Source of the DNA: Thioalbus denitrificans
Lineage (GTDB): Bacteria; Pseudomonadota; Gammaproteobacteria; DSM-26407
DNA: 64,000 bases
Direction of reading: 5' to 3'
Assembly: GCF_003337735.1 (NCBI RefSeq)
Contig: NZ_QPJY01000014.1
Coordinates: forward strand, 1 to 64,000
The number at the start of each line of letters is the position of its first letter. Position 1 is the stretch's first letter. Below, piece after piece: positions 1 through 64,000 of the stretch. Below the pieces are notes generated by a model, which saw only the letters and a list, made by a program, of their open reading frames with translations, was not told the DNA's origin and did not search any database. Position numbers and translations under genes: made by a program.

Positions 1-94
1 ACACGGAACACGGAACACGGAACACGGAACACGGAACACGGAACACGGAACACGGAACACGGAACACGGAACACGGAACACGGAACACGGAACA
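1..94. repeat. 7-bp tandem repeat tract
   Basis: The unit ACACGGA is repeated about 13 times without interruption and the tract runs off the left edge of the window, ending five bases before the stop codon of the first gene. The same unit in the opposite orientation (TCCGTGT) occurs four times near 32.41 kb. No gene lies in it. Confidence 0.95.
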
Positions 95-98
95 CCCC

Positions 99-1451
99 TC
101 ACGCTTTGTCCGCCAGCCCCCGTTCCCGCAGGAAGGCGTCCACCAGCGTTCCCAGTCCCGGCTCGCCCACCTCGGCGAACTCGTAGCGGGCGTGCACCAC
201 CGGCTTGTCCAGCTGCAACAGGGCGCCCAGGTCGCAGGGAGTGGCGGCCACCACCACATCGGCCGCCACGGCATTGATGGTGGCCTCCAGCGCCCGCAGC
301 TGCTCCGGGTTGTAGCCCACCGCGGGCAGCACGGGACCGATGTGGGGATACTGGTCGAAGACCGCGGCGATGGCCTCCGTCGCGGCACTGCGCGGATCGA
401 CGATGGTCGCCGCCTGGGCCCGGGTGGCGGCAACGAAGCCGGCGCCGTAGGCCATGCCGCCATGGGTGAGAGTGGGCCCGTCCTCCACCACCAGCACCCG
501 CCGGCCGCGGACCGCCTCCGGGTTGTCCAGCGTGACCGGGGAGGCGCCGCGGATCACCGCCGCGCCGGGATTGATGCGCCGGGCCGCCTCGGTGACGGCC
601 TGGATGTCGGCGTCGGCGGCGGAGTCGACCTTCGCCACCAGGATGATGTCGGCCATCCGCAGCACCGCCTCGCCGGGGTGATGGGTGGTCTCGTGGCCGG
701 GCCGGAGCGGGTCCACCAGGACCAGGTGCAGATCCGGGCGCAGGAAGGGAAAGTCGTTGTTGCCGCCGTCCCAGAGCAGGATGTCCGCCTCCGCGCCGGC
801 CCGCTCAACGATGGCGCCGTAGTCCACACCGGCGTAGACCACGCTGCCCAGCGCCAGGTGCGGTTCGTACTCCTCGCGCTCCTCCACCGTGCAGGCGGCC
901 GCGTCCAGGTCGGCGCGGGTGGCGAAGCGCTGTACCGCCTGCCGCTCCAGGTCGCCATAGGGCATGGGGTGGCGGATGACCGCCACCCGCAGGCCGCGGG
1001 ACTTGAGCCGCTGGGAAAGCCAGCGGGTGGTCTGGGACTTGCCGCAGCCGGTGCGGACCGCCGAGACGGCAATGACCGGCACCGCCGCCCGCAGCATGGT
1101 GCGTTCCGGCCCCAGCAGGAGGAAGTCGGCGCCGTTGGCCAGTGCCACCGAGGCGGTGTGCATCACGTGGGCGTGGCTGACGTCGCTGTAGGCGAACACC
1201 ACCTGGTCCACCGCCTCGCGGCGGCACAGCGCGGCCAGACCCGACTCCTCCACGATGGGGATGCCCTCCGGGTAGAGGGGGCCGGCCAGCGCGGGCGGGT
1301 AGCGGCGCCCGGCGATGCGCGGTATCTGGGCGGCGGTGAAAGCCACCACCCGGCTGCCGGGATCGTCGCGGTAGATCACGTTGAAGTTGTGAAAGTCCCG
1401 CCCCGCGGCGCCCATGATCACCACCCGCAGGGGAACCTCGCCCGCTGCCAT
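99..1451 (-). CDS. Cyclic 2,3-diphosphoglycerate synthetase-like P-loop GTPase
   Basis: The 450-residue protein resembles the family annotated as cyclic 2,3-diphosphoglycerate synthetase. In methanogens that enzyme closes 2,3-diphosphoglycerate into a cyclic compatible solute, but most bacterial homologues have no proven function. The N-terminal part (about 8-100) looks like a Rossmann segment starting VVIMGAAGRD. A P-loop-like VRTGCGKSQT follows at about residue 132, then aspartate-rich strands such as ILLWDGGNNDFPF and a VVEDGPTLTHGGM segment. The ATG is preceded by GGAGGCGGCG on the minus strand, supporting this start. It stands alone, reading toward a tandem repeat. The family assignment is fairly firm; the reaction in this organism is not known. 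Confidence 0.75.
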   Translation of the reverse strand: MAAGEVPLRVVIMGAAGRDFHNFNVIYRDDPGSRVVAFTAAQIPRIAGRRYPPALAGPLYPEGIPIVEESGLAALCRREAVDQVVFAYSDVSHAHVMHTASVALANGADFLLLGPERTMLRAAVPVIAVSAVRTGCGKSQTTRWLSQRLKSRGLRVAVIRHPMPYGDLERQAVQRFATRADLDAAACTVEEREEYEPHLALGSVVYAGVDYGAIVERAGAEADILLWDGGNNDFPFLRPDLHLVLVDPLRPGHETTHHPGEAVLRMADIILVAKVDSAADADIQAVTEAARRINPGAAVIRGASPVTLDNPEAVRGRRVLVVEDGPTLTHGGMAYGAGFVAATRAQAATIVDPRSAATEAIAAVFDQYPHIGPVLPAVGYNPEQLRALEATINAVAADVVVAATPCDLGALLQLDKPVVHARYEFAEVGEPGLGTLVDAFLRERGLADKA

Positions 1452-1483
1452 CGCCGCCTCCCCGGTCCGTGGCCCACTAACAG

Positions 1484-1757
1484 TCTAGTGTACTGCGCCA
1501 CTCCGGGAGGCACATTCAGCGAGTTGCCGGCCGGTCAGATGCAAGGGCGCTTGCGCAGGAAGGGCAGGCCCCCATTCAAGCGGGCGCAACGCCGCAGATG
1601 GCCGGCCGGCGGCGCGCCCGCAGGGAGTCCCCCGAGAGCACCATGACCGCGTTGCAGCGCTTGACAGGGGAACAACCATTGCCTGCGCACTGCGCCTTGT
1701 CCTGGCGCTTTCGGGGGGCTCTGAACGTACCTCCAGGAGTGGGGCAGTACACTGGTG
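1484..1757. repeat. Imperfect palindromic intergenic element, about 270 bp
   Basis: The right half is an inverted, diverged copy of the left half. The left arm starts at GTGTACTGCGCCACTCC (about 1491), and the reverse complement of the right arm gives GTGTACTGCCCCACTCC, ending near 1755. Similarity continues through GGAGGCAC/GGAGGTAC, GCGCAGG and CAACGC blocks almost to the centre. It fills the gap between two minus-strand genes. No transposase is present, so it is a MITE-like or REP-like element by structure only. ORFs across it are incidental. Confidence 0.7.
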
Positions 1758-1801
1758 CACCGCGCCGTCGGCGAATGGCCGGGAAACCCTCTGCCGGAGA
1801 C

Positions 1802-1826
1802 AAAAAAGCCCCCGCATCGCGGGGGC
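1802..1826 (-). terminator. Intrinsic terminator of the DsrE-like gene
   Basis: On the minus strand an 8-bp perfect stem GCCCCCGC/GCGGGGGC with a 3-base loop is followed directly by TTTTTTG. It begins 23 bp past the stop codon of the DsrE-like gene. Confidence 0.9.
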
Positions 1827-1848
1827 AGGTCGAGGGAGGAAACGGTCG

Positions 1849-2373
1849 TTACTGCTGCTTCAGCTCGGGGTGTTCAAGGTAGCGCACATCCTTCACCGAC
1901 AGGGGCAGCGGATTCACGTAGGCGTAACCCTGGGACTGGAGGGAGGCGATCTCGGGGAAGCCCGCGGGGACGACGGTGATGAACCCGTGCATGTCCTCGG
2001 CGCTGAAGCCGGCGGCCCGCATGGCGTTGTTGCACATGCGGAACTCCACGCCCTGCTCGGCCAACTCGGCCATCTTGTCCACCACCGGCTGGTATTTCTC
2101 GTAGTTCTCCTTGGCGAAGACCCGCAGCTCCGGCCCGTGGGTCACCACCACCATCTTGCCGTTCAGTTGCTTGGAGGTGTTCTTGACGAAGTTGTAGAGG
2201 ATGTTGAGCTTCGCGGGGTCTTCGTAGTTCACGTCGAAGACCGCGTTGATGGTCTGGTACTCGTGCATGTCGGTTGCGGCCGTGCCGTAGGGGGCGAAGC
2301 CCTCCGCGGCATGGGTGGGCCCGAGGGCGAACAACAGCGCGGCGGCGGCCGCAAGGATGCTGGTTCTCTTCAT
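1849..2373 (-). CDS. Periplasmic DsrE/DsrF-like family protein
   Basis: This encodes 174 residues. The start used is the ATG at 2373, which has GGAGAA upstream and opens a clear signal peptide (basic MKRTS, a hydrophobic stretch, cleavage near GPTHA-AEG). The mature part shows a DsrE-like fold: NAVFDVN, KLNILYNFVKN, GKMVVVTHGPELRVF and a conserved-looking cysteine in FRMCNNAMRAAG (about residue 113 of this start). Such proteins bind or transfer sulfur or act in redox chemistry; exported single-domain members are common beside sulfur or heme metabolism, but their exact role is unsettled. It is monocistronic with its own terminator. A longer in-frame start would destroy the signal peptide. Confidence 0.8.
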   Translation of the reverse strand: MKRTSILAAAAALLFALGPTHAAEGFAPYGTAATDMHEYQTINAVFDVNYEDPAKLNILYNFVKNTSKQLNGKMVVVTHGPELRVFAKENYEKYQPVVDKMAELAEQGVEFRMCNNAMRAAGFSAEDMHGFITVVPAGFPEIASLQSQGYAYVNPLPLSVKDVRYLEHPELKQQ

Positions 2374-2509
2374 CTGGCAATTCTCCGCACAATCATGATT
2401 GGAGAGGACCGGTGGCATGTCCCCTGTGTCACGCCTGCCCGCTGGGCGGCGCTGTCGCGGCATCCGGCCTGTGTGGTCCCGGACCGTCCGCGGTCCGGTC
2501 GTTGTGGAT

Positions 2510-3085
2510 TCAGTTCGCGACCCGCTGCCTCAGCCAGGTCTTGAGGCGATCGGTCTCGCGTACGATGGCGCCGGGATCATGAAAGGCGTTTCCCACCAGG
2601 CTGGCGCCCTGCAGCGCCATCACCAGGTGTTCCGCGCCACCGCCGGGATCGGCCGCACCGAGAATCCGGAACTGCTTTTCGCTCCATTCCCGCAGCAGCA
2701 GGAGCGGCCTGGCCGCCAGCCCGGCCATCCGTGCCCCGGCCCGCGACAGTTCGTAGCAGAGGCTGCCGATGGGGCAGCCGTAGCGGGCGTCGATTTCGGA
2801 GTCCTCCCGCCAGATATCCACCAGGGCCTCGAGGCGGGCGAGGGGAGGTCGATCCCGCTCCCACTCCTCCATGCGCCGGGTCAGCTCCGCCATCCGGGCG
2901 GTGATGATCTGCTCGACCATGCTCTCCTTGGTGCGGAAGTAGTAGTAGATTCCGCCCACCGGAACATGGGCCTCCCGGGCGATATCCGCCAGGGTGGTGA
3001 GGTGATAGCCCTGCCGGTGCACCACCGCCTCGGCCGCCTGCAGCAGGCGTTGGTGCTTGTCGATGGAACGCTGTTGTCTGGTCAT
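2510..3085 (-). CDS. TetR/AcrR-family transcriptional regulator
   Basis: The 191-residue protein has an N-terminal TetR helix-turn-helix (about residues 8-58: RLLQAAEAVVHRQGY, LADIAREAHVPVGGIYYYFRTKESM) and a C-terminal ligand domain of the TetR_C type. It should bind DNA as a dimer and release it when a small ligand binds. A palindrome lies just upstream of its start (3094-3109), so autoregulation is likely. The ligand and other targets cannot be read from the sequence. No obvious efflux or enzyme target sits beside it, although the DsrE-like gene downstream on the same strand could be co-regulated. Confidence 0.9.
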   Translation of the reverse strand: MTRQQRSIDKHQRLLQAAEAVVHRQGYHLTTLADIAREAHVPVGGIYYYFRTKESMVEQIITARMAELTRRMEEWERDRPPLARLEALVDIWREDSEIDARYGCPIGSLCYELSRAGARMAGLAARPLLLLREWSEKQFRILGAADPGGGAEHLVMALQGASLVGNAFHDPGAIVRETDRLKTWLRQRVAN

Positions 3086-3093
3086 GAATAAAG

Positions 3094-3109
3094 TAAGTTG
3101 GCTGACTTA
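3094..3109. promoter_or_regulatory. Putative TetR-type operator
   Basis: A perfect inverted repeat TAAGT-N6-ACTTA lies 9-24 bp upstream of the TetR start codon, in a locally AT-rich stretch. Its position against the start codon suits an autorepression operator. Confidence 0.6.
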
Positions 3110-3297
3110 AATAAAGGCCGGAAATCGAACCCTGTCAAGCGCGGCGTCGTTGTCGGTCATGGCTGCCGCCGCTCCAGGGCTGGAGGGGAGCCCGGCCGGT
3201 GAGCTTCCGGAGTGGAGCGGCGTCGTGGTACCCGCCTCAGCTGTTCCCATGCACCGCTGTGGCGGCGGAACGACTGTTCCGCGGCGGTAATCCCTGT

Positions 3298-3741
3298 TCA
3301 GGTATCCGCGCCCCAGTCCTCATCGTCGGCAAAGCCCTCGTCCGATGATTCCGGATCGAGGGTCTGTTCTTCATCGAGGGGGGCGGATAGCGGTTCCGCG
3401 TCCGGCTTCCGCCGGGCGGCACTCTGGCTCGATGAAGCCAGCCGGACCCGCAGTTCCCGGGCCCGCTGATCGGCCAGCAGAGCCGCCCGCGCCGCCTCGA
3501 AGTCGGTCAGGGTGGCGTCCAGGTCCTGGAGCGTGTCGGGCTCGACCCAGCGCACCCGTTCGAGCACCCGGGCGGCCTCGAACTCGACGATGGCGCCGCG
3601 GCGGCCGTGGTAGAGGTAGATACGCCCCGGGGTGACGGGCTCCGGCAGCTGGGGATCACGGATGACCAGCGTGCTCCGCAGCCCGGCCTCGAGCCAGCCG
3701 AATATGATGCCGTTCACTTCTGTGCGACTTTTCCTGCCCAT
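3298..3741 (-). CDS. Hypothetical protein with acidic C-terminal tail
   Basis: I do not recognise this 147-residue protein. The first 60 residues look folded and beta-rich (IIFGWLEAGLRSTLVIRD, GRIYLYHGRRGAIVEFEAARVL). Residues 70-105 suggest an alanine/arginine-rich helix, and the last 35 residues are strongly acidic (DEEQTLDPESSDEGFADDEDW). There is no signal peptide or membrane segment. AAGGTG precedes the ATG at a suitable distance, and the codon use matches neighbouring genes, so it is probably real. The 212 bp between it and the TetR start carry only a small GCGGAAC/GTTCCGC hairpin near 3270 besides the operator. Confidence 0.6.
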   Translation of the reverse strand: MGRKSRTEVNGIIFGWLEAGLRSTLVIRDPQLPEPVTPGRIYLYHGRRGAIVEFEAARVLERVRWVEPDTLQDLDATLTDFEAARAALLADQRARELRVRLASSSQSAARRKPDAEPLSAPLDEEQTLDPESSDEGFADDEDWGADT

Positions 3742-4152
3742 GTTCCGCGCACCTTTCTCAATCAGGTCGTTCTGGATGGCCCCGGGCTTTCCTGGGCCCG
3801 GAAGGTCCGACCCGGATCCGGGCCGGCGGCATCCTCCGCGCGCCGATATTACGACGAATTTCCGTATCGGGTCACCGGGTCTGGCGCGGCTGATTCATGG
3901 GCTGCCGGCCCGGAATCCGGGAAAATTTGCCGATGGTCAGCCGTGATTCTGACAACTGTCTGACGAAAAACAAAAAATAGCCTGCGGTCACGGCATGCCC
4001 TAGACTGTCCCGTAAGGGCGGTTGGAAGACTCCGGCCGGCCCGGGGCCGTACCGGGGAGCGGGCGGCAATCCAGGGTGGCGATCGCCGTGAAGTGTGCCA
4101 GGGACAGGGTGTCAAACAGCGGTGGGGCGATCGCGGCATAACGAGGTGAACC
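3742..4152. other. Intergenic region, no gene seen
   Basis: This 411-bp gap lies between the divergent hypothetical gene and the cytochrome c gene. It contains several GC-rich inverted stretches and an A-rich segment (GAAAAACAAAAAATAG near 3963) that could belong to the cytochrome promoter. No coding region, RNA gene or clear promoter could be supported. Confidence 0.5.
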
Positions 4153-4530
4153 ATGAAGAACCGCGTTGCGGGCGCAATCGCGCTGCTGATGGCTGTTTCC
4201 GGATCCTTCGCCATCCAGGCCTCGGAGGTGGATCAGGCGGCGGCCGAACGGGGGCGTGAGCATTTCAAGCTGTTCTGCACCAACTGTCACGGCCTGTCGG
4301 GGGAGGGTAATGGTCCCCTGGTGGCGATGCTCAAGATCCAGCCTGCGGACCTGACCCAGCTCGCCCGTAGGGATGGCGGTCATTTCGATGCCGAGCGGGT
4401 GCTGAAAGCCATCGACGGACGCCATGAGGTGGGTTCGGAAGGCACGAGAAACATGCCGGTATTCAGCGAGAACCTGGCCATCAGCACGGTCATCGATCTG
4501 GTCGAGTACCTCAAGACCATCCAGCGCTGA
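4153..4530 (+). CDS. Exported mono-heme cytochrome c
   Basis: The 125-residue precursor has a signal peptide (MKNRVAGAIALLMAVSGSFAIQA-SEV) and a single class I heme site CTNCH at about residues 42-46, followed by GLSGEGNGP. A likely distal methionine ligand lies in TRNMPVF (about residue 101). It would be a small periplasmic electron carrier of the cytochrome cbb3-III/c551 type fold. GAGGTG precedes the ATG. It stands alone; a GC-rich inverted repeat CGCCCGGG/CCCGGGCG at about 4568-4590 may end the transcript. The redox partner is unknown. Confidence 0.88.
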   Translation: MKNRVAGAIALLMAVSGSFAIQASEVDQAAAERGREHFKLFCTNCHGLSGEGNGPLVAMLKIQPADLTQLARRDGGHFDAERVLKAIDGRHEVGSEGTRNMPVFSENLAISTVIDLVEYLKTIQR

Positions 4531-4698
4531 GACCGGTCCTGCCGGATCCAGGGGCGCAATCAGCCGCCCGGGCGTCTGCCCCGGGCGCGCTTAATCTCGC
4601 ATTGCCCGGTTCAGGGGCGCTAAACTGAACCCGGTGCTCCGGCGCTGGACCCGGGTTCAGCCGGTGCCGTTTCCGAGACAAACCGGCGGCGAGAGAGC

Positions 4699-7600
4699 GT
4701 GAAATTCAGCGTCCACTTCAATCAGCCAACACGCATCGTCCTGCTGGTCGCGCTGGCGCTTCTCTCCCTCCTTGGCAACTACCAGGCCTTCCCGCTCTTC
4801 TTCCGCGTCGAGTTCCTCTTCGGCAGCATCGCCACGCTGATCGCGCTGCAACTGCTGGGTCGCCCCGCCGCGATGCTGGTGGCGGTCGTGGGGTCGCTGT
4901 ACACGCTGCTGGTCTGGGGGCACCCCTATGCGCTCATCATCGCCCTGCTGGAGGTGGCGGTGGTGGGAATGCTCTCCCGCAGCCTCGTGCGCAGCATCGT
5001 GGCCGCCGACATCCTCTACTGGACCTTCCTCGGCGCACCCCTGTCCATCCTCTTCTATGCCGGGTTGATGGGTGCGCCCAGCGAACAGGCGGCGCTCATC
5101 GGGATGAAACATGCCCTCAACGGGGTCTTCAACGCCATCGTCGCGAGCATGTTGCTGTCGGTGCTGGTGCTTTATCAGCGCGGCTCCGGCCGGGGCATCG
5201 TGGTCCACAGCCTCTCCCTGCGCAACCTGGTGCTGAATATCCTCATCACCTCCGTATTCATGCCCTCGCTGGCGCTCATCGTCTACCAGAACCGCAACGC
5301 CTTGAGCGAGGTGCAGGCCGCCCTGGAGGGAGAACTGATCCTCCACGCCCGATTCCTGAAGGATTTCGTCGCCTCCGGCGCCCGGGAGCCGGATTTGCCC
5401 AGGATCCGCCGAGTGCTGGAGGTCTGGTCGCGGGGGGACGGGATGCACACGTCGCTGTTGCGAGCCGACGGCTCGGTACTGCTGAGCACGACCACCGCCC
5501 AGCGGATCCGGAGAGTGCTTGGCACCGGCAGGCAGACCCTACTGGGAGGGGGGCTGGTGCTGTGGGTGCCACCCGGCACCATGCCCGAGGTGGTGCGCTG
5601 GAACGAAGCCAGCTACTTCGTCCATGAGATGGTGGGCGTCGGGGAGATCGGGTCGGTGCTCGTACAGGTGCCGGCGGCGGAGAGCCTGCACCAGTTGGAG
5701 CGGACCTACCTGGAGGCCTTCCGGCTGCTGGGCGGCATCACGCTGCTGACCCTGCTGCTCGGGCCCGTGGCGAGCCATCTGCTGGTCCGGCCCCTGCGCC
5801 AACTCTCCGAGGTGAGCCGTGATGTCCCGGCCAAGCTGATGCACGCCACTCCCATCGACTGGCCGGTGAGCGGTGTGAACGAATTCGCCCGTCTGACCGA
5901 GAATATCCGCTTGATGGCCACCTCCCTGGGACGGACCTTCGCCGAGCTGCGGGCCGCCCGCGACGAGCTCGAACGTCGGGTGGAGGAACGAACCGCCAGC
6001 CTCAAGGAGAGCGCCGCCCGCACCCAGGCCATCGTCGACAATGCCGTGGAGGGCATCATCACCATTGACGAGGAGGGGCTCGTAGAGAGCTTCAATCCCG
6101 CCGCCGAGCGAATCTTCGGCTACTCTGCCGGTGAGGTCCTGGGGCGCAATGTCTCCATGCTCATGCCGGAGCCCTACCACACCGGTCATACCGGCTACAT
6201 CCGCCGCTACCTGGAGACCGGCGAGCCGCGGATGATGGGGGCGGGCCGCGAAACGGAGGGTCGGCGCAAGGATGGCACCGTGTTCCCGCTGGAGATCGCG
6301 GTCAGCGAGGTGCCGTTTCCCGATCGCCACCTGTTTACCGGGATTGTCCGCGACATCAGCGAGCGCAAGAAGATGGATCGGATGAAGAGCGAGTTCATCT
6401 CGACGGTCAGCCACGAGCTGCGCACGCCGCTGACCTCCATCCGCGGCTCCCTGGGGCTGGTGATCGGGGGCATCTCCGGTGAGCTCCCGGAGCAGGCCCG
6501 GGGGTTGATCGAGATCGCCAGCAAGAACAGTGAACGCCTCTCCCGTCTCATCAACGACATCCTCGACGTGGAGAAGATTGAGTCGGGGCACATGGCGTTC
6601 GATATCCGCCCGGTCGCCCTGTGGCCCATCATCGAACAGGTGATCGAGGCCAACCAGGCCTATGCCACCCAGTACGGGGTGCATATCGTGCTCGAATCGG
6701 TGGACGAGGGGCTTTCCGTGCTGGCCGATCCCGACCGGCTGACCCAGGTCTTTACCAACCTGCTCTCGAACGCGGCCAAGTTCTCACCCCAGGGTGGCAC
6801 GGTGAACGTCGCAGTCGCGGAGAACGCCGGCGAGGTGCGCATCGCCATAGCCGATCAGGGCACCGGCATTCCCGAGGAGTTCCGGACCCATGTATTCGAG
6901 AAGTTCTCCCAGGCGGACGCCTCCGATACCCGCCGCAGCGGCGGCACCGGTCTGGGCCTGAGTATCGCCAAGGCCATCGTTGATCGGCTCGGCGGACGCA
7001 TCGATTTCGAGTCGATGCCGGGCACGGGTACCACCTTCACCGTCGACCTGCCCCTTTGGTCCGGTCCCGGCGCCCAGGTTTTCACCCGCCGGAGTCCTGG
7101 CGTCCGCGGCCGGGGGCGGGGCATAAGCCGGGTGCTGGTCTGCGAGGACGATCCCGATGTGGGCAACCTCCTGCGCCTGATGCTGGAGCAGGAGGGGTAT
7201 CGTGCCGATATCGCCACCAGCCTCGGTCAGGCCCGCACCCTGCTGGCCAAGGAGCGGTATGCGGCCATGACACTCGATATCATGCTGCCGGACGGCAACG
7301 GTCTCGAGCTGCTCCACGAGCTGCGCCGGGATGAGCGTACCGTGGACCTGCCGGTGGTCATCGTTTCGGCGGTGGCCGACCTGCACCGGCAGGAGGTGGA
7401 CGGCGAGGTCCTGGCGGTGGTTGATTGGTTGCGCAAGCCCATCGACCAGGACCAGCTGATTCGGGCGGTACGGCGCGCGGCCTCAGGGCCGCGCCCGCGG
7501 ATTCTGCACGTTGAGGATGATCCGGATGTGCAGCGGGTGGTTGGGGACATCCTGCGGGATTTCGCCCAAGTGGAGGTGGCGAACAACCGCACCGATGCGG

Positions 7601-7884
7601 AGGCGGCGCTGGAGCAGGGCGGCTTCAGCCTGGTGATCCTCGACCTGGAGCTTCCGGATGGTTCCGGACTCTCGCTGCTACCCGTGGTGGGACGCTTCCA
7701 TCCGCCGATTCCGGTGGTGATCTTCTCCGCACACCAACACAATCATGCGTTGGCCGACGAGGTGGCGGCCGCCCTCGTGAAGTCGAGAACGACAAACCAC
7801 GAGCTGGTCGCCACCATCCGTGGCATTCTCGGCGAGCACGGGAAGCTGCCGGTAGCCGCGGATGGCCACCCCGAGAGGAGCTGA
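4699..7884 (+). CDS. Membrane hybrid histidine kinase: sensor-PAS-HisKA-HATPase-REC-REC
   Basis: This 1061-residue kinase starts at GTG. A block of hydrophobic helices (about 10-175) is followed by a periplasmic stretch, one more membrane helix (about 345-368), a HAMP-like linker and a PAS domain (about 440-555). Next come HisKA with H572 in STVSHELRTPL, a HATPase domain (LLSNAAKF, DQGTGIP, GTGLGLS) and two receivers with phosphoacceptors D860 and D982. The PAS carries LMPEPY, H497 and R517 in the pattern of FixL heme PAS domains, so oxygen or another heme ligand may be the signal (inference). The second receiver has KS instead of the usual KP. Eight bases separate it from a receiver gene and a diguanylate cyclase follows, so the three form one relay. 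Confidence 0.92.
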   Translation: MKFSVHFNQPTRIVLLVALALLSLLGNYQAFPLFFRVEFLFGSIATLIALQLLGRPAAMLVAVVGSLYTLLVWGHPYALIIALLEVAVVGMLSRSLVRSIVAADILYWTFLGAPLSILFYAGLMGAPSEQAALIGMKHALNGVFNAIVASMLLSVLVLYQRGSGRGIVVHSLSLRNLVLNILITSVFMPSLALIVYQNRNALSEVQAALEGELILHARFLKDFVASGAREPDLPRIRRVLEVWSRGDGMHTSLLRADGSVLLSTTTAQRIRRVLGTGRQTLLGGGLVLWVPPGTMPEVVRWNEASYFVHEMVGVGEIGSVLVQVPAAESLHQLERTYLEAFRLLGGITLLTLLLGPVASHLLVRPLRQLSEVSRDVPAKLMHATPIDWPVSGVNEFARLTENIRLMATSLGRTFAELRAARDELERRVEERTASLKESAARTQAIVDNAVEGIITIDEEGLVESFNPAAERIFGYSAGEVLGRNVSMLMPEPYHTGHTGYIRRYLETGEPRMMGAGRETEGRRKDGTVFPLEIAVSEVPFPDRHLFTGIVRDISERKKMDRMKSEFISTVSHELRTPLTSIRGSLGLVIGGISGELPEQARGLIEIASKNSERLSRLINDILDVEKIESGHMAFDIRPVALWPIIEQVIEANQAYATQYGVHIVLESVDEGLSVLADPDRLTQVFTNLLSNAAKFSPQGGTVNVAVAENAGEVRIAIADQGTGIPEEFRTHVFEKFSQADASDTRRSGGTGLGLSIAKAIVDRLGGRIDFESMPGTGTTFTVDLPLWSGPGAQVFTRRSPGVRGRGRGISRVLVCEDDPDVGNLLRLMLEQEGYRADIATSLGQARTLLAKERYAAMTLDIMLPDGNGLELLHELRRDERTVDLPVVIVSAVADLHRQEVDGEVLAVVDWLRKPIDQDQLIRAVRRAASGPRPRILHVEDDPDVQRVVGDILRDFAQVEVANNRTDAEAALEQGGFSLVILDLELPDGSGLSLLPVVGRFHPPIPVVIFSAHQHNHALADEVAAALVKSRTTNHELVATIRGILGEHGKLPVAADGHPERS

Positions 7885-7892
7885 GGGAAGCG

Positions 7893-8285
7893 ATGAGCAC
7901 ACAGCAACTGCGCCGAATTCTCTGTGTCGAGGACGAGCCGGACATCCAGACCGTGGCGCGTCTGGCCCTCGAGACGTTGGGCGGGTTCGAGGTGGCGTTC
8001 TGCGATACCGGACCGGAGGCCATCGAGAGGGCTCCCCGCTTCGGACCGGACCTGATACTGCTGGACGTCATGCTGCCGGAGATGGATGGCCCCCAGACCC
8101 TGGCGGCACTCCGACAGTTGCCGGAGCTGGGTGCCGTGCCCGTCGTGTTCATGACCGCCAAGGTGCAGCCGGGCGAGGTACGCCGCTATCTCGAGCTCGG
8201 CGCGGTCGACGTCATCGCCAAGCCGTTCGATCCCATGGTGCTGCCCCAGCGTGTTCGCGCCATCTGGGAGCGGGTGCATGACTGA
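7893..8285 (+). CDS. Single-domain response regulator (CheY-like)
   Basis: The 130-residue protein is one receiver domain with acidic pocket EDE near residue 13, phosphoacceptor D58 (LLLDVMLPEMDG), T at MTAK and K in IAKPFDP. With no output domain, it would carry phosphate between the upstream hybrid kinase and the Hpt domain of the downstream diguanylate cyclase. Its stop codon overlaps the start of that gene, which implies translational coupling. Confidence 0.92.
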   Translation: MSTQQLRRILCVEDEPDIQTVARLALETLGGFEVAFCDTGPEAIERAPRFGPDLILLDVMLPEMDGPQTLAALRQLPELGAVPVVFMTAKVQPGEVRRYLELGAVDVIAKPFDPMVLPQRVRAIWERVHD

Positions 8286-9918
8286 ACGCCAGCAGGAATT
8301 CGAACAGCAACTCGCCGAACTCCAGCGGGGGTACCGGGTGCGCCTGCCCCAGCGGGTCGCCGCCATCGCCCTGGCCTGGAACCGCCTGAGAGAGCCGCCG
8401 GGAACCGGGGAAGCGGCCCTGGACCTGCAGCGGCTCGCGCACAACCTGGCCGGGTCCGGGACCGCCTTCGGTTTTCCCGCCGTGAGCAAGGCGGCACGGG
8501 ATCTGGAGACGGTGATCGAGGCCTGGCCCGGTGTCGGAGAAGGGGCGGTCGAGGAGGCGCTGGCCGTGCTCCACGGCACCGTCACCGAGTTGGCCAGCCA
8601 GGATGCCGGTTCCGCTGCCGCGGCGGCCGGGGCAGTGAAGACAACACCGTTACTGGACCTGGTTCTGGTGGCCGATTCTGGCAGCGAGCCCTGCCGGGAG
8701 CTGGCGGCGCAACTGGGCCATTACGGCTACCGTATCGAGCAGCTGCGGGATTCCGTGGCCCTGGAACAGCGCCTGGCCCAGAAGCCACCCGCGGCACTGA
8801 TCGTCGATGCGAGCCACGGCCGGGGCAAGTTCTCGGGCATCGAGCAGATGGTCCACCTGCAGGAGTCCGGGGTTGCGCTGCCGCCGGTCTTCTACCTTTC
8901 GGACCGTGATGATGCGCGCACCCGCCTGGCTGGGGTGCGGGCCGGTGGTGCAGGTTTCTTCATCAAGCCGGTGGATGCCATCGACATGGCCGCGGCGCTC
9001 GAGCGCCTGATCCCCCATGAGTCACCGGAGCCCGGTCGGGTCCTGATCGTCGACGATGACACCGTTCTCGCCGCCCGTCATGCCCTGGTGCTCGAACAGG
9101 CCGGGATGCGTACGCGGGTGGTCAACGACCCCCTGCGGGCGCCCGAGGAACTGGCCGATTTCCACCCCGACCTCGTGCTCATGGAACTCTACATGCCCGA
9201 ATGTGACGGGCTCGAGCTGGCGGCGATCATCCGCCAGCAGGAGGCCTACATGGGCACCTCCATCGTCTTTCTCTCCAGCGATACCGACACCTCACTGCAT
9301 CTCCATGCCCTGCGTGCCGGCGGGGACGACTACCTGGTCAAGCCGTTGCCCCCGGAACGGCTGGTGGCCTCAGTGGCGGCACGGGTGCAGCGGGCCCGCA
9401 CCCTCAACACCTTCATGGCGCGGGACAGCCTGACCGGGCTTTACAACCATTCGCGCATCGAGGAGCAGTTTCTCCGTGAACTGGCCCGGGCCCATCGCCT
9501 GGGGACGCCGTTCGCCTACGCGTTCATCGACCTGGATCACTTCAAGCAGGTCAACGACGTCTACGGCCACGCGGCCGGCGACCGCGTGCTCATGAGCCTG
9601 GCCCGGCTGCTGGTTCACCGTCTGCGGCGCACCGACCTGGTGGGACGCTACGGCGGGGAGGAGTTCATCGTGGTCCTGCCCGACACCGACTGGGAGCAGG
9701 CCATGTCCATCATCGACGAGTTGCGGGAGAGCTTCGCCGGCATCCGCCACCAGATCGCAGGCAGCGAGTTTCGCGTCACCTTCAGTGGCGGGGTGGCGGG
9801 CTTTCCCACTTTCTCGGATGCCGTGACTCTGGCCCGGGCCGCCGATCAGGCGCTCTACACGGCGAAGCGCACCGGCCGCAACCGGGTCGTGCGTGCGCCG
9901 CTGCCGCGACCGGGCTGA
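8278..9918 (+). CDS. Hpt-REC-REC-GGDEF diguanylate cyclase
   Basis: The start used is the ATG at 8278, which overlaps the preceding receiver gene, giving 546 residues. Domains in order are an Hpt (H55 in LAHNLAGSGTAFGF), a degenerate receiver (about 120-245), a second receiver (about 250-375) and a GGDEF domain with GGEEF at 459-463. An RxxD inhibitory site (RRTD) lies five residues before GGEEF. It should make c-di-GMP from two GTP and be subject to product inhibition. In the second receiver the phosphoacceptor aspartate is replaced by E303 (LVLMELYMPECDG), which may mimic the phosphorylated state. It ends the phosphorelay operon. The next 134 bp hold an isolated TTGACA (9951-9956) that could serve the pot operon. 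Confidence 0.93.
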   Translation: MTERQQEFEQQLAELQRGYRVRLPQRVAAIALAWNRLREPPGTGEAALDLQRLAHNLAGSGTAFGFPAVSKAARDLETVIEAWPGVGEGAVEEALAVLHGTVTELASQDAGSAAAAAGAVKTTPLLDLVLVADSGSEPCRELAAQLGHYGYRIEQLRDSVALEQRLAQKPPAALIVDASHGRGKFSGIEQMVHLQESGVALPPVFYLSDRDDARTRLAGVRAGGAGFFIKPVDAIDMAAALERLIPHESPEPGRVLIVDDDTVLAARHALVLEQAGMRTRVVNDPLRAPEELADFHPDLVLMELYMPECDGLELAAIIRQQEAYMGTSIVFLSSDTDTSLHLHALRAGGDDYLVKPLPPERLVASVAARVQRARTLNTFMARDSLTGLYNHSRIEEQFLRELARAHRLGTPFAYAFIDLDHFKQVNDVYGHAAGDRVLMSLARLLVHRLRRTDLVGRYGGEEFIVVLPDTDWEQAMSIIDELRESFAGIRHQIAGSEFRVTFSGGVAGFPTFSDAVTLARAADQALYTAKRTGRNRVVRAPLPRPG

Positions 9919-10052
9919 CGCGCATCGGCGTGTCTGGCCCCCGGCTGGAATTGACAGACCTGGACACGCGACCGAAACTCGCAACCCCGGCTCCGGTTAC
10001 GGTCAGGCGCCGGGACCGTAGCTGAAGTTCCCGACCCGAGGGGGATACAACC

Positions 10053-11153
10053 ATGCCGAGGAAGTTCGCCAAGCTGCTGGCCGTATGCCTGGCCTTTACC
10101 GCTGCGGCCGTCGCCGCCGCCGAGGAACCGGTGGTCAACGTCTACAACTGGTCGGACTATATCGCCGAGGACACGCTGCAGCAGTTCGAGGCGGCCACGG
10201 GCATCAAGGTGGTCTATGACGTCTATGATGCCAACGAGGTGCTGGAGGCGAAGCTGCTCGCCGGCGCCAGCGGCTACGATGTCATCTTTCCCTCGGCGCA
10301 GCCCTTCGCCGAGCGCCATGTCAGCGCCGGTCTCTACCGGCCGCTGGAGCGGGACAAGCTGCCCCATTACGGCAACCTCGACCCGGACATCCTCGGGGCG
10401 CTGGCGGATTCGGACCCTGGCAACGCCCATCTCGTGCCCTACATGTGGGGAACCACCGGCATCGGCTACAACGTCCGGATGGTCCGGGAAATGCTGGGCG
10501 ACGAGGCACCGCTGGACAGCTGGCGGCTGATTTTCGATCCTGCCATCGCCAAGCGGCTCGCCGGCTGCGGTATCAGTGTGCTGGATGACGAGCAGGAGGC
10601 CCTGGCCGCTGCGCTCACCTACCTGGGCAAGGATCCCAACAGCACCGATCCGGCCGACATCGAGGCGGCGGCGGAGGCCTTCGCGCAGGTGCGTCCCTTT
10701 ATCCGCTATTTCCACTCCTCCCAGTACATCAACGACCTTGCCAACGGCGACCTGTGCGTGGCCCACGGCTACTCCGGCGATGTGCTCCAGGCCCGCGATC
10801 GGGCCGACGAGGCGGACAACGGTGTGGAAGTGGCGTTCACCATTCCGCGGGAGGGGGCGATCCTCTGGATCGACGTGATGGCAATCCCCGTCGATGCGCC
10901 GCATCCGGACAACGCCCACCGCTTCATCGACTTCCTCCTGCAGCCGGAGGTGATCGCGGACATCAGCAACTACGTGGCCTATGCCAATGCCAACAGTGCC
11001 GCCACGCCGCTCCTGGACGAGGAGGTGCGCGACGATCCGGGCATCTATCCCCCCGCCGCGGTCAAGGCCCGCCTGGTCACCGCCAAGGTGATGCCGCAGC
11101 AGCTGCAGCGGCTCCGGGTCCGCACCTGGACCCGGATCAAGACCGGGCAGTGA
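10053..11153 (+). CDS. potF: Polyamine ABC transporter periplasmic binding protein
   Basis: The 366-residue precursor has a signal peptide (MPRKFAKLLAVCLAFTAAAVAAA) and a PotD/PotF-type binding fold: VVNVYNWSDYIAEDTLQQFE, a DVIFPSA segment, PYMWGTTGIGYN, and IDVMAIPVDAPHPDNAHRFIDFLLQPEV. It would capture putrescine or spermidine in the periplasm for the PotGHI transporter encoded next. GAGGGGG lies eight bases before the ATG. The cysteine pair (C170, C231 approximately) matches the PotF type better than PotD. Ligand preference is not decidable by eye. Confidence 0.93.
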   Translation: MPRKFAKLLAVCLAFTAAAVAAAEEPVVNVYNWSDYIAEDTLQQFEAATGIKVVYDVYDANEVLEAKLLAGASGYDVIFPSAQPFAERHVSAGLYRPLERDKLPHYGNLDPDILGALADSDPGNAHLVPYMWGTTGIGYNVRMVREMLGDEAPLDSWRLIFDPAIAKRLAGCGISVLDDEQEALAAALTYLGKDPNSTDPADIEAAAEAFAQVRPFIRYFHSSQYINDLANGDLCVAHGYSGDVLQARDRADEADNGVEVAFTIPREGAILWIDVMAIPVDAPHPDNAHRFIDFLLQPEVIADISNYVAYANANSAATPLLDEEVRDDPGIYPPAAVKARLVTAKVMPQQLQRLRVRTWTRIKTGQ

Positions 11154-11280
11154 GCGAGCGGACGGCCTGAACGCGGCGGCTGTGCAGCCCCCCGCCGGGC
11201 GCGGCCGCCGCCGGACAACCTCTGAGCCTCGCCGCTGGCGTCCGTCGGGCGCCGCCGGCATTTTCGGGAGCCGTCGATAC

Positions 11281-12423
11281 ATGGCATTCCCCAAACGGGA
11301 GCAGACCCGCTTCGAACCCTGGCAGGATCCGGCCACGCGGCCGTTTCTCAGGATCGAGAACGTCACCAAGACCTTCGACGACCTCTACGCGGTGGATGCG
11401 GTCACGCTGAACGTCTACCAGGGCGAGTTCTTCGCCATGCTGGGCGCATCCGGGTGCGGCAAGAGCACGCTGCTGCGTCTCCTGGCCGGGCTGGAGCGTC
11501 CCACCGCCGGGCGCATCATCATCGACGGCCAGGACATGACCGAGGTGCCCCCCTACGAGCGCCCGGTGAACATGATGTTCCAGTCCTACGCCCTGTTCCC
11601 CCACATGAGCGTGGAGCAGAACGTGGCCTTCGGCCTGCGCCAGGAGCGCATGCCCCGGGGCGCGGTGCGCGAGCGGGTGGCGGAGATGCTGGAGCTGGTG
11701 CGGATGACGCCGCTGGCCCGCCGCCGACCCGACCAGCTCTCGGGCGGCCAGCGCCAACGGGTCGCGCTCGCCCGCTCGCTCGCCAAGCACCCCAAGCTGC
11801 TGCTGCTCGACGAGCCCCTCGGGGCGCTGGACCGCAAGCTGCGCGAACATACCCAGTTCGAGCTGGTGAACATCCAGGAGCGCACCGGCATCACCTTCAT
11901 CATGGTCACCCACGACCAGGAGGAGGCGATGACCATGTCCACCCGCATCGCGGTGATGGAGGCGGGCCGGATCATCCAGGTGGGGACTCCCGCCAACATC
12001 TACGAGTATCCATCCAGCCGCTTCGTGGCCGAGTTCATCGGGGCGGCCAACGTCTTCGAGGGGCGCGTGGTCGCCGACCACGACGGCCGGCTCCTGATCC
12101 ATTCCGAGGCGATTCGCGGCGACCTGCTCATGGAACATGCCCAGCCCCTGGCGCCGGGCACCCCGGTCACGGTGGCGCTGCGCCCGGAGAAGCTGGTGGT
12201 GAGCGAGAGCGAGCCGGAGGGCGAGGTGAACCGCGTCGTCGGCACCGTGGCGGAGATCGCCTACCTGGGGGATGTGTCCATCTACCACGTGCGCACGGCC
12301 GGAGGACAGGTGGTCCAGGTGCAGCTGACCAACATTTCCCGCCTGAGCCAGCCCCGGCTCACCTGGGACCAGGAGGTCTATCTCTCCTGGCAGCCCGGCA
12401 GCGGGGTGGTGCTGACCGCATGA
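11281..12423 (+). CDS. potG: Polyamine ABC transporter ATPase
   Basis: The start used is the ATG at 11281 (MAFPKREQTRF), giving 380 residues; a longer frame upstream is GC-rich and unlike the family. Walker A is GASGCGKST, the signature LSGGQRQRVALARS, Walker B LLLLDEPLGALD and the H-loop VTHDQEEA. The C-terminal TOBE part (about 280-380) includes VALRPEKLVV. It powers polyamine import at the inner membrane. The gap after potF is 127 bp, and potH overlaps its stop by four bases (ATGA). Confidence 0.94.
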   Translation: MAFPKREQTRFEPWQDPATRPFLRIENVTKTFDDLYAVDAVTLNVYQGEFFAMLGASGCGKSTLLRLLAGLERPTAGRIIIDGQDMTEVPPYERPVNMMFQSYALFPHMSVEQNVAFGLRQERMPRGAVRERVAEMLELVRMTPLARRRPDQLSGGQRQRVALARSLAKHPKLLLLDEPLGALDRKLREHTQFELVNIQERTGITFIMVTHDQEEAMTMSTRIAVMEAGRIIQVGTPANIYEYPSSRFVAEFIGAANVFEGRVVADHDGRLLIHSEAIRGDLLMEHAQPLAPGTPVTVALRPEKLVVSESEPEGEVNRVVGTVAEIAYLGDVSIYHVRTAGGQVVQVQLTNISRLSQPRLTWDQEVYLSWQPGSGVVLTA

Positions 12424-13424
12424 ACGGCCGGCCGCGGAGACCACCGGCCCGGGCCATCCCCGACACCGTCTTCGGGCGGGTCTGGACCTGGCTCAGCGGC
12501 CTGCCGCTGTGGTCGCGGGTGCGCGGGGTGGCCAGGCTCCTGCGCGGGCGCGGGCTGGTGACGGCGCTGCCGTTCCTGTGGCTGCTGATCTTCTTCCTGG
12601 TGCCCTTCGTCTTCGTGCTCAAGATCAGCCTGGCCGAGCCGGTGCTGGGGCAGCCTCCCTACAGCGCGCTGGCCACCCTCTCCGAGGGCTTCGTCCAGCT
12701 GCGCATCAACCTGGGCAACTACCTGTTCCTGCTGCAGGACACGCTCTACGTCTCGGCCTACCTGAACTCCATCAGGATCGCGGCGGTCTCCACCCTGTTG
12801 TGCCTGCTGATCGGCTATCCCATGGCCTACGCCATCGCCCAGGCGCGGCCGGCGCTGCGCAACGTGCTGCTGATGCTGATCATCCTGCCGTTCTGGACCA
12901 GCTTCCTGATCCGGGTCTATGCCTGGATCGGCATCCTCAAGAGCAACGGGCTCGTCAACAACCTGCTGCAATGGATCGGGCTCATCGACCAGCCGCTGCC
13001 GCTGCTGCACAGCGACTTCGCCGTCTACGTGGGCATCGTCTACTCCTATCTTCCCTTCATGGTGCTGCCCCTCTACGCCACCCTGGTGCGCATGGATCCG
13101 GCCCTGCTGGAGGCGGCCAAGGATCTGGGCTGCCGGCCGCTGAAGGCGTTCTGGCGCGTGACCCTGCCCCTGTCCATGCCCGGCGTCATCGCCGGCTCCT
13201 CGCTGGTGTTCATACCGGCGGTGGGCGAGTTCGTCATTCCCGACCTGCTGGGCGGGCCCGACACGCTGATGATCGGCAAGGTGCTGTGGACGGAGTTCTT
13301 CACCAACCGCGACTGGCCGGTGGCCTCGGCGGTGGCGGTGGCCATGCTGCTGTTCCTGGTGGTGCCCATCGCGCTGTTCCAGCGTACCCAGGAGCGGCAG
13401 GCCGAGCCGGGTGAGCCGCGGTGA
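12420..13424 (+). CDS. potH: Polyamine ABC transporter permease
   Basis: The 334-residue inner-membrane permease begins at an ATG overlapping the potG stop. After a basic, proline-rich leader it has about six membrane helices (starting near WLLIFFLVPFVFVL) and the EAA loop EAAKDLGCRPLKAFWRVTLPLSMPG, which docks to the ATPase. It pairs with the next gene product to form the channel. It overlaps potI by four bases. Confidence 0.93.
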   Translation: MNGRPRRPPARAIPDTVFGRVWTWLSGLPLWSRVRGVARLLRGRGLVTALPFLWLLIFFLVPFVFVLKISLAEPVLGQPPYSALATLSEGFVQLRINLGNYLFLLQDTLYVSAYLNSIRIAAVSTLLCLLIGYPMAYAIAQARPALRNVLLMLIILPFWTSFLIRVYAWIGILKSNGLVNNLLQWIGLIDQPLPLLHSDFAVYVGIVYSYLPFMVLPLYATLVRMDPALLEAAKDLGCRPLKAFWRVTLPLSMPGVIAGSSLVFIPAVGEFVIPDLLGGPDTLMIGKVLWTEFFTNRDWPVASAVAVAMLLFLVVPIALFQRTQERQAEPGEPR

Positions 13425-14257
13425 ACGGCCGGCGCCCGTTCTGGCTGTTCACGGCGCTCGCCTTCGGCTACGCCTTCCTCTACGGCCCCATCCTCTCCCT
13501 GGTGGTCTACTCCTTCAACGCCTCCCGGCTGGTGACGGTGTGGGGCGGCTTCTCCACCCGCTGGTACGGCGAGCTGCTCGCCAACGAGCAGATCCTCGCG
13601 GCGGCCTGGCTGAGCCTGCGCATCGCCGCGCTGAACGCCTCCGTGGCGGTGGTCCTGGGGACCCTGGCGGGTCTGGCCCTGTCCCACTTCGGCCGGTTCC
13701 GGGGGCGCACGCTGTTTTCGGCCATGGTGAGCGCGCCGCTGGTGATGCCGGACGTGATCCTCGGCCTCGCCTCGCTGCTCCTGTTCGTCTCCATGGGGCA
13801 GCTGCTGGGCTGGCCGGAGGGGCGCGGCGTCACCACCATCACCATCGCCCATATCACCTTCAGCATCGCCTACGTGACGGTCATCGTGCAGTCCCGCCTG
13901 TCGCAGCTGGACGAGTCCATCGAGGAGGCCGCGCTGGACCTCGGCGCACGGCCCTGGAAGGTGTTCCTGGTCATCACCCTGCCCATCATCGCCCCGGCGC
14001 TGCTGGCCGGCTGGCTACTGGCCTTCACCCTGTCGCTGGACGACCTGGTCATCGCCAGCTTCGTCTCCGGCCCCGGCGCCACCACGCTGCCTATGGTGGT
14101 CTACTCCAGCGTCCGCCTGGGCGTCAGTCCGCAGATAAACGCGCTGGCCACCATCATCGTCGGCCTGGTGACCGCCGGCATCGTGGTGGCCGGACTGGTG
14201 CTGCACCGGCGCGACCGCCGGGCCCGATCCGGCCCTCCCGAGCCCGTTGCCCGTTAA
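13421..14257 (+). CDS. potI: Polyamine ABC transporter permease
   Basis: The 278-residue protein starts at a GTG that overlaps the potH stop. It has about six membrane helices and the EAA loop EEAALDLGARPWKVFLVITLPIIAP. It is the second channel subunit and the last gene of the pot operon. Confidence 0.93.
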   Translation: MNGRRPFWLFTALAFGYAFLYGPILSLVVYSFNASRLVTVWGGFSTRWYGELLANEQILAAAWLSLRIAALNASVAVVLGTLAGLALSHFGRFRGRTLFSAMVSAPLVMPDVILGLASLLLFVSMGQLLGWPEGRGVTTITIAHITFSIAYVTVIVQSRLSQLDESIEEAALDLGARPWKVFLVITLPIIAPALLAGWLLAFTLSLDDLVIASFVSGPGATTLPMVVYSSVRLGVSPQINALATIIVGLVTAGIVVAGLVLHRRDRRARSGPPEPVAR

Positions 14258-14287
14258 CAAAATTTTACTTTCCATCGACAGCCCGGA

Positions 14288-14315
14288 TTATCGGTCGCAG
14301 GCATATCGCTATACT
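14288..14315 (+). promoter_or_regulatory. Possible sigma-70 promoter of the GGDEF-EAL gene
   Basis: TTATCG (14288-14293), a 16-bp spacer and TATACT (14310-14315) lie in a relatively AT-rich patch after potI. The leader to the start codon would be about 145 bases. The -35 match is only partial. Confidence 0.4.
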
Positions 14316-14465
14316 CTGGATGGAACGGCCGGCCGCGGGCGCGCCCGGGGAGGGGGAGGAAGATGCCGGCCCGGCCTGGCCGGGAGGCACTTCGGCACTT
14401 TCGCGTCAGCAGGTAAATCCATGCATGCACCCGTATCCGCGGGTGCCCGGGGAGGGCGAGGACGG

Positions 14466-16604
14466 ATGGGAGAGACGACAGGGACGACTCACCAGATCGC
14501 TCTGGCAGTCGACGACGACCCGTCCATGCGCCTGATGTTGCGCAAGACCCTGGAGCGGACCGGGCTCGAGGTGCACGAAGCGGGAAACGGCCAGCTGGCC
14601 CTGGATCGGTTCCAGGAACTCCACCCGGATATCGTGCTGCTCGATATCAGCATGCCGGTGATGGATGGTTTCCGGGCCTGTACCGAGATGCGGCGGCTGG
14701 AGAACGACCGCCAGACACCCATTGTCATGGTGACCGGCGCCGATGACCACGACTCCATCCGCCGCGCCTACGAAGTGGGCGCCACCGACTTCATCACCAA
14801 GCCCATCAACTGGCGCATCCTGAGCCACCGGGTCCGGTACATGCTCCGCGCCAGCCAGACCATGCGCCAGCTCCGCGAGAGCGAGATGCGCAATCGCGCC
14901 ATCCTCGAGGCGATGCCCGACATCATGTTCCGTATCGCCGCCGATGGCACCATCCTCGATTTCCGCCCCGGACAGGCCTCCGCCCTGGATCTGAAAACCA
15001 GCCGGCCGGTGGGCCGTACCGTGAGCGAGGTGCTCTCCGGGACCACCGGCACCCTGATGGAAAACCACTTGCGCCGCGCCCTGCGCGCCAACGGGATCCA
15101 GCAGTACGATTTCGAGGTCAAGAGCGCCCTGGAGGAACGGGTCTACGAGTCACGCCTCGTGGCCAGTGGCCGCGACGAGGTGTTCGCCATCGTCCGCGAT
15201 GTCACCGACACCAAGCGCGCCGAGGAGCGAATGCGCCAGCTGGCCTACTTCGACGAGATGACGGGGCTGCCCAACCGGCAGTTCTTCAAGGAACAGCTGG
15301 AGCAGAGCATTGCCCAGGCCCGGCGCTACAAGCGCCAAATGGCGCTTCTGTTCGTGGATCTGGACCGCTTCAAGCGCATCAACGATACCCTCGGTCACAA
15401 CATCGGCGACCTGCTGCTCAAGCGCGTCGCCCACCAGATTTCCCACTCGGTGCGCGAGAGCGACGTGGTGGGTCGGGCGGGGGTGGAGGAGCTGGGCCAG
15501 ATCGCCCGCCTGGGCGGGGACGAGTTCACGGTGGTGCTGAGCGAAATCAAATCCCCCGAGGAGGCCGCCCAGGTGGCGCGCCGCATCCAGGAATCCCTGG
15601 TTCAGCCCATGAAGGTGGGGGGCTACGAGATCGTCATCACCCCGAGCATCGGCGTGGCCATCTATCCCGATCACGGCGAGGATCTCAATACCCTGCTCAA
15701 GAACGCCGACGTGGCGATGTACTACGCCAAGGGCGAGGGGCGCAACAATTACCAGTTCTACACGCCCGCCATGAACGAACGGGCGTTCGACCGCCTGACG
15801 CTGGAGAATGCGCTGCGCCGGGCCCTGGACAACAACGAGCTGTTCATCCACTACCAGCCCCAGGTGAACCTGGAGAGCGGGGAGATGGTGGGCGTCGAGG
15901 CGCTGGCCCGGTGGCAGCACCCCGAACGCGGGCTGCTGTCGGCAGGCAACTTCATACCCCTCGCGGAAGAGACCGGCCAGGTGATACTGATCGGGGAATG
16001 GGTGCTGCGCCGGGCCTGCGAGCAGCATTGCGAATGGCTGCAGGCGGGGCTGCCGCCCCTGCGCATGGCGGTCAACCTCTCCGGGCTCCAGTTCCGCCAG
16101 GAGGGGCTGCTGTTTCTCCTGCGCGACGTGATCGAGAAGACGGGCATCGATCCCGCCTACCTGGAGCTGGAGGTCACCGAGAGCATCCTGATGCAGAACA
16201 CCGAGCAGGCTCGCGAACGTGTGCAGGAGCTCAAGGACCTGGGCGTGACCCTGGCCGTGGACGATTTCGGCACCGGCTACTCCTCCCTCAGCTATCTCAA
16301 GAACTTCCCGGTAAAAACCCTCAAGATCGATCAATCCTTCATCCGCAACGTGGCGGAGGATGCCGACAGCATGGCCATTACCGATGCCATCATCGCCATG
16401 GCCCACAGCCTGGGCATGCGGGTTATCGCCGAGGGGGTGGAGAAGGATGAGCAGCTGAACTACCTGCGCCGGCAGAACTGCGACGAGGTCCAGGGTTTCC
16501 TGTTCAGCCGTCCCGTGGCGCCGGAGGTGATCGACGAGCATTTGCGCCGGCAGGCCGAGGGCGTGCTGCTCCCGGACCAGCCGCTCCTCGCCGCGGCGGA
16601 GTGA
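14466..16604 (+). CDS. REC-PAS-GGDEF-EAL c-di-GMP turnover protein
   Basis: The start used is the ATG at 14466 (MGETTGTTHQ), preceded by GGGGAGGGCGAGGACGG, giving 712 residues. It contains a receiver (about 10-130, LLDISMPVMDG), a PAS (about 145-260), GGDEF (residues 350-354) and EAL (478-480) with the catalytic motifs ELEVTESIL, VDDFGTGYSSL and VIAEGVEK. Both output domains keep their active-site motifs, so it could make or break c-di-GMP; such proteins usually favour one activity. An 11-residue insertion separates the RxxD site (RESD) from GGDEF. The receiver suggests phospho-control by a kinase elsewhere or by the relay at 4.7-9.9 kb. Confidence 0.93.
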   Translation: MGETTGTTHQIALAVDDDPSMRLMLRKTLERTGLEVHEAGNGQLALDRFQELHPDIVLLDISMPVMDGFRACTEMRRLENDRQTPIVMVTGADDHDSIRRAYEVGATDFITKPINWRILSHRVRYMLRASQTMRQLRESEMRNRAILEAMPDIMFRIAADGTILDFRPGQASALDLKTSRPVGRTVSEVLSGTTGTLMENHLRRALRANGIQQYDFEVKSALEERVYESRLVASGRDEVFAIVRDVTDTKRAEERMRQLAYFDEMTGLPNRQFFKEQLEQSIAQARRYKRQMALLFVDLDRFKRINDTLGHNIGDLLLKRVAHQISHSVRESDVVGRAGVEELGQIARLGGDEFTVVLSEIKSPEEAAQVARRIQESLVQPMKVGGYEIVITPSIGVAIYPDHGEDLNTLLKNADVAMYYAKGEGRNNYQFYTPAMNERAFDRLTLENALRRALDNNELFIHYQPQVNLESGEMVGVEALARWQHPERGLLSAGNFIPLAEETGQVILIGEWVLRRACEQHCEWLQAGLPPLRMAVNLSGLQFRQEGLLFLLRDVIEKTGIDPAYLELEVTESILMQNTEQARERVQELKDLGVTLAVDDFGTGYSSLSYLKNFPVKTLKIDQSFIRNVAEDADSMAITDAIIAMAHSLGMRVIAEGVEKDEQLNYLRRQNCDEVQGFLFSRPVAPEVIDEHLRRQAEGVLLPDQPLLAAAE

Positions 16605-16648
16605 ATTCAACGCCAGGGCGCAATTCTCTTGGCGTCTTGACGTTGAAT
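16605..16648. repeat. Hairpin from inverted AACGYCA units between convergent genes
   Basis: ATTCAACG at 16605 and CGTTGAAT ending at 16648 bracket a stretch containing GCCAGGGCGC and TTGGCGTC, forming an imperfect hairpin right after the GGDEF-EAL stop codon. The units match those of the larger paired tracts at 17.8-18.0 and 21.3-21.4 kb. It may act as a two-way terminator. Confidence 0.65.
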
Positions 16649-16677
16649 CCTCGCAGGTCCAGCGCGGGGATTACCGC

Positions 16678-17790
16678 TCAGAACACCGACCAGCGGCGGT
16701 AGGACATGGCCCGCTTCACCCGCCGGGTGGCCAGGTCGATGGCCGCCTGCCGGGGCAGGACACCCTGGCTGCGCACCGTGTCGAGCACCTCGCGGACATT
16801 GGCGCGCAGCTTCTCCTCGATGGCCTGGAAGGCCTGGGTCTGGGTGCCGTGCAGGTACTCCACGGCGGCGCAGATCACCCCGCCGGCGTTGGCGATGAAA
16901 TCCGGCACCACCAGCACGCCGCGCTCGTGCAGGGTCTGTTCCGCGTCATGGGTGATGGGGATGTTGGCGCCTTCCACCACCAGCCGGGCCTGCAGCCGGT
17001 CCACGTTGTCGGCGTGAATGACGTCCGGGCGTGCCGCCGGAATCCAGATCTCGCAGGGCACATCGATGATGCCGTCCACCGGCAGCTTCACGCCCCGGGG
17101 GTGATCGGTCACGCTGCGCCCCTCGGCCTTGAGGGCGATGAGCGCCTCCACGTCCAGTCCGTCCGGGTCGTGCAGGGTGCCGCCGGTGTCCGCGGCGGCC
17201 ACCAGCACCGCGCCGCGCTCGGCCAGGAAACGGGCCGCATGGGTGCCCACCGCGCCGAAACCCTGGATGGCCACCCGTGCGCCGTCCAGGCCGAAGTCAC
17301 AGAAGGGCAGGGTCACCTCCACCACGTGGCCGATACCGAAGCCGGTGGCCCCCACCTGGTCCAGGGGGATGCCGCCCACCACCCGGGGCAGCCCCACCAC
17401 CCGGTCGATCTCGTCCTTGATCCAGGCCATGCAGGTCTCGTCGGTGCCCATGTCCGGGGCGAAGATGTATTCCTTCTCGCTCTCCATGGAGCGGCACAGG
17501 GCGCGGATGAGCCGCTCCTTCCCCGCAACCGGCATCTTGGGATCGCCGTAGAGCACCACCTTGCCGCCGCCATGGGGCAGCCCCGCCGCGGCGTTCTTGA
17601 ACGTCATCGCCCGCGCCAGCCGGAAGCACTCCTCGGTGGTGACGTCCGGCGCCATGCGCACGCCGCCGATGGCCGGCCCCGCCGCCACGTTGTCCACCAC
17701 CAGCACCGCCCGCAGGCCTGTCTTCGGCTCCCAGGTGTGCACCACCTTCGCCGGCCCCAACTCGTCGGCGAACCTGAACACATCTTCCAT
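16678..17790 (-). CDS. Glu/Leu/Phe/Val-type amino-acid dehydrogenase
   Basis: The start used is the ATG at 17790 (MEDVFRF), with GGAGGATACG directly upstream, giving 370 residues, usual for leucine/phenylalanine/valine dehydrogenases. The catalytic lysine region is LPHGGGKVVLYGDP (about residue 77), with a nearby FAPDMGTDETCM, and the nucleotide fold shows VAIQGFGAVG. It would deaminate an amino acid to a 2-oxo acid with NAD(P). Substrate cannot be fixed; the length argues against hexameric glutamate dehydrogenase (about 450 residues). It is convergent with the GGDEF-EAL gene. Confidence 0.88.
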   Translation of the reverse strand: MEDVFRFADELGPAKVVHTWEPKTGLRAVLVVDNVAAGPAIGGVRMAPDVTTEECFRLARAMTFKNAAAGLPHGGGKVVLYGDPKMPVAGKERLIRALCRSMESEKEYIFAPDMGTDETCMAWIKDEIDRVVGLPRVVGGIPLDQVGATGFGIGHVVEVTLPFCDFGLDGARVAIQGFGAVGTHAARFLAERGAVLVAAADTGGTLHDPDGLDVEALIALKAEGRSVTDHPRGVKLPVDGIIDVPCEIWIPAARPDVIHADNVDRLQARLVVEGANIPITHDAEQTLHERGVLVVPDFIANAGGVICAAVEYLHGTQTQAFQAIEEKLRANVREVLDTVRSQGVLPRQAAIDLATRRVKRAMSYRRWSVF

Positions 17791-17827
17791 CGTATCCTCC
17801 CGTGTCGACCCAGTTCGGCCTGGATGA

Positions 17828-18028
17828 TTCAACGCCAAGACGCGAAGGCGCCAAGACGCCAAGGAAAGGAAGGGTTGGTTCGGGAGGGGGTGGCCTGGCG
17901 ACCTCTCCCGCGGACATTGAGCCCGGGCAGACGGCACCACCTCTCACCGTGTGAATGCCGCCGCTGCAGCGGACTCCGCCGGAACCATTGAACCTTTGCG
18001 TCCTGGTGTCCTTGCGTCTTGGCGTTAA
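17828..18028. repeat. Inverted pair of AACGCCAAGACGC tracts
   Basis: A left arm of about 37 bp (17828-17864) built from ACGCCAAGACGC-like units is matched, inverted, by a right arm at 17993-18028. The right arm runs into the stop codon of the acyl-CoA synthetase. The 128 bp between the arms hold no gene. Confidence 0.75.
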
Positions 18029-19749
18029 CGATTTCCCCCTTCCCCGAGCGTTTTCTCCATCGCCTCGCGCATGCGGAACTTCTGCAGCTTGCCGGTGACG
18101 GTCATGGGGAACTCCGTGACGATGCGCAGGTGGCGCGGCACCTTGTAGTGGGCGAGGTGCGCCGCGCACCACTCGCGCAGGGCCTCGACCGCCTCCGGCC
18201 GGCCCGGCTTGAGCTGCACCCAGGCGGCAACCTCCTCGCCCCAGTAGTCGTCCCGCACTCCGAACACCGCCGCCTGGGCCACCGCGGGGTGGGCGAACAG
18301 CACCTCCTCGATCTCGCGCGGATAGATGTTCTCGCCGCCGCGGATGATGAGTTCCTTCAGTCGCCCGGTGATGCGCAGGCTGCCGTCGGCGTCCATGCTG
18401 CCCAGGTCCCCGGAGTGGAGCCAGCCGTTGGCGTCCACTGTCCTGCGGGTCGCCGCCTCGTCGCCGTAGTAGCCCTTCATGACGTGGTAGCCGCGAAAGC
18501 AGACCTCGCCGCTCTCGCCGCGGGGCAGGGTGGCGCCGCTCTTGACGTCCACCACCTTCACCTCCTGGTGGGGAAGGTTGCGGCCCACCGTCTCCGTGCG
18601 CAGGCCCAGGTCGTCGTCACGACGGGTGAGGTGGGTGAGCGGCGAGGCCTCGGTCTGGCCGTAGCCGATGAGGATCTCCGGGCAGTGCAGCGCGCCCATC
18701 ACCCGTTTCAGCAGCGGCACCGGGCAGGGCGCGCCGGCCATGATCCCGGTGCGCAGGCTCTCCACCGCCCGCGGCCGATCCGCCTGCGCCTCCAGCAGGG
18801 CGATGAACATGGTGGGCACTCCGTGGACGGCGGTGCAGCGCTCCGCCGCGATGGCGTCCAGGCAGGCCCCGGCATCGAAGTGCTCCGCCGGCAACACCAG
18901 GGCGGCTCCCGCAGAGAGGCAGAGCAGGTTGGCCAGCACCATGCCGAAGCAGTGGTAGAAGGGTACCGGGACGCAGAGCCGGTCGGCCGGGGTGAAGCCG
19001 AGCAGGCGGGCGGAGAACCAGGCGTTGTTGAGCAGGTTGTGGTGGGAGAGCAGCACCGCCTTGGGGAAGCCCGTGGTGCCCGAGGTGAACTGGATGTTGA
19101 TGGGGTCGTCCCGGTCCAGGGCCGCCGTGGCCGCCTCCAACTCCGCGGCGTCGACGCCGCGACCGGCCTCCAGCACTTCGTTCCAGAGATTGAAGCCTGC
19201 CGCCGGCCGGGCGGGATCCGGGTCGCGGGGGTCGAAGAGCACTACCCGGCGCAACGCGGGGAACCGGGCGCTGCGCCAGTGACCGCCGGGTGCGGTGACC
19301 AGCTCCGGGACCTCCCCCGTGAGCATCGACACGTAGTCGCTGTGGCGGAAGGCGGGGATCAGGAACAGCCCCTGCACCCGGGCCCGCTCCAGCGCGTAGG
19401 CCAGCTCCCGCGGACGATAGGCGGGGTTGATGTTCACCAGCACCGCGCCGATGCGCGCCGTGGCCAGCTGCAGCAGCAGCCACTCCACGTTGTTGGTGGA
19501 CCAGACGCCGACGCGATCGCCACGGCCGAACCCCAGCCCCAGCAGGCCGCGGGCCAGCCGGTCCGCCGCCGCCATCAGCTCGCCGTATGACAGGCGCCGC
19601 CCCTGGTGCCGGGAGATCACCGCCGGCGCGCCGGCCTGCGCCGCCGCCACCGACCGGAGATGCGCCGGCAGCGTCGCGCCCAGCAGGGGTTCGACGCCCC
19701 CCAGGTGGCAGTAGCTCGGCGCGCCGGAACGGCCCGGAACGGGTGTCAT
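18025..19749 (-). CDS. Acyl-CoA synthetase (AMP-forming)
   Basis: The start used is the ATG at 19749 (MTPVPGRSG), with GGAGGTG seven bases upstream, giving 574 residues. It has the adenylate-forming enzyme motifs INIQFTSGTTGFPKAVLLSHHN (about residue 205), YGQTEASP, WLHSGDLGSMDADG and GRLKELIIRGGENIYPREIEE, and the C-terminal lysine region PMTVTGKLQKFRMRE. It activates a carboxylic acid with ATP and CoA. The overall pattern fits medium- or long-chain fatty-acid CoA ligases, but the substrate is not certain. It is divergent from the homocysteine methyltransferase-like gene. Confidence 0.9.
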   Translation of the reverse strand: MTPVPGRSGAPSYCHLGGVEPLLGATLPAHLRSVAAAQAGAPAVISRHQGRRLSYGELMAAADRLARGLLGLGFGRGDRVGVWSTNNVEWLLLQLATARIGAVLVNINPAYRPRELAYALERARVQGLFLIPAFRHSDYVSMLTGEVPELVTAPGGHWRSARFPALRRVVLFDPRDPDPARPAAGFNLWNEVLEAGRGVDAAELEAATAALDRDDPINIQFTSGTTGFPKAVLLSHHNLLNNAWFSARLLGFTPADRLCVPVPFYHCFGMVLANLLCLSAGAALVLPAEHFDAGACLDAIAAERCTAVHGVPTMFIALLEAQADRPRAVESLRTGIMAGAPCPVPLLKRVMGALHCPEILIGYGQTEASPLTHLTRRDDDLGLRTETVGRNLPHQEVKVVDVKSGATLPRGESGEVCFRGYHVMKGYYGDEAATRRTVDANGWLHSGDLGSMDADGSLRITGRLKELIIRGGENIYPREIEEVLFAHPAVAQAAVFGVRDDYWGEEVAAWVQLKPGRPEAVEALREWCAAHLAHYKVPRHLRIVTEFPMTVTGKLQKFRMREAMEKTLGEGGNR

Positions 19750-19919
19750 CAAACCGCACCTCCTCGCGTCGGTGCGCCCGCATGCCACGGGCGCCGACCA
19801 AATCCCTGAGAATAGTATGGCAGCTGCGGCGTGAAGCACTGTTCCGCGGTGGTGGAGGTGCGCACATTTGCAAAGCTCCTCCTCGCCACGCCATCCTGAG
19901 GCGGCTCCGGCGCATTCCG

Positions 19920-19953
19920 GGCACGGAAGTGGCCGGACCCCGGCAACCGTGCC
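19920..19953 (+). promoter_or_regulatory. Two-tier hairpin in the leader of the methyltransferase-like gene
   Basis: An outer 7-bp stem GGCACGG/CCGTGCC encloses an inner stem GCCGG/CCGGC with loop ACC, ending 26 bases before the start codon at 19980. The remaining 170 bp of this divergent intergenic region show no other clear feature. It could be a structured leader RNA; a known riboswitch class was not recognised. Confidence 0.4.
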
Positions 19954-19979
19954 ACCACCAGAGATCATGCAGGACGCCC

Positions 19980-20906
19980 ATGACCCCGCTTGACCGGAAC
20001 ACCCTCGACCGACACGACTTCATCCTGATGGAGGCCGCCATCGTCGAGCGCCTGCGCCGCGAAAGCGGCGTGGCCCTTCACCCGGAGCTGGTGAACGCGC
20101 CGCTCGTCCACGAAGAGCCGGGGCGGGCGGCGATGGCGCGCATCTACGGCGAGTACCTCGCCATCGCCGCCGCGGCGCAGCTGCCGATGCTCATCCTCAC
20201 CCCCACCTGGCGGGCGAACCGGGAGCGGATCGAGGCGGCGGGGGAGGCGCGCGATCTCAACGGGGACGGCGTGCGTTTCCTGCGCGGGCTGGGCGCGGGG
20301 CGGGAGGCGGGCGCGCCGGTGTGGATCGGCGGTCAGATGGGGTGCCGCAACGACTGTTACCGTCCGGAGGAGGGTCTCTCCGCCACGGCGGCGGAGCGTT
20401 TCCACGCCTGGCAGGTGGAGCGGCTGGCGGCGGCGGAGCCGGATTTCCTGCTGGCGGCGACGCTGCCGGCGGTGACGGAGGCGACGGGCATCGCCCGGGC
20501 CATGGCCCGCAGTGGCCTGCCCTACCTCCTCAGCTTCGTCATCGGCCGGGACGGGCGGGTGCTCGACGGCACTCCCCTGGCCGACGCCGTCGCCGTCATC
20601 GACGCCGGCGTGGATGCCCCGCCGCTGGGCTACCAGGTCAACTGCTCCTATCCCACCTTCCTCGACGGCGTGCGGCAGTCGCCGGAGCTGTCCCGGCGGC
20701 TGATCGGATTCCAGGCCAACGCCTCGGCGCTGGATCAGGCGGCCCTGGACGGGGCCTGCGCGCTGCAGGCCGAGCCGGTGGCCGAGTGGGGGGAGGCGAT
20801 GCTGCGGCTGCGGCGCGAACGCGGCCTGAAGCTGCTCGGCGGCTGCTGCGGCACGGGGGCCGCGCACCTGCGCTACCTGGTCGCGCACCGCCGGGAGCTG
20901 CCCTGA
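19980..20906 (+). CDS. Homocysteine S-methyltransferase-family protein
   Basis: The start used is the ATG at 19980, giving 308 residues. The zinc-ligand cysteines are present: one in YQVNCSYP (about residue 222) and the pair in LLGGCCGTGAAH (about 287-288). WIGGQMGCRND and the TPTWRAN segment also fit the family. These enzymes pass a methyl group to homocysteine or a related thiol. The usual N-terminal DGG(M)GT motif is replaced by FILMEAAIVERL, so the substrate may differ from that of MmuM or MetH. A longer upstream frame is an artefact of GC-rich DNA. Confidence 0.8.
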   Translation: MTPLDRNTLDRHDFILMEAAIVERLRRESGVALHPELVNAPLVHEEPGRAAMARIYGEYLAIAAAAQLPMLILTPTWRANRERIEAAGEARDLNGDGVRFLRGLGAGREAGAPVWIGGQMGCRNDCYRPEEGLSATAAERFHAWQVERLAAAEPDFLLAATLPAVTEATGIARAMARSGLPYLLSFVIGRDGRVLDGTPLADAVAVIDAGVDAPPLGYQVNCSYPTFLDGVRQSPELSRRLIGFQANASALDQAALDGACALQAEPVAEWGEAMLRLRRERGLKLLGGCCGTGAAHLRYLVAHRRELP

Positions 20907-20980
20907 GCCCGAGCCGTTCCGTCCGGCTCCCGTGCTGTTACACTTCCGCCTGTCCAGGGAGCGGTGACAGGAGTCGGGTG

Positions 20981-21229
20981 ATGGTCAGTCTGCGCATCAG
21001 GGTGTTCAAGGGCGGGGAGTCCTCCCCGGAGACCACGGTCAGCATACCCGTGGCCATGCTCCGCTTCGCCGCGCGGCTGCTGCCGCGCCAGACTGCCGGC
21101 GCCCTGCGGGAGAAGGGGATCGAGCTGGAGGAGATCATCCGCCTGGCGGACAACCCCGAGGCGCGCGGGACCCTCATCGAGGTGCAGGAGCACCGCAAGG
21201 ACCAGCGCATCGTGATCGCCCTGGAGTGA
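20981..21229 (+). CDS. Hypothetical 82-residue protein
   Basis: I do not recognise this small protein (MVSLRIRVFKGGESSPETTV...). It has an N-terminal beta segment, a helix with VAMLRFAARLLPRQ, and a GIELEEIIRLADNPEARGTLIEVQE region recalling the short helical SHOCT-like modules of YvlB-type proteins (weak impression). It follows the methyltransferase-like gene by 74 bp and could share its transcript. GGAG lies 12 bases before the ATG. Confidence 0.55.
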   Translation: MVSLRIRVFKGGESSPETTVSIPVAMLRFAARLLPRQTAGALREKGIELEEIIRLADNPEARGTLIEVQEHRKDQRIVIALE

Positions 21230-21260
21230 GCGCCGGGTCTGATCGGGGATGGTCGGTCTT

Positions 21261-21421
21261 GAACGCTAAGACACCATGACGCTAAGACGCCAGGAAGCTG
21301 AGACAGGTTATTTCAGGATCCAGGTGTTGACTGCGATATCGGGCGGCCGTTTCATGGCACGGCCCGATTATTTCCTTACTCCATCTTGGCGTCTTGGTGC
21401 CCTTGCGCCTTTGCGTTGATC
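21261..21421. repeat. Inverted pair of AACGCYAAGACGC tracts
   Basis: The left arm (21261-21298, GAACGCTAAGACACC and following) and the inverted right arm (21385-21421, CTTGGCGTCTTGGTGCC and following) are about 37 bp each and of the same unit family as at 16.6 and 17.8-18.0 kb. They enclose 86 bp without a gene, between convergent genes. Confidence 0.75.
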
Positions 21422-21435
21422 ATTCCAGGCCGGCA

Positions 21436-22056
21436 TCAGGGTGCGGGTACCTCGCGAACCGTGCTCTCGCCGCCGTCGGCCACGATACGCTCCACCCGGT
21501 CGCGCCAGGCCCAGCGGAAGCGGGCCCGGGTGACGGCGTCGGCGGCGCCCTTCAGCACCGCCTGCATGGCCGGGGCCAGGATCGGGTCCGCCGAGATGGA
21601 CGCGGGGTCATAGGCCAGCGTCACCCCCGCGCCGGTGTCCATGCGCTCGAAGGTGCAGCGCAGCGGCCCCTCGGCCGCGGCGCCGAAGCCCAGCAGGCCG
21701 GCGCGCCGGTAGTGCCCGCCCAGGCCCTGGAAGCCGTTGCGGCCGGCGGCGCCCGTCAGCAGGGTCAGGACCTGGCTGAAGGGGCCGTTGGCGCCGGACT
21801 CTTCCGCGCCGTGCAGGGTGATCCGAAGCTCTCCGCGGATGCAGGTCTCGCCGCCATAGAGCCGCCGCACCGCCTGCACCGCGGTGACATAGGCCCCCGC
21901 CACCGTGGGGCAGGCGTGGCCGGCCAGGCGCACGGCGTCGTCGAAGGTGTAGGTCCAGGTGCCGTCGCCGGCGCCGAGCAGTTCCGCGAGCGGATCGTGG
22001 ACGGTGAGGCTGGGGCCGGCGTCGAACAGACGCTCGCGGGGGTGGATATCGGCCAT
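21436..22056 (-). CDS. FmdE-like family protein
   Basis: The start used is the ATG at 22056 with GGAG five bases upstream, giving 206 residues. The segment RLAGHACPTVAGAYVTAVQAVRRLYG (about 43-70), with a His-Ala-Cys-Pro core, resembles the HGHxCPG motif of FmdE, a metal-binding protein linked to formylmethanofuran dehydrogenase in archaea and of unclear role in bacteria. A second cysteine lies in GGETCIRGELRI. The C-terminal part is not recognised. An FNR/DNR-type box at the class II position points to expression under low oxygen or nitrogen-oxide conditions. Confidence 0.6.
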   Translation of the reverse strand: MADIHPRERLFDAGPSLTVHDPLAELLGAGDGTWTYTFDDAVRLAGHACPTVAGAYVTAVQAVRRLYGGETCIRGELRITLHGAEESGANGPFSQVLTLLTGAAGRNGFQGLGGHYRRAGLLGFGAAAEGPLRCTFERMDTGAGVTLAYDPASISADPILAPAMQAVLKGAADAVTRARFRWAWRDRVERIVADGGESTVREVPAP

Positions 22057-22091
22057 GATCACTCCGTGTGCGGTGTGGTTCCGTCCCCGGC

Positions 22092-22133
22092 AAAATAGTC
22101 CGCGTCCGCGGCACCCACCTTGACCTGTCTCAA
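22092..22133 (-). promoter_or_regulatory. FNR/DNR-type class II promoter of the FmdE-like gene
   Basis: TTGAC-CTGT-CTCAA (22120-22133) matches the TTGAT-N4-ATCAA consensus at eight of ten positions. On the minus strand TATTTT (22097-22092) would be the -10 element, placing the start of transcription at 22085. The centre of the box then falls exactly at -41.5, the class II activator position. The leader would be 29 bases. The box might also serve the divergent tag gene 87 bp away. Confidence 0.65.
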
Positions 22134-22219
22134 GTGTCCCCGGGAGAACTGCCGGGGACCCTGTATCAGGGTTGGGATAGACTGGCGGTGATCATCTATT
22201 CCGTCTCCGGGAGAACAGA

Positions 22220-22810
22220 ATGGAGAAAGCCAACGCCGCCCGCTGCCCCTGGTGCCTGGGCTCGGCGCGCTACCGCGACTACCACGACCGCGAATGGGGC
22301 GTTCCTGCCCGCGATCCCGCCCACCTGTTCGAGATGCTGATCCTGGAGGGCGCCCAGGCGGGACTCTCCTGGTCCACCATCCTCAACAAGCGGGAGAACT
22401 ACCGCCGCGCCTTCCACGGCTTCGACCCCGAGCGCATGGCGCGCTACAACGCCCGCAGCATCGGGCGGCTGCTCGCCGATCCCGGCATCGTCCGCAACCG
22501 GCTGAAGGTGGAGGCGGCGGTGGGCAACGCCCGCGCCTGGCTCGATCTGTGCGGGCGGGAGGGGGACGTGGCCGCCTTCCTGTGGCAGTTCGTGAACGGC
22601 CGCCCGGTGGTGAACCGCTGGCGCGCCATGGAGGAGGTGCCGGTCACCACCCCCGCCGCGGAGGCCATGAGCCGCGCCCTGAAACGGGCCGGGTTCCGCT
22701 TCGTGGGCCCCACCATCTGCTACGCCTACATGCAGTCGGTGGGGATGGTGAACGACCACCTGGTGAGCTGCTATCGGCATGCCGAGCTGGCCGGCGCTGC
22801 CGCTGGTTGA
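22220..22810 (+). CDS. tag: DNA-3-methyladenine glycosylase I
   Basis: The 196-residue protein has the Tag signature RCPWCLGSARYRDYHDREWGVP at its N-terminus and VNDHLVSCYRH near the C-terminus. The cysteine and histidine residues in these two segments supply the zinc site (Cys-His and His-Cys pairs), and EGAQAGLSWSTIL is also typical. It removes 3-methyladenine from alkylated DNA. GGGAGAAC precedes the ATG. The length is normal for the family. Confidence 0.95.
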   Translation: MEKANAARCPWCLGSARYRDYHDREWGVPARDPAHLFEMLILEGAQAGLSWSTILNKRENYRRAFHGFDPERMARYNARSIGRLLADPGIVRNRLKVEAAVGNARAWLDLCGREGDVAAFLWQFVNGRPVVNRWRAMEEVPVTTPAAEAMSRALKRAGFRFVGPTICYAYMQSVGMVNDHLVSCYRHAELAGAAAG

Positions 22811-22851
22811 GGGCCGGGCGCCCCCTTTACCGGCGGACGCGGGGCGCCGGG

Positions 22852-24015
22852 TCAGGCCCGGAACCGGCCCAGCAGGGGCAGGAAGGCCAGGGCGCAGAGC
22901 ACCTCCAGGCCGCCCACCACCAGGAAGGCGGCCGGGTAGGCCGGGGCTCCCTCGCTGCCGAGCAGCGTCACCAGGGCGCCGCCGGCCAGGGGACCGGCGA
23001 CGAAGCCCAGCGATCCGGCCAGGTTGAAGCCGCTCATGGCGCTCGCCTTCTGCTGCGGGCCGGCCAGCTCGGCTGTGAGCACCAGCGAGGGGGCGTACAT
23101 CAGCGCCGCCACCACCCCGCCGCCGAGCATCAGCCAGACGATGGCCCTCCCGGGCGCGAAGCCCACCGCGGTCAGCACCACCCCGTAGAGGAGACTGCCC
23201 AGGATCATCATTCCCAGCCGGTTCCAGCGCCGCGACAGCAGTCCCGAGGGGTAGGTGAGCAGGGCGAAGGGGATGAGGAACGCGGCCATCACCGCCCCGA
23301 TCTCGCGGGCCGACAGCCCCTGTTCGGTGGCGAGGTAGAGGGAAAGGGTGGAGACGATGAAGCCCACCGTCAGGCGGTCGATGAAGGCGAAGGCGTAGGG
23401 CACCAGCAGCCGGCGGCCGGCCAGCAGGGATCGCAGCAGGCGGCCCAGCCCCGGGCGGCTGCCCGTTGCGGGGCCTTCGCGCAGGGCGGCGAGGGCGAAC
23501 AGGGCCAGGGCCAGCATCAGCGCGCTGCCGTAGCCCGGCACCCGCAGGGCGTCGCCGTGTCCCACCACGCCGCCCAGTGGTGCGCCGGTGGCCACGCCCA
23601 GGCTCACCGCCGCGCCCACCAGGCCCATGGCGCCGCCCTCGCCGCCGCGCCGGGCATGGTCCGCCCCGAGGGCCATGAGCAGGCTCAGGGCGCTGATGTG
23701 GGCGCAGCCCTCCAGGAAACGCCAGCCCAGGTAGGCCGGGTAGGACCACTCACGGGTCAGCATCCACAGCGCCAGGGTGTTCACCAGCAGGGCCGCGACG
23801 ATGATCACCCGGCGCCGGCCCAGGGCGTCGGAGACGATGCCGGCGATGGGGGCGAAGAGCAGCGCGCCGGCCATGTTGGCCGACATGAACAGGTGCTTGT
23901 CGAAGTCCGTGAGGTGGGGGTGCCGCCCCAGGGTCAGCTCGTTCAGCACCGGCACCATCCCGGTGACCGGGAGCATCAGCAGGTAGATGCAGATCGTGAC
24001 GGGAATCAGGTGCAT
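22852..24015 (-). CDS. Major facilitator superfamily transporter
   Basis: The 387-residue inner-membrane protein has about 12 hydrophobic helices, with the MFS loop 2-3 motif GIVSDALGRRRVI (about residue 61) and a related SRRWNRLGMMI in the second half. The start MHLIPVTICIY leads straight into the first helix. The substrate is unknown; the closest general look is of drug/H+ antiporters. It is convergent with tag. Confidence 0.85.
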   Translation of the reverse strand: MHLIPVTICIYLLMLPVTGMVPVLNELTLGRHPHLTDFDKHLFMSANMAGALLFAPIAGIVSDALGRRRVIIVAALLVNTLALWMLTREWSYPAYLGWRFLEGCAHISALSLLMALGADHARRGGEGGAMGLVGAAVSLGVATGAPLGGVVGHGDALRVPGYGSALMLALALFALAALREGPATGSRPGLGRLLRSLLAGRRLLVPYAFAFIDRLTVGFIVSTLSLYLATEQGLSAREIGAVMAAFLIPFALLTYPSGLLSRRWNRLGMMILGSLLYGVVLTAVGFAPGRAIVWLMLGGGVVAALMYAPSLVLTAELAGPQQKASAMSGFNLAGSLGFVAGPLAGGALVTLLGSEGAPAYPAAFLVVGGLEVLCALAFLPLLGRFRA

Positions 24016-24152
24016 GCCGGCCTCCGGGACATCTGCGGGGCTCCCTCAGGGCGAGTGGTGAATGTGGTTTTGTCCGGGTCTGGGTGGGTAAGATACCGCG
24101 ACCGGGAACCGGGACACAGTGACCGGGCAGCTAGCCGGAGGAGATCGACACG

Positions 24153-24488
24153 GTGTTCACGAAGGACGCGATGAAGCGGGAATGGCGCGAACCGGTGGCG
24201 GGGGTGCGCCAGGTGACCACGGTCCACGGCGAGAAAACGCTCATGACCGAGTTCCGCCTGGAGGCGGGTGCGGTGATCCCGCCCCATGCCCACCCCTACG
24301 AGCAGACCGGGTATCTGATATCAGGTCGGATGCGGATGCGCATCGGGCCGGACTGGTTCGAGGCCCGGGAAGGCGACAGCTGGTGCATCCCCGGCGGCGT
24401 CGAGCACGAGGTGCGGGTGGAGGCGGCGTGCCGGGTGGTGGAGGTGTTCGCCCCGGTGCGGGAGGACTACCTGCCGGCCGCGGTCTGA
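24153..24488 (+). CDS. Small cupin-domain protein
   Basis: The 111-residue protein starts at GTG with GGAGGAGAT upstream. It is one cupin barrel with metal-site residues in IPPHAHPYEQTGYLISG (two His and one Glu, about 46-52) and a later His in GGVEHEVRV (about 87). The function is unknown; such proteins bind small ligands or act as isomerases or dioxygenases. Its last 22 bp overlap the end of the convergent histidine kinase gene. Confidence 0.8.
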   Translation: MFTKDAMKREWREPVAGVRQVTTVHGEKTLMTEFRLEAGAVIPPHAHPYEQTGYLISGRMRMRIGPDWFEAREGDSWCIPGGVEHEVRVEAACRVVEVFAPVREDYLPAAV

Positions 24489-25816
24489 GCCCCCTTCCGC
24501 TTCGTCTCCAGCGGCACGCTGACCACCGCCGCCATGCCGCCGCCCTCCCGGGGCTCCAGCCGGAGCCCCCAGCCGTTGGCGCTGGCGAGCTGGCGCACCA
24601 CGGCGAGCCCCAGTCCGCTGCCGCCCGTGGCGCTGCTGCGCGAGCCTTCCAGGCGGTAGAAGGGCCGGAACACCGCCTCGAGCTGGTCGGCGGGGATGCC
24701 GGGCCCCCGGTCCAGCACCCGGATTTCCACCGCGCCGGCGTCACAGCGGCAGGTGACCTCCACCGGCGCCCCGTCCCCGTAGCGGACGGCGTTCTCCAGC
24801 AGATTGGCCACCACGCGGCGCAGGGCCAGGGCGTGCAGGGCATGGCGGCAGCCGCTGCAGCCGGGCCCCGTCACCTCCGTGCCGCGCAGCCCGAACTGCG
24901 TCACCAGGTCGGCAAGCAGCGCCCCCACCACCACGGTCTCCCCGCCGCCGCCCTCCAGTTCCCGGCTGATCTCCAGGAACTGGGCGATGAGGCGGTTCAT
25001 GTTCTCCAGGTCGCGCCGGATGCCCGCCATCAGCTCCGGGTCTCCGCCCTCGTCGGGCAGCATGGCCAGCGCCAGCTGGATCTGGGTCATGGGGGTGCGC
25101 AGGTCGTGGGAGATGCCGGCCAGCAGGGTGGTGCGGTTGGCCACCAGCTCCCGGACCCGGCGCACCATGCGGTTGAAGCTGGCGGCCAGGGCCGCCAGCT
25201 CCTCGGGACCCTGTTCGGGCACCGGCTCGGGCCAGTCGCCCGCGCCGAGTCGCTTGGCCGCCCCCGAGAGCCGTTCCAGCGGCGCGGTGAGACGGCGCAC
25301 CAGCGCGATGGCGGTCAGCAGCGTCACCCAGGCGCCCACGCTGAGCACGAGAATCAGCGCGACGGGTGGCTGCACCCCGATCCGGGTCCGGGAGAATCCG
25401 ACCCGGATCGGGCCGTCGGCGGAGGGCAGGTCGGCCCAGAACCAGGGCTGTCCCTCCGCGTCCCGGCTGCTCAGCAGGGTCAGGGGCGCGCCCGTGCGCT
25501 GCTCCAGCGCCTGCTCGAGGAAGTAGCGGTAGGGCAGCCAGCTGCGGCTGGGGGGCAGGTCGGGGCCGGGCGCGACGATGACCAGTCCATCCCCGGCGTA
25601 GAGCCGCTCGGCGAACGCCGCCGGGTCCGCCGCGGCGCGCCACTCCGCGGCGGTCTTGAGCATGAGCGCGGCCAGATCGTCGGCCGAGCGCTGCCCCAGG
25701 GGCATCAGCAGCAGCACGGCGATGACCGCCAGGGTGAAGATCTGGAAGCCCACCGACACCAGGGCGATGGTGGCCAGGGTCCTGCCGAACAGGGTGCGGG
25801 GTCGCGGCAGGCGCAT
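24467..25816 (-). CDS. EnvZ-type sensor histidine kinase
   Basis: The 449-residue kinase has a membrane helix at about 12-38, a periplasmic domain (about 40-150), a second helix (about 152-172), HAMP, then HisKA with H237 in LAGISHDLRTPMTQIQLA, the EnvZ-like H-box. The catalytic domain shows NLLENAVRYG, DRGPGIP and GGSGLGLAVV. It would sense an envelope signal and phosphorylate the OmpR-type regulator encoded 10 bp upstream on the same strand. A CSGC pair at about residue 315 in the catalytic domain region is unusual. Confidence 0.92.
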   Translation of the reverse strand: MRLPRPRTLFGRTLATIALVSVGFQIFTLAVIAVLLLMPLGQRSADDLAALMLKTAAEWRAAADPAAFAERLYAGDGLVIVAPGPDLPPSRSWLPYRYFLEQALEQRTGAPLTLLSSRDAEGQPWFWADLPSADGPIRVGFSRTRIGVQPPVALILVLSVGAWVTLLTAIALVRRLTAPLERLSGAAKRLGAGDWPEPVPEQGPEELAALAASFNRMVRRVRELVANRTTLLAGISHDLRTPMTQIQLALAMLPDEGGDPELMAGIRRDLENMNRLIAQFLEISRELEGGGGETVVVGALLADLVTQFGLRGTEVTGPGCSGCRHALHALALRRVVANLLENAVRYGDGAPVEVTCRCDAGAVEIRVLDRGPGIPADQLEAVFRPFYRLEGSRSSATGGSGLGLAVVRQLASANGWGLRLEPREGGGMAAVVSVPLETKRKGAQTAAGR

Positions 25817-25826
25817 CGATCGCCGT

Positions 25827-26531
25827 TCAGCCGCTGGTGGAGAAGAGGTAGCCGGCGCCCCAGGCGGTACGCAGGTAGACGGGTGCGGCGGGGTCGGTCT
25901 CGATCTTGCGCCGCAGCCGGTTGACGCAGACGTCGATGCTGCGATCGAAGGGCCCGCGCTCGTAGCCCTTGGTCTGCTCGAGCAGGAAGTCGCGGCTGAG
26001 CACCCGGTCGGGGTGGAGGACGAAGACCCGCAGCAGTCCGAACTCGCTGGCGGTCAGGGCGATCTCCTCCTCCCCGCGGGTGAGCCGCCGGCGGGCGAGA
26101 TCCAGGCGGAAGGGGCCGAAGCTGCGTTGCGCTTCCGCCGCGCCGGCCGGTTCTGTCGCCTGGCTGCGGCGCAGGACGGCCCGCACCCGCGCCAGCAGTT
26201 CGCGGGGATTGAAGGGCTTGGCCAGGTAGTCGTCGGCGCCCACCTCCAGGCCCACGATCCGGTCCACCTCGTCCCCCCGCGCCGAGAGGATGATGATGGG
26301 CTGGCTGCCCTGGCCGCGGAGCTTGCGCGCCAGGGACAGCCCGTCCTCGCCGGGCAGCATCAGGTCGAGGATGACCAGGTCCACGGCCTGGCGCGCCAGG
26401 TGGCGCTCCATGGCCGCGCCGTCGGCCACGGCCTCCACCTCGAAGCCCTGTTCGCCGAGGTAGCGTGTCAGCAGCGCCCGCAGCTCCGGCTGATCGTCCA
26501 CCACCAGCAGTCTGTAGGGCCGTTCTGTCAT
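25827..26531 (-). CDS. OmpR-family response regulator
   Basis: The 234-residue protein has a receiver (D12-D13, phosphoacceptor D56, K in LAKPFNP) and a winged-helix domain (about 135-232) with LTASEFGLLRVFVLHPDRVLSR and RSIDVCVNRLRRKIE. It is followed by its kinase gene. Three GTTAC half-sites spaced 10 bp lie 32 bp upstream of its start, in the region shared with the divergent cytochrome/FadL operon, so it may control both. Confidence 0.94.
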   Translation of the reverse strand: MTERPYRLLVVDDQPELRALLTRYLGEQGFEVEAVADGAAMERHLARQAVDLVILDLMLPGEDGLSLARKLRGQGSQPIIILSARGDEVDRIVGLEVGADDYLAKPFNPRELLARVRAVLRRSQATEPAGAAEAQRSFGPFRLDLARRRLTRGEEEIALTASEFGLLRVFVLHPDRVLSRDFLLEQTKGYERGPFDRSIDVCVNRLRRKIETDPAAPVYLRTAWGAGYLFSTSG

Positions 26532-26562
26532 CGGCTCGCTCGCATCCGGTTGATCCCGCCCC

Positions 26563-26587
26563 GTTACAACCTGTTACAGCCTGTTAC
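26563..26587. promoter_or_regulatory. Three GTTAC half-sites at exact 10-bp spacing
   Basis: GTTAC occurs at 26563, 26573 and 26583, each followed by A or C. OmpR-family regulators bind head-to-tail half-sites spaced 10-11 bp. The location between an OmpR-type gene and a divergent operon fits a shared operator. Confidence 0.6.
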
Positions 26588-26703
26588 CGCCAGGCAATCG
26601 GGTCCACACAACTCTGCGCCAGTTTTGGGGGCAGGGCGGCCACCCGCGTTCGGGCGGGAAAGCCGGCCCCTGAACCATCCCTGGACAGCAGAGGAGAGAC
26701 TCG

Positions 26704-27327
26704 ATGAGAAATGCATTCCGTGCGCACCGGCCGCCGCGCCGCGCAATTCTGGCGTTGTCGCTGGCGTGTGGCCTGTTGGTGGGCCCTGGCGCCTCCGCCC
26801 AGCAGCCGGCCAAGCCGACCCCGGAACAGATGCAGGCGCTGCAGCAGATGATGCAGCAGCAGATCCAGCTCATGCAACCGGAGCTGGCGCAGCGGGTCAA
26901 GGGACTCTCCCCCGAGACCAAGCAGCTGCTGCTGCGCATCTACTCGCAGCACAACCGCCACAGCGACAGAATCACCCTCCGCCACGTGATGCACGAGGTG
27001 CTCGCCGACTACCACAGCATGAATGCCGGGATCCTCACCGACAACCCGGAACAGGCCGCCGACAGCGCCCGGCGGCTGGCCAACCACCGCATTCCCCGCG
27101 GCGGCCTGCTGCCCTACCTGAAGCTCGACGACATCACCGACGAGAAGCTTTCGGCCCTGGCCAGCTTCAACGACAGCGTGGAGGGCAATGCCAAGCGGCT
27201 CGCCGCGGCGGCGGAGCAGGGGGACATGGCCGGGGCGGCCGGGCTGGTGGGCGAAATCACCGCCGGCTGCGTCGGCTGCCACCAGATGTTCCGCGGCGTT
27301 CCCGGCATCTCGCCGCTGCTCAAGTAG
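26704..27327 (+). CDS. Exported cytochrome c'-like mono-heme protein
   Basis: The 207-residue precursor has a long basic N-region and signal peptide (ending about GASAQQ), a glutamine- and methionine-rich helix (about 40-58), and a single C-terminal heme site CVGCH at 189-193. A heme site near the C-terminus of a helical protein fits class II cytochromes (cytochrome c'). It heads an operon with a FadL-type porin and a DUF2892 protein. The gas-binding or electron-transfer role is inferred only. Confidence 0.78.
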   Translation: MRNAFRAHRPPRRAILALSLACGLLVGPGASAQQPAKPTPEQMQALQQMMQQQIQLMQPELAQRVKGLSPETKQLLLRIYSQHNRHSDRITLRHVMHEVLADYHSMNAGILTDNPEQAADSARRLANHRIPRGGLLPYLKLDDITDEKLSALASFNDSVEGNAKRLAAAAEQGDMAGAAGLVGEITAGCVGCHQMFRGVPGISPLLK

Positions 27328-27393
27328 ACCAACAACACGCCCCGGCAAGGGGCGGGAATTGACGTTCAGTTCTCCGATGGAGGAGCACGCACA

Positions 27394-28545
27394 ATGAACA
27401 GAATCGCTTCGATGGCCGCCACCGTGGGTGTCGGCATGGGGATCCTCTCGGCGCCGGCACTGGCCACCAACGGCGACCAGATGCTCGGCGTGACCGCCAT
27501 GCAGTGGGGCATGGCCGGCGCCTACACCGCCGCCCCCCAGGATGCCGCCACGGTGCTCACCAACCCCGCGGGGCTGGCCAACCTGCCCATGGAGGAGTTC
27601 CGCGCCGATCTGGGCTTCGGTTTCCTCAATCCGCCACGCAAGGCCAACGGCCTGGACAGTGACTCCGATCTCTACCTGATTCCCTCCGGCGCCATGGCCT
27701 ACCGGATCAACGACCGGCTCACCTTCGGCATGGGCATGGCGGGACTCTCGGGCATGGGGGTGGACTTCCCCGACACCGCGCCGGGGCTGGCGGGCAACCA
27801 GGCGGTGGTGACCACCAAGCAGTTCTACAAGATCGCCCCGGGCATCGGCTTCCGGGTCAACGATCGCCTCTCCCTGGGGGCCGCGCTCAATCTCGACTAC
27901 CAGAGCCTGGCCCTCTACAACCCCAACTTCCAGCTGCCCCAGAACCAGGTCTACGGCTTCGGCGCCACCCTCGGCGCCACCTACCGGGTGAGCGACGCCC
28001 TCACCCTGGGTGTCTCCTACGCCACCAGGCAGGCCATGGACGAGTTCAAGTGGAACACGCTGGCGGGCGAGTACGGCATGACCATGGACGCACCGCCCAT
28101 CCTCAGCGTGGGCCTCGCCTTCGAGCCCATGCCCGGGCTGCTGGTGGAGGCGGACGTGAAGCACATCGGCTTCAGCGAGGTGCTGGACAAGGTGGACTTC
28201 AACACCCCCGGGGGCAAGACCCAGATGAACTTCGGCTGGGACGACCAGACCGTGTTCGCCATCGGCGTGCAGAAGCAGGTCAACCCGAAGACCACCGTGC
28301 GCCTGGGCTTCAACTACGGCGAATCGCCCATCGGTCCCGAGGACGTGGACAGCAACATCGGCTCCCTGGCCATCACCGAGAAGCACCTTTCCCTCGGCGT
28401 GACCCGCCAGCTCGGCCAGCGGCTGTTCGGCTCGCTCTCCTTCGCCCACGCCTTCCACAACAAGGTGACCTCCAACTCGGGCAGCGGCAACACCATCGAG
28501 CTGGAACAGAACATCGTCAACCTGCAGATGACCTACCGGTACTGA
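27394..28545 (+). CDS. FadL/OmpP1-type outer-membrane transport protein
   Basis: The 383-residue precursor has a signal peptide (cut near APALA-TNG) followed by the FadL-type start TNGDQMLGVTAMQWGMAGAYTAAPQDAATVLTNPAGLA. Alternating beta strands continue to the C-terminal aromatic TYRY. FadL proteins form 14-strand barrels that take up fatty acids or other hydrophobic compounds. It is 66 bp after the cytochrome gene, with GGAGGAG before the ATG. The substrate is unknown. Confidence 0.88.
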   Translation: MNRIASMAATVGVGMGILSAPALATNGDQMLGVTAMQWGMAGAYTAAPQDAATVLTNPAGLANLPMEEFRADLGFGFLNPPRKANGLDSDSDLYLIPSGAMAYRINDRLTFGMGMAGLSGMGVDFPDTAPGLAGNQAVVTTKQFYKIAPGIGFRVNDRLSLGAALNLDYQSLALYNPNFQLPQNQVYGFGATLGATYRVSDALTLGVSYATRQAMDEFKWNTLAGEYGMTMDAPPILSVGLAFEPMPGLLVEADVKHIGFSEVLDKVDFNTPGGKTQMNFGWDDQTVFAIGVQKQVNPKTTVRLGFNYGESPIGPEDVDSNIGSLAITEKHLSLGVTRQLGQRLFGSLSFAHAFHNKVTSNSGSGNTIELEQNIVNLQMTYRY

Positions 28546-28564
28546 CCAAGAGGAGAACCGGATC

Positions 28565-28768
28565 ATGAACGTGGATCGAATCGTGCACCTGGTGGCGGGA
28601 GTGATGGTGCTGCTCGGCATCACCCTCTCGCTGACCGTCCACCCCTACTGGATCGCCCTCAGCGCCTTCGTGGGCATCAACCTGACCCAGAGCGGGCTGA
28701 CCAACTTCTGTCCGCTCGCCGCCATCCTCAAGCGCGCCGGGGTACAGGAGGGCTCCTGCTGTAGTTGA
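28565..28768 (+). CDS. DUF2892-type small membrane protein
   Basis: The 67-residue protein has two membrane helices (about 8-25 and 28-45) and the family pattern NLTQSGLTNFCPLAAILKRAGV, ending in GSCCS. DUF2892 modules occur alone or attached to rhodanese domains (YgaP type). GAGGAG lies upstream. It closes the cytochrome/FadL operon. Confidence 0.82.
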   Translation: MNVDRIVHLVAGVMVLLGITLSLTVHPYWIALSAFVGINLTQSGLTNFCPLAAILKRAGVQEGSCCS

Positions 28769-28771
28769 GTG

Positions 28772-29046
28772 ATTTCACCACGAAGGCACGAAGGACACGA
28801 AGAGAAAACAGATGAGTTAACCGCAGATTGGCGTTGATTGACGTTGATTTCCCATTGACCGCTCACCGCGCTGGTAACGGGATGGTGCGTTTGGGTGGTT
28901 CCCGGGGAGATCTTGTTCTCTTCTCCCCGTGGCTGTTGCAGGGTATTAAGGCAGCCGCAGGCGAATCAGCGCAAATCAACGTCAATCTGCGGTCAACAAG
29001 GTCCTTTCGCTTTTCTTCGTGACCTTCGTGCCTTCGTGGTGAATCT
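28772..29046. repeat. MITE-like element with about 75-bp inverted arms
   Basis: The left arm (28772-28850) reads CACCACGAAGGCACGAAGG, then a spacer, then CCGCAGATTGGCGTTGATT. The right arm (28973-29046) is the inverted equivalent. The 122 bp between the arms have no gene. The same arm sequence flanks the CRISPR-Cas locus at 38.08-38.14 and 55.57-55.59 kb. Confidence 0.75.
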
Positions 29047-29067
29047 ATTAGTTTTTCCCACGGCGGG

Positions 29068-30792
29068 TCATTGCCTCCGCTGCAGCAGTTTCCGCAGAGC
29101 GGTCAGGGACCGCGTGTTGAGGACGTCGCCGGGCTCCAGCCAGCCGCGGCGGGCCTGGCCGATGCCGTCGCGCAGGTGGTCGAAGTCCTGGACGCTGTGG
29201 GCGTCGGAGCTGATGGCCACCTTCACCCCTTCCTCCTTCGCCAGCCGGCAGTGGGTGTCGAGCAGATCGAGCCGCTCGGGGTGGGCGTTGAGCTCCAGGA
29301 AGCAGCCGTGCCGCTTCGCCGCGCGGATGATGCGCGGCATGTCCACGTCGTAGGGTTCGCGCTCGCCGATGAGACGCCCGCCGGGGTGGGCGAGGATGTG
29401 GACGTTGGGGTTGGCCAGCGCCGTGAGGATGCGGCGGGTCTGGCGCTCGCGGGAGAGGTCGAACTTCCCGTGGATCGCCGCCACCACCAGGTCCAGCTCC
29501 CCGAGCACCTCGTCCGGCAGGTCCAGGCTGCCGTCCTCCAGGATGTCCACCTCGATGCCCTTGAGCAGGGTGATGCCCCGCAGCCGCCCGTTGAGGCGGT
29601 CGATGGCGCGGCCCTGCTCCCGCAGCCGCTTCGGATCCAGGCCGTGGGCCATGGTGAGGCGGCGCGAGTGCTCGGTGATGGCGAGATACTCCAGGCCGCG
29701 TTCCCGGGCCGCCGCCGCCATCTCCTCCAGTGAGGCGTGGCCGTCGGTGGCCGTGGTGTGGGCATGGAGGTCGCCCCGCAGCGCCTCCAGGGTTACCAGC
29801 TCCGGGAGCCGGCCCGCCTCGGCGGCCTCGATCTCGCCCTGGTTCTCGCGCAGCTCGGGCGCGATCCACGGCAGCCCGACGGCCGCGAACACCGACTCCT
29901 CCGTCCCGCCCGCCACCCGCTTCCCGCCCCTGAACACGCCGTACTCGTTGAGCTTCAGCCCGCGGGACTGGGCGCGGCGGCGCACGGCGATGTTGTGGGC
30001 CTTGCTGCCGGTGAAGTAGTGCAGCGCCGCGCCGAAGCTCTCCGCGGCCATCACCCGCAGGTCCACCTGCAGGCCGGAGCGCAGGGTCACGGTGGCGCGG
30101 GTGGAGCCCCGGGACTGCACCTGGACCACCTCGTCGTAGGCGCTGAAGCGCTCCATGACGGCCTCCGGGTTGGTGGCGGTCACCAGGATGTCGATGTCGC
30201 CCACGGTGTCCCGGCAGCGCCGATAGCTGCCGGCGATGACCGCCCGCTCCACGCCCCGCACCTTCGCGAGGTAGTCCCGCAGGGGTTCGGCGTACTGGGC
30301 GGCGACGGCATGGCGGAAGCGCCGCGTCGTGCCCAGCCGCGCCTCCAGCGCCGCCAGCAGCTTCTGCTCGGTCTTCTCGCCGAAGCCGTGGAGCTCCCGC
30401 AGGCGCCCGTCGCGGGCGGCGCGGTAGAGCTGCTTCGGGGTCTCGATCTCCAGCTCGTGGTAGAGGGCGTGGACCCGCTTCGGCCCCAGCCCCGGCAGGT
30501 GCAGCAGCTCGCCGAGGGACTCGGGCACCTCGCGCTTGAGCTTCTGCAGCGCCCGCAGCCTTCCCGTCTCCACCAGCTCCCGGAGCTTCGCCGCCAGGTC
30601 CTTGCCGATGCCCGGCAGCTCGGTCAGGTCCGCGCCCGCCGCGAGCATCTCGCCCACCTCCCGCGACAGGTTCTCCACCGTGCGCGCCGCGTTGCGGTAG
30701 GCCCGCACCCGGAACGGGTTGGCCGCCTCGATCTCCAGCAGATCGGCGATCTCGTTCAGCGCTGCGGCGATGTCGGCATTGTGCGTTGGCAT
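29068..30792 (-). CDS. polX: Family X DNA polymerase with PHP domain
   Basis: The 574-residue protein has helix-hairpin-helix segments (LTELPGIGKDLAAKL, LLHLPGLGPKRVHALY), a nucleotidyltransferase core with GSYRRCRDTVGDIDILV (about residue 189) and VDLRVM, and a C-terminal PHP domain (about 335-570) with DLHAHTTATDGHAS, ITEHSRR, EVDIL and ISSDAHS. It is a gap-filling repair polymerase with a metal-dependent 3' nuclease domain. The length matches bacterial PolX. The start used is the ATG at 30792, next to an inverted repeat tract. Confidence 0.94.
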   Translation of the reverse strand: MPTHNADIAAALNEIADLLEIEAANPFRVRAYRNAARTVENLSREVGEMLAAGADLTELPGIGKDLAAKLRELVETGRLRALQKLKREVPESLGELLHLPGLGPKRVHALYHELEIETPKQLYRAARDGRLRELHGFGEKTEQKLLAALEARLGTTRRFRHAVAAQYAEPLRDYLAKVRGVERAVIAGSYRRCRDTVGDIDILVTATNPEAVMERFSAYDEVVQVQSRGSTRATVTLRSGLQVDLRVMAAESFGAALHYFTGSKAHNIAVRRRAQSRGLKLNEYGVFRGGKRVAGGTEESVFAAVGLPWIAPELRENQGEIEAAEAGRLPELVTLEALRGDLHAHTTATDGHASLEEMAAAARERGLEYLAITEHSRRLTMAHGLDPKRLREQGRAIDRLNGRLRGITLLKGIEVDILEDGSLDLPDEVLGELDLVVAAIHGKFDLSRERQTRRILTALANPNVHILAHPGGRLIGEREPYDVDMPRIIRAAKRHGCFLELNAHPERLDLLDTHCRLAKEEGVKVAISSDAHSVQDFDHLRDGIGQARRGWLEPGDVLNTRSLTALRKLLQRRQ

Positions 30793-30800
30793 GTTCAGTT

Positions 30801-30960
30801 ATCCGCAGATTACGCAGATTACGCAGATTCCGTAGATAAACCGCTGTTGCCTTCCGGATGCCTCGTAAGCGATCCCGCGTTTGCGCTGCTTGTCCGCCCT
30901 TGAAAACCGCTCCAATTCCACCGGAAAACCATCTGCGTAATCTGCGTAATCTGCGGAAAA
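30801..30960. repeat. Inverted pair of GCAGATTAC tandem tracts
   Basis: The left arm (30801-30839) is CCGCAGATTACGCAGATTAC continued as a 9-bp repeat, and the right arm (30931-30960) is its inverse. They enclose 91 bp without a gene between polX and rtcB. The right arm ends eight bases before the rtcB stop codon. Confidence 0.8.
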
Positions 30961-30968
30961 GAAGGTTT

Positions 30969-32399
30969 CTAGCCCTTGATGCAGACCATTGGTTCGAGGC
31001 GGGCGACCTTCTTCGCCAGGCCCGCGGCGTGGGCGGCGTCCACCACCGCGCCGACGTCCTTGTAGGCGCCGGGGGCCTCCTCGGCCACCCCGCGCAGGGA
31101 GGTGCTGCGGATGAGGATGCCGCGGCTGGCCAGCTCCTTCACCACCTCGCCGCCGCGCCACTGGCGGGTGGCCTGGTGGCGGCTCATGCTGCGCCCGGCG
31201 CCGTGGCAGGCGGAGGCGAAGGCGCGCTCCCCGCCGTCGCCGGCGCCGGCCAGGATGTAGGAGCCGGTGCCCATGCTGCCGCCGATGATGACCGGCTGGC
31301 CGGCCACGCGCAGCTCGGGGGGCAGCGAGGGGTGGCCGGGGCCGAAGGCGCGGGTGGCGCCCTTGCGGTGGACGAACAGCCGCCGGTCGCGCCCCGCCAC
31401 CCGGTGATTCTCCTCCTTGCAGGTGTTGTGGGAGACGTCGAACAGCAGGTCCAGGCGGGCCTCGGGCAGCACGTGGCCGAAGGCGCGGCGGGTCAGGTGG
31501 GTGAGGATCTGGCGGTTGGCGAGCGCGCAGTTGATGCCGGCGCGCATGGCGCCCAGGTAGGCGCGGCCGATGTCCGATTCGAGCGGGGCGCAGGCCAGCT
31601 CCCGGTCGGCCAGGGTGATGCCGTGGCGGGCGGCCGCAACGGCCATCTCCTTGAGGTACTCGGTCCCGATCTGGTGGCCGAGGCCGCGCGAGCCGCAGTG
31701 GATGCTGACCACCACGTCGCCCACCGCCAGGCCGTAGGCGCCGGCGGCGGCCTCGTCGTAGACCGCCACCACCTGCTGCACCTCCAGGTAGTGGTTGCCC
31801 GAGCCGAGGGTTCCCATCTCCCGCTTCTGCCGCTCCTTGGCGCGCACGGACACCCGGGTCGTGTCGGCGCCGGCCATGCAGCCATGCTCCTCGGTGCGCT
31901 CCAGGTCCGCCGCCTCGCCGTAGCCCTGCTCCACCGCCCAGCGGGCGCCGCCCTCCAGCATGGCGTCCATCTCCCGCGCCGAGAGGCGGATGGAGCCGGT
32001 GCTGCCCACGCCGGCGGGGATGGAGTTGTAGAGCACCGCGGCAAGGGTCTCCTTGTGCTTCTCCACCGCCGCGCGCTTGAGTCCGGTGTGCAGGGTGCGC
32101 ACGCCGCAGGAGATGTCGAAGCCCACCCCGCCGGCGGAGATGACGCCGCCCTCGCGCGGGTCGAAGGCCGCCACCCCGCCGATGGGGAAGCCGTAGCCCC
32201 AGTGGGCATCGGGCATGGCGTAGGCCGCCTCCACGATCCCCGGCAGCCCCGCCACGTTGCAGAGCTGCTCGTAGACCTTGCTGTCCATCTCCCGCAGCAG
32301 CGTCTCGTCGGCAAACAGCACCCCGGGCACGCGCATGGGGCCATGGGGCGGGATGCGCCACTCGGTGTCGTTCACCTTCTCGAGCAGATGAAGGTCCAT
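30969..32399 (-). CDS. rtcB: RNA-splicing/repair ligase RtcB
   Basis: The 476-residue protein has the RtcB motifs PDAHWGYGFPIGG, GVGFDISCGVR (metal cysteine), GSGNHYLEVQ, IHCGSRGLGHQ, and CHGAGRSMSR containing H399, the expected GMP-carrying histidine. It joins RNA ends bearing 2',3'-cyclic phosphate or 3'-phosphate to 5'-hydroxyl using GTP and Mn. The next gene on the strand, upstream, encodes archease, its activator. Confidence 0.95.
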   Translation of the reverse strand: MDLHLLEKVNDTEWRIPPHGPMRVPGVLFADETLLREMDSKVYEQLCNVAGLPGIVEAAYAMPDAHWGYGFPIGGVAAFDPREGGVISAGGVGFDISCGVRTLHTGLKRAAVEKHKETLAAVLYNSIPAGVGSTGSIRLSAREMDAMLEGGARWAVEQGYGEAADLERTEEHGCMAGADTTRVSVRAKERQKREMGTLGSGNHYLEVQQVVAVYDEAAAGAYGLAVGDVVVSIHCGSRGLGHQIGTEYLKEMAVAAARHGITLADRELACAPLESDIGRAYLGAMRAGINCALANRQILTHLTRRAFGHVLPEARLDLLFDVSHNTCKEENHRVAGRDRRLFVHRKGATRAFGPGHPSLPPELRVAGQPVIIGGSMGTGSYILAGAGDGGERAFASACHGAGRSMSRHQATRQWRGGEVVKELASRGILIRSTSLRGVAEEAPGAYKDVGAVVDAAHAAGLAKKVARLEPMVCIKG

Positions 32400-32405
32400 G
32401 GATGA

Positions 32406-32433
32406 TCCGTGTTCCGTGTTCCGTGTTCCGTGT
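32406..32433. repeat. Short TCCGTGT tandem tract
   Basis: Four 7-bp units lie seven bases upstream of the rtcB start. They are the inverse of the ACACGGA units at the left end of the window. Confidence 0.85.
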
Positions 32434-32505
32434 TCCGGAGAACGGCTGTGTTTCCGGATGTGTTTTACGGATCAATCGGTGGTGGACGGACAACCTGGCG
32501 TGGCT

Positions 32506-32922
32506 TCAGACGTCCACGACGCAGCGGGCGTTCCAGTCGCCGTCCGCGTCCCGGTAGACCCTGAGTTCAGTATAGGTGGCGCCCTTCACCTCCACCGTGG
32601 GCTGGTGGCGCCCGCGGTCCACCGCCTCGCCCCAGGCCCTGCCGTGCAGCGTCCCGCCGTCGATGCGCACCTCGAAGCGAGAGAAGAGCAGGCCGCGGGT
32701 GGCCATCTCGTAGACCAGGGCGTTGAGCCAGTCCACCAGCAGCAGCTCCGCATCCGGTGCTTCGCAGTCGATCTCGACCAGGGTCTCGGGGCGGACGCCG
32801 GCGGGGTCGGTGATGACGGCGGTGAGCGCCAGCGCGGCCTGTTCGAAGGACTCGCCGAGGGTGGCGCCGCGGCCGTGGACGCCGATGTCCGCCACGTGGT
32901 GGAAGTGCTCCCAGGCGGGCAT
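32506..32922 (-). CDS. Archease, RtcB cofactor
   Basis: The start used is the ATG at 32922 ([19 protein letters not shown]), with GAGGG upstream, giving 138 residues, the usual archease length. [43 protein letters not shown] and the C-terminal [15 protein letters not shown] are typical. Archease speeds the guanylylation and turnover of RtcB. It lies between the FtsH-like gene (4-bp gap) and rtcB. Confidence 0.9.
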
Positions 32923-32926
32923 CGGC

Positions 32927-34837
32927 TCAGCCCTCGCCATGCAGGCGGTGGACCGGCCCGGTTGGATGTTCGGGTATGACGGCGGGGCCGAGGCAGGCAT
33001 CGATGGCGGCCCGCTCCAGGGTTTCATGCTCCTCCAGTTCCCCGATCAGCCGCTCGAGCGCCTCGCGGCGTTGCTCGATGAGCTTGCGGGCGCGGGCCTC
33101 CGCCTGCTGCAGCAGATCATGAACCGCCTCGTCCACCGCCTGGGCGGAGTGCTCGCTGAAGTGGCGGGGCTGGGCGATCTCCCGGCCCAGGAACGGGTGG
33201 GACTCGCTGTCGCGCAGGTCCACGGGACCGACGCTCTCCGACATGCCCCAGCGCGCCACCATGGCGCGGGCGAGGTTGGTGGCCTGGCGGATGTCGTCGT
33301 CGGCCCCCGAGCTCACCGAGCCGAGCAGGACCTGCTCGGCGGTACGTCCGGCCAGGATGACCGCGAGCCGGTCGTGCAGGTACTCCTCGGGCAGGGTGTG
33401 GCGCTCCTGCTCGGGCAGCTGCTGGGTCCCGCCGAGCGCCTGCCCGCGGGGAATGATGGTGACCTTGTAGAGGGGATCCGCGTGGGGCAGGAAGTGGGCG
33501 GCGAGGGTGTGCCCGGCCTCGTGGACCGCCAGCCGGTGGCGCTCCTCGGGCTGGATGACCAGCGTCCGCACCGCCCCCATCAGCAGTCGGTCGCGGGCCT
33601 CGTCGAAATCCTGCGCCGTCACTTCCCGGCGCTGCTGCCGGGCGGCGAGAATCGCCGCCTCGTTCACCAGGTTCTTGAGATCCGCCCCGGAGAAGCCCGG
33701 GGTGCCGGCGGCCACGGTGTCCAGCGCCACGCCGGCGGCCAGCGGCACCTTGCGGGTGTGGACTTCCAGGATCGCCAGCCGGTCCCGGCGGTCGGGCAGG
33801 TCGAGGGTCACGTGGCGGTCGAAGCGGCCCGGGCGCAGCAGGGCCGGGTCGAGCACGTCCGGGCGGTTGGTGGCCGCCACCACGATGACCGCCTCGCGGC
33901 CGGTGAAGCCGTCCAGCTCGGCGAGGATCTGGTTCAGGGTCTGCTCGCGCTCGTCGTGGCCGCCGCCGAGCCCGGTGCCCCGGGTGCGGCCGATGCTGTC
34001 CAGTTCGTCGATGAAGATGATGCTGGGCGCGCTCTTCTTGGCCGCCTCGAACAGGCGCCGGACCCGGGCCGCGCCCACACCCACAAAGACCTCGATGAAC
34101 TCGGAGGCGGAGATGGTGTAGAAGGGCACCCCCGCCTCGCCCGCCAGGGCCTTCGCCATCAGGGTCTTGCCGGTCCCGGGCGGGCCCATCAGCAGCACGC
34201 CGCGGGGCACCTCGGCGCCCACTTGGCGGAACTGCTCGGGGTGGCGCAGGTAGTCCACCAGCTCGCTCACCTCGCGCTTGGCGTTCTCCTGGCCGGCCAC
34301 GTCCTCGAAGGTGATCTTGCTGGTCTGCGGCTTCAGGGTTTCAGGCTCGAGGAACTGCTTCAGGTCGCCGCGGCCGCCGAGGCCGCCGGCCAGGTTGCGG
34401 TAGGTGCGGCGCAGGAACCAGATGTAGAAGCCGATGAGCAGCAGCCACGGCAGGGTGGAGACGAGCGCCGGGCCCCAGCCGCCCTCGCCGGTCTCGGGCG
34501 GCAGGGCGCGAACATCCACCCCGTGCTCCTCGAGCAGCGGCATCAGTTCGGGGTCGCCGAGGTCGGGCACCCGGGTGCGGAAGGCCTCGGCCGGACGGCC
34601 GCTGCGCTCGTCCATGATCGGATTGCGCAGCCGCCCCCGGACGACCGGGCCGCGCAGATCCACCGCCTGCACCTGCTCGTTCACCACCAGGGACTTGAAC
34701 CGGGTATAGGCGATCTCCGCCTCGGGCGCCGCCGGCTCCCGGGGCGTGCTGAGCAGCAGCATGGCCATGAACAGGGCGAGGGCGCCCAGCACCAGCCAGC
34801 GCTGCAGGGGCTGCGGGGATTCGGGTGTCTGGTTCAT
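32927..34837 (-). CDS. FtsH-like membrane AAA+ metalloprotease
   Basis: The start used is [11 protein letters not shown] at 34837 (636 residues); an ATG ten codons earlier is possible. Two membrane helices (about 14-30 and 125-145) flank a periplasmic part. The AAA domain has [28 protein letters not shown] and the arginine-finger region [10 protein letters not shown]. The protease domain has the zinc motif HEAGH (about residue 415). It is near full FtsH length but sits with archease and rtcB rather than rlmE/folP, so it may be an accessory FtsH paralogue linked to RNA repair or stress. The main ftsH is not in this window. Confidence 0.9.
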
Positions 34838-34923
34838 GGCCGGGCCTGACCGGTTCCCGGGGACCATGGCTCAACTCGGCGGGCCCCTGACCTCAGGTTA
34901 GAACCGGGCGGGGGTTTTCGCCA

Positions 34924-35778
34924 CTACCGGGGGCGGGCCGGGCGGTCCCGCAGGGCGTCGAGAAAGGCCGCCAGCCCGGCCCGGTAGGCCGCGCGGCCGA
35001 GGTGGTAGCCGGTGTTGTGGCTGCCGTGCAGGGTGAGGAACCGCTTCGGCTCCCGGGCCGCGGTGTAGAGCCGCTCGCCGTGGGCGAAGGGAATGATCTC
35101 GTCCTCCCGGCTGTGCACCACCAGCACGGGAACGTCGATGCGCGCCATCAGCCCCAGGGTGTCGTAGCGCAGCCGGGAAATCAGCCGCACCGGCAGCCAG
35201 GGGTAGAGCTCGGCGCCGAGGTCGGGCACCGAGGTGAAGGTGGACTCCAGGATCAGGGCGCGCGGCGGCGTGGCTGCCGCTGCCAGGTCCGCCGCCAGAC
35301 GTGCGGCGACGGCGCCGCCGAGGGAGCGGCCGAACAGTACTACCCGGCCCGGTTCAAAGCCGCGGGTCCCCACCAGGTGCTCCCAGCCGGCCCGGGCGTC
35401 GTGGCGGGTGCCCGCCTCCGAGGGCTCCCCCTCGCTGTCGCCGTAGCCGCGGTAGTCGAGGATCAGCACCGCCAGCCCCAGGTCGTGGAACAGCCGCAGG
35501 GAGTCGAGCCGGTGGCCGCGGTTGCCGGCATTGCCGTGCAGGAACAGCAGGGCGGTGTCGGCCCCTTCGGCGGGGAGATACCAGGCGCCGAGCCCGAACC
35601 CGTCGGCGGTGGCGAGGCGTACCGGTTCCCAGGCCAGGCCCGCCTGGTCGGGCGTGGTGGTGAGATCCCGGGCGGGCAGGTCGGGCAGGTAGAGCAGACG
35701 CGGCTGGGTGAGGGCGATCCAGAGCACCACCGCCCCGTAGGCGGTGGCGGGGAGCAGGAGCAGGTGCCACCAGCGCAT
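34924..35778 (-). CDS. Alpha/beta hydrolase, membrane-anchored
   Basis: The 284-residue protein has an N-terminal membrane segment (about 4-24), the oxyanion HGNAGNRGHR (about 80), the nucleophile elbow LFGRSLGGAVA (about 151), an aspartate in HSREDEIIP (about 226) and a final histidine in LHGSHNTGY (about 255). This matches the YfhR/BEM46 type of hydrolase. The substrate is unknown. Confidence 0.85.
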   Translation of the reverse strand: MRWWHLLLLPATAYGAVVLWIALTQPRLLYLPDLPARDLTTTPDQAGLAWEPVRLATADGFGLGAWYLPAEGADTALLFLHGNAGNRGHRLDSLRLFHDLGLAVLILDYRGYGDSEGEPSEAGTRHDARAGWEHLVGTRGFEPGRVVLFGRSLGGAVAARLAADLAAAATPPRALILESTFTSVPDLGAELYPWLPVRLISRLRYDTLGLMARIDVPVLVVHSREDEIIPFAHGERLYTAAREPKRFLTLHGSHNTGYHLGRAAYRAGLAAFLDALRDRPARPR

Positions 35779-35797
35779 GGTCGGGGTGCCGGAAACG

Positions 35798-35823
35798 GCG
35801 CGGGCACCCGAAGGTGCCCGCGC
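35798..35823 (-). terminator. Hairpin after mlaA
   Basis: An 11-bp perfect stem GCGCGGGCACC/GGTGCCCGCGC with a 4-base loop begins seven bases after the mlaA stop. It lacks a strong T-run, so it may be a weak terminator or a processing barrier. Confidence 0.6.
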
Positions 35824-35829
35824 GTCGAA

Positions 35830-36555
35830 TCACTCCGTTTCCTGGTCCTCTTCCGGCGGCGCCGCGCCGTCCAGGATCAGCCGCTCCCGGCGCTGCAGGT
35901 AGCCCTCGCGCAGGAAGACGTAGGGATCCATGGCCGCCTCGTCGAAGACCCGCTCCGCCCGCAGCAGATCGGCGCGGGTGTCCACCGTGTCCAGCGCGTA
36001 GAGCCAGTAGCGATCCTCGTCGGGGTTCACCTGGGCCAGCGGGTGGGTATAGGTGTCCACCACCAGGCCGAAGGTGTCGCGCACCGTGCTCGGGCCGAAG
36101 AAGGGCAGCACCACGTAGGGGCCGCTGTCGATGCCCCAGACGCCCAGGGTCTGGCCGAAGTCCTCGTTGCGCTTGGGCAGGTCCATGTGGCTGGCCACGT
36201 CGAAGACGCCGAGCAGGCCGAAGGTGGAGTTGAACACCACGCGGGTGAAGCCCTCCGCCGCCTCCACGGGCTTGCCCTGGAGCAGGGCGTTGAGGAAGCT
36301 CAGGACATCGTCGAGGTTGCCGAAGAAGTTGGTCACCATGCGGCTCACCGGCGCCGGCACCGCGGCGTCGTAGATCTCGCCCATGGGCTTGATCAGCATG
36401 GTGTCCAGGCCGTCGTTGAAGGTGTACATGGCGCGGTTGAAGCCCTGGAACGGATCGCGGGCGTCGCGCTCCTCCATGGGCACCGAGGCGCAGCCGCCGA
36501 GGAGCAGCAGCAGGACGAGGAGGGCTAAGGCTTTCCAGTGCTTCTTGTTGTTCAT
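35830..36555 (-). CDS. mlaA: MlaA (VacJ) outer-membrane lipoprotein
   Basis: The start used is the ATG at 36555 (MNNKKHW), giving 241 residues with a lipoprotein signal ending LLLLLGGC. The family pattern follows: RDPFQGFNRAMYTFNDGLDTMLIKP, FFGNLDDVLSFLNALLQGK, RVVFNSTFGLLGVFDVAS, EDFGQTLGVWG and GPYVVLPFFGPSTVRDT. MlaA removes misplaced phospholipids from the outer leaflet together with the Mla system, whose other genes are absent here. Confidence 0.94.
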   Translation of the reverse strand: MNNKKHWKALALLVLLLLLGGCASVPMEERDARDPFQGFNRAMYTFNDGLDTMLIKPMGEIYDAAVPAPVSRMVTNFFGNLDDVLSFLNALLQGKPVEAAEGFTRVVFNSTFGLLGVFDVASHMDLPKRNEDFGQTLGVWGIDSGPYVVLPFFGPSTVRDTFGLVVDTYTHPLAQVNPDEDRYWLYALDTVDTRADLLRAERVFDEAAMDPYVFLREGYLQRRERLILDGAAPPEEDQETE

Positions 36556-36592
36556 GGGGTAGTCCATCCCATCCGTTAAGTCTGTCTGGTTG

Positions 36593-36621
36593 CCCGGGGA
36601 GAGTCTGGCAAACTCCCCGGG
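36593..36621. promoter_or_regulatory. Hairpin in the mlaA-mtaB divergent region
   Basis: A 9-bp stem CCCGGGGAG/CTCCCCGGG with an 11-base loop lies 38 bp upstream of mlaA. The rest of the 300-bp divergent region shows a likely -10 for mtaB (TATACT, 36813-36818) but no matching -35. Confidence 0.45.
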
Positions 36622-36856
36622 GCTGCTACGGTACCGCTACCGCTCCGGCGCTGCGCCAGGGCGCTTGCCGCCCGTCCCGACGGCGGGGTCATGGTGGCTC
36701 ATTCTAGCGGAAAAGTGCTGAATGAACAGACGACTCGTGCCGTTTTGCCAACGAATTGCCGTTTTCGGCCTCCACGGCCGGGCTGCGGTTCCTCGCTGGC
36801 GTCTGCCTCGTTTATACTCAGCGATTGTTCCCTGGACCGTTTCCAGACCTCCCCCG

Positions 36857-38056
36857 GTGAAATTCCACATCCGCAATCTCGGCTGCAAGATGAACTGGCT
36901 CGATGCCGCGCGCGTGAGCGCCGCGTTGCAGGGCGCCGGGCACGTGCTCGTGGATGACGAGGCCGAAGCCGAGTATGTCCTGGTCAACAGCTGCACCGTG
37001 ACCGCCGAGGCCGATCGCAAGTCGCGCCAGATGGCCCAGTCGGCCCGGCGGGCGGAGAAGGAGGTGGTGGTGTTCGGCTGCGGGCCCCGGGCCGACCGGG
37101 AGGGCTGGCGCCGGCGCCTGCCCGTGGCGGTGCGGCTCGAGGACGAAAGCGCGCTGCTGCGGCGGTTCGGCGCGGAGGAGGGCGGGGAGCCCTTCCCGGC
37201 CCTCTCCCGCACCCGCCTGCCGGTGGCGATCCAGACCGGCTGCGACGACACCTGCAGCTTCTGCATCACCCGCATCGCCCGCGGCGCCCACCGCAGCCAT
37301 CCCGCGCAGCGCATCGTCGAGCATGTCCGCACGGCGGCGGAGCTGGGGATACGGGAGGTGGTGCTCACCGGCATCAACCTGGCCGCCTGGGGCAGCTCCC
37401 ACACCAAGGCGGCGCCGGCCGAGGCGCGCCTCGGCGAGCTTCTGCGGCGCCTCCTCGACGAGACCGGCATTCCCCGGATTCGCCTCTCCTCCCTGGGTCC
37501 GCAGTACCTGCAGCGGGACTTCTTCGCCGCCTTCGCCGATCCCCGCGTCTGCGATCACCTGCACCTGTCCATCCAGAGCGGCTCGGACAGCGTCCTGGAG
37601 CGGATGGACCGCGGCCACGACGCCGCCACCATGGAGCGGGTGGTGGAAAGGGCTCGGGCCCTGCGCCCCGACCTGGCGCTGACGGCCGATTTCATCGTCG
37701 GCTTTCCTGGCGAGAGCGGGGCGGAGTTCGCCGCGACCGCGGGCCTGGTGGAGCGGCTGGGCTTCGCCAAGCTGCATGTCTTCCCCTTCTCGCCCCGCGA
37801 AGGCACCCCGGCGGCGGCGTTGCCCGACGGGCTCGACCCCGCTGAGCGCAAGCGCCGCGCGGCCGAGCTGCGCGCCCTGGGCCAGGCGACCCGCCGGGAG
37901 TTCCTCGACAGCCAGCTGGGACGCCGGCACACCGTGCTGACCGAGCGCAACGAAACCGGCCTGACCACCAACTACATCCGCGTCCGCACCCCCGGCGCCG
38001 CGGAGGGCGACCTGGTGGAAACGGTGCTGGCACGGGACAACCTGGCCGATTCGTGA
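36857..38056 (+). CDS. mtaB: MtaB-type tRNA methylthiotransferase
   Basis: The start used is the GTG at 36857 (MKFHIRNLGCKMNWLDAA), giving 399 residues; the upstream extension lacks homology features. It is a MiaB-family radical SAM enzyme. N-terminal cluster cysteines lie in LGCKMN, NSCTVTAEA and VFGCGPR, and the radical SAM cluster is C129, C133 and C136 in CDDTCSFC. A weak C-terminal TRAM-like part starts near LGRRHTVL. The MtaB subgroup adds a methylthio group to t6A37 in tRNA; the subgroup choice rests on the overall pattern and is likely but not proven. Confidence 0.85.
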   Translation: MKFHIRNLGCKMNWLDAARVSAALQGAGHVLVDDEAEAEYVLVNSCTVTAEADRKSRQMAQSARRAEKEVVVFGCGPRADREGWRRRLPVAVRLEDESALLRRFGAEEGGEPFPALSRTRLPVAIQTGCDDTCSFCITRIARGAHRSHPAQRIVEHVRTAAELGIREVVLTGINLAAWGSSHTKAAPAEARLGELLRRLLDETGIPRIRLSSLGPQYLQRDFFAAFADPRVCDHLHLSIQSGSDSVLERMDRGHDAATMERVVERARALRPDLALTADFIVGFPGESGAEFAATAGLVERLGFAKLHVFPFSPREGTPAAALPDGLDPAERKRRAAELRALGQATRREFLDSQLGRRHTVLTERNETGLTTNYIRVRTPGAAEGDLVETVLARDNLADS

Positions 38057-38082
38057 AAAAGGCTCACCACGAGAAAATCACT

Positions 38083-38140
38083 CACCACGAAGGACACGAA
38101 GAAAGACACAAGGCCGCCAACCACAGATTGACGTTGATTT
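38083..38140 (+). repeat. Left-hand intergenic repeat arm beside the CRISPR array
   Basis: CACCACGAAGGACACGAAG (38083-38101) and, further on, CCACAGATTGACGTTGATTT (38121-38140) match the left arm of the 28.8-kb element in the same orientation. It begins 27 bp after the mtaB stop. Between it and the array is a 7-bp inverted repeat ATCAGAA/TTCTGAT (38151-38173). Confidence 0.8.
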
Positions 38141-38186
38141 ACGTTTATTGATCAGAATCTGCAGGGTTCTGATGATTTTCTGTAAG

Positions 38187-41100
38187 TTTCTGGGCTCTGT
38201 GCGGCAGTGAACTCCAGCGCCACGAACGCGCAGGACTCGGCAATTTTCTGAGCTGCCTGTGCGGCAGTGAAGCACCTCGGCGGTGTCGGGGCTCTGCAGC
38301 GTCATTTCTGAGCTGCCTGTGCGGCAGTGAAGAGATTTCCTCCAGTGTACCGGGTTCTCCGTGTTTTCTGAGCTGCCTGTGCGGCAGTGAAGGTCTACGG
38401 CGACATCGGCGCCAGCTGGGACGATTTCTGAGCTGCCTGTGCGGCAGTGAAGTTGATGCGGCGCAGCCAGTCGGCGTGCAGCTCTTTCTGAGCTGCCTGT
38501 GCGGCAGTGAAGGCGTAGTCGCGCAGCTCGGCGCTGTTGCCGATTTTCTGAGCTGCCTGTGCGGCAGTGAAGATCAAGAAGGGCGTACCGGAGTCCTACG
38601 ACCATTTCTGAGCTGCCTGTGCGGCAGTGAAGATGTCCGATACCTGGGGCAAGTTCGTGGTGGTTTTCTGAGCTGCCTGTGCGGCAGTGAAGGACGGCGA
38701 ATACTCGCGCGTATCCGGTTCCGTTTTCTGAGCTGCCTGTGCGGCAGTGAAGGTGTCCACGGCGCCGAGACTGGCCTTGCCGTTTTTCTGAGCTGCCTGT
38801 GCGGCAGTGAAGGTGTACAACCACGTGCTACCGGCTGCCCGGGTTTTCTGAGCTGCCTGTGCGGCAGTGAAGCCAGCCAGCCGATGGGGTCTAGGTCGCC
38901 GGCCTTTCTGAGCTGCCTGTGCGGCAGTGAAGCGGATAGCCATCGCGTCGCCGGTCGCCTCCAGTTTCTGAGCTGCCTGTGCGGCAGTGAAGTTCGTGTT
39001 CCAGTCATAAGCCCATCGAGCGATTTTCTGAGCTGCCTGTGCGGCAGTGAAGAGAACGCGCGCCCGACGAATCACCGTGTCGATTTTCTGAGCTGCCTGT
39101 GCGGCAGTGAAGTAATGCGCTGACAGATTGGCCAGCGCCGGACTTTTCTGAGCTGCCTGTGCGGCAGTGAAGGTCCGGCTGCCCCGTGACGCAATTCTGC
39201 TGAGTTTCTGAGCTGCCTGTGCGGCAGTGAAGCTCCCAGGCCTCCGGCTTGTCCGTCATGCCCATTTCTGAGCTGCCTGTGCGGCAGTGAAGGAACCCGG
39301 AGACGGGGCGCACGGTTGCTGTGTTTTCTGAGCTGCCTGTGCGGCAGTGAAGGGCGGGCGCTCATCACGCGGCCCTGGCGGCCGTTTCTGAGCTGCCTGT
39401 GCGGCAGTGAAGGCGTTGCATGCGCCCATTCTCCGCGACACTCATTTCTGAGCTGCCTGTGCGGCAGTGAAGCACCGCCGTCCAGGCGATGACGTCAGCG
39501 AATTTTTCTGAGCTGCCTGTGCGGCAGTGAAGGGCAGGGTCGGTGCCGAGTTGCTCGGGGTAGATTTTCTGAGCTGCCTGTGCGGCAGTGAAGGAAGGGC
39601 GAAACAATCGCCGGGCAGGTGTCGCTTTCTGAGCTGCCTGTGCGGCAGTGAAGGTGGCCGAGGAGCTGCGCCTGGAACTGGTGCTTTTCTGAGCTGCCTG
39701 TGCGGCAGTGAAGGCTTTGGCTCCCGTCGAGCAGACGGTGGCCCATTTCTGAGCTGCCTGTGCGGCAGTGAAGGTTTGCCTATCCACTGGCGCCCGTTGG
39801 TCAGATTTCTGAGCTGCCTGTGCGGCAGTGAAGGCGGCCGCTCACGGGCCACAACTACCTGTGGCTTTCTGAGCTGCCTGTGCGGCAGTGAAGGGTGTAG
39901 GTGAGGATGTCCCTGTCCTCATCCTTTTCTGAGCTGCCTGTGCGGCAGTGAAGGCCAACCCACTCGCCCAACTCCGACCTCTCCCTTTCTGAGCTGCCTG
40001 TGCGGCAGTGAAGATGACACACTGCTCCGTCTGCATCGGCCAGACTTTCTGAGCTGCCTGTGCGGCAGTGAAGTAGATGTAGCCGGCCGTTGTACCGGCC
40101 CGGCTTTTCTGAGCTGCCTATGCGGCAGTGAAGACGCCACGCAAGGCACCACCATCGGGCACGTATTTCTGAGCTGCCTGTGCGGCAGTGAAGCCCTCCC
40201 AAGATCATCCACGCGAGCGCCGCTTTTTCTGAGCTGCCTGTGCGGCAGTGAAGAAGTGGGTCGAGTGGCTCATGGGGTGGCCGCTCTTTCTGAGCTGCCT
40301 GTGCGGCAGTGAAGTTACCCACCCAGCCACGCCAAGCATCCGAGTATTTCTGAGCTGCCTGTGCGGCAGTGAAGGTGACTCGACGACACACAACGCTCGT
40401 CTTGATTTTCTGAGCTGCCTGTGCGGCAGTGAAGAGGGCCTTGCCCTACCTCGTCGGCCTCGCCCGTTTCTGAGCTGCCTGTGCGGCAGTGAAGGTACCT
40501 CACAGGTCAGAGTTTTTCCGCCAGCTTTTCTGAGCTGCCTGTGCGGCAGTGAAGGGGGTAGCGTCCGGCCAGCACAGCAGCCCGCCTTTCTGAGCTGCCT
40601 GTGCGGCAGTGAAGCGTCACCATTGGCATCCACCACCGCGCCGGCCTTTCTGAGCTGCCTGTGCGGCAGTGAAGCGTCACCATTGGCATCCACCACCGCG
40701 CCGGCCTTTCTGAGCTGCCTGTGCGGCAGTGAAGGCAGATTGGACTGTCCGGGTCGATTTCAGCCTTTTCTGAGCTGCCTGTGCGGCAGTGAAGGATGTG
40801 CTTGAGCACTTCTTCGGGCACCTGATTTTCTGAGCTGCCTGTGCGGCAGTGAAGGTCAGCTGGGGGCTGGAGCACGATGTCAGCATTTTCTGAGCTGCCT
40901 GTGCGGCAGTGAAGTGATTGTCTGGTAGCTGGCACTTGGCGTCGCCTTTCTGAGCTGCCTGTGCGGCAGTGAAGTTGCTGCGCGGGTCGAAGTGCCACAG
41001 CAGATCGTTTCTGAGCTGCCTGTGCGGCAGTGAAGATGTAGACGCAAGCACCCTTCGGTGCGCTCTGTTTTCTGAGCTGCCTGTGCGGCAGTGAAGGAGG

Positions 41101-44100
41101 GCAGCGACCCGGCGCAGATCCGCGAGACTTTCTGAGCTGCCTGTGCGGCAGTGAAGCAGTGAGAGAGGCTAGCAGCGCGCCACGGGTGTTTCTGAGCTGC
41201 CTGTGCGGCAGTGAAGATCGGCACGGGCTACTGGGAACAGCTTCAGGCTTTCTGAGCTGCCTGTGCGGCAGTGAAGGCCGGCTCCGCCTGAAGGCGCAGC
41301 ACCGGGATTTTCTGAGCTGCCTGTGCGGCAGTGAAGTTCTTTTCCGTTGTCGTTGTGGTGGTTGTTGTTTTCTGAGCTGCCTGTGCGGCAGTGAAGGCAT
41401 GGGCCAAGGTGGAGCGCGCGGTGCGCGTTTTCTGAGCTGCCTGTGCGGCAGTGAAGGTGGTGACGGACTCCAGCGCGAATGTCATCGATTTCTGAGCTGC
41501 CTGTGCGGCAGTGAAGGTATAGCCGCCGTTTTGCTCGAGGCGCTGGATTTTCTGAGCTGCCTGTGCGGCAGTGAAGCTCGTGCGCGAGAACAAACAGCAC
41601 GTGCGACTTTTCTGAGCTGCCTGTGCGGCAGTGAAGGAGTTCGTTCAGGGCTCGAAGAGCATCCAGGTTTTCTGAGCTGCCTGTGCGGCAGTGAAGTACG
41701 TGGGCGACAAAGGCAACCCGATCCGGCTTTTCTGAGCTGCCTGTGCGGCAGTGAAGTGGCTCGCGCCCACGCCAGTGGCATCGGTAACTTTCTGAGCTGC
41801 CTGTGCGGCAGTGAAGTTTCACGTCCACATGATGCAGGTGCCCCATATTTTCTGAGCTGCCTGTGCGGCAGTGAAGCTGCCGCGCCTCCGTATATGGCTA
41901 TATCAGCATTTCTGAGCTGCCTGTGCGGCAGTGAAGCCCGGCTTGGCCGACTGGCTGTTAACCGTAATTTTCTGAGCTGCCTGTGCGGCAGTGAAGGTGC
42001 TTGCCACGAAGTTGATGGTGTCCTCATTTTTCTGAGCTGCCTGTGCGGCAGTGAAGTATGTCTCCGATTTCGGAGAGGTCCGTTTTGTTTTCTGAGCTGC
42101 CTGTGCGGCAGTGAAGTGAGCCTGCAGCCCAACGACATCATCCCGCTTTTTCTGAGCTGCCTGTGCGGCAGTGAAGTCCCTTGCCAGGACATTAGCGTTG
42201 CCGGTCGTTTTCTGAGCTGCCTGTGCGGCAGTGAAGGGCAGCGGCAGCGGACTCACTGAGCACGCCGTTTTCTGAGCTGCCTGTGCGGCAGTGAAGGAAG
42301 TGACCGGACACACGTACCTGATCAAACATTTCTGAGCTGCCTGTGCGGCAGTGAAGGATCTCCAATACCGCACCACCGGACGCGCTGATTTCTGAGCTGC
42401 CTGTGCGGCAGTGAAGCTCCCGTTCTGCCGCCTTCACCGCCACCTGCATTTCTGAGCTGCCTGTGCGGCAGTGAAGCAGGGCGTGGTATGGAATGAGTCC
42501 GGGGGGTTTTTCTGAGCTGCCTGTGCGGCAGTGAAGGCCCGGGCCCGCCTGGAGGATGTGACGCCAGAGTTTCTGAGCTGCCTGTGCGGCAGTGAAGGGG
42601 TCCAGGAACCAGGGCGGTGCTGGAGCATCTTTCTGAGCTGCCTGTGCGGCAGTGAAGTACGTGGCCGCTGTAAATGCCGCGGTGGCCAATTTCTGAGCTG
42701 CCTGTGCGGCAGTGAAGCCGGAACGGTGCGCCGGCCTCCCAGTCCCACATTTCTGAGCTGCCTGTGCGGCAGTGAAGGACGTAGATGTTCATGGTTCACA
42801 CTCCTTGCTTTTCTGAGCTGCCTGTGCGGCAGTGAAGGGAGACGGTTTTTCACCCAACCGCGCCCGTCTTTTCTGAGCTGCCTGTGCGGCAGTGAAGTTA
42901 TCTCCATCCCGAGCAATGAATTTCGGGACTTTCTGAGCTGCCTGTGCGGCAGTGAAGCTGCCCTTGTTCCAGTAGATCGTGGTACTGGTTTTCTGAGCTG
43001 CCTGTGCGGCAGTGAAGTTGGCTTCAACCGTGGGCGGCGAGTTCGTCAATTTCTGAGCTGCCTGTGCGGCAGTGAAGGACTCGGCTGCGGTCGCTGCAGT
43101 CTCGGCATCTTTCTGAGCTGCCTGTGCGGCAGTGAAGGACTACGAGGAGAGCGAGCGCGTCGCCGCCAATTTCTGAGCTGCCTGTGCGGCAGTGAAGCCC
43201 GCCTGGGGCGGCAGTATGTCCCGATGTGCTTTCTGAGCTGCCTGTGCGGCAGTGAAGGGACCCTAACGCGTATCGCCATAGCCCCGTAATTTCTGAGCTG
43301 CCTGTGCGGCAGTGAAGTTCAAGTTCATCGTTACCACTCAGCCGACCAGTTTTCTGAGCTGCCTGTGCGGCAGTGAAGGTTTCATTCGACGTACTCAGGG
43401 CGGTGAGTTTTTTCTGAGCTGCCTGTGCGGCAGTGAAGCTCCGGTCTCGTCGCCCCAGGCGTAGAGCCCATTTCTGAGCTGCCTGTGCGGCAGTGAAGGA
43501 GTGCGGCCGCTACGCGCTCCAGCGTGTCCTTTTCTGAGCTGCCTGTGCGGCAGTGAAGGCCGTAGGCCGCCAGCTGTTCGAGGGTCTGCTTTTCTGAGCT
43601 GCCTGTGCGGCAGTGAAGGTGCTCCCCGGCGCAAGGGGTCCTCCCCCTACTTTCTGAGCTGCCTGTGCGGCAGTGAAGACACCGGCGAAATCCACAGCGG
43701 CGGTGATGGTTTTCTGAGCTGCCTGTGCGGCAGTGAAGCTCTGGTTCGGACCGCCGTGCCCGCCGTCGCTTTTCTGAGCTGCCTGTGCGGCAGTGAAGCA
43801 TGATTCTGTCGTATCGGAGTTTGCCGAGGGTTTCTGAGCTGCCTGTGCGGCAGTGAAGACCGACTGCCGGGAGCGTCACCGCGCCGCCGTTTTCTGAGCT
43901 GCCTGTGCGGCAGTGAAGCTGGAGCAGCCGCCCGAGGACGTGCTCGTTGTTTTCTGAGCTGCCTGTGCGGCAGTGAAGAAGCTGGCATCGGTTGAGCGCG
44001 CCATCGAGCATTTCTGAGCTGCCTGTGCGGCAGTGAAGGACAGGGCTCGACTACGACGCCTGGCGGTTCTTTTCTGAGCTGCCTGTGCGGCAGTGAAGCT

Positions 44101-46742
44101 GGCGCAGCTTCTCGCCGGCCTCGCGCATGCTTTCTGAGCTGCCTGTGCGGCAGTGAAGACGAGCTGGGCGAGGCCGCGCCCTACTCGCCCTTTCTGAGCT
44201 GCCTGTGCGGCAGTGAAGCGGTCGGCCATCCAGTGGGCCCGGGTGCGCCATTTCTGAGCTGCCTGTGCGGCAGTGAAGGGGCGGACCCCTGGAGCTGGGG
44301 CGGGAGTGGATTTCTGAGCTGCCTGTGCGGCAGTGAAGCTCCACGGCCGCCTCGGCGGCCGCCCGCTCCCTTTCTGAGCTGCCTGTGCGGCAGTGAAGTG
44401 TCCGGCGCGGCCGGCCCGGTAGCCACCGGCTTTCTGAGCTGCCTGTGCGGCAGTGAAGGGCGAAATCGAGTACCTCATCGCACTCCCGGCTTTCTGAGCT
44501 GCCTGTGCGGCAGTGAAGTCTCCGCCCGCCGCCTGCCACTTTGCCTCCCTTTTCTGAGCTGCCTGTGCGGCAGTGAAGTACCCCTACGCCCGCCCGCATG
44601 TGGCCGAGGTTTTCTGAGCTGCCTGTGCGGCAGTGAAGTTCATCCGGGGCGGCCGCTGGCCGGGACTGTTTTTCTGAGCTGCCTGTGCGGCAGTGAAGAT
44701 CCGCTCCGGCCGTGGCGAGGAAGTGCTAAATTTCTGAGCTGCCTGTGCGGCAGTGAAGAACCCGTGCCATACACATTCACGACCGAATAATTTCTGAGCT
44801 GCCTGTGCGGCAGTGAAGTGCGCGCGGTAGTCGAGCGTGACGCTCTCGGCTTTCTGAGCTGCCTGTGCGGCAGTGAAGTCTCGAGCGTGGCCGAAGCCCG
44901 GGCCGCGCTTTTTCTGAGCTGCCTGTGCGGCAGTGAAGGAAGGCGGCTTTCACCTTGGGCATGTTCTCCATTTCTGAGCTGCCTGTGCGGCAGTGAAGCC
45001 GGTCGATGGCGCCCCGGTTGACCCGCGTCCGTTTCTGAGCTGCCTGTGCGGCAGTGAAGCGTCGAGGACGGAAGGTCCGGCACCCCTGGAATTTCTGAGC
45101 TGCCTGTGCGGCAGTGAAGTGCAGCGTCCAGGATCTCGCCGCCGGTCTGCTTTTCTGAGCTGCCTGTGCGGCAGTGAAGGTACGTATTACCAGCGATCCC
45201 GCTCTCGGTGTTTTCTGAGCTGCCTGTGCGGCAGTGAAGTGGTGCGCAAGGCCCGCGAGCTGTCCATCTATTTTCTGAGCTGCCTGTGCGGCAGTGAAGG
45301 AGCTCGGGGAGCGCCACTACCTGCGCTACATTTTCTGAGCTGCCTGTGCGGCAGTGAAGGTGCTCGGGAGCAGAGACGGGGGGCGCGTCGATTTCTGAGC
45401 TGCCTGTGCGGCAGTGAAGTAGGTTTCTCGGATTCCGCCCGGGCCGGTTCCTTTCTGAGCTGCCTGTGCGGCAGTGAAGGGTCTCATACATGTACCGATG
45501 TTCTGCGCACATTTCTGAGCTGCCTGTGCGGCAGTGAAGCTTTGGGGTGCGCTGTGGTGAGTCCATCACATGTTTCTGAGCTGCCTGTGCGGCAGTGAAG
45601 GCTGACCCGCAGGTCCTGGTAGTCCGCAGACCTTTCTGAGCTGCCTGTGCGGCAGTGAAGACCAAGGTGCCGAGTGCTCGGGAGCAGAGACGTTTCTGAG
45701 CTGCCTGTGCGGCAGTGAAGACGCGGGTCAACCGGGGCGCCATCGACCGGGTTTTCTGAGCTGCCTGTGCGGCAGTGAAGGCGGCGATGGAATCGCGGCT
45801 CATGCCCTGGGTTTTCTGAGCTGCCTGTGCGGCAGTGAAGGGTGGGCGGTGCCGCCAGCGCCGCGCCGGTGATTTCTGAGCTGCCTGTGCGGCAGTGAAG
45901 GAGGGGTGGTTCCCTGGGTTGCACGTGCACGATTTCTGAGCTGCCTGTGCGGCAGTGAAGAAACTGGGCCCTTATGCCAAGGATGCCCGCAATTTCTGAG
46001 CTGCCTGTGCGGCAGTGAAGGTGGCTGTTCGAGGAGGCGCAGCTCCTGCGCGATTTCTGAGCTGCCTGTGCGGCAGTGAAGGAGCGGCTCGGGGTGTATG
46101 TGCTGGACACCGATTTCTGAGCTGCCTGTGCGGCAGTGAAGGGGAAACAGCATCACATGCTGAGCGGGACAGCTTTCTGAGCTGCCTGTGCGGCAGTGAA
46201 GGTGTTCGGCGCGAACCCGACCGCGGCGAACCATTTCTGAGCTGCCTGTGCGGCAGTGAAGCCTGCCCCGGTGCGGGCCATCGGTTGCACGCATTTCTGA
46301 GCTGCCTGTGCGGCAGTGAAGGCCTGCCGCCAGCTCGACCGCCAGCGGGCCAGTTTCTGAGCTGCCTGTGCGGCAGTGAAGTTTCGCATCCGGCGGGAAA
46401 CGCGGGCGCCCCATTTCTGAGCTGCCTGTGCGGCAGTGAAGACCATGCGACGGACTGCGGATGCGCTGACGATTTTCTGAGCTGCCTGTGCGGCAGTGAA
46501 GGCCCCGGGTGCGGATGTTCGGCCGGGATCGCCCTTTCTGAGCTGCCTGTGCGGCAGTGAAGTTGCCGCCGCTGTCCGCGGCGGTGGTTCCGCTTTTCTG
46601 AGCTGCCTGTGCGGCAGTGAAGGGCACACAGCGCCGGCGCGCCGATCCTGCTTTTTTCTGAGCTGCCTGTGCGGCAGTGAAGTTGGTCCCGCCGGCGGAC
46701 TTGGCGGCGCTGGCTTTCTGAGCTGCCTGTGCGGCAGTGAAG
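38187..46742 (-). CRISPR. Type I-F CRISPR array, 142 regular repeats plus one degenerate
   Basis: Regular 28-bp repeats run from 38245 to 46742 with a truncated, mutated repeat at 38187-38212, giving 142 spacers. Ten spacers are 33 bp and the rest 32 bp. On the transcribed minus strand the repeat begins CTTCACTGCC and folds as CTGCC/GGCAG around loop GCACA, the Cas6f substrate form. Orientation is set by the degenerate repeat at the low-coordinate end and the cas genes at the high end. By eye only one regular repeat differs (one base, 40120). One spacer is present twice in a row (40615-40646 and 40675-40706). The 60-bp period is a multiple of three, which creates long false reading frames on both strands. 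Confidence 0.99.
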
Positions 46743-46796
46743 TATTGGCTATGATCTCTAATGCCTTGTTGTTAAAGAGCTTGCTTCAAAAAGAAG
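46743..46796 (-). promoter_or_regulatory. CRISPR leader
   Basis: This AT-rich stretch directly precedes the first repeat on the transcribed strand and includes GCTCTTTAACAACAAGG. It should carry the array promoter and the sequences that guide new spacer insertion. No clean -35/-10 pair was identified. Confidence 0.65.
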
Positions 46797-46825
46797 CGCC
46801 CACACCCTTTTTCAGGGTGTGGGCG
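46797..46825 (-). terminator. Strong hairpin between cas6f and the array leader
   Basis: A perfect 12-bp stem CGCCCACACCCT/AGGGTGTGGGCG with a 5-base loop lies 46 bp after the cas6f stop. On the minus strand it is followed by CTTCTTTTT, so it is likely the terminator of the cas operon, separating its transcript from that of the array. Confidence 0.75.
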
Positions 46826-46871
46826 TAACTATTTGATCTTCAATACGTTGATTCTGAGTGCAGGGAAAGGG

Positions 46872-47438
46872 TCAGAACCAGGGGATCGTTGCCTCTGAAC
46901 TCAAGCCATACGTGTTGAATGCTCCATCGACCGGCTGTTCCTGGGGGGGCAGATGTTCCAGAAACAGGCAGAACGAATGCCCATTGCTCTGGCTCTTCAA
47001 GCGGAGAAATGGAAGTTTTATCCGCGTCTCTATGGAATCGGGCAGCTTTGCCTCGACGTCTTGATTAGTGAGTTGGGGATGGCGTTTGAGATAGCGACGT
47101 CGCAAACGTTCGGCGTTGGACTTCGGCTGCACGCGCCGTATTCGGCAATGCTGAACATTGTTTGGCACGATGGATAACTGCGGATGTACGAGGTGGTCCT
47201 GCATTCCGACCAGCCAATTCTCCGCCATCAATCTCTCGAGGTGATCGGCCGTCCCGTGTAGTCGCAGACACCGCCCCAGAGATGGCTTTTCCTGCTGCAC
47301 CTCGGGGAAGCTGATTCCGATTGTTCGGCTGTCAATCTGAACCAAGGCGCGGTGGAGCTTTGAGAAAAGGGCATTCATCAGCAGCGGCGCCGGGAATTCC
47401 GGGTCGGGAAGTAGCCGAAAATTCAGGTAGTGGTCCAT
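46872..47438 (-). CDS. cas6f: Cas6f/Csy4 crRNA-processing endoribonuclease
   Basis: The 188-residue protein begins MDHYLNFRLLPDPEFP as in Csy4. Catalytic H29 lies in LFSKLHRALV, and the serine region is RLKSQSNG (about 149-153). The arginine-rich helix AERLRRRYLKRH that grips the repeat stem is present, and the protein ends YGLSSEATIPWF. It cuts the pre-crRNA at the base of each repeat hairpin and stays bound to the 3' end of the crRNA in the Csy complex. It follows csy3 by three bases. Confidence 0.97.
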   Translation of the reverse strand: MDHYLNFRLLPDPEFPAPLLMNALFSKLHRALVQIDSRTIGISFPEVQQEKPSLGRCLRLHGTADHLERLMAENWLVGMQDHLVHPQLSIVPNNVQHCRIRRVQPKSNAERLRRRYLKRHPQLTNQDVEAKLPDSIETRIKLPFLRLKSQSNGHSFCLFLEHLPPQEQPVDGAFNTYGLSSEATIPWF

Positions 47439-47441
47439 GAT

Positions 47442-48476
47442 TTACTCCTTTTCGCCGAACACGCCGCCTCGTATCAGCGTTGCCATCACAAAGTGTTGAT
47501 GACCTTTCTCAGGCGCCTGTTTCTTCAGGACCCAGTTGTCGAGCAGATTGTAGAAGTCGGTCTTCTGCTTGGGCTGGCGGTACGCCTTGCCCTGGGAGGT
47601 TACGGAGCCGTAGGGTTCCACCGCGATCGGTCCCAAGTCGATCGTATCTGCGTACCAGGTATCGATGGTCCTGATTGCATTGCCGATTTTCTGGCTGTGC
47701 ATTCCCGCAACTTCACCGACCGTGTAGAGGGTCTTGCTCTTCTGTCCCCGCTTGTCGCCCCTATCGAGAATGAGTTCCTGGGACGGGTAGACCTCCTGGC
47801 CGTCGCCGACGCGGGCATAGGCGATAATCTCCAGCAGGACATGGCTTCTGCTGGAAAGCCCCATTTCCACTACAGCGGCCAGTTGCTCGAGTTGTTTCGC
47901 CACCGTGTCTGGGGCGCCAAACTCCCGCAGGGAGAGTCTGTGAGCATCAAAGACCCACTCCTTCGTCACGTTTCCTTCTTCCAGATGGCGTATCTGCACT
48001 TCGATGGACTCCGCACCGATCCGGTTGCGCCACAGGAACCGGGCGTTGGCCAGGTTGCTGGCGTAGCGGTACGCCAGCTCGGAAAACCCTATTTCTCCGA
48101 TGTATTGTTGAACGACTGCATGCAGCTGCTCCTGATAGTCGGCGTTGTTGCAGGCCGAGGGTACCCCGGCACCGCCGAGGACGCGCAGGGTGAAGCGGAC
48201 CCGTAGCGTGTCTGCATTATTGGGCAGGGTGGCGACATCGACGGTCTGCAGGTTGGGCGCCTGAATCGAGGCATCCAGTTTGGCGGGGTCCTGCTCTTTG
48301 GTCTTCAGGCGGTTGGAGATTGTGCCGCGTATGGATTTTTCGCGCACTTCGACGGCTGGCCATTGAGCACCGTTTTTCCTGTCTTCCCACGCGCCGGCAC
48401 TGAAGAGTGCGTCGGAGGGGTCCAGCTTGCGTTCAAAGGCGAGGACGGATGCGGTTTTCAGGTCGTTCTTGGCCAT
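47442..48476 (-). CDS. csy3: Cas7f/Csy3 backbone subunit
   Basis: The 344-residue protein starts MAKNDLKTASVLAFERKLDPSDALF and has the Csy3 patterns WPAVEVREKSIRGTISNRL, ANARFLWRNRIGAESIEV and SQELILDRGDKRGQKSKTLY. Six copies coat the spacer part of the crRNA. It lies 12 bp after csy2. Confidence 0.97.
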   Translation of the reverse strand: MAKNDLKTASVLAFERKLDPSDALFSAGAWEDRKNGAQWPAVEVREKSIRGTISNRLKTKEQDPAKLDASIQAPNLQTVDVATLPNNADTLRVRFTLRVLGGAGVPSACNNADYQEQLHAVVQQYIGEIGFSELAYRYASNLANARFLWRNRIGAESIEVQIRHLEEGNVTKEWVFDAHRLSLREFGAPDTVAKQLEQLAAVVEMGLSSRSHVLLEIIAYARVGDGQEVYPSQELILDRGDKRGQKSKTLYTVGEVAGMHSQKIGNAIRTIDTWYADTIDLGPIAVEPYGSVTSQGKAYRQPKQKTDFYNLLDNWVLKKQAPEKGHQHFVMATLIRGGVFGEKE

Positions 48477-48488
48477 GCTTGATACTCC

Positions 48489-49463
48489 TTATGCGATGCC
48501 TGTAGTGGCGGTTTCCATTGCCTGGGAATAGCGATTGATGCAGCGGTAGATGCCCTTGGCTGAGTCGGCCTCGCTGTACCAAAGCAGTTGGTTGAGATCC
48601 GTGAGTCGGTGCGGGCTGACCCATTCCCCCAGCGAATAGAGGCTTTCCACGAAACGGAAGGGTGTGGAATCGTCACGGGAGTTCGCCACCTCTTCAGCCG
48701 CATAAAGTGGCGACAGGGCGGCATAGCCGACCGGGATCGGTACCAACCATCCTGGTTTCCTGCGGATGCCCCACCGCAGCTCACCCGGCTTTTCCGGATC
48801 AGGCATATCGGGATCGAAGTTCAGGCGGGTGAGATCCAGCAGTGCATCCAGGGCGCATGCGTCAGGTTGTCGCTCCCGCAGCTCAGACAGGCGTTCCGCC
48901 AGGCGATCGGGCCGTTCAACCAGGGCAAAGCCGGGTAGAAGACGCCGGCGGAACTTTCGCAGGAGTAGTCTCTGACCCTCGAGATCCTCCTCCAGTGGCC
49001 ACCACTGGGCGTCAAAGCGCCTGCCCTCGCGCTTGGGCAGGATGCTGCCCCCGGCAATGCGCATGCCGTGGACTACGGTCATGGCATCATCGGCGAATTC
49101 ACGCCCCTTCCTGGCCGGCAGATAGTCGCGTACGGCGATCACAAGGCTGACCTCCATGTGGGTCCGTCCCTCCTCCACGAGCGCCTGGGTCGATCCATCT
49201 TTTCCAACTGGATTTCGGGTCAAACGGAAGACCTGGGTGCGTTTCCCTGCCGGTTGGGAGATTTGGGGCTCGAAGTCGTGGCAGACAATGCCCACACCTG
49301 CGAAGCCTTTTTCCAGAACGCTGGTGAATTGGCGCTCCAGTGCGTGAACGAATCCGGTGAACGCGGTGGGAGAGGGGAACCCCCAGCTGAGGGGGCCGGA
49401 TATGGCATTGGCGTTCTGGACCCGCAGGCGCGGCAAAAGCAACAAGGCGGTCGGTTCAGTCAT
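48489..49463 (-). CDS. csy2: Cas5f/Csy2 subunit
   Basis: The 324-residue protein has the Csy2 opening LLLLPRLRVQNANAISGPLSWGFPSPTAFTGFVHALER and later VGYAALSPLY. It binds the 5' handle of the crRNA with Csy1 and helps in PAM recognition. It overlaps csy1 by eight bases. Confidence 0.96.
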   Translation of the reverse strand: MTEPTALLLLPRLRVQNANAISGPLSWGFPSPTAFTGFVHALERQFTSVLEKGFAGVGIVCHDFEPQISQPAGKRTQVFRLTRNPVGKDGSTQALVEEGRTHMEVSLVIAVRDYLPARKGREFADDAMTVVHGMRIAGGSILPKREGRRFDAQWWPLEEDLEGQRLLLRKFRRRLLPGFALVERPDRLAERLSELRERQPDACALDALLDLTRLNFDPDMPDPEKPGELRWGIRRKPGWLVPIPVGYAALSPLYAAEEVANSRDDSTPFRFVESLYSLGEWVSPHRLTDLNQLLWYSEADSAKGIYRCINRYSQAMETATTGIA

Positions 49464-50760
49464 AGAAGTCGAGCTCCATGCGCATAAGGTTGATTTCCTT
49501 CTCCATCACCGACTGCCATTCGCGTGCTTCCAGTTCTCCCATGGGTGTCTGGGTCGATGTGAGCTGAGCGTTCAGCCAGTTGGCAAAGCGTCTGCAGATA
49601 CCATCTCTCCAATCGACCCCGGTGCAGAGAGCCGCAAAGGATTCATCCTGTCCGGCTCGCTCCGGATCGAGCCAGCACTGTTCATCCACGTTCAACCGGC
49701 ACATTTCATCCAGGGTCCAGCCCGGTTCGTTTTCCTGGGTTTCAGCGGCAAACAGCAGAACTTCGTCGCGGAGATGTGCTATCAGTTCCGCGCGGGTGTT
49801 GCGGATGCGGACGTTGTTGACGTCCTGAACACGCGCAAGAAAATCACGCAGGATGCGGAGCAGATCCCGCACCCGCGGCCGTCTGCCGAACAGTCGGTCG
49901 AAGATGCTTTCCGTTCTTAGCGGCGGACGCACCGGTTCCGAGAGCCAGAGGGGAGGGACAGCTGCCAGCAGGTAGTTTTCACCATAGCGCTCGCTGTTCA
50001 GTTGGCTTATGTTTTGCGGTTTGGTGCCGCCGAAATTCTGGATGGCCAGATGAGGGTATTCGCGGAAACCGTGCGGGTATGGCTCCCGCTCCCGGTAAGC
50101 CTTGCGGGCGGCTTTTGCTTCTTCCGAAAACCTGTCTTCACGGATGGTGCTTACAACGTGGTGCACCAGCGAGGTTGGGAAGAGGGGGGCTAGCAGGTGG
50201 TAGCCGTTACCCTCCATGGGCCAGTAGAGTTGCTTGGCGAACTTGTGGGAGGCCGGCTGTCCCTTGGGCTTGGACAGGTCGGCGAAGGCCGCCATCCAGC
50301 TTTTGGCCTGCTCTTCGTCATTCGAGAAAGCGGCCTGCAAAGCCGTGTTGCCCTCGATGGCCAGATCGAGGAGCGTTTTCCCACCGACCTGCAATTTCAG
50401 GAATTTGTAGACATCAAGCGCGGCGGCATTGCCGACGACATCAGCGGTGACCTCATCGATCGTATGGGTGCCGACCAGCAATTCATCGGCTTCCGGATTG
50501 CCGGGCGCATTCAGGCTGGTGCCTTTGGCATCGGGGTGGGTGTACTTGAGCGCATGGGTGACCTGCTGGATCTGCCCGACACGGTTGGCCGCGTTGGCTA
50601 TCCACCGCGCCGGCTGATGGTCCTTCAGCAGTCTTTCGCGCTCGTGGACCTCGTTTTCCTTGACCCGCTCCAGTTTGGGCTGAAGCCGCTCTTGGAGGAA
50701 ATCTTTGATCACCTGCCGGATAAGAGCCGTACTGATGGGAGATTCGGCCGAATTAGCCAC
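49456..50760 (-). CDS. csy1: Cas8f/Csy1 large subunit
   Basis: The start used is the GTG at 50760, with AAGGAG eight bases upstream, giving 434 residues. Csy1 patterns include FLQERLQPKLERV, THALKYTHPDAKGTS, LGGTKPQNISQLNSERYGENYLLAA (here FGGTKPQNISQLNSERYG) and WRDGICRRFANWLNAQL. It reads the PAM and recruits Cas2-3. The upstream ATG at 50829 has no ribosome site and would overlap the promoter. Confidence 0.95.
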   Translation of the reverse strand: MANSAESPISTALIRQVIKDFLQERLQPKLERVKENEVHERERLLKDHQPARWIANAANRVGQIQQVTHALKYTHPDAKGTSLNAPGNPEADELLVGTHTIDEVTADVVGNAAALDVYKFLKLQVGGKTLLDLAIEGNTALQAAFSNDEEQAKSWMAAFADLSKPKGQPASHKFAKQLYWPMEGNGYHLLAPLFPTSLVHHVVSTIREDRFSEEAKAARKAYREREPYPHGFREYPHLAIQNFGGTKPQNISQLNSERYGENYLLAAVPPLWLSEPVRPPLRTESIFDRLFGRRPRVRDLLRILRDFLARVQDVNNVRIRNTRAELIAHLRDEVLLFAAETQENEPGWTLDEMCRLNVDEQCWLDPERAGQDESFAALCTGVDWRDGICRRFANWLNAQLTSTQTPMGELEAREWQSVMEKEINLMRMELDFYD

Positions 50761-50800
50761 AAGCGCACACTCCTTGTGATCTGCTGATTTGACTGTCGAG

Positions 50801-50855
50801 ACGATACACGCCATAAAACAACATGACAATCATGTGTTTGTATTAGTGGTCATGT
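50801..50855 (-). promoter_or_regulatory. csy operon promoter with palindromic operator
   Basis: On the minus strand TTGTCA (50829-50824), a 17-bp spacer and TATCGT (50806-50801) form a sigma-70-like promoter with a leader of about 34 bases to csy1. The -35 lies inside the palindrome ACATGA-N3-TCATGT (50821-50835). A third half-site TCATGT occurs at 50850-50855, 20 bp from the matching half of the palindrome, that is two helical turns. The 197-bp gap to cas2-3 holds no gene. Confidence 0.6.
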
Positions 50856-50957
50856 TTTGGTTATTGCTGGTTCGTGATGCGGTTCATAAAAAATGCGGGT
50901 GTCACCACTGATTTAACAACCACAAGGCTTGCGTGCTACGGGGCACTTTGCGCGGTG

Positions 50958-53900
50958 TTATCGGGCTCGACTGAACCCGAGGGCCGGGTGGTAGATCCAG
51001 CCTTTCACTTCACCATTGGCCGGGAGGTCGACAATGCCGAACAGCCGGGCACAATGCGGAATTTCCATACCAAGCCTTTCTGCCAGCGATTCCAGGGCTT
51101 CGCTGTAGTCTGGCTTGCCCCAGAATTCGATGCGTGGTCCGGGCTTGAGCTCGGGTGTTTGCAAGAGGTTGCCTGCCGCTGTCCTGTTACCGTCGCGCTC
51201 AAGACGGAAGAAGTCGATCTCATCGTCATCATCTGGCAGCAGACCGTATCGCTGTCGGCCCACCGGGTCCAGGCGGAAAGGCGCGGTGCGCTGCAGTTCG
51301 CCGCTCAGGGTGGCGCGTGTATTCCACCACAACGCGATGGGCTTCAATTTCAGCGCACCACCCGCCGTCGTTCCCAACATCAGGGAGCGAAGCTTGGCAT
51401 GCTCCAGATCCACGAGATTCCGTGTCGGGACGAGTGGTTCGCGCTCGCGGATCCGGGTGGAGGAGTCGATGGCGTTTAACTGCTGAGGGCTCAGGAGCTC
51501 GGTCAGCCTGTGGGTTGCAAGCGGAAAGGTTTCACTCTCGAAGCCAGGACGGCAGAAGGCGGGCCCGCCCGGCTGGATGAGGTGCTGAACGTTGGTGTCC
51601 AGCAGATAGACATTGGCCGTGTCGCAGGGCCCTGGACGATGACGGCGTACCCGGCCGGCCAACTGGATGATGGAGCGCATGGAGGAGGGTTCGACCACCG
51701 CCCAGTCGTAGTCATGATCCCGGCCCACTTCGGCGACGGCGGTAGCCAGAACAACGAAGATTTGCTCAGGCTCTGAACCCTTATCAAGATACTCGTGAAT
51801 TTCTGATTCTTCGAATACCGCGTCAGGATTCTTCCTGTTCAGGAACCTATCCAGTTGGTGTTCTATGCCTGAACGAACCAGCAGCGGATGCTGTGCATGG
51901 TAAACGCAGAGATGAATCCTGTGATCCTCCTTCGCGCCCAGGGTATAAAGCGCCTTGGCCGTATCCGTCAGCGGACCGATATTGGCCATCCGTATCAGGC
52001 CAAAGCTGAACCGTTTTCCGGTTCTCGGATCCCGCGTGTGATGTCGCGCGTGGAGTTCGTGGATATACCCATGCAGATGCCTTGCCAGCGCCGTCGTTAC
52101 TATTTCCTGATCTTGGCAATGTGTGATTTGCAGGGGTTTGATGACGGCTCTGCGACGAACCTCTGCCTCCGACAGCTTGCGGAGACGTCTGTCTACGAAG
52201 GCGTGATGGGCCCTTGAATAGCTATCGCTCTCTGCGTGATCCCCAGCCTCGGCTGAGTACTCGTCAAACCAGGCGCAGCATACAGACAGGGGTTGGCCGG
52301 GAACGCCGCGGTTGCGCTGATAGATTCGCCGGCCCTCCAGGTATGCCTGGAACAGGCCCCGTACCAGGGCGGGGGGGAGGGTTGCGGACGAGAGCAGGAC
52401 ACGGCTGCCCAGCAGGCCGGCCCAATGAACGAGGCGGCTAACCGCGGGCAGATCGTCGGTGTCGAAGTCGTCCGGTTCATCCAGGACCAGGTCCGCGCTC
52501 ATGAGGCGCAGCATCGGTGCGATTTGACGGCCGCCGCGAGTACCCTCCGTTGCCGGGATCAAGTGATCGATTGTGCAGGCGAGAACAGGTGCATTGAGGA
52601 GTTTTTGGGCGTCTATGTTATTCCTCAGCCAGCGGTTCAGGGGACCGTCCTCCAGACTCCCCTCGAAGTGGACGTAATGCTGTTCTGGCAACAGGTCGGC
52701 GCTGGACTCTGAGCCCTCCACTGACAATCGATTCTCCTCCTCACGCTGCTGTTCATGTAACCGCCGAATGGCGCCCCCACCCACCAATACTGCAAGGTCC
52801 TCGGCGCCCAGGCCCATACGCTCCCGATAGGCGTCGCCTGTCTGCAGCGTCAGGGTACGCAGCCCCAGGGCAATGCTGAAACGGGCACCTTGCCGTGGAT
52901 CGGCCAGTCCATAGAGGATACGACCATTTGCCAGCGTCTTGCCCGTGCCGGTCGATGCCATGTTGACACCGAAAAAGCCCTGGTACGAACTGCGAGCCTG
53001 AATGCTTGAGGCCAGGTCGAAGGCGCGATCCTGCCACCGAAATGCACGGTTCTTGGTGCGCTGCCGGAAACCCTTGTGCCGGGCAATGCTTGGAAGCTGC
53101 CTGGTCAGCCGGGGCAGTGTGCGGACAATCCGGCTGGCATTGACCTCGACGCCGATCAGGTGTTCGTCGAGCCGTTGCTTGAGGGCGCCTGATTCGTGAT
53201 CCGTATTGGCATGGAGTGGGTATCCAGGACTTCCATACCGGCTGTGGCTGGGTTGGCTGGAGTAGTAGTGGTCGGCCAGCATCAGGGCCATGCGTGCGTG
53301 GTGCAGCACGTATGGGTCATCCAGCCAACTGGCATTCAGCATGGCGGCACGCTGCAGAATCGTTCGGGCGATCTTGGATGCGTGGGCACGCCACTGCACA
53401 CTGGCAAAGGGTAGATCCTTGCCGAAACGCCAACAGGCTTCAATTTCGTTTTCCGTGACATCGAACTGGAGCCCGCACCATTCGTCTTCGATTTCCCCCG
53501 GCAGGTTTGCCAGCAGTTCGGAACGGACAGGACTGCCCTTTACCTGGGTTGGCAGGCGATGGTGGCTGACTATGAGCCAACCGACGACGCGCGCCAGCGG
53601 AGGCAGTTTCTCAAACGGCCCGGAAATACGGCGATCCATCCCGTCCCGAGAAAGCCGATCCAGCACGCCTTTCTCTCCACCTTGCTTCAGTGCCGCCAGT
53701 CGCTGCAGCCATGTTTCGTCATTGTCCCGGTCGACAAAGGCTTCGAACAGCCGCAGCGAGACCCATTCGTGGCGGTAGGCGTCCGCGACCGGCTTCTTGC
53801 CAGTAAGCTTTTTCTGAAAGGCCTGGTTTGCCTTGCCGAAATCATGGAAGAGCGAGGCAAGTGCCGCCAGTAGCCGTATGTCCTCGGCGGTATGCCAATC

Positions 53901-54212
53901 GTTTTCGTCCTGGCCACGCAGTACATCCCGGGCAGTCGTGTTGGTGGGGGTGGTCCCTTGGGCGTTGAACCGTCGGGCGTCGCCGACGATCCACAAAAGT
54001 TCACTGTGATCCTTTCCGCGTATCCAGTGGCAGGCCACAGCCGTATTCTTGCGGGCGGTCTTGCGTAGCATGCGACGCAGTGTCTCGAGCCCCTGTGCGG
54101 TGATGGGGGTTTGCCAAGTGCGATCTCCGCGCCGCTCGGCGAACTGATCGAGGATACGGCGGCTTTCGGTCAGTGCATTCTTGCTGCATTGGGAGACCAG
54201 GAGGACATTCAA
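50958..54212 (-). CDS. cas2-3: Cas2-Cas3 fusion (Cas3f) nuclease-helicase
   Basis: The 1084-residue protein has an N-terminal Cas2-like domain (about 1-95, MNVLLVSQCSKNALTESRRILDQFAER). An HD nuclease follows with H123-D124 in LFHDFGKAN and HH near 217. The helicase has Walker A at 421-427 (STGTGKT), DEPD at 578-581, SSATLP and a C-terminal QLAGRVRRHR. It joins Cas1 for spacer uptake and shreds target DNA found by the Csy complex. It overlaps cas1 by four bases. Confidence 0.97.
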   Translation of the reverse strand: MNVLLVSQCSKNALTESRRILDQFAERRGDRTWQTPITAQGLETLRRMLRKTARKNTAVACHWIRGKDHSELLWIVGDARRFNAQGTTPTNTTARDVLRGQDENDWHTAEDIRLLAALASLFHDFGKANQAFQKKLTGKKPVADAYRHEWVSLRLFEAFVDRDNDETWLQRLAALKQGGEKGVLDRLSRDGMDRRISGPFEKLPPLARVVGWLIVSHHRLPTQVKGSPVRSELLANLPGEIEDEWCGLQFDVTENEIEACWRFGKDLPFASVQWRAHASKIARTILQRAAMLNASWLDDPYVLHHARMALMLADHYYSSQPSHSRYGSPGYPLHANTDHESGALKQRLDEHLIGVEVNASRIVRTLPRLTRQLPSIARHKGFRQRTKNRAFRWQDRAFDLASSIQARSSYQGFFGVNMASTGTGKTLANGRILYGLADPRQGARFSIALGLRTLTLQTGDAYRERMGLGAEDLAVLVGGGAIRRLHEQQREEENRLSVEGSESSADLLPEQHYVHFEGSLEDGPLNRWLRNNIDAQKLLNAPVLACTIDHLIPATEGTRGGRQIAPMLRLMSADLVLDEPDDFDTDDLPAVSRLVHWAGLLGSRVLLSSATLPPALVRGLFQAYLEGRRIYQRNRGVPGQPLSVCCAWFDEYSAEAGDHAESDSYSRAHHAFVDRRLRKLSEAEVRRRAVIKPLQITHCQDQEIVTTALARHLHGYIHELHARHHTRDPRTGKRFSFGLIRMANIGPLTDTAKALYTLGAKEDHRIHLCVYHAQHPLLVRSGIEHQLDRFLNRKNPDAVFEESEIHEYLDKGSEPEQIFVVLATAVAEVGRDHDYDWAVVEPSSMRSIIQLAGRVRRHRPGPCDTANVYLLDTNVQHLIQPGGPAFCRPGFESETFPLATHRLTELLSPQQLNAIDSSTRIREREPLVPTRNLVDLEHAKLRSLMLGTTAGGALKLKPIALWWNTRATLSGELQRTAPFRLDPVGRQRYGLLPDDDDEIDFFRLERDGNRTAAGNLLQTPELKPGPRIEFWGKPDYSEALESLAERLGMEIPHCARLFGIVDLPANGEVKGWIYHPALGFSRAR

Positions 54213-55186
54213 GCGGCCGATCCCCCAATCTCTTTTGCGATTCGCTTGAGGGTGTCGATCATGAAATCGAGCGCTTCGTTGCGTGTCAGCCCGTCTATGC
54301 AGGCCTGACGGAACTCCTGTTCGTCATGTCCGGCCATGGCGGAGATGAAAGCTTGCGGGAGTATGATGGCATCCTTCACCAGATCCGCCACATCAAACAC
54401 CAGACCGCCCCGGCGTGTCTTGCCGTGCAGAACCGCCAGCCCGTGCGGCAGGCCGAGGACCCAGGTGGCCGTTGCGCCCAGGCCATAAGCCAGGTAGTTG
54501 CCGTGGTCCAGAAAAGCGTTGGCTGGATCGGTTCCGGTGCCCATTTTTGCGCGGACAAACTCGCCGTATCCCATGGTGCTGGCGGCGATTTTGAAGAGTT
54601 CCTTGGTGAGGCGGGCTTCGAGCGTGAGCAGGTTTGTTGTATCGGATGAGGCCTCAATGCCCGCTCGAGTCCGTTTCAGCAATGGGGCCAGGGCGCGTTC
54701 CGCTACCTCGAAACCCGCGTCCTGCAGGGCCCGGCTCTTCAGCCAGTGGGTCTCAATGCGCTGCAGTCGGGCGTATTGGAATGCTTTCGCGGCTTCCAGG
54801 CGTAGTGAGTCGTCAAACCAGAAGCGGACCCAGTGCTGCAGGTATTCCGTTGGCCGGTATTCGCTCTGTGGAGTGAGCCAGGCCACTTCCACATCCACTT
54901 CATTGGCACTGAACAAGGGTGTTCCGCCACCTCCGCAGAAACCCACCAGAACGCCCGCCTTGGCCAACTCACGCATCGCCGCTTGGGTTATCGATGTGCC
55001 CGTCCCCAGCAGCAGGCAGGTGGTGTTGGCGATGGGTATGTTCCAATACAGGGACTGCTTCCCTTCATCCGTGACGTATTCAACCCGGCCGCCATTGACG
55101 AGAACGCGACAATGCTGAATGTAGTAGAGGTTGGCGCGCTTCGAATGTAAAACGCTCTTGAGGTCGCTTGGTGACAAATCGTCCAT
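54209..55186 (-). CDS. cas1: Cas1 integrase, I-F type
   Basis: The 325-residue protein has the I-F Cas1 opening LKSVLHSKRANLYYIQHCRVLVNGGRVEYVT and the active-site regions LTLEARLTKELFK (Glu, about 190), LPHGLAVLHGK (His, about 254) and FDVADLVKDA (Asp, about 268). It inserts new spacers at the leader end with Cas2-3. GGGAAGA lies before the ATG. It is the first gene of the cas1-cas2-3 pair. Confidence 0.97.
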   Translation of the reverse strand: MDDLSPSDLKSVLHSKRANLYYIQHCRVLVNGGRVEYVTDEGKQSLYWNIPIANTTCLLLGTGTSITQAAMRELAKAGVLVGFCGGGGTPLFSANEVDVEVAWLTPQSEYRPTEYLQHWVRFWFDDSLRLEAAKAFQYARLQRIETHWLKSRALQDAGFEVAERALAPLLKRTRAGIEASSDTTNLLTLEARLTKELFKIAASTMGYGEFVRAKMGTGTDPANAFLDHGNYLAYGLGATATWVLGLPHGLAVLHGKTRRGGLVFDVADLVKDAIILPQAFISAMAGHDEQEFRQACIDGLTRNEALDFMIDTLKRIAKEIGGSAA

Positions 55187-55307
55187 CGAACGTCTTCCCT
55201 TGACTGCGGACTCTGAATCGGACGTTTCCTTTCGGTTGGGGTGGTCGATCTGGTGGTGAGGTGTCGCACCCGCGCCCGCGCGCTCACATCCGTGCTCGGA
55301 TCAGTGA

Positions 55308-55349
55308 GGTGATATCTCATCACCATATGCATATCAAGGCGTTGGTCAA
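55308..55349 (-). promoter_or_regulatory. cas1 promoter overlapped by an inverted repeat
   Basis: On the minus strand TTGACC (55349-55344), a 16-bp spacer and TATGGT (55327-55322) form a likely promoter with an expected start near 55315. The inverted repeat GGTGAT-N5-ATCACC (55308-55324) covers the start site and part of the -10, as a repressor site would. The leader to cas1 is about 129 bases and contains a further stem ATCCG/CGGAT (about 55289-55302). Confidence 0.55.
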
Positions 55350-55570
55350 GTGGTCCTGGCGGAGTTCTCTGGGCTGTGATTGACGTGGGCGGTTGCGGGG
55401 AGGGGGAGGTGATTAAGCGAGAAGCCATGGGTGTACCGGGCTTGGCCGGCAAGCAGGATGAGTTACCTCCCGCGTTCCAGGATTCACGCCCGTCACGGTT
55501 CTTGCAGAATCTCTGGAGTGTTGGAGGATGCTGGTTAGACTTTGTATTCAATATGTTTTTACTTCGTGTC

Positions 55571-55589
55571 CTTCGTGTCCTTCGTGGTG
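55571..55589 (-). repeat. Right-hand intergenic repeat arm beyond cas1
   Basis: CTTCGTGTCCTTCGTGGTG is the exact inverse of the 19-bp sequence at 38083-38101, with one more CTTCGTGTC unit just before it. Unlike the left arm, it lacks the CAGATTGACGTTGATT part. The stretch 55350-55570 holds no supported gene. Confidence 0.85.
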
Positions 55590-55650
55590 AAAAATCGGGT
55601 TCGAGTCGCCACCAGGACAGTATGAGCAGTTGCTAATGGGCCGGGTTCGG

Positions 55651-55674
55651 GATAAGATGCGAATCATTCTTATT
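55651..55674 (+). promoter_or_regulatory. Fur box of the feo operon
   Basis: GATAAGATGCGAATCATTCT and the following TATT contain the inverted repeat ATAAGA-N10-TCTTAT and resemble the Fur consensus GATAATGATAATCATTATC. It lies 20-43 bp before feoA, so iron-bound Fur would block transcription. Confidence 0.65.
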
Positions 55675-55693
55675 TGACTCCGGATCGATCCCG

Positions 55694-55933
55694 ATGGATT
55701 CCACGCTCAGGCTGTCCCAGCTTCAACCCGGCGAACGGGCCGTGATCCGCGCGGTGCACGCCGAGCAGGGGCTCCATCAGCGTCTCCTGGCCCTCGGCTT
55801 CCGCGCCGGCAAGAATCTCGAGGTGCTGCGCCGCGGCATCCTCAACGGCCCCCTGCACGTGCGCATCGGCTGCACGGAGGTGGCCATCCGCACGGTCGAC
55901 GCCCGCAAGATCGAAATCCTGCGCGCGGCCTGA
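55694..55933 (+). CDS. feoA: Ferrous iron transport protein A
   Basis: The 79-residue protein is an SH3-like FeoA: LRLSQLQPGERAVIRAV, LHQRLLALGFRAGKNLEVL and GPLHVRIGCTEVAIR. It is a cytosolic partner of FeoB. The 199-bp gap to feoB holds a short CCCC/GGGG hairpin around TTTTT but no gene. Confidence 0.93.
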   Translation: MDSTLRLSQLQPGERAVIRAVHAEQGLHQRLLALGFRAGKNLEVLRRGILNGPLHVRIGCTEVAIRTVDARKIEILRAA

Positions 55934-56132
55934 CCCGCTCCACAACTCCCGGCGGCAACCCGCAGCAGTGTGCGGTCGGACAGCGGTCCGGGCCTGCGTG
56001 CGCGGGATGGGCCAAACCCCAGTTTTTCCGGGGGGATGGGTTCCGTCGCGGGACGGAGCGGGCGTAATGTTGACAGTCCGCCCTGACCGGTGAAGGGTCC
56101 GGGGGGGTGTCCAGGAGAAGAAGCCGAACATC

Positions 56133-57920
56133 ATGAAACGCATCGCCCTGCTGGGCATGCCCAACACGGGCAAGTCCACCTTCTTCAACCGGCTGACCGG
56201 CGCCAGCGCCCGGGTCGGCAATTGGCCGGGGGTCACCGTGGACCTGCTCGGGGCGAAGGTGCTGGTGGGCGATGCCATGGTGGAGGTCGTGGACCTGCCG
56301 GGCATCTATGATCTGCACGGCTTTTCCGACGACGAGCGGGTGGTGCGGGAGTTTCTGGAGAACAATCCCCTCGACCTGGTGGTGGTGATCCTGAACACCA
56401 CCCAGATCGATCGCCAGCTGGGTCTGGCCCTGCAGCTGAAGGAGCTGGGCATCCCCATCCTGATGCTGCTGAACATGGCGGACGAGGCGCGCAAGCGCGG
56501 GGTGCACGTGGACATCGACCGCCTGTCGGGGTCCCTGGAGGCCCCGGTGGTGACCCTGAGCGCGAAGTACGGCCAGGGCTTCCCCAAGGCGCTGGAGATG
56601 CTGCGGATGGTCCTGCAGGACAGCCGCCCGGTGAGCGCGGCCTGGCTGCGGGCGCAGCTGCAGCAGGACGACCGCCTGCAGGTGGAGATGGAGCATATCC
56701 TCGGTCATGCGGTGGAGCTGTCCCGGCCCCTCGGCGAGGATGCCACCGCGCGCCTGGACCGGGTGCTGCTGCATCCCTGGTTCGGCCTGCCGCTGTTCTT
56801 CCTCGCCGTGTTCCTGCTGTTCCAGCTGGTCTACACCCTGGGCGCGCCGCTCCAGGACGGGACCGCCTGGCTGCTGGAGCAGTTCAAGGGGTTGGCGCTG
56901 GCGCCGCTGGCCGGGGTGCTGCCCGCCTTCCTCTACGGACTGCTGGTGGAGGGGCTGTTCGACGGGCTGGGAACGGTGGCCTCCTTCGTGCCCATCATCG
57001 TGCTGTTCTTCCTCGGCATGGCGGTGGTGGAGGACAGCGGCTACCTGTCCCGGGCCGCCTTCATCATGGACGCCATGATGTCGCGGCTGGGGCTCGACGG
57101 GCGCAGCTTCGTGATGCTGCTGATGGGGTTCGGCTGCAACGTGCCGGCGCTCATGGGCACCCGGGTGATGCGCACCCGGGCCATGCGCCTGCTCACCATG
57201 CTCATCATTCCCTTCTCCCTGTGCTCGGCGCGGCTGCAGGTCTTCCTGTTCCTGACCACCGCGCTGTTCGCGCCTGCCCAGGCCCCGCTGGTGCTGTTCA
57301 GCCTCTACATGGTGAGCTTCCTGCTGGCGTTCCTCACCGCGTGGCTGTTCCGCGGCCGCTACCGCAGCGAGGAGCCGTTCGTGCTGGAGCTGCCGCCCTA
57401 CCGCCTGCCCACCCTGCGCCAGGTGTTCATGCGCGGCTGGCTGGAGGTGAGCCACTTCCTGCGCCGGGCCACCACCTTCATCATCATCGGCGTGGTGCTG
57501 GTGTGGCTGCTCACCCACCTGCCCACCGGTGTCATGCCGGCCGGGCCCGAGACCCTGGCCGGCCACATCGGCGCGCTGTTCGAGCCGCTGCTGGCGCCGC
57601 TGGGCATCGACCAGCAGCTCACCGTGGCGCTCATGTTCGGGTTCGTGGCCAAGGAGGTGCTGATCGGCGCCCTGGCGGTCATCTACGGGGCCAGCGGCGA
57701 TGCACTGATGGGGGTGATGGCCACCCGCATGGACTGGGTCCAGGCCTACAGCTTCATGCTCTTCACCCTGCTCTACACCCCCTGCCTGTCCACCGTGGCG
57801 ACCCTGCGCAGCGAGTCCCGCAGCGGCGGCTTCACCCTGCTGGCGCTCGGCTGGGGGCTGCTGGTGGCATGGCTGGTGAGCGCCGTCTTCTACCAGGCGG
57901 CACGCCTGCTGGGGTTCTGA
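56133..57920 (+). CDS. feoB: Ferrous iron transporter B
   Basis: The 595-residue protein has an N-terminal G domain (G1 GMPNTGKST, switch GNWPGVTVD, G3 DLPGIYDL, G4 NMAD) and a membrane domain with the two Gate regions, including GFGCNVPALMGTR and LLYTPCLSTVATLR. It imports Fe(II). It is shorter than the approximately 770-residue E. coli protein, matching the compact FeoB forms without the long C-terminus. Fur probably represses it through the feoA promoter. Confidence 0.95.
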   Translation: MKRIALLGMPNTGKSTFFNRLTGASARVGNWPGVTVDLLGAKVLVGDAMVEVVDLPGIYDLHGFSDDERVVREFLENNPLDLVVVILNTTQIDRQLGLALQLKELGIPILMLLNMADEARKRGVHVDIDRLSGSLEAPVVTLSAKYGQGFPKALEMLRMVLQDSRPVSAAWLRAQLQQDDRLQVEMEHILGHAVELSRPLGEDATARLDRVLLHPWFGLPLFFLAVFLLFQLVYTLGAPLQDGTAWLLEQFKGLALAPLAGVLPAFLYGLLVEGLFDGLGTVASFVPIIVLFFLGMAVVEDSGYLSRAAFIMDAMMSRLGLDGRSFVMLLMGFGCNVPALMGTRVMRTRAMRLLTMLIIPFSLCSARLQVFLFLTTALFAPAQAPLVLFSLYMVSFLLAFLTAWLFRGRYRSEEPFVLELPPYRLPTLRQVFMRGWLEVSHFLRRATTFIIIGVVLVWLLTHLPTGVMPAGPETLAGHIGALFEPLLAPLGIDQQLTVALMFGFVAKEVLIGALAVIYGASGDALMGVMATRMDWVQAYSFMLFTLLYTPCLSTVATLRSESRSGGFTLLALGWGLLVAWLVSAVFYQAARLLGF

Positions 57921-57925
57921 GAACC

Positions 57926-57947
57926 GCCGCTCCCGGCGCGGGAAGCG
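57926..57947 (+). terminator. Possible hairpin after feoB
   Basis: CCGCTCCCG and CGGGAAGCGG pair around GCG with one bulged base, beginning five bases after the feoB stop. There is no T-run. Confidence 0.35.
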
Positions 57948-57997
57948 GCCCATGGCGAGGGGCGGGCTCCGGGTGGCCCGGGCCATCCGCGGCCGGC

Positions 57998-58026
57998 TGC
58001 TATCCGGGCGCCGGCTAGGGTATAAT
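57998..58026 (+). promoter_or_regulatory. accA promoter
   Basis: A perfect TATAAT (58021-58026) lies 29 bp before the accA start. The -35 region (TGCTAT, 57998-58003, 17-bp spacer) is a poor match. The leader would be about 23 bases. Confidence 0.6.
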
Positions 58027-58055
58027 CGCCCGTTCACGGAGAGAGCAGCGTCCCC

Positions 58056-59015
58056 ATGAATCTGAACTTCCTGGATTTCGAACAGCCCATCGCCGAGCTC
58101 GAGGCCAAGATCGAGGAGCTCAAGCTCATCGGCGACGACAACGAGATCAACATCAGCGACGAGATCGCCCGGCTCGAGGCCAAGAGCAAGGCCCTGACCG
58201 AGTCCATCTTCTCCAGCCTGAGCGCCTGGCAGATTGCCCAGCTGGCCCGCCATCCGCGGCGCCCCTACACCCTCGACTACATCGACGCCTTCTTCACCGA
58301 TTTCGAGGAGCTGCACGGCGATCGCACCTTCGCCGACGATGCCGCCATCGTCGGTGGCCTGGCGCGCCTGGAAGGGCGGCCGGTCATGATCATCGGCCAC
58401 CAGAAGGGCCGGGACACCCACGAGAAGGTGCACCGCAACTTCGGCATGCCGCGCCCGGAAGGCTACCGCAAGGCCATGCGGCTGATGGAGATGGCCGAGC
58501 GCTTCAGGCTGCCCATCCTGACCTTCATCGACACCCCGGGCGCCTATCCGGGGGTGGGCGCCGAGGAGCGGGGCCAGAGCGAGGCCATCGCCCGCAACCT
58601 GATGGTGATGGCGCGCCTGCGCACCCCCGTCATCTGCACCGTCATCGGCGAGGGCGGTTCCGGCGGCGCCCTGGCCATCGGCATCGGCGATCGCCTGCTG
58701 ATGCTGCAGTACTCCACCTACTCGGTCATCTCTCCCGAGGGCTGCGCCTCCATCCTCTGGAAGAGCGCCGCCAAGGCGGCCGACGCCGCCGAGGCGATGG
58801 GCATCACCGCCGACCGGCTGAGCGAGCTGGAGCTGGCCGACCGGGTAATCCCCGAGCCGCTCGGTGGCGCCCACCGCGATCCGGGACTGATGGCCGAGCG
58901 GCTGAAGACCACCCTCCTGGAATACCTCGACCAGCTGGACCGCGTCGATACCGACACCCTGCTGGAGTATCGGATGCGCCGCATCGCGAACTACGGCGTC
59001 TTCAAGGAAGGGTGA
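58056..59015 (+). CDS. accA: Acetyl-CoA carboxylase carboxyltransferase subunit alpha
   Basis: The 319-residue protein starts [22 protein letters not shown] and has [59 protein letters not shown] and [11 protein letters not shown], all typical of AccA. With AccD it moves carboxyl from biotin to acetyl-CoA, the first step of fatty-acid synthesis. tilS follows after four bases, as in many gammaproteobacteria. Confidence 0.97.
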
Positions 59016-62126
<3,111 letters not shown>

Positions 62127-62127
62127 G

Positions 62128-62994
62128 ATGGGCGGACAGGAGACGCGCCAGGGACCTGGCAGCATCGCGCTGTGCGGCTTCAGCGCCGGGCTGGAACAGC
62201 CGCTGTTCCTCATCGCCGGGCCGTGCGTCATCGAGAGCGAGCAGCTGGCGCTGGACACGGCCGGGGCGCTCAAGGAGCTGACCGGGCGCCTGGGCGTTCC
62301 GTTCATCTACAAGTCCTCCTTCGACAAGGCCAACCGTTCCTCCGTCGCGAGCTACCGCGGCCCGGGGATCGAGGCCGGGCTGCGCATCCTGGAGACGGTG
62401 AAGCGCGATATCGGCGTGCCGGTGCTCACCGACGTGCACGAGGACACGCCGCTGGCCGAGGTGGCCGCGGTGGTGGACGTGCTGCAGACCCCCGCGTTCC
62501 TGTGCCGGCAGACCAACTTCATCCAGGCGGTCGCCGCGCTGGGGCTGCCGGTGAACATCAAGAAGGGGCAGTTCCTCGCCCCGTGGGACATGAAGTACGT
62601 GGCCGACAAGGCGCTGGCCACCGGGAACCGGCAGATCATGGTCTGCGAGCGGGGCGTGAGCTTCGGCTACAACAACCTGGTCTCCGACATGCGCTCCCTG
62701 GCGGTGATGCGCGAGACCGGCTGCCCGGTGGTGTTCGACGCCACCCACTCGGTACAGCTGCCGGGCGGGCAGGGTGGAGCCTCCGGGGGGCAGCGCGAAT
62801 TCGTTCCGGTGCTGGCACGCGCCGCCGTGGCCGCCGGGGTCTCGGGCCTGTTCATGGAGACCCACCCGCGTCCCGACGAGGCGCTCAGCGACGGGCCCAA
62901 CGCCTGGCCCCTGGGGCGGCTGGAGGCGCTGCTGGAGACCCTGGTCGCGATCGACCGCGCCGTGAAGGCGAGCGGCTTCGATGAGCTGAAATGA
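62128..62994 (+). CDS. kdsA: 3-deoxy-8-phosphooctulonate synthase
   Basis: The 288-residue protein joins phosphoenolpyruvate and arabinose 5-phosphate for Kdo in lipopolysaccharide. It shows [59 protein letters not shown] and [22 protein letters not shown] in place of GMN near the N-terminus indicates the metal-dependent class rather than the metal-free E. coli class. A terminator overlaps its stop codon. Confidence 0.97.
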
Positions 62995-63018
62995 CACGCC
63001 GCCCTCCAGGCGGCGTGT
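62994..63018 (+). terminator. Intrinsic terminator after kdsA
   Basis: A perfect 10-bp stem ACACGCCGCC/GGCGGCGTGT with loop CTCCA starts at the last base of the kdsA stop codon and is followed by TTGTCT. Confidence 0.8.
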
Positions 63019-63042
63019 TTGTCTGATAATCCCGTTTCATCA

Positions 63043-64000
<958 letters not shown>

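Follow-up and report, generated by a model that had tools for sequence, protein, structure and literature searches.

Does this CRISPR array record the same spot of one invader twice, and can the PAM be read from the array itself? We examined these questions in a window of 64,000 nucleotides, the whole stretch of DNA that was analysed, which holds the array beside a set of cas genes:

38245-46742, minus strand: CRISPR array of 142 repeats and 141 spacers
46743-46871, minus strand: presumed leader at the newest end, between csy4 and the first repeat, its orientation inferred from the cas operon
46872-47438, minus strand: csy4/cas6f (TIGR02563)
47442-48476, minus strand: csy3/cas7f (TIGR02566)
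48489-49463, minus strand: csy2/cas5f (TIGR02565)
49456-50829, minus strand: csy1/cas8f (TIGR02564)
50958-54212, minus strand: cas3f, the type I-F Cas2-3 fusion (TIGR02562)
54209-55186, minus strand: cas1f (TIGR03637)

The six cas genes lie in order on the same strand as one operon, and each scores far above its curated NCBIfam cut-off. With the full gene set, a 28-nt repeat of the I-F type (CTTCACTGCCGCACAGGCAGCTCAGAAA on the minus strand) and spacers of about 32 nt, this is a CRISPR-Cas system of type I-F (I-F1), and array and operon together are apparently an ordinary and complete example of it. A single variant repeat stands at 40107 and the remaining repeats are all identical, while 131 spacers measure 32 nt and 10 (7%) measure 33 nt. 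Because the operon lies to the right of the array on the minus strand, the leader is placed at the right end and the crRNA sense is the minus strand; spacer numbers (#) are counted from that right-hand leader end. Between csy4 and the array, a hairpin at 46797-46828, followed by a T-rich minus-strand stretch, may terminate the cas operon ahead of the leader.

We scored end-to-end overlaps among the 141 spacers, all against all and in both orientations. The scores ran 32, 30 and 19 and then dropped to 7 for the next-best pair, leaving three strong cases: the duplicate 40615/40675, #29 with #17, and #23 with #18. The members of the last, hereafter pair 1, are:

45360-45391, minus strand (crRNA sense): spacer #23, the older member, 32 nt, GTGCTCGGGAGCAGAGACGGGGGGCGCGTCGA
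45661-45692, minus strand (crRNA sense): spacer #18, the younger member, 32 nt, ACCAAGGTGCCGAGTGCTCGGGAGCAGAGACG

Each is exactly 32 nt long and bounded by perfect 28-nt repeats. The 19-mer GTGCTCGGGAGCAGAGACG forms the start of 45360-45391 and the end of 45661-45692, with identity at 19 of 19 positions and an offset of 13 nt. The gap between scores of 19 and 7 indicates that this overlap did not arise by chance, and in the 4.14-Mb host assembly the 19-mer, searched with and without mismatches, was found at its array copies alone. Judged from these letters, #23 and #18 sample a single target at two positions separated by 13 bp. The preliminary description had pointed out the shared sequence, interpreted it as two shifted samples of one target and taken the minus strand as the crRNA sense, and our analysis bears it out on each count. 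From the two spacers, rather than from any database sequence, we infer a single continuous target of 45 bp, ACCAAGGTGCCGA-GTGCTCGGGAGCAGAGACG-GGGGGCGCGTCGA.

A second overlapping pair had been overlooked in that description:

44999-45031, minus strand: spacer #29, the older member of pair 2, 33 nt, with 30 of 30 nt in common with 45721-45752 in opposite orientation
45721-45752, minus strand: spacer #17, the younger member of pair 2, from the opposite strand of the 44999-45031 target

The ends of these two spacers differ by just 2-3 nt. We propose that the I-F array holds two records of a single spot in one invader, a virus lineage, a reading to which we assign a probability of roughly 85%. The lineage would have been met on two occasions, with Cas1-Cas2-3 excising each fragment next to its own GG (CC) PAM; the older encounter is probably represented around #23-#30 and the younger around #16-#18.

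Spacers elsewhere in the array suggest what kind of virus this may have been. Eight of them match Mu-like transposable phages:

46683-46714, minus strand: spacer #1, the newest, in the terminase gene of Mu-like phages (30/32)
45781-45812, minus strand: spacer #16, in the Mu gp27 gene of Mu-like phages (26-28/32)
44939-44970, minus strand: spacer #30, in the terminase large subunit gene of Mu-like phages (29/32)
44159-44190: spacer #43, Mu-like phage match
44099-44130: spacer #44, Mu-like phage match
44039-44070: spacer #45, the weakest of the Mu-like phage matches
39894-39925: spacer #114, Mu-like phage match
39834-39865: spacer #115, Mu-like phage match

Among the conserved genes matched are the terminase large subunit (phrog_2) and Mu gp27 (PF11985). 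The homologues came from sequenced phages, from a prophage-like region in another genome of the class and from 80 IMG/VR loci found via the terminase of that region. Shuffled spacers reached 23/32 in at most 3 loci, against 11 to 44 loci for six of the Mu-matching spacers. Spacers of this kind tend to neighbour each other (#43-45 and #114-115; P = 0.0035), as expected when one invasion yields several spacers; without 44039 the adjacency is carried by two neighbouring pairs and is weaker. These matches connect Mu-like transposable phages with a lineage that has been sparsely sampled.

Type I-F systems are reported to use a GG 3' of the protospacer (PMC4117759, PMC5059440), also given as CC (PMC8482600). 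Pair 1 allows one such flank to be read: past 45661-45692, the partner #23 continues the plus strand as ...GAGACG|GGGGGCGCG, placing a GG directly adjacent. The plus-strand flank of the younger protospacer, #18, is GGGGG, i.e., 5'-CC in crRNA sense, and what lies on the PAM side of the older spacer #23 cannot be read from the pair. The G run at the edge of #18 comprises six G in all and offers GG in several registers, so that the PAM register cannot be fixed from pair 1. The preliminary description had presented the PAM as revealed from within the array. The GG/CC flank is indeed present and is the motif expected for I-F, but the claim was overstated, and taken alone the reading is weak evidence, consisting of one dinucleotide within a G run where GG makes up 9.4% of the background in array spacers.

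Support for a CC PAM came independently from 11 other spacers with homologues, mostly in Mu-like phages, for which we took best homologues only and averaged by hand. GG stood at offset 0 in 54% of these best homologues, compared with 14, 0, 9 and 21% at offsets 1-4 and 7% at the opposite edge. By spacer, 44939 had GG immediately on the 3' side of the plus-strand protospacer at 30 of its 44 loci, 45781 at 21 of 31, 44159 at 5 of 8 and 44039 at 3 of 3; GG also flanked the single best sequenced-phage homologues of 40254 and 42177. In several of the cases without GG, the first flank base varies among homologues or that end of the homologue is divergent. These homologues are relatives and not the true targets; with that caveat, their flanks agree with that of pair 1 in placing CC on the 5' side of the protospacer as read in crRNA sense, and they support the canonical I-F PAM for this array.

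The positions of the two pairs within the array bear on how the second sampling came about. Read from the older side, the order is #30 (Mu), #29 (target 2), #23 (target 1), then #18 (target 1), #17 (target 2) and #16 (Mu), an interleaved arrangement in which the four pair members fall within 13 neighbouring spacers of 141 (P = 0.0017; P = 0.0007 with adjacency). Each member of pair 2 is a direct neighbour of a spacer against Mu-like phages, #29 of #30 and #17 of #16 (P = 0.004, post hoc). The clustering is hard to attribute to chance, and it is most simply read as one invader lineage met on two occasions, in line with the earlier suggestion of repeated uptake from the same invader.

That suggestion leaves room for different routes to the second uptake. 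The array may have grown by independent naive uptakes from a few often-met viruses, with neighbouring PAMs hit by chance, an explanation that we regard as quite plausible if somewhat short of even odds. We simulated 141 uptakes drawn uniformly from viruses of 38 kb, between 2 and 8 in number, counting overlaps of at least 19 nt; the overlapping pairs averaged 3.4 to 0.8 across that range, so a handful of viruses of 38-50 kb gives about the observed number. Chance resampling accounts poorly for the confinement of four members to 13 spacers, for when one virus was simulated, 13 spacers gave an average of 0.06 overlapping pairs and 30 spacers gave 0.3.

Alternatively, as the preliminary description also considered, adaptation may have been primed, or driven by interference, with an older spacer that partially matched an escape mutant recruiting Cas1-Cas2-3 and the new spacer being taken beside the primed protospacer. 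In I-F systems, protospacers acquired by priming lie close to the original one and on either strand (PMC4117759, PMC5059440), which makes this route plausible, and the interleaving of both pairs within 13 spacers fits it. We nevertheless rate it at less than even odds: one spot taken up twice does not by itself imply priming, the simulated uniform sampling already produces overlapping pairs at the averages given above, and the members lie 5 spacers apart in pair 1 and 12 apart in pair 2, consecutive in neither. A stronger version, in which the interleaved order marks a second adaptation bout with older spacers priming uptake at their own protospacers, so that the array would preserve a natural priming time series against a Mu-like phage, seems to us doubtful.

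For pair 2 alone, it is conceivable, if rather unlikely, that both members come from a single capture site, a slip of about 2 nt and a flipped insertion having affected one fragment, as opposed to capture at two opposite-strand PAMs. The end difference of 2-3 nt and the 33-nt length of one member are what such an error could leave, and slipping and flipping are known I-F errors that are enriched together: slips of at least 2 nt are enriched in flips, and slips are also enriched in spacers of off length (PMC5059440). Flipped captures are rare, however, at about 0.5% of protospacers (PMC5059440), opposite-strand PAMs are common in DNA of 66% GC, and the PAM-side flanks of pair 2 cannot be read from the array.

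Rearrangement within the array in place of two uptakes is a highly improbable source of the pair 1 overlap and was rejected. Duplications do exist here, as the identical neighbours 40615-40646 and 40675-40706 attest, but duplicating a repeat-spacer unit cannot give a staggered overlap of two 32-nt spacers between perfect repeats. Those identical adjacent spacers are themselves probably a duplicated repeat-spacer unit.

Returning to our preferred reading, two uptakes from the same spot of one virus lineage, the invader may have been a Mu-like transposable phage, given that the Mu-like spacers #16 and #30 bracket the cluster. Against this, neither pair matches any examined Mu-like locus as DNA or as peptide, and the Mu matches of other spacers are to relatives and not to true targets. 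The merged targets were absent from the 80 Mu-like loci and from 40 extra stretches of Mu-like contigs, and peptides of the pairs in six frames matched Mu-like loci no better than shuffled peptides did.

A search of phage, prophage and plasmid sequence with the merged 45-bp sequence, which the preliminary description had recommended, yielded no source, and neither did wider searches. The exact 19-mer was found in IMG/VR and GTDB genomes at the array itself only, the merged 45-mer had no match in phages, and a 25-mer of the merged target, allowed up to 3 mismatches, had none in 369 genomes of the class. No match was obtained for the pair 2 target, either exactly or as a codon-degenerate pattern, for degenerate patterns of pair 1, or for spacer 45240 as a degenerate pattern, and the leader-proximal third of the array gave nothing significant against plasmids. 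Neither pair thus has a source in IMG/VR, GTDB genomes, phages, plasmids or the host genome, an outcome to be expected where a lineage is sparsely sampled; the genomes searched include only one other from its order.

Target and PAM were read from overlapping spacers as early as 2012, when Erdmann and Garrett (PMC3468723) merged overlapping new Sulfolobus spacers from both strands into target contigs and read an invariant CCN PAM, with PAM-side ends that varied only where C runs made overlapping PAMs; they found overlapping spacers to be rare in natural Sulfolobus arrays. Our pairs likewise yield a target contig and a PAM whose edge is blurred by a C run, but they are two natural pairs from one bacterial I-F array, whereas that study worked with large numbers of spacers acquired experimentally by type I loci of archaea. 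The GG/CC PAM is shared with the I-F system of Pectobacterium atrosepticum (Richter 2014, PMC4117759; Staals 2016, PMC5059440), where about 90% of spacers are 32 nt and 10-12% are 33 nt, similar to the lengths here, and where multiple uptakes per invader from both strands, slipping and flipping have been described; in contrast to those studies, the history here is read from a natural array alone. Pseudomonas I-F arrays (survey PMC8482600) are of the same subtype and have the canonical CC PAM, and the present array differs from them in its length of 141 spacers and in belonging to a sparsely sampled lineage. In PAM, spacer lengths and gene set this is canonical I-F, an ordinary instance of a known process and not a new mechanism, and the finding leaves knowledge of type I-F immunity unchanged. 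It does illustrate cleanly, from nature, what an array alone can reveal about a virus absent from databases: a stretch of target exceeding the length of one spacer, the PAM beside it and evidence that the virus was met more than once.

Compared with sequenced phages, the full set of spacers gave three partial homologues. Spacers that resemble phage genes outside the Mu-like set include:

43138-43169: 27/32 resemblance to the Pseudomonas phage LESphi2 portal gene; no GG flank, the PAM end of this homologue being divergent
40254-40286: close homologue in a DNA methyltransferase gene of Acinetobacter phage ABMM1 (29/33), with a GG flank
42177-42208: close homologue in a hypothetical protein gene of Bacteroides phage BS162P3 (27/32), with a GG flank

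The BS162P3 peptide that matches 42177-42208 resembles a cytosine methyltransferase motif.
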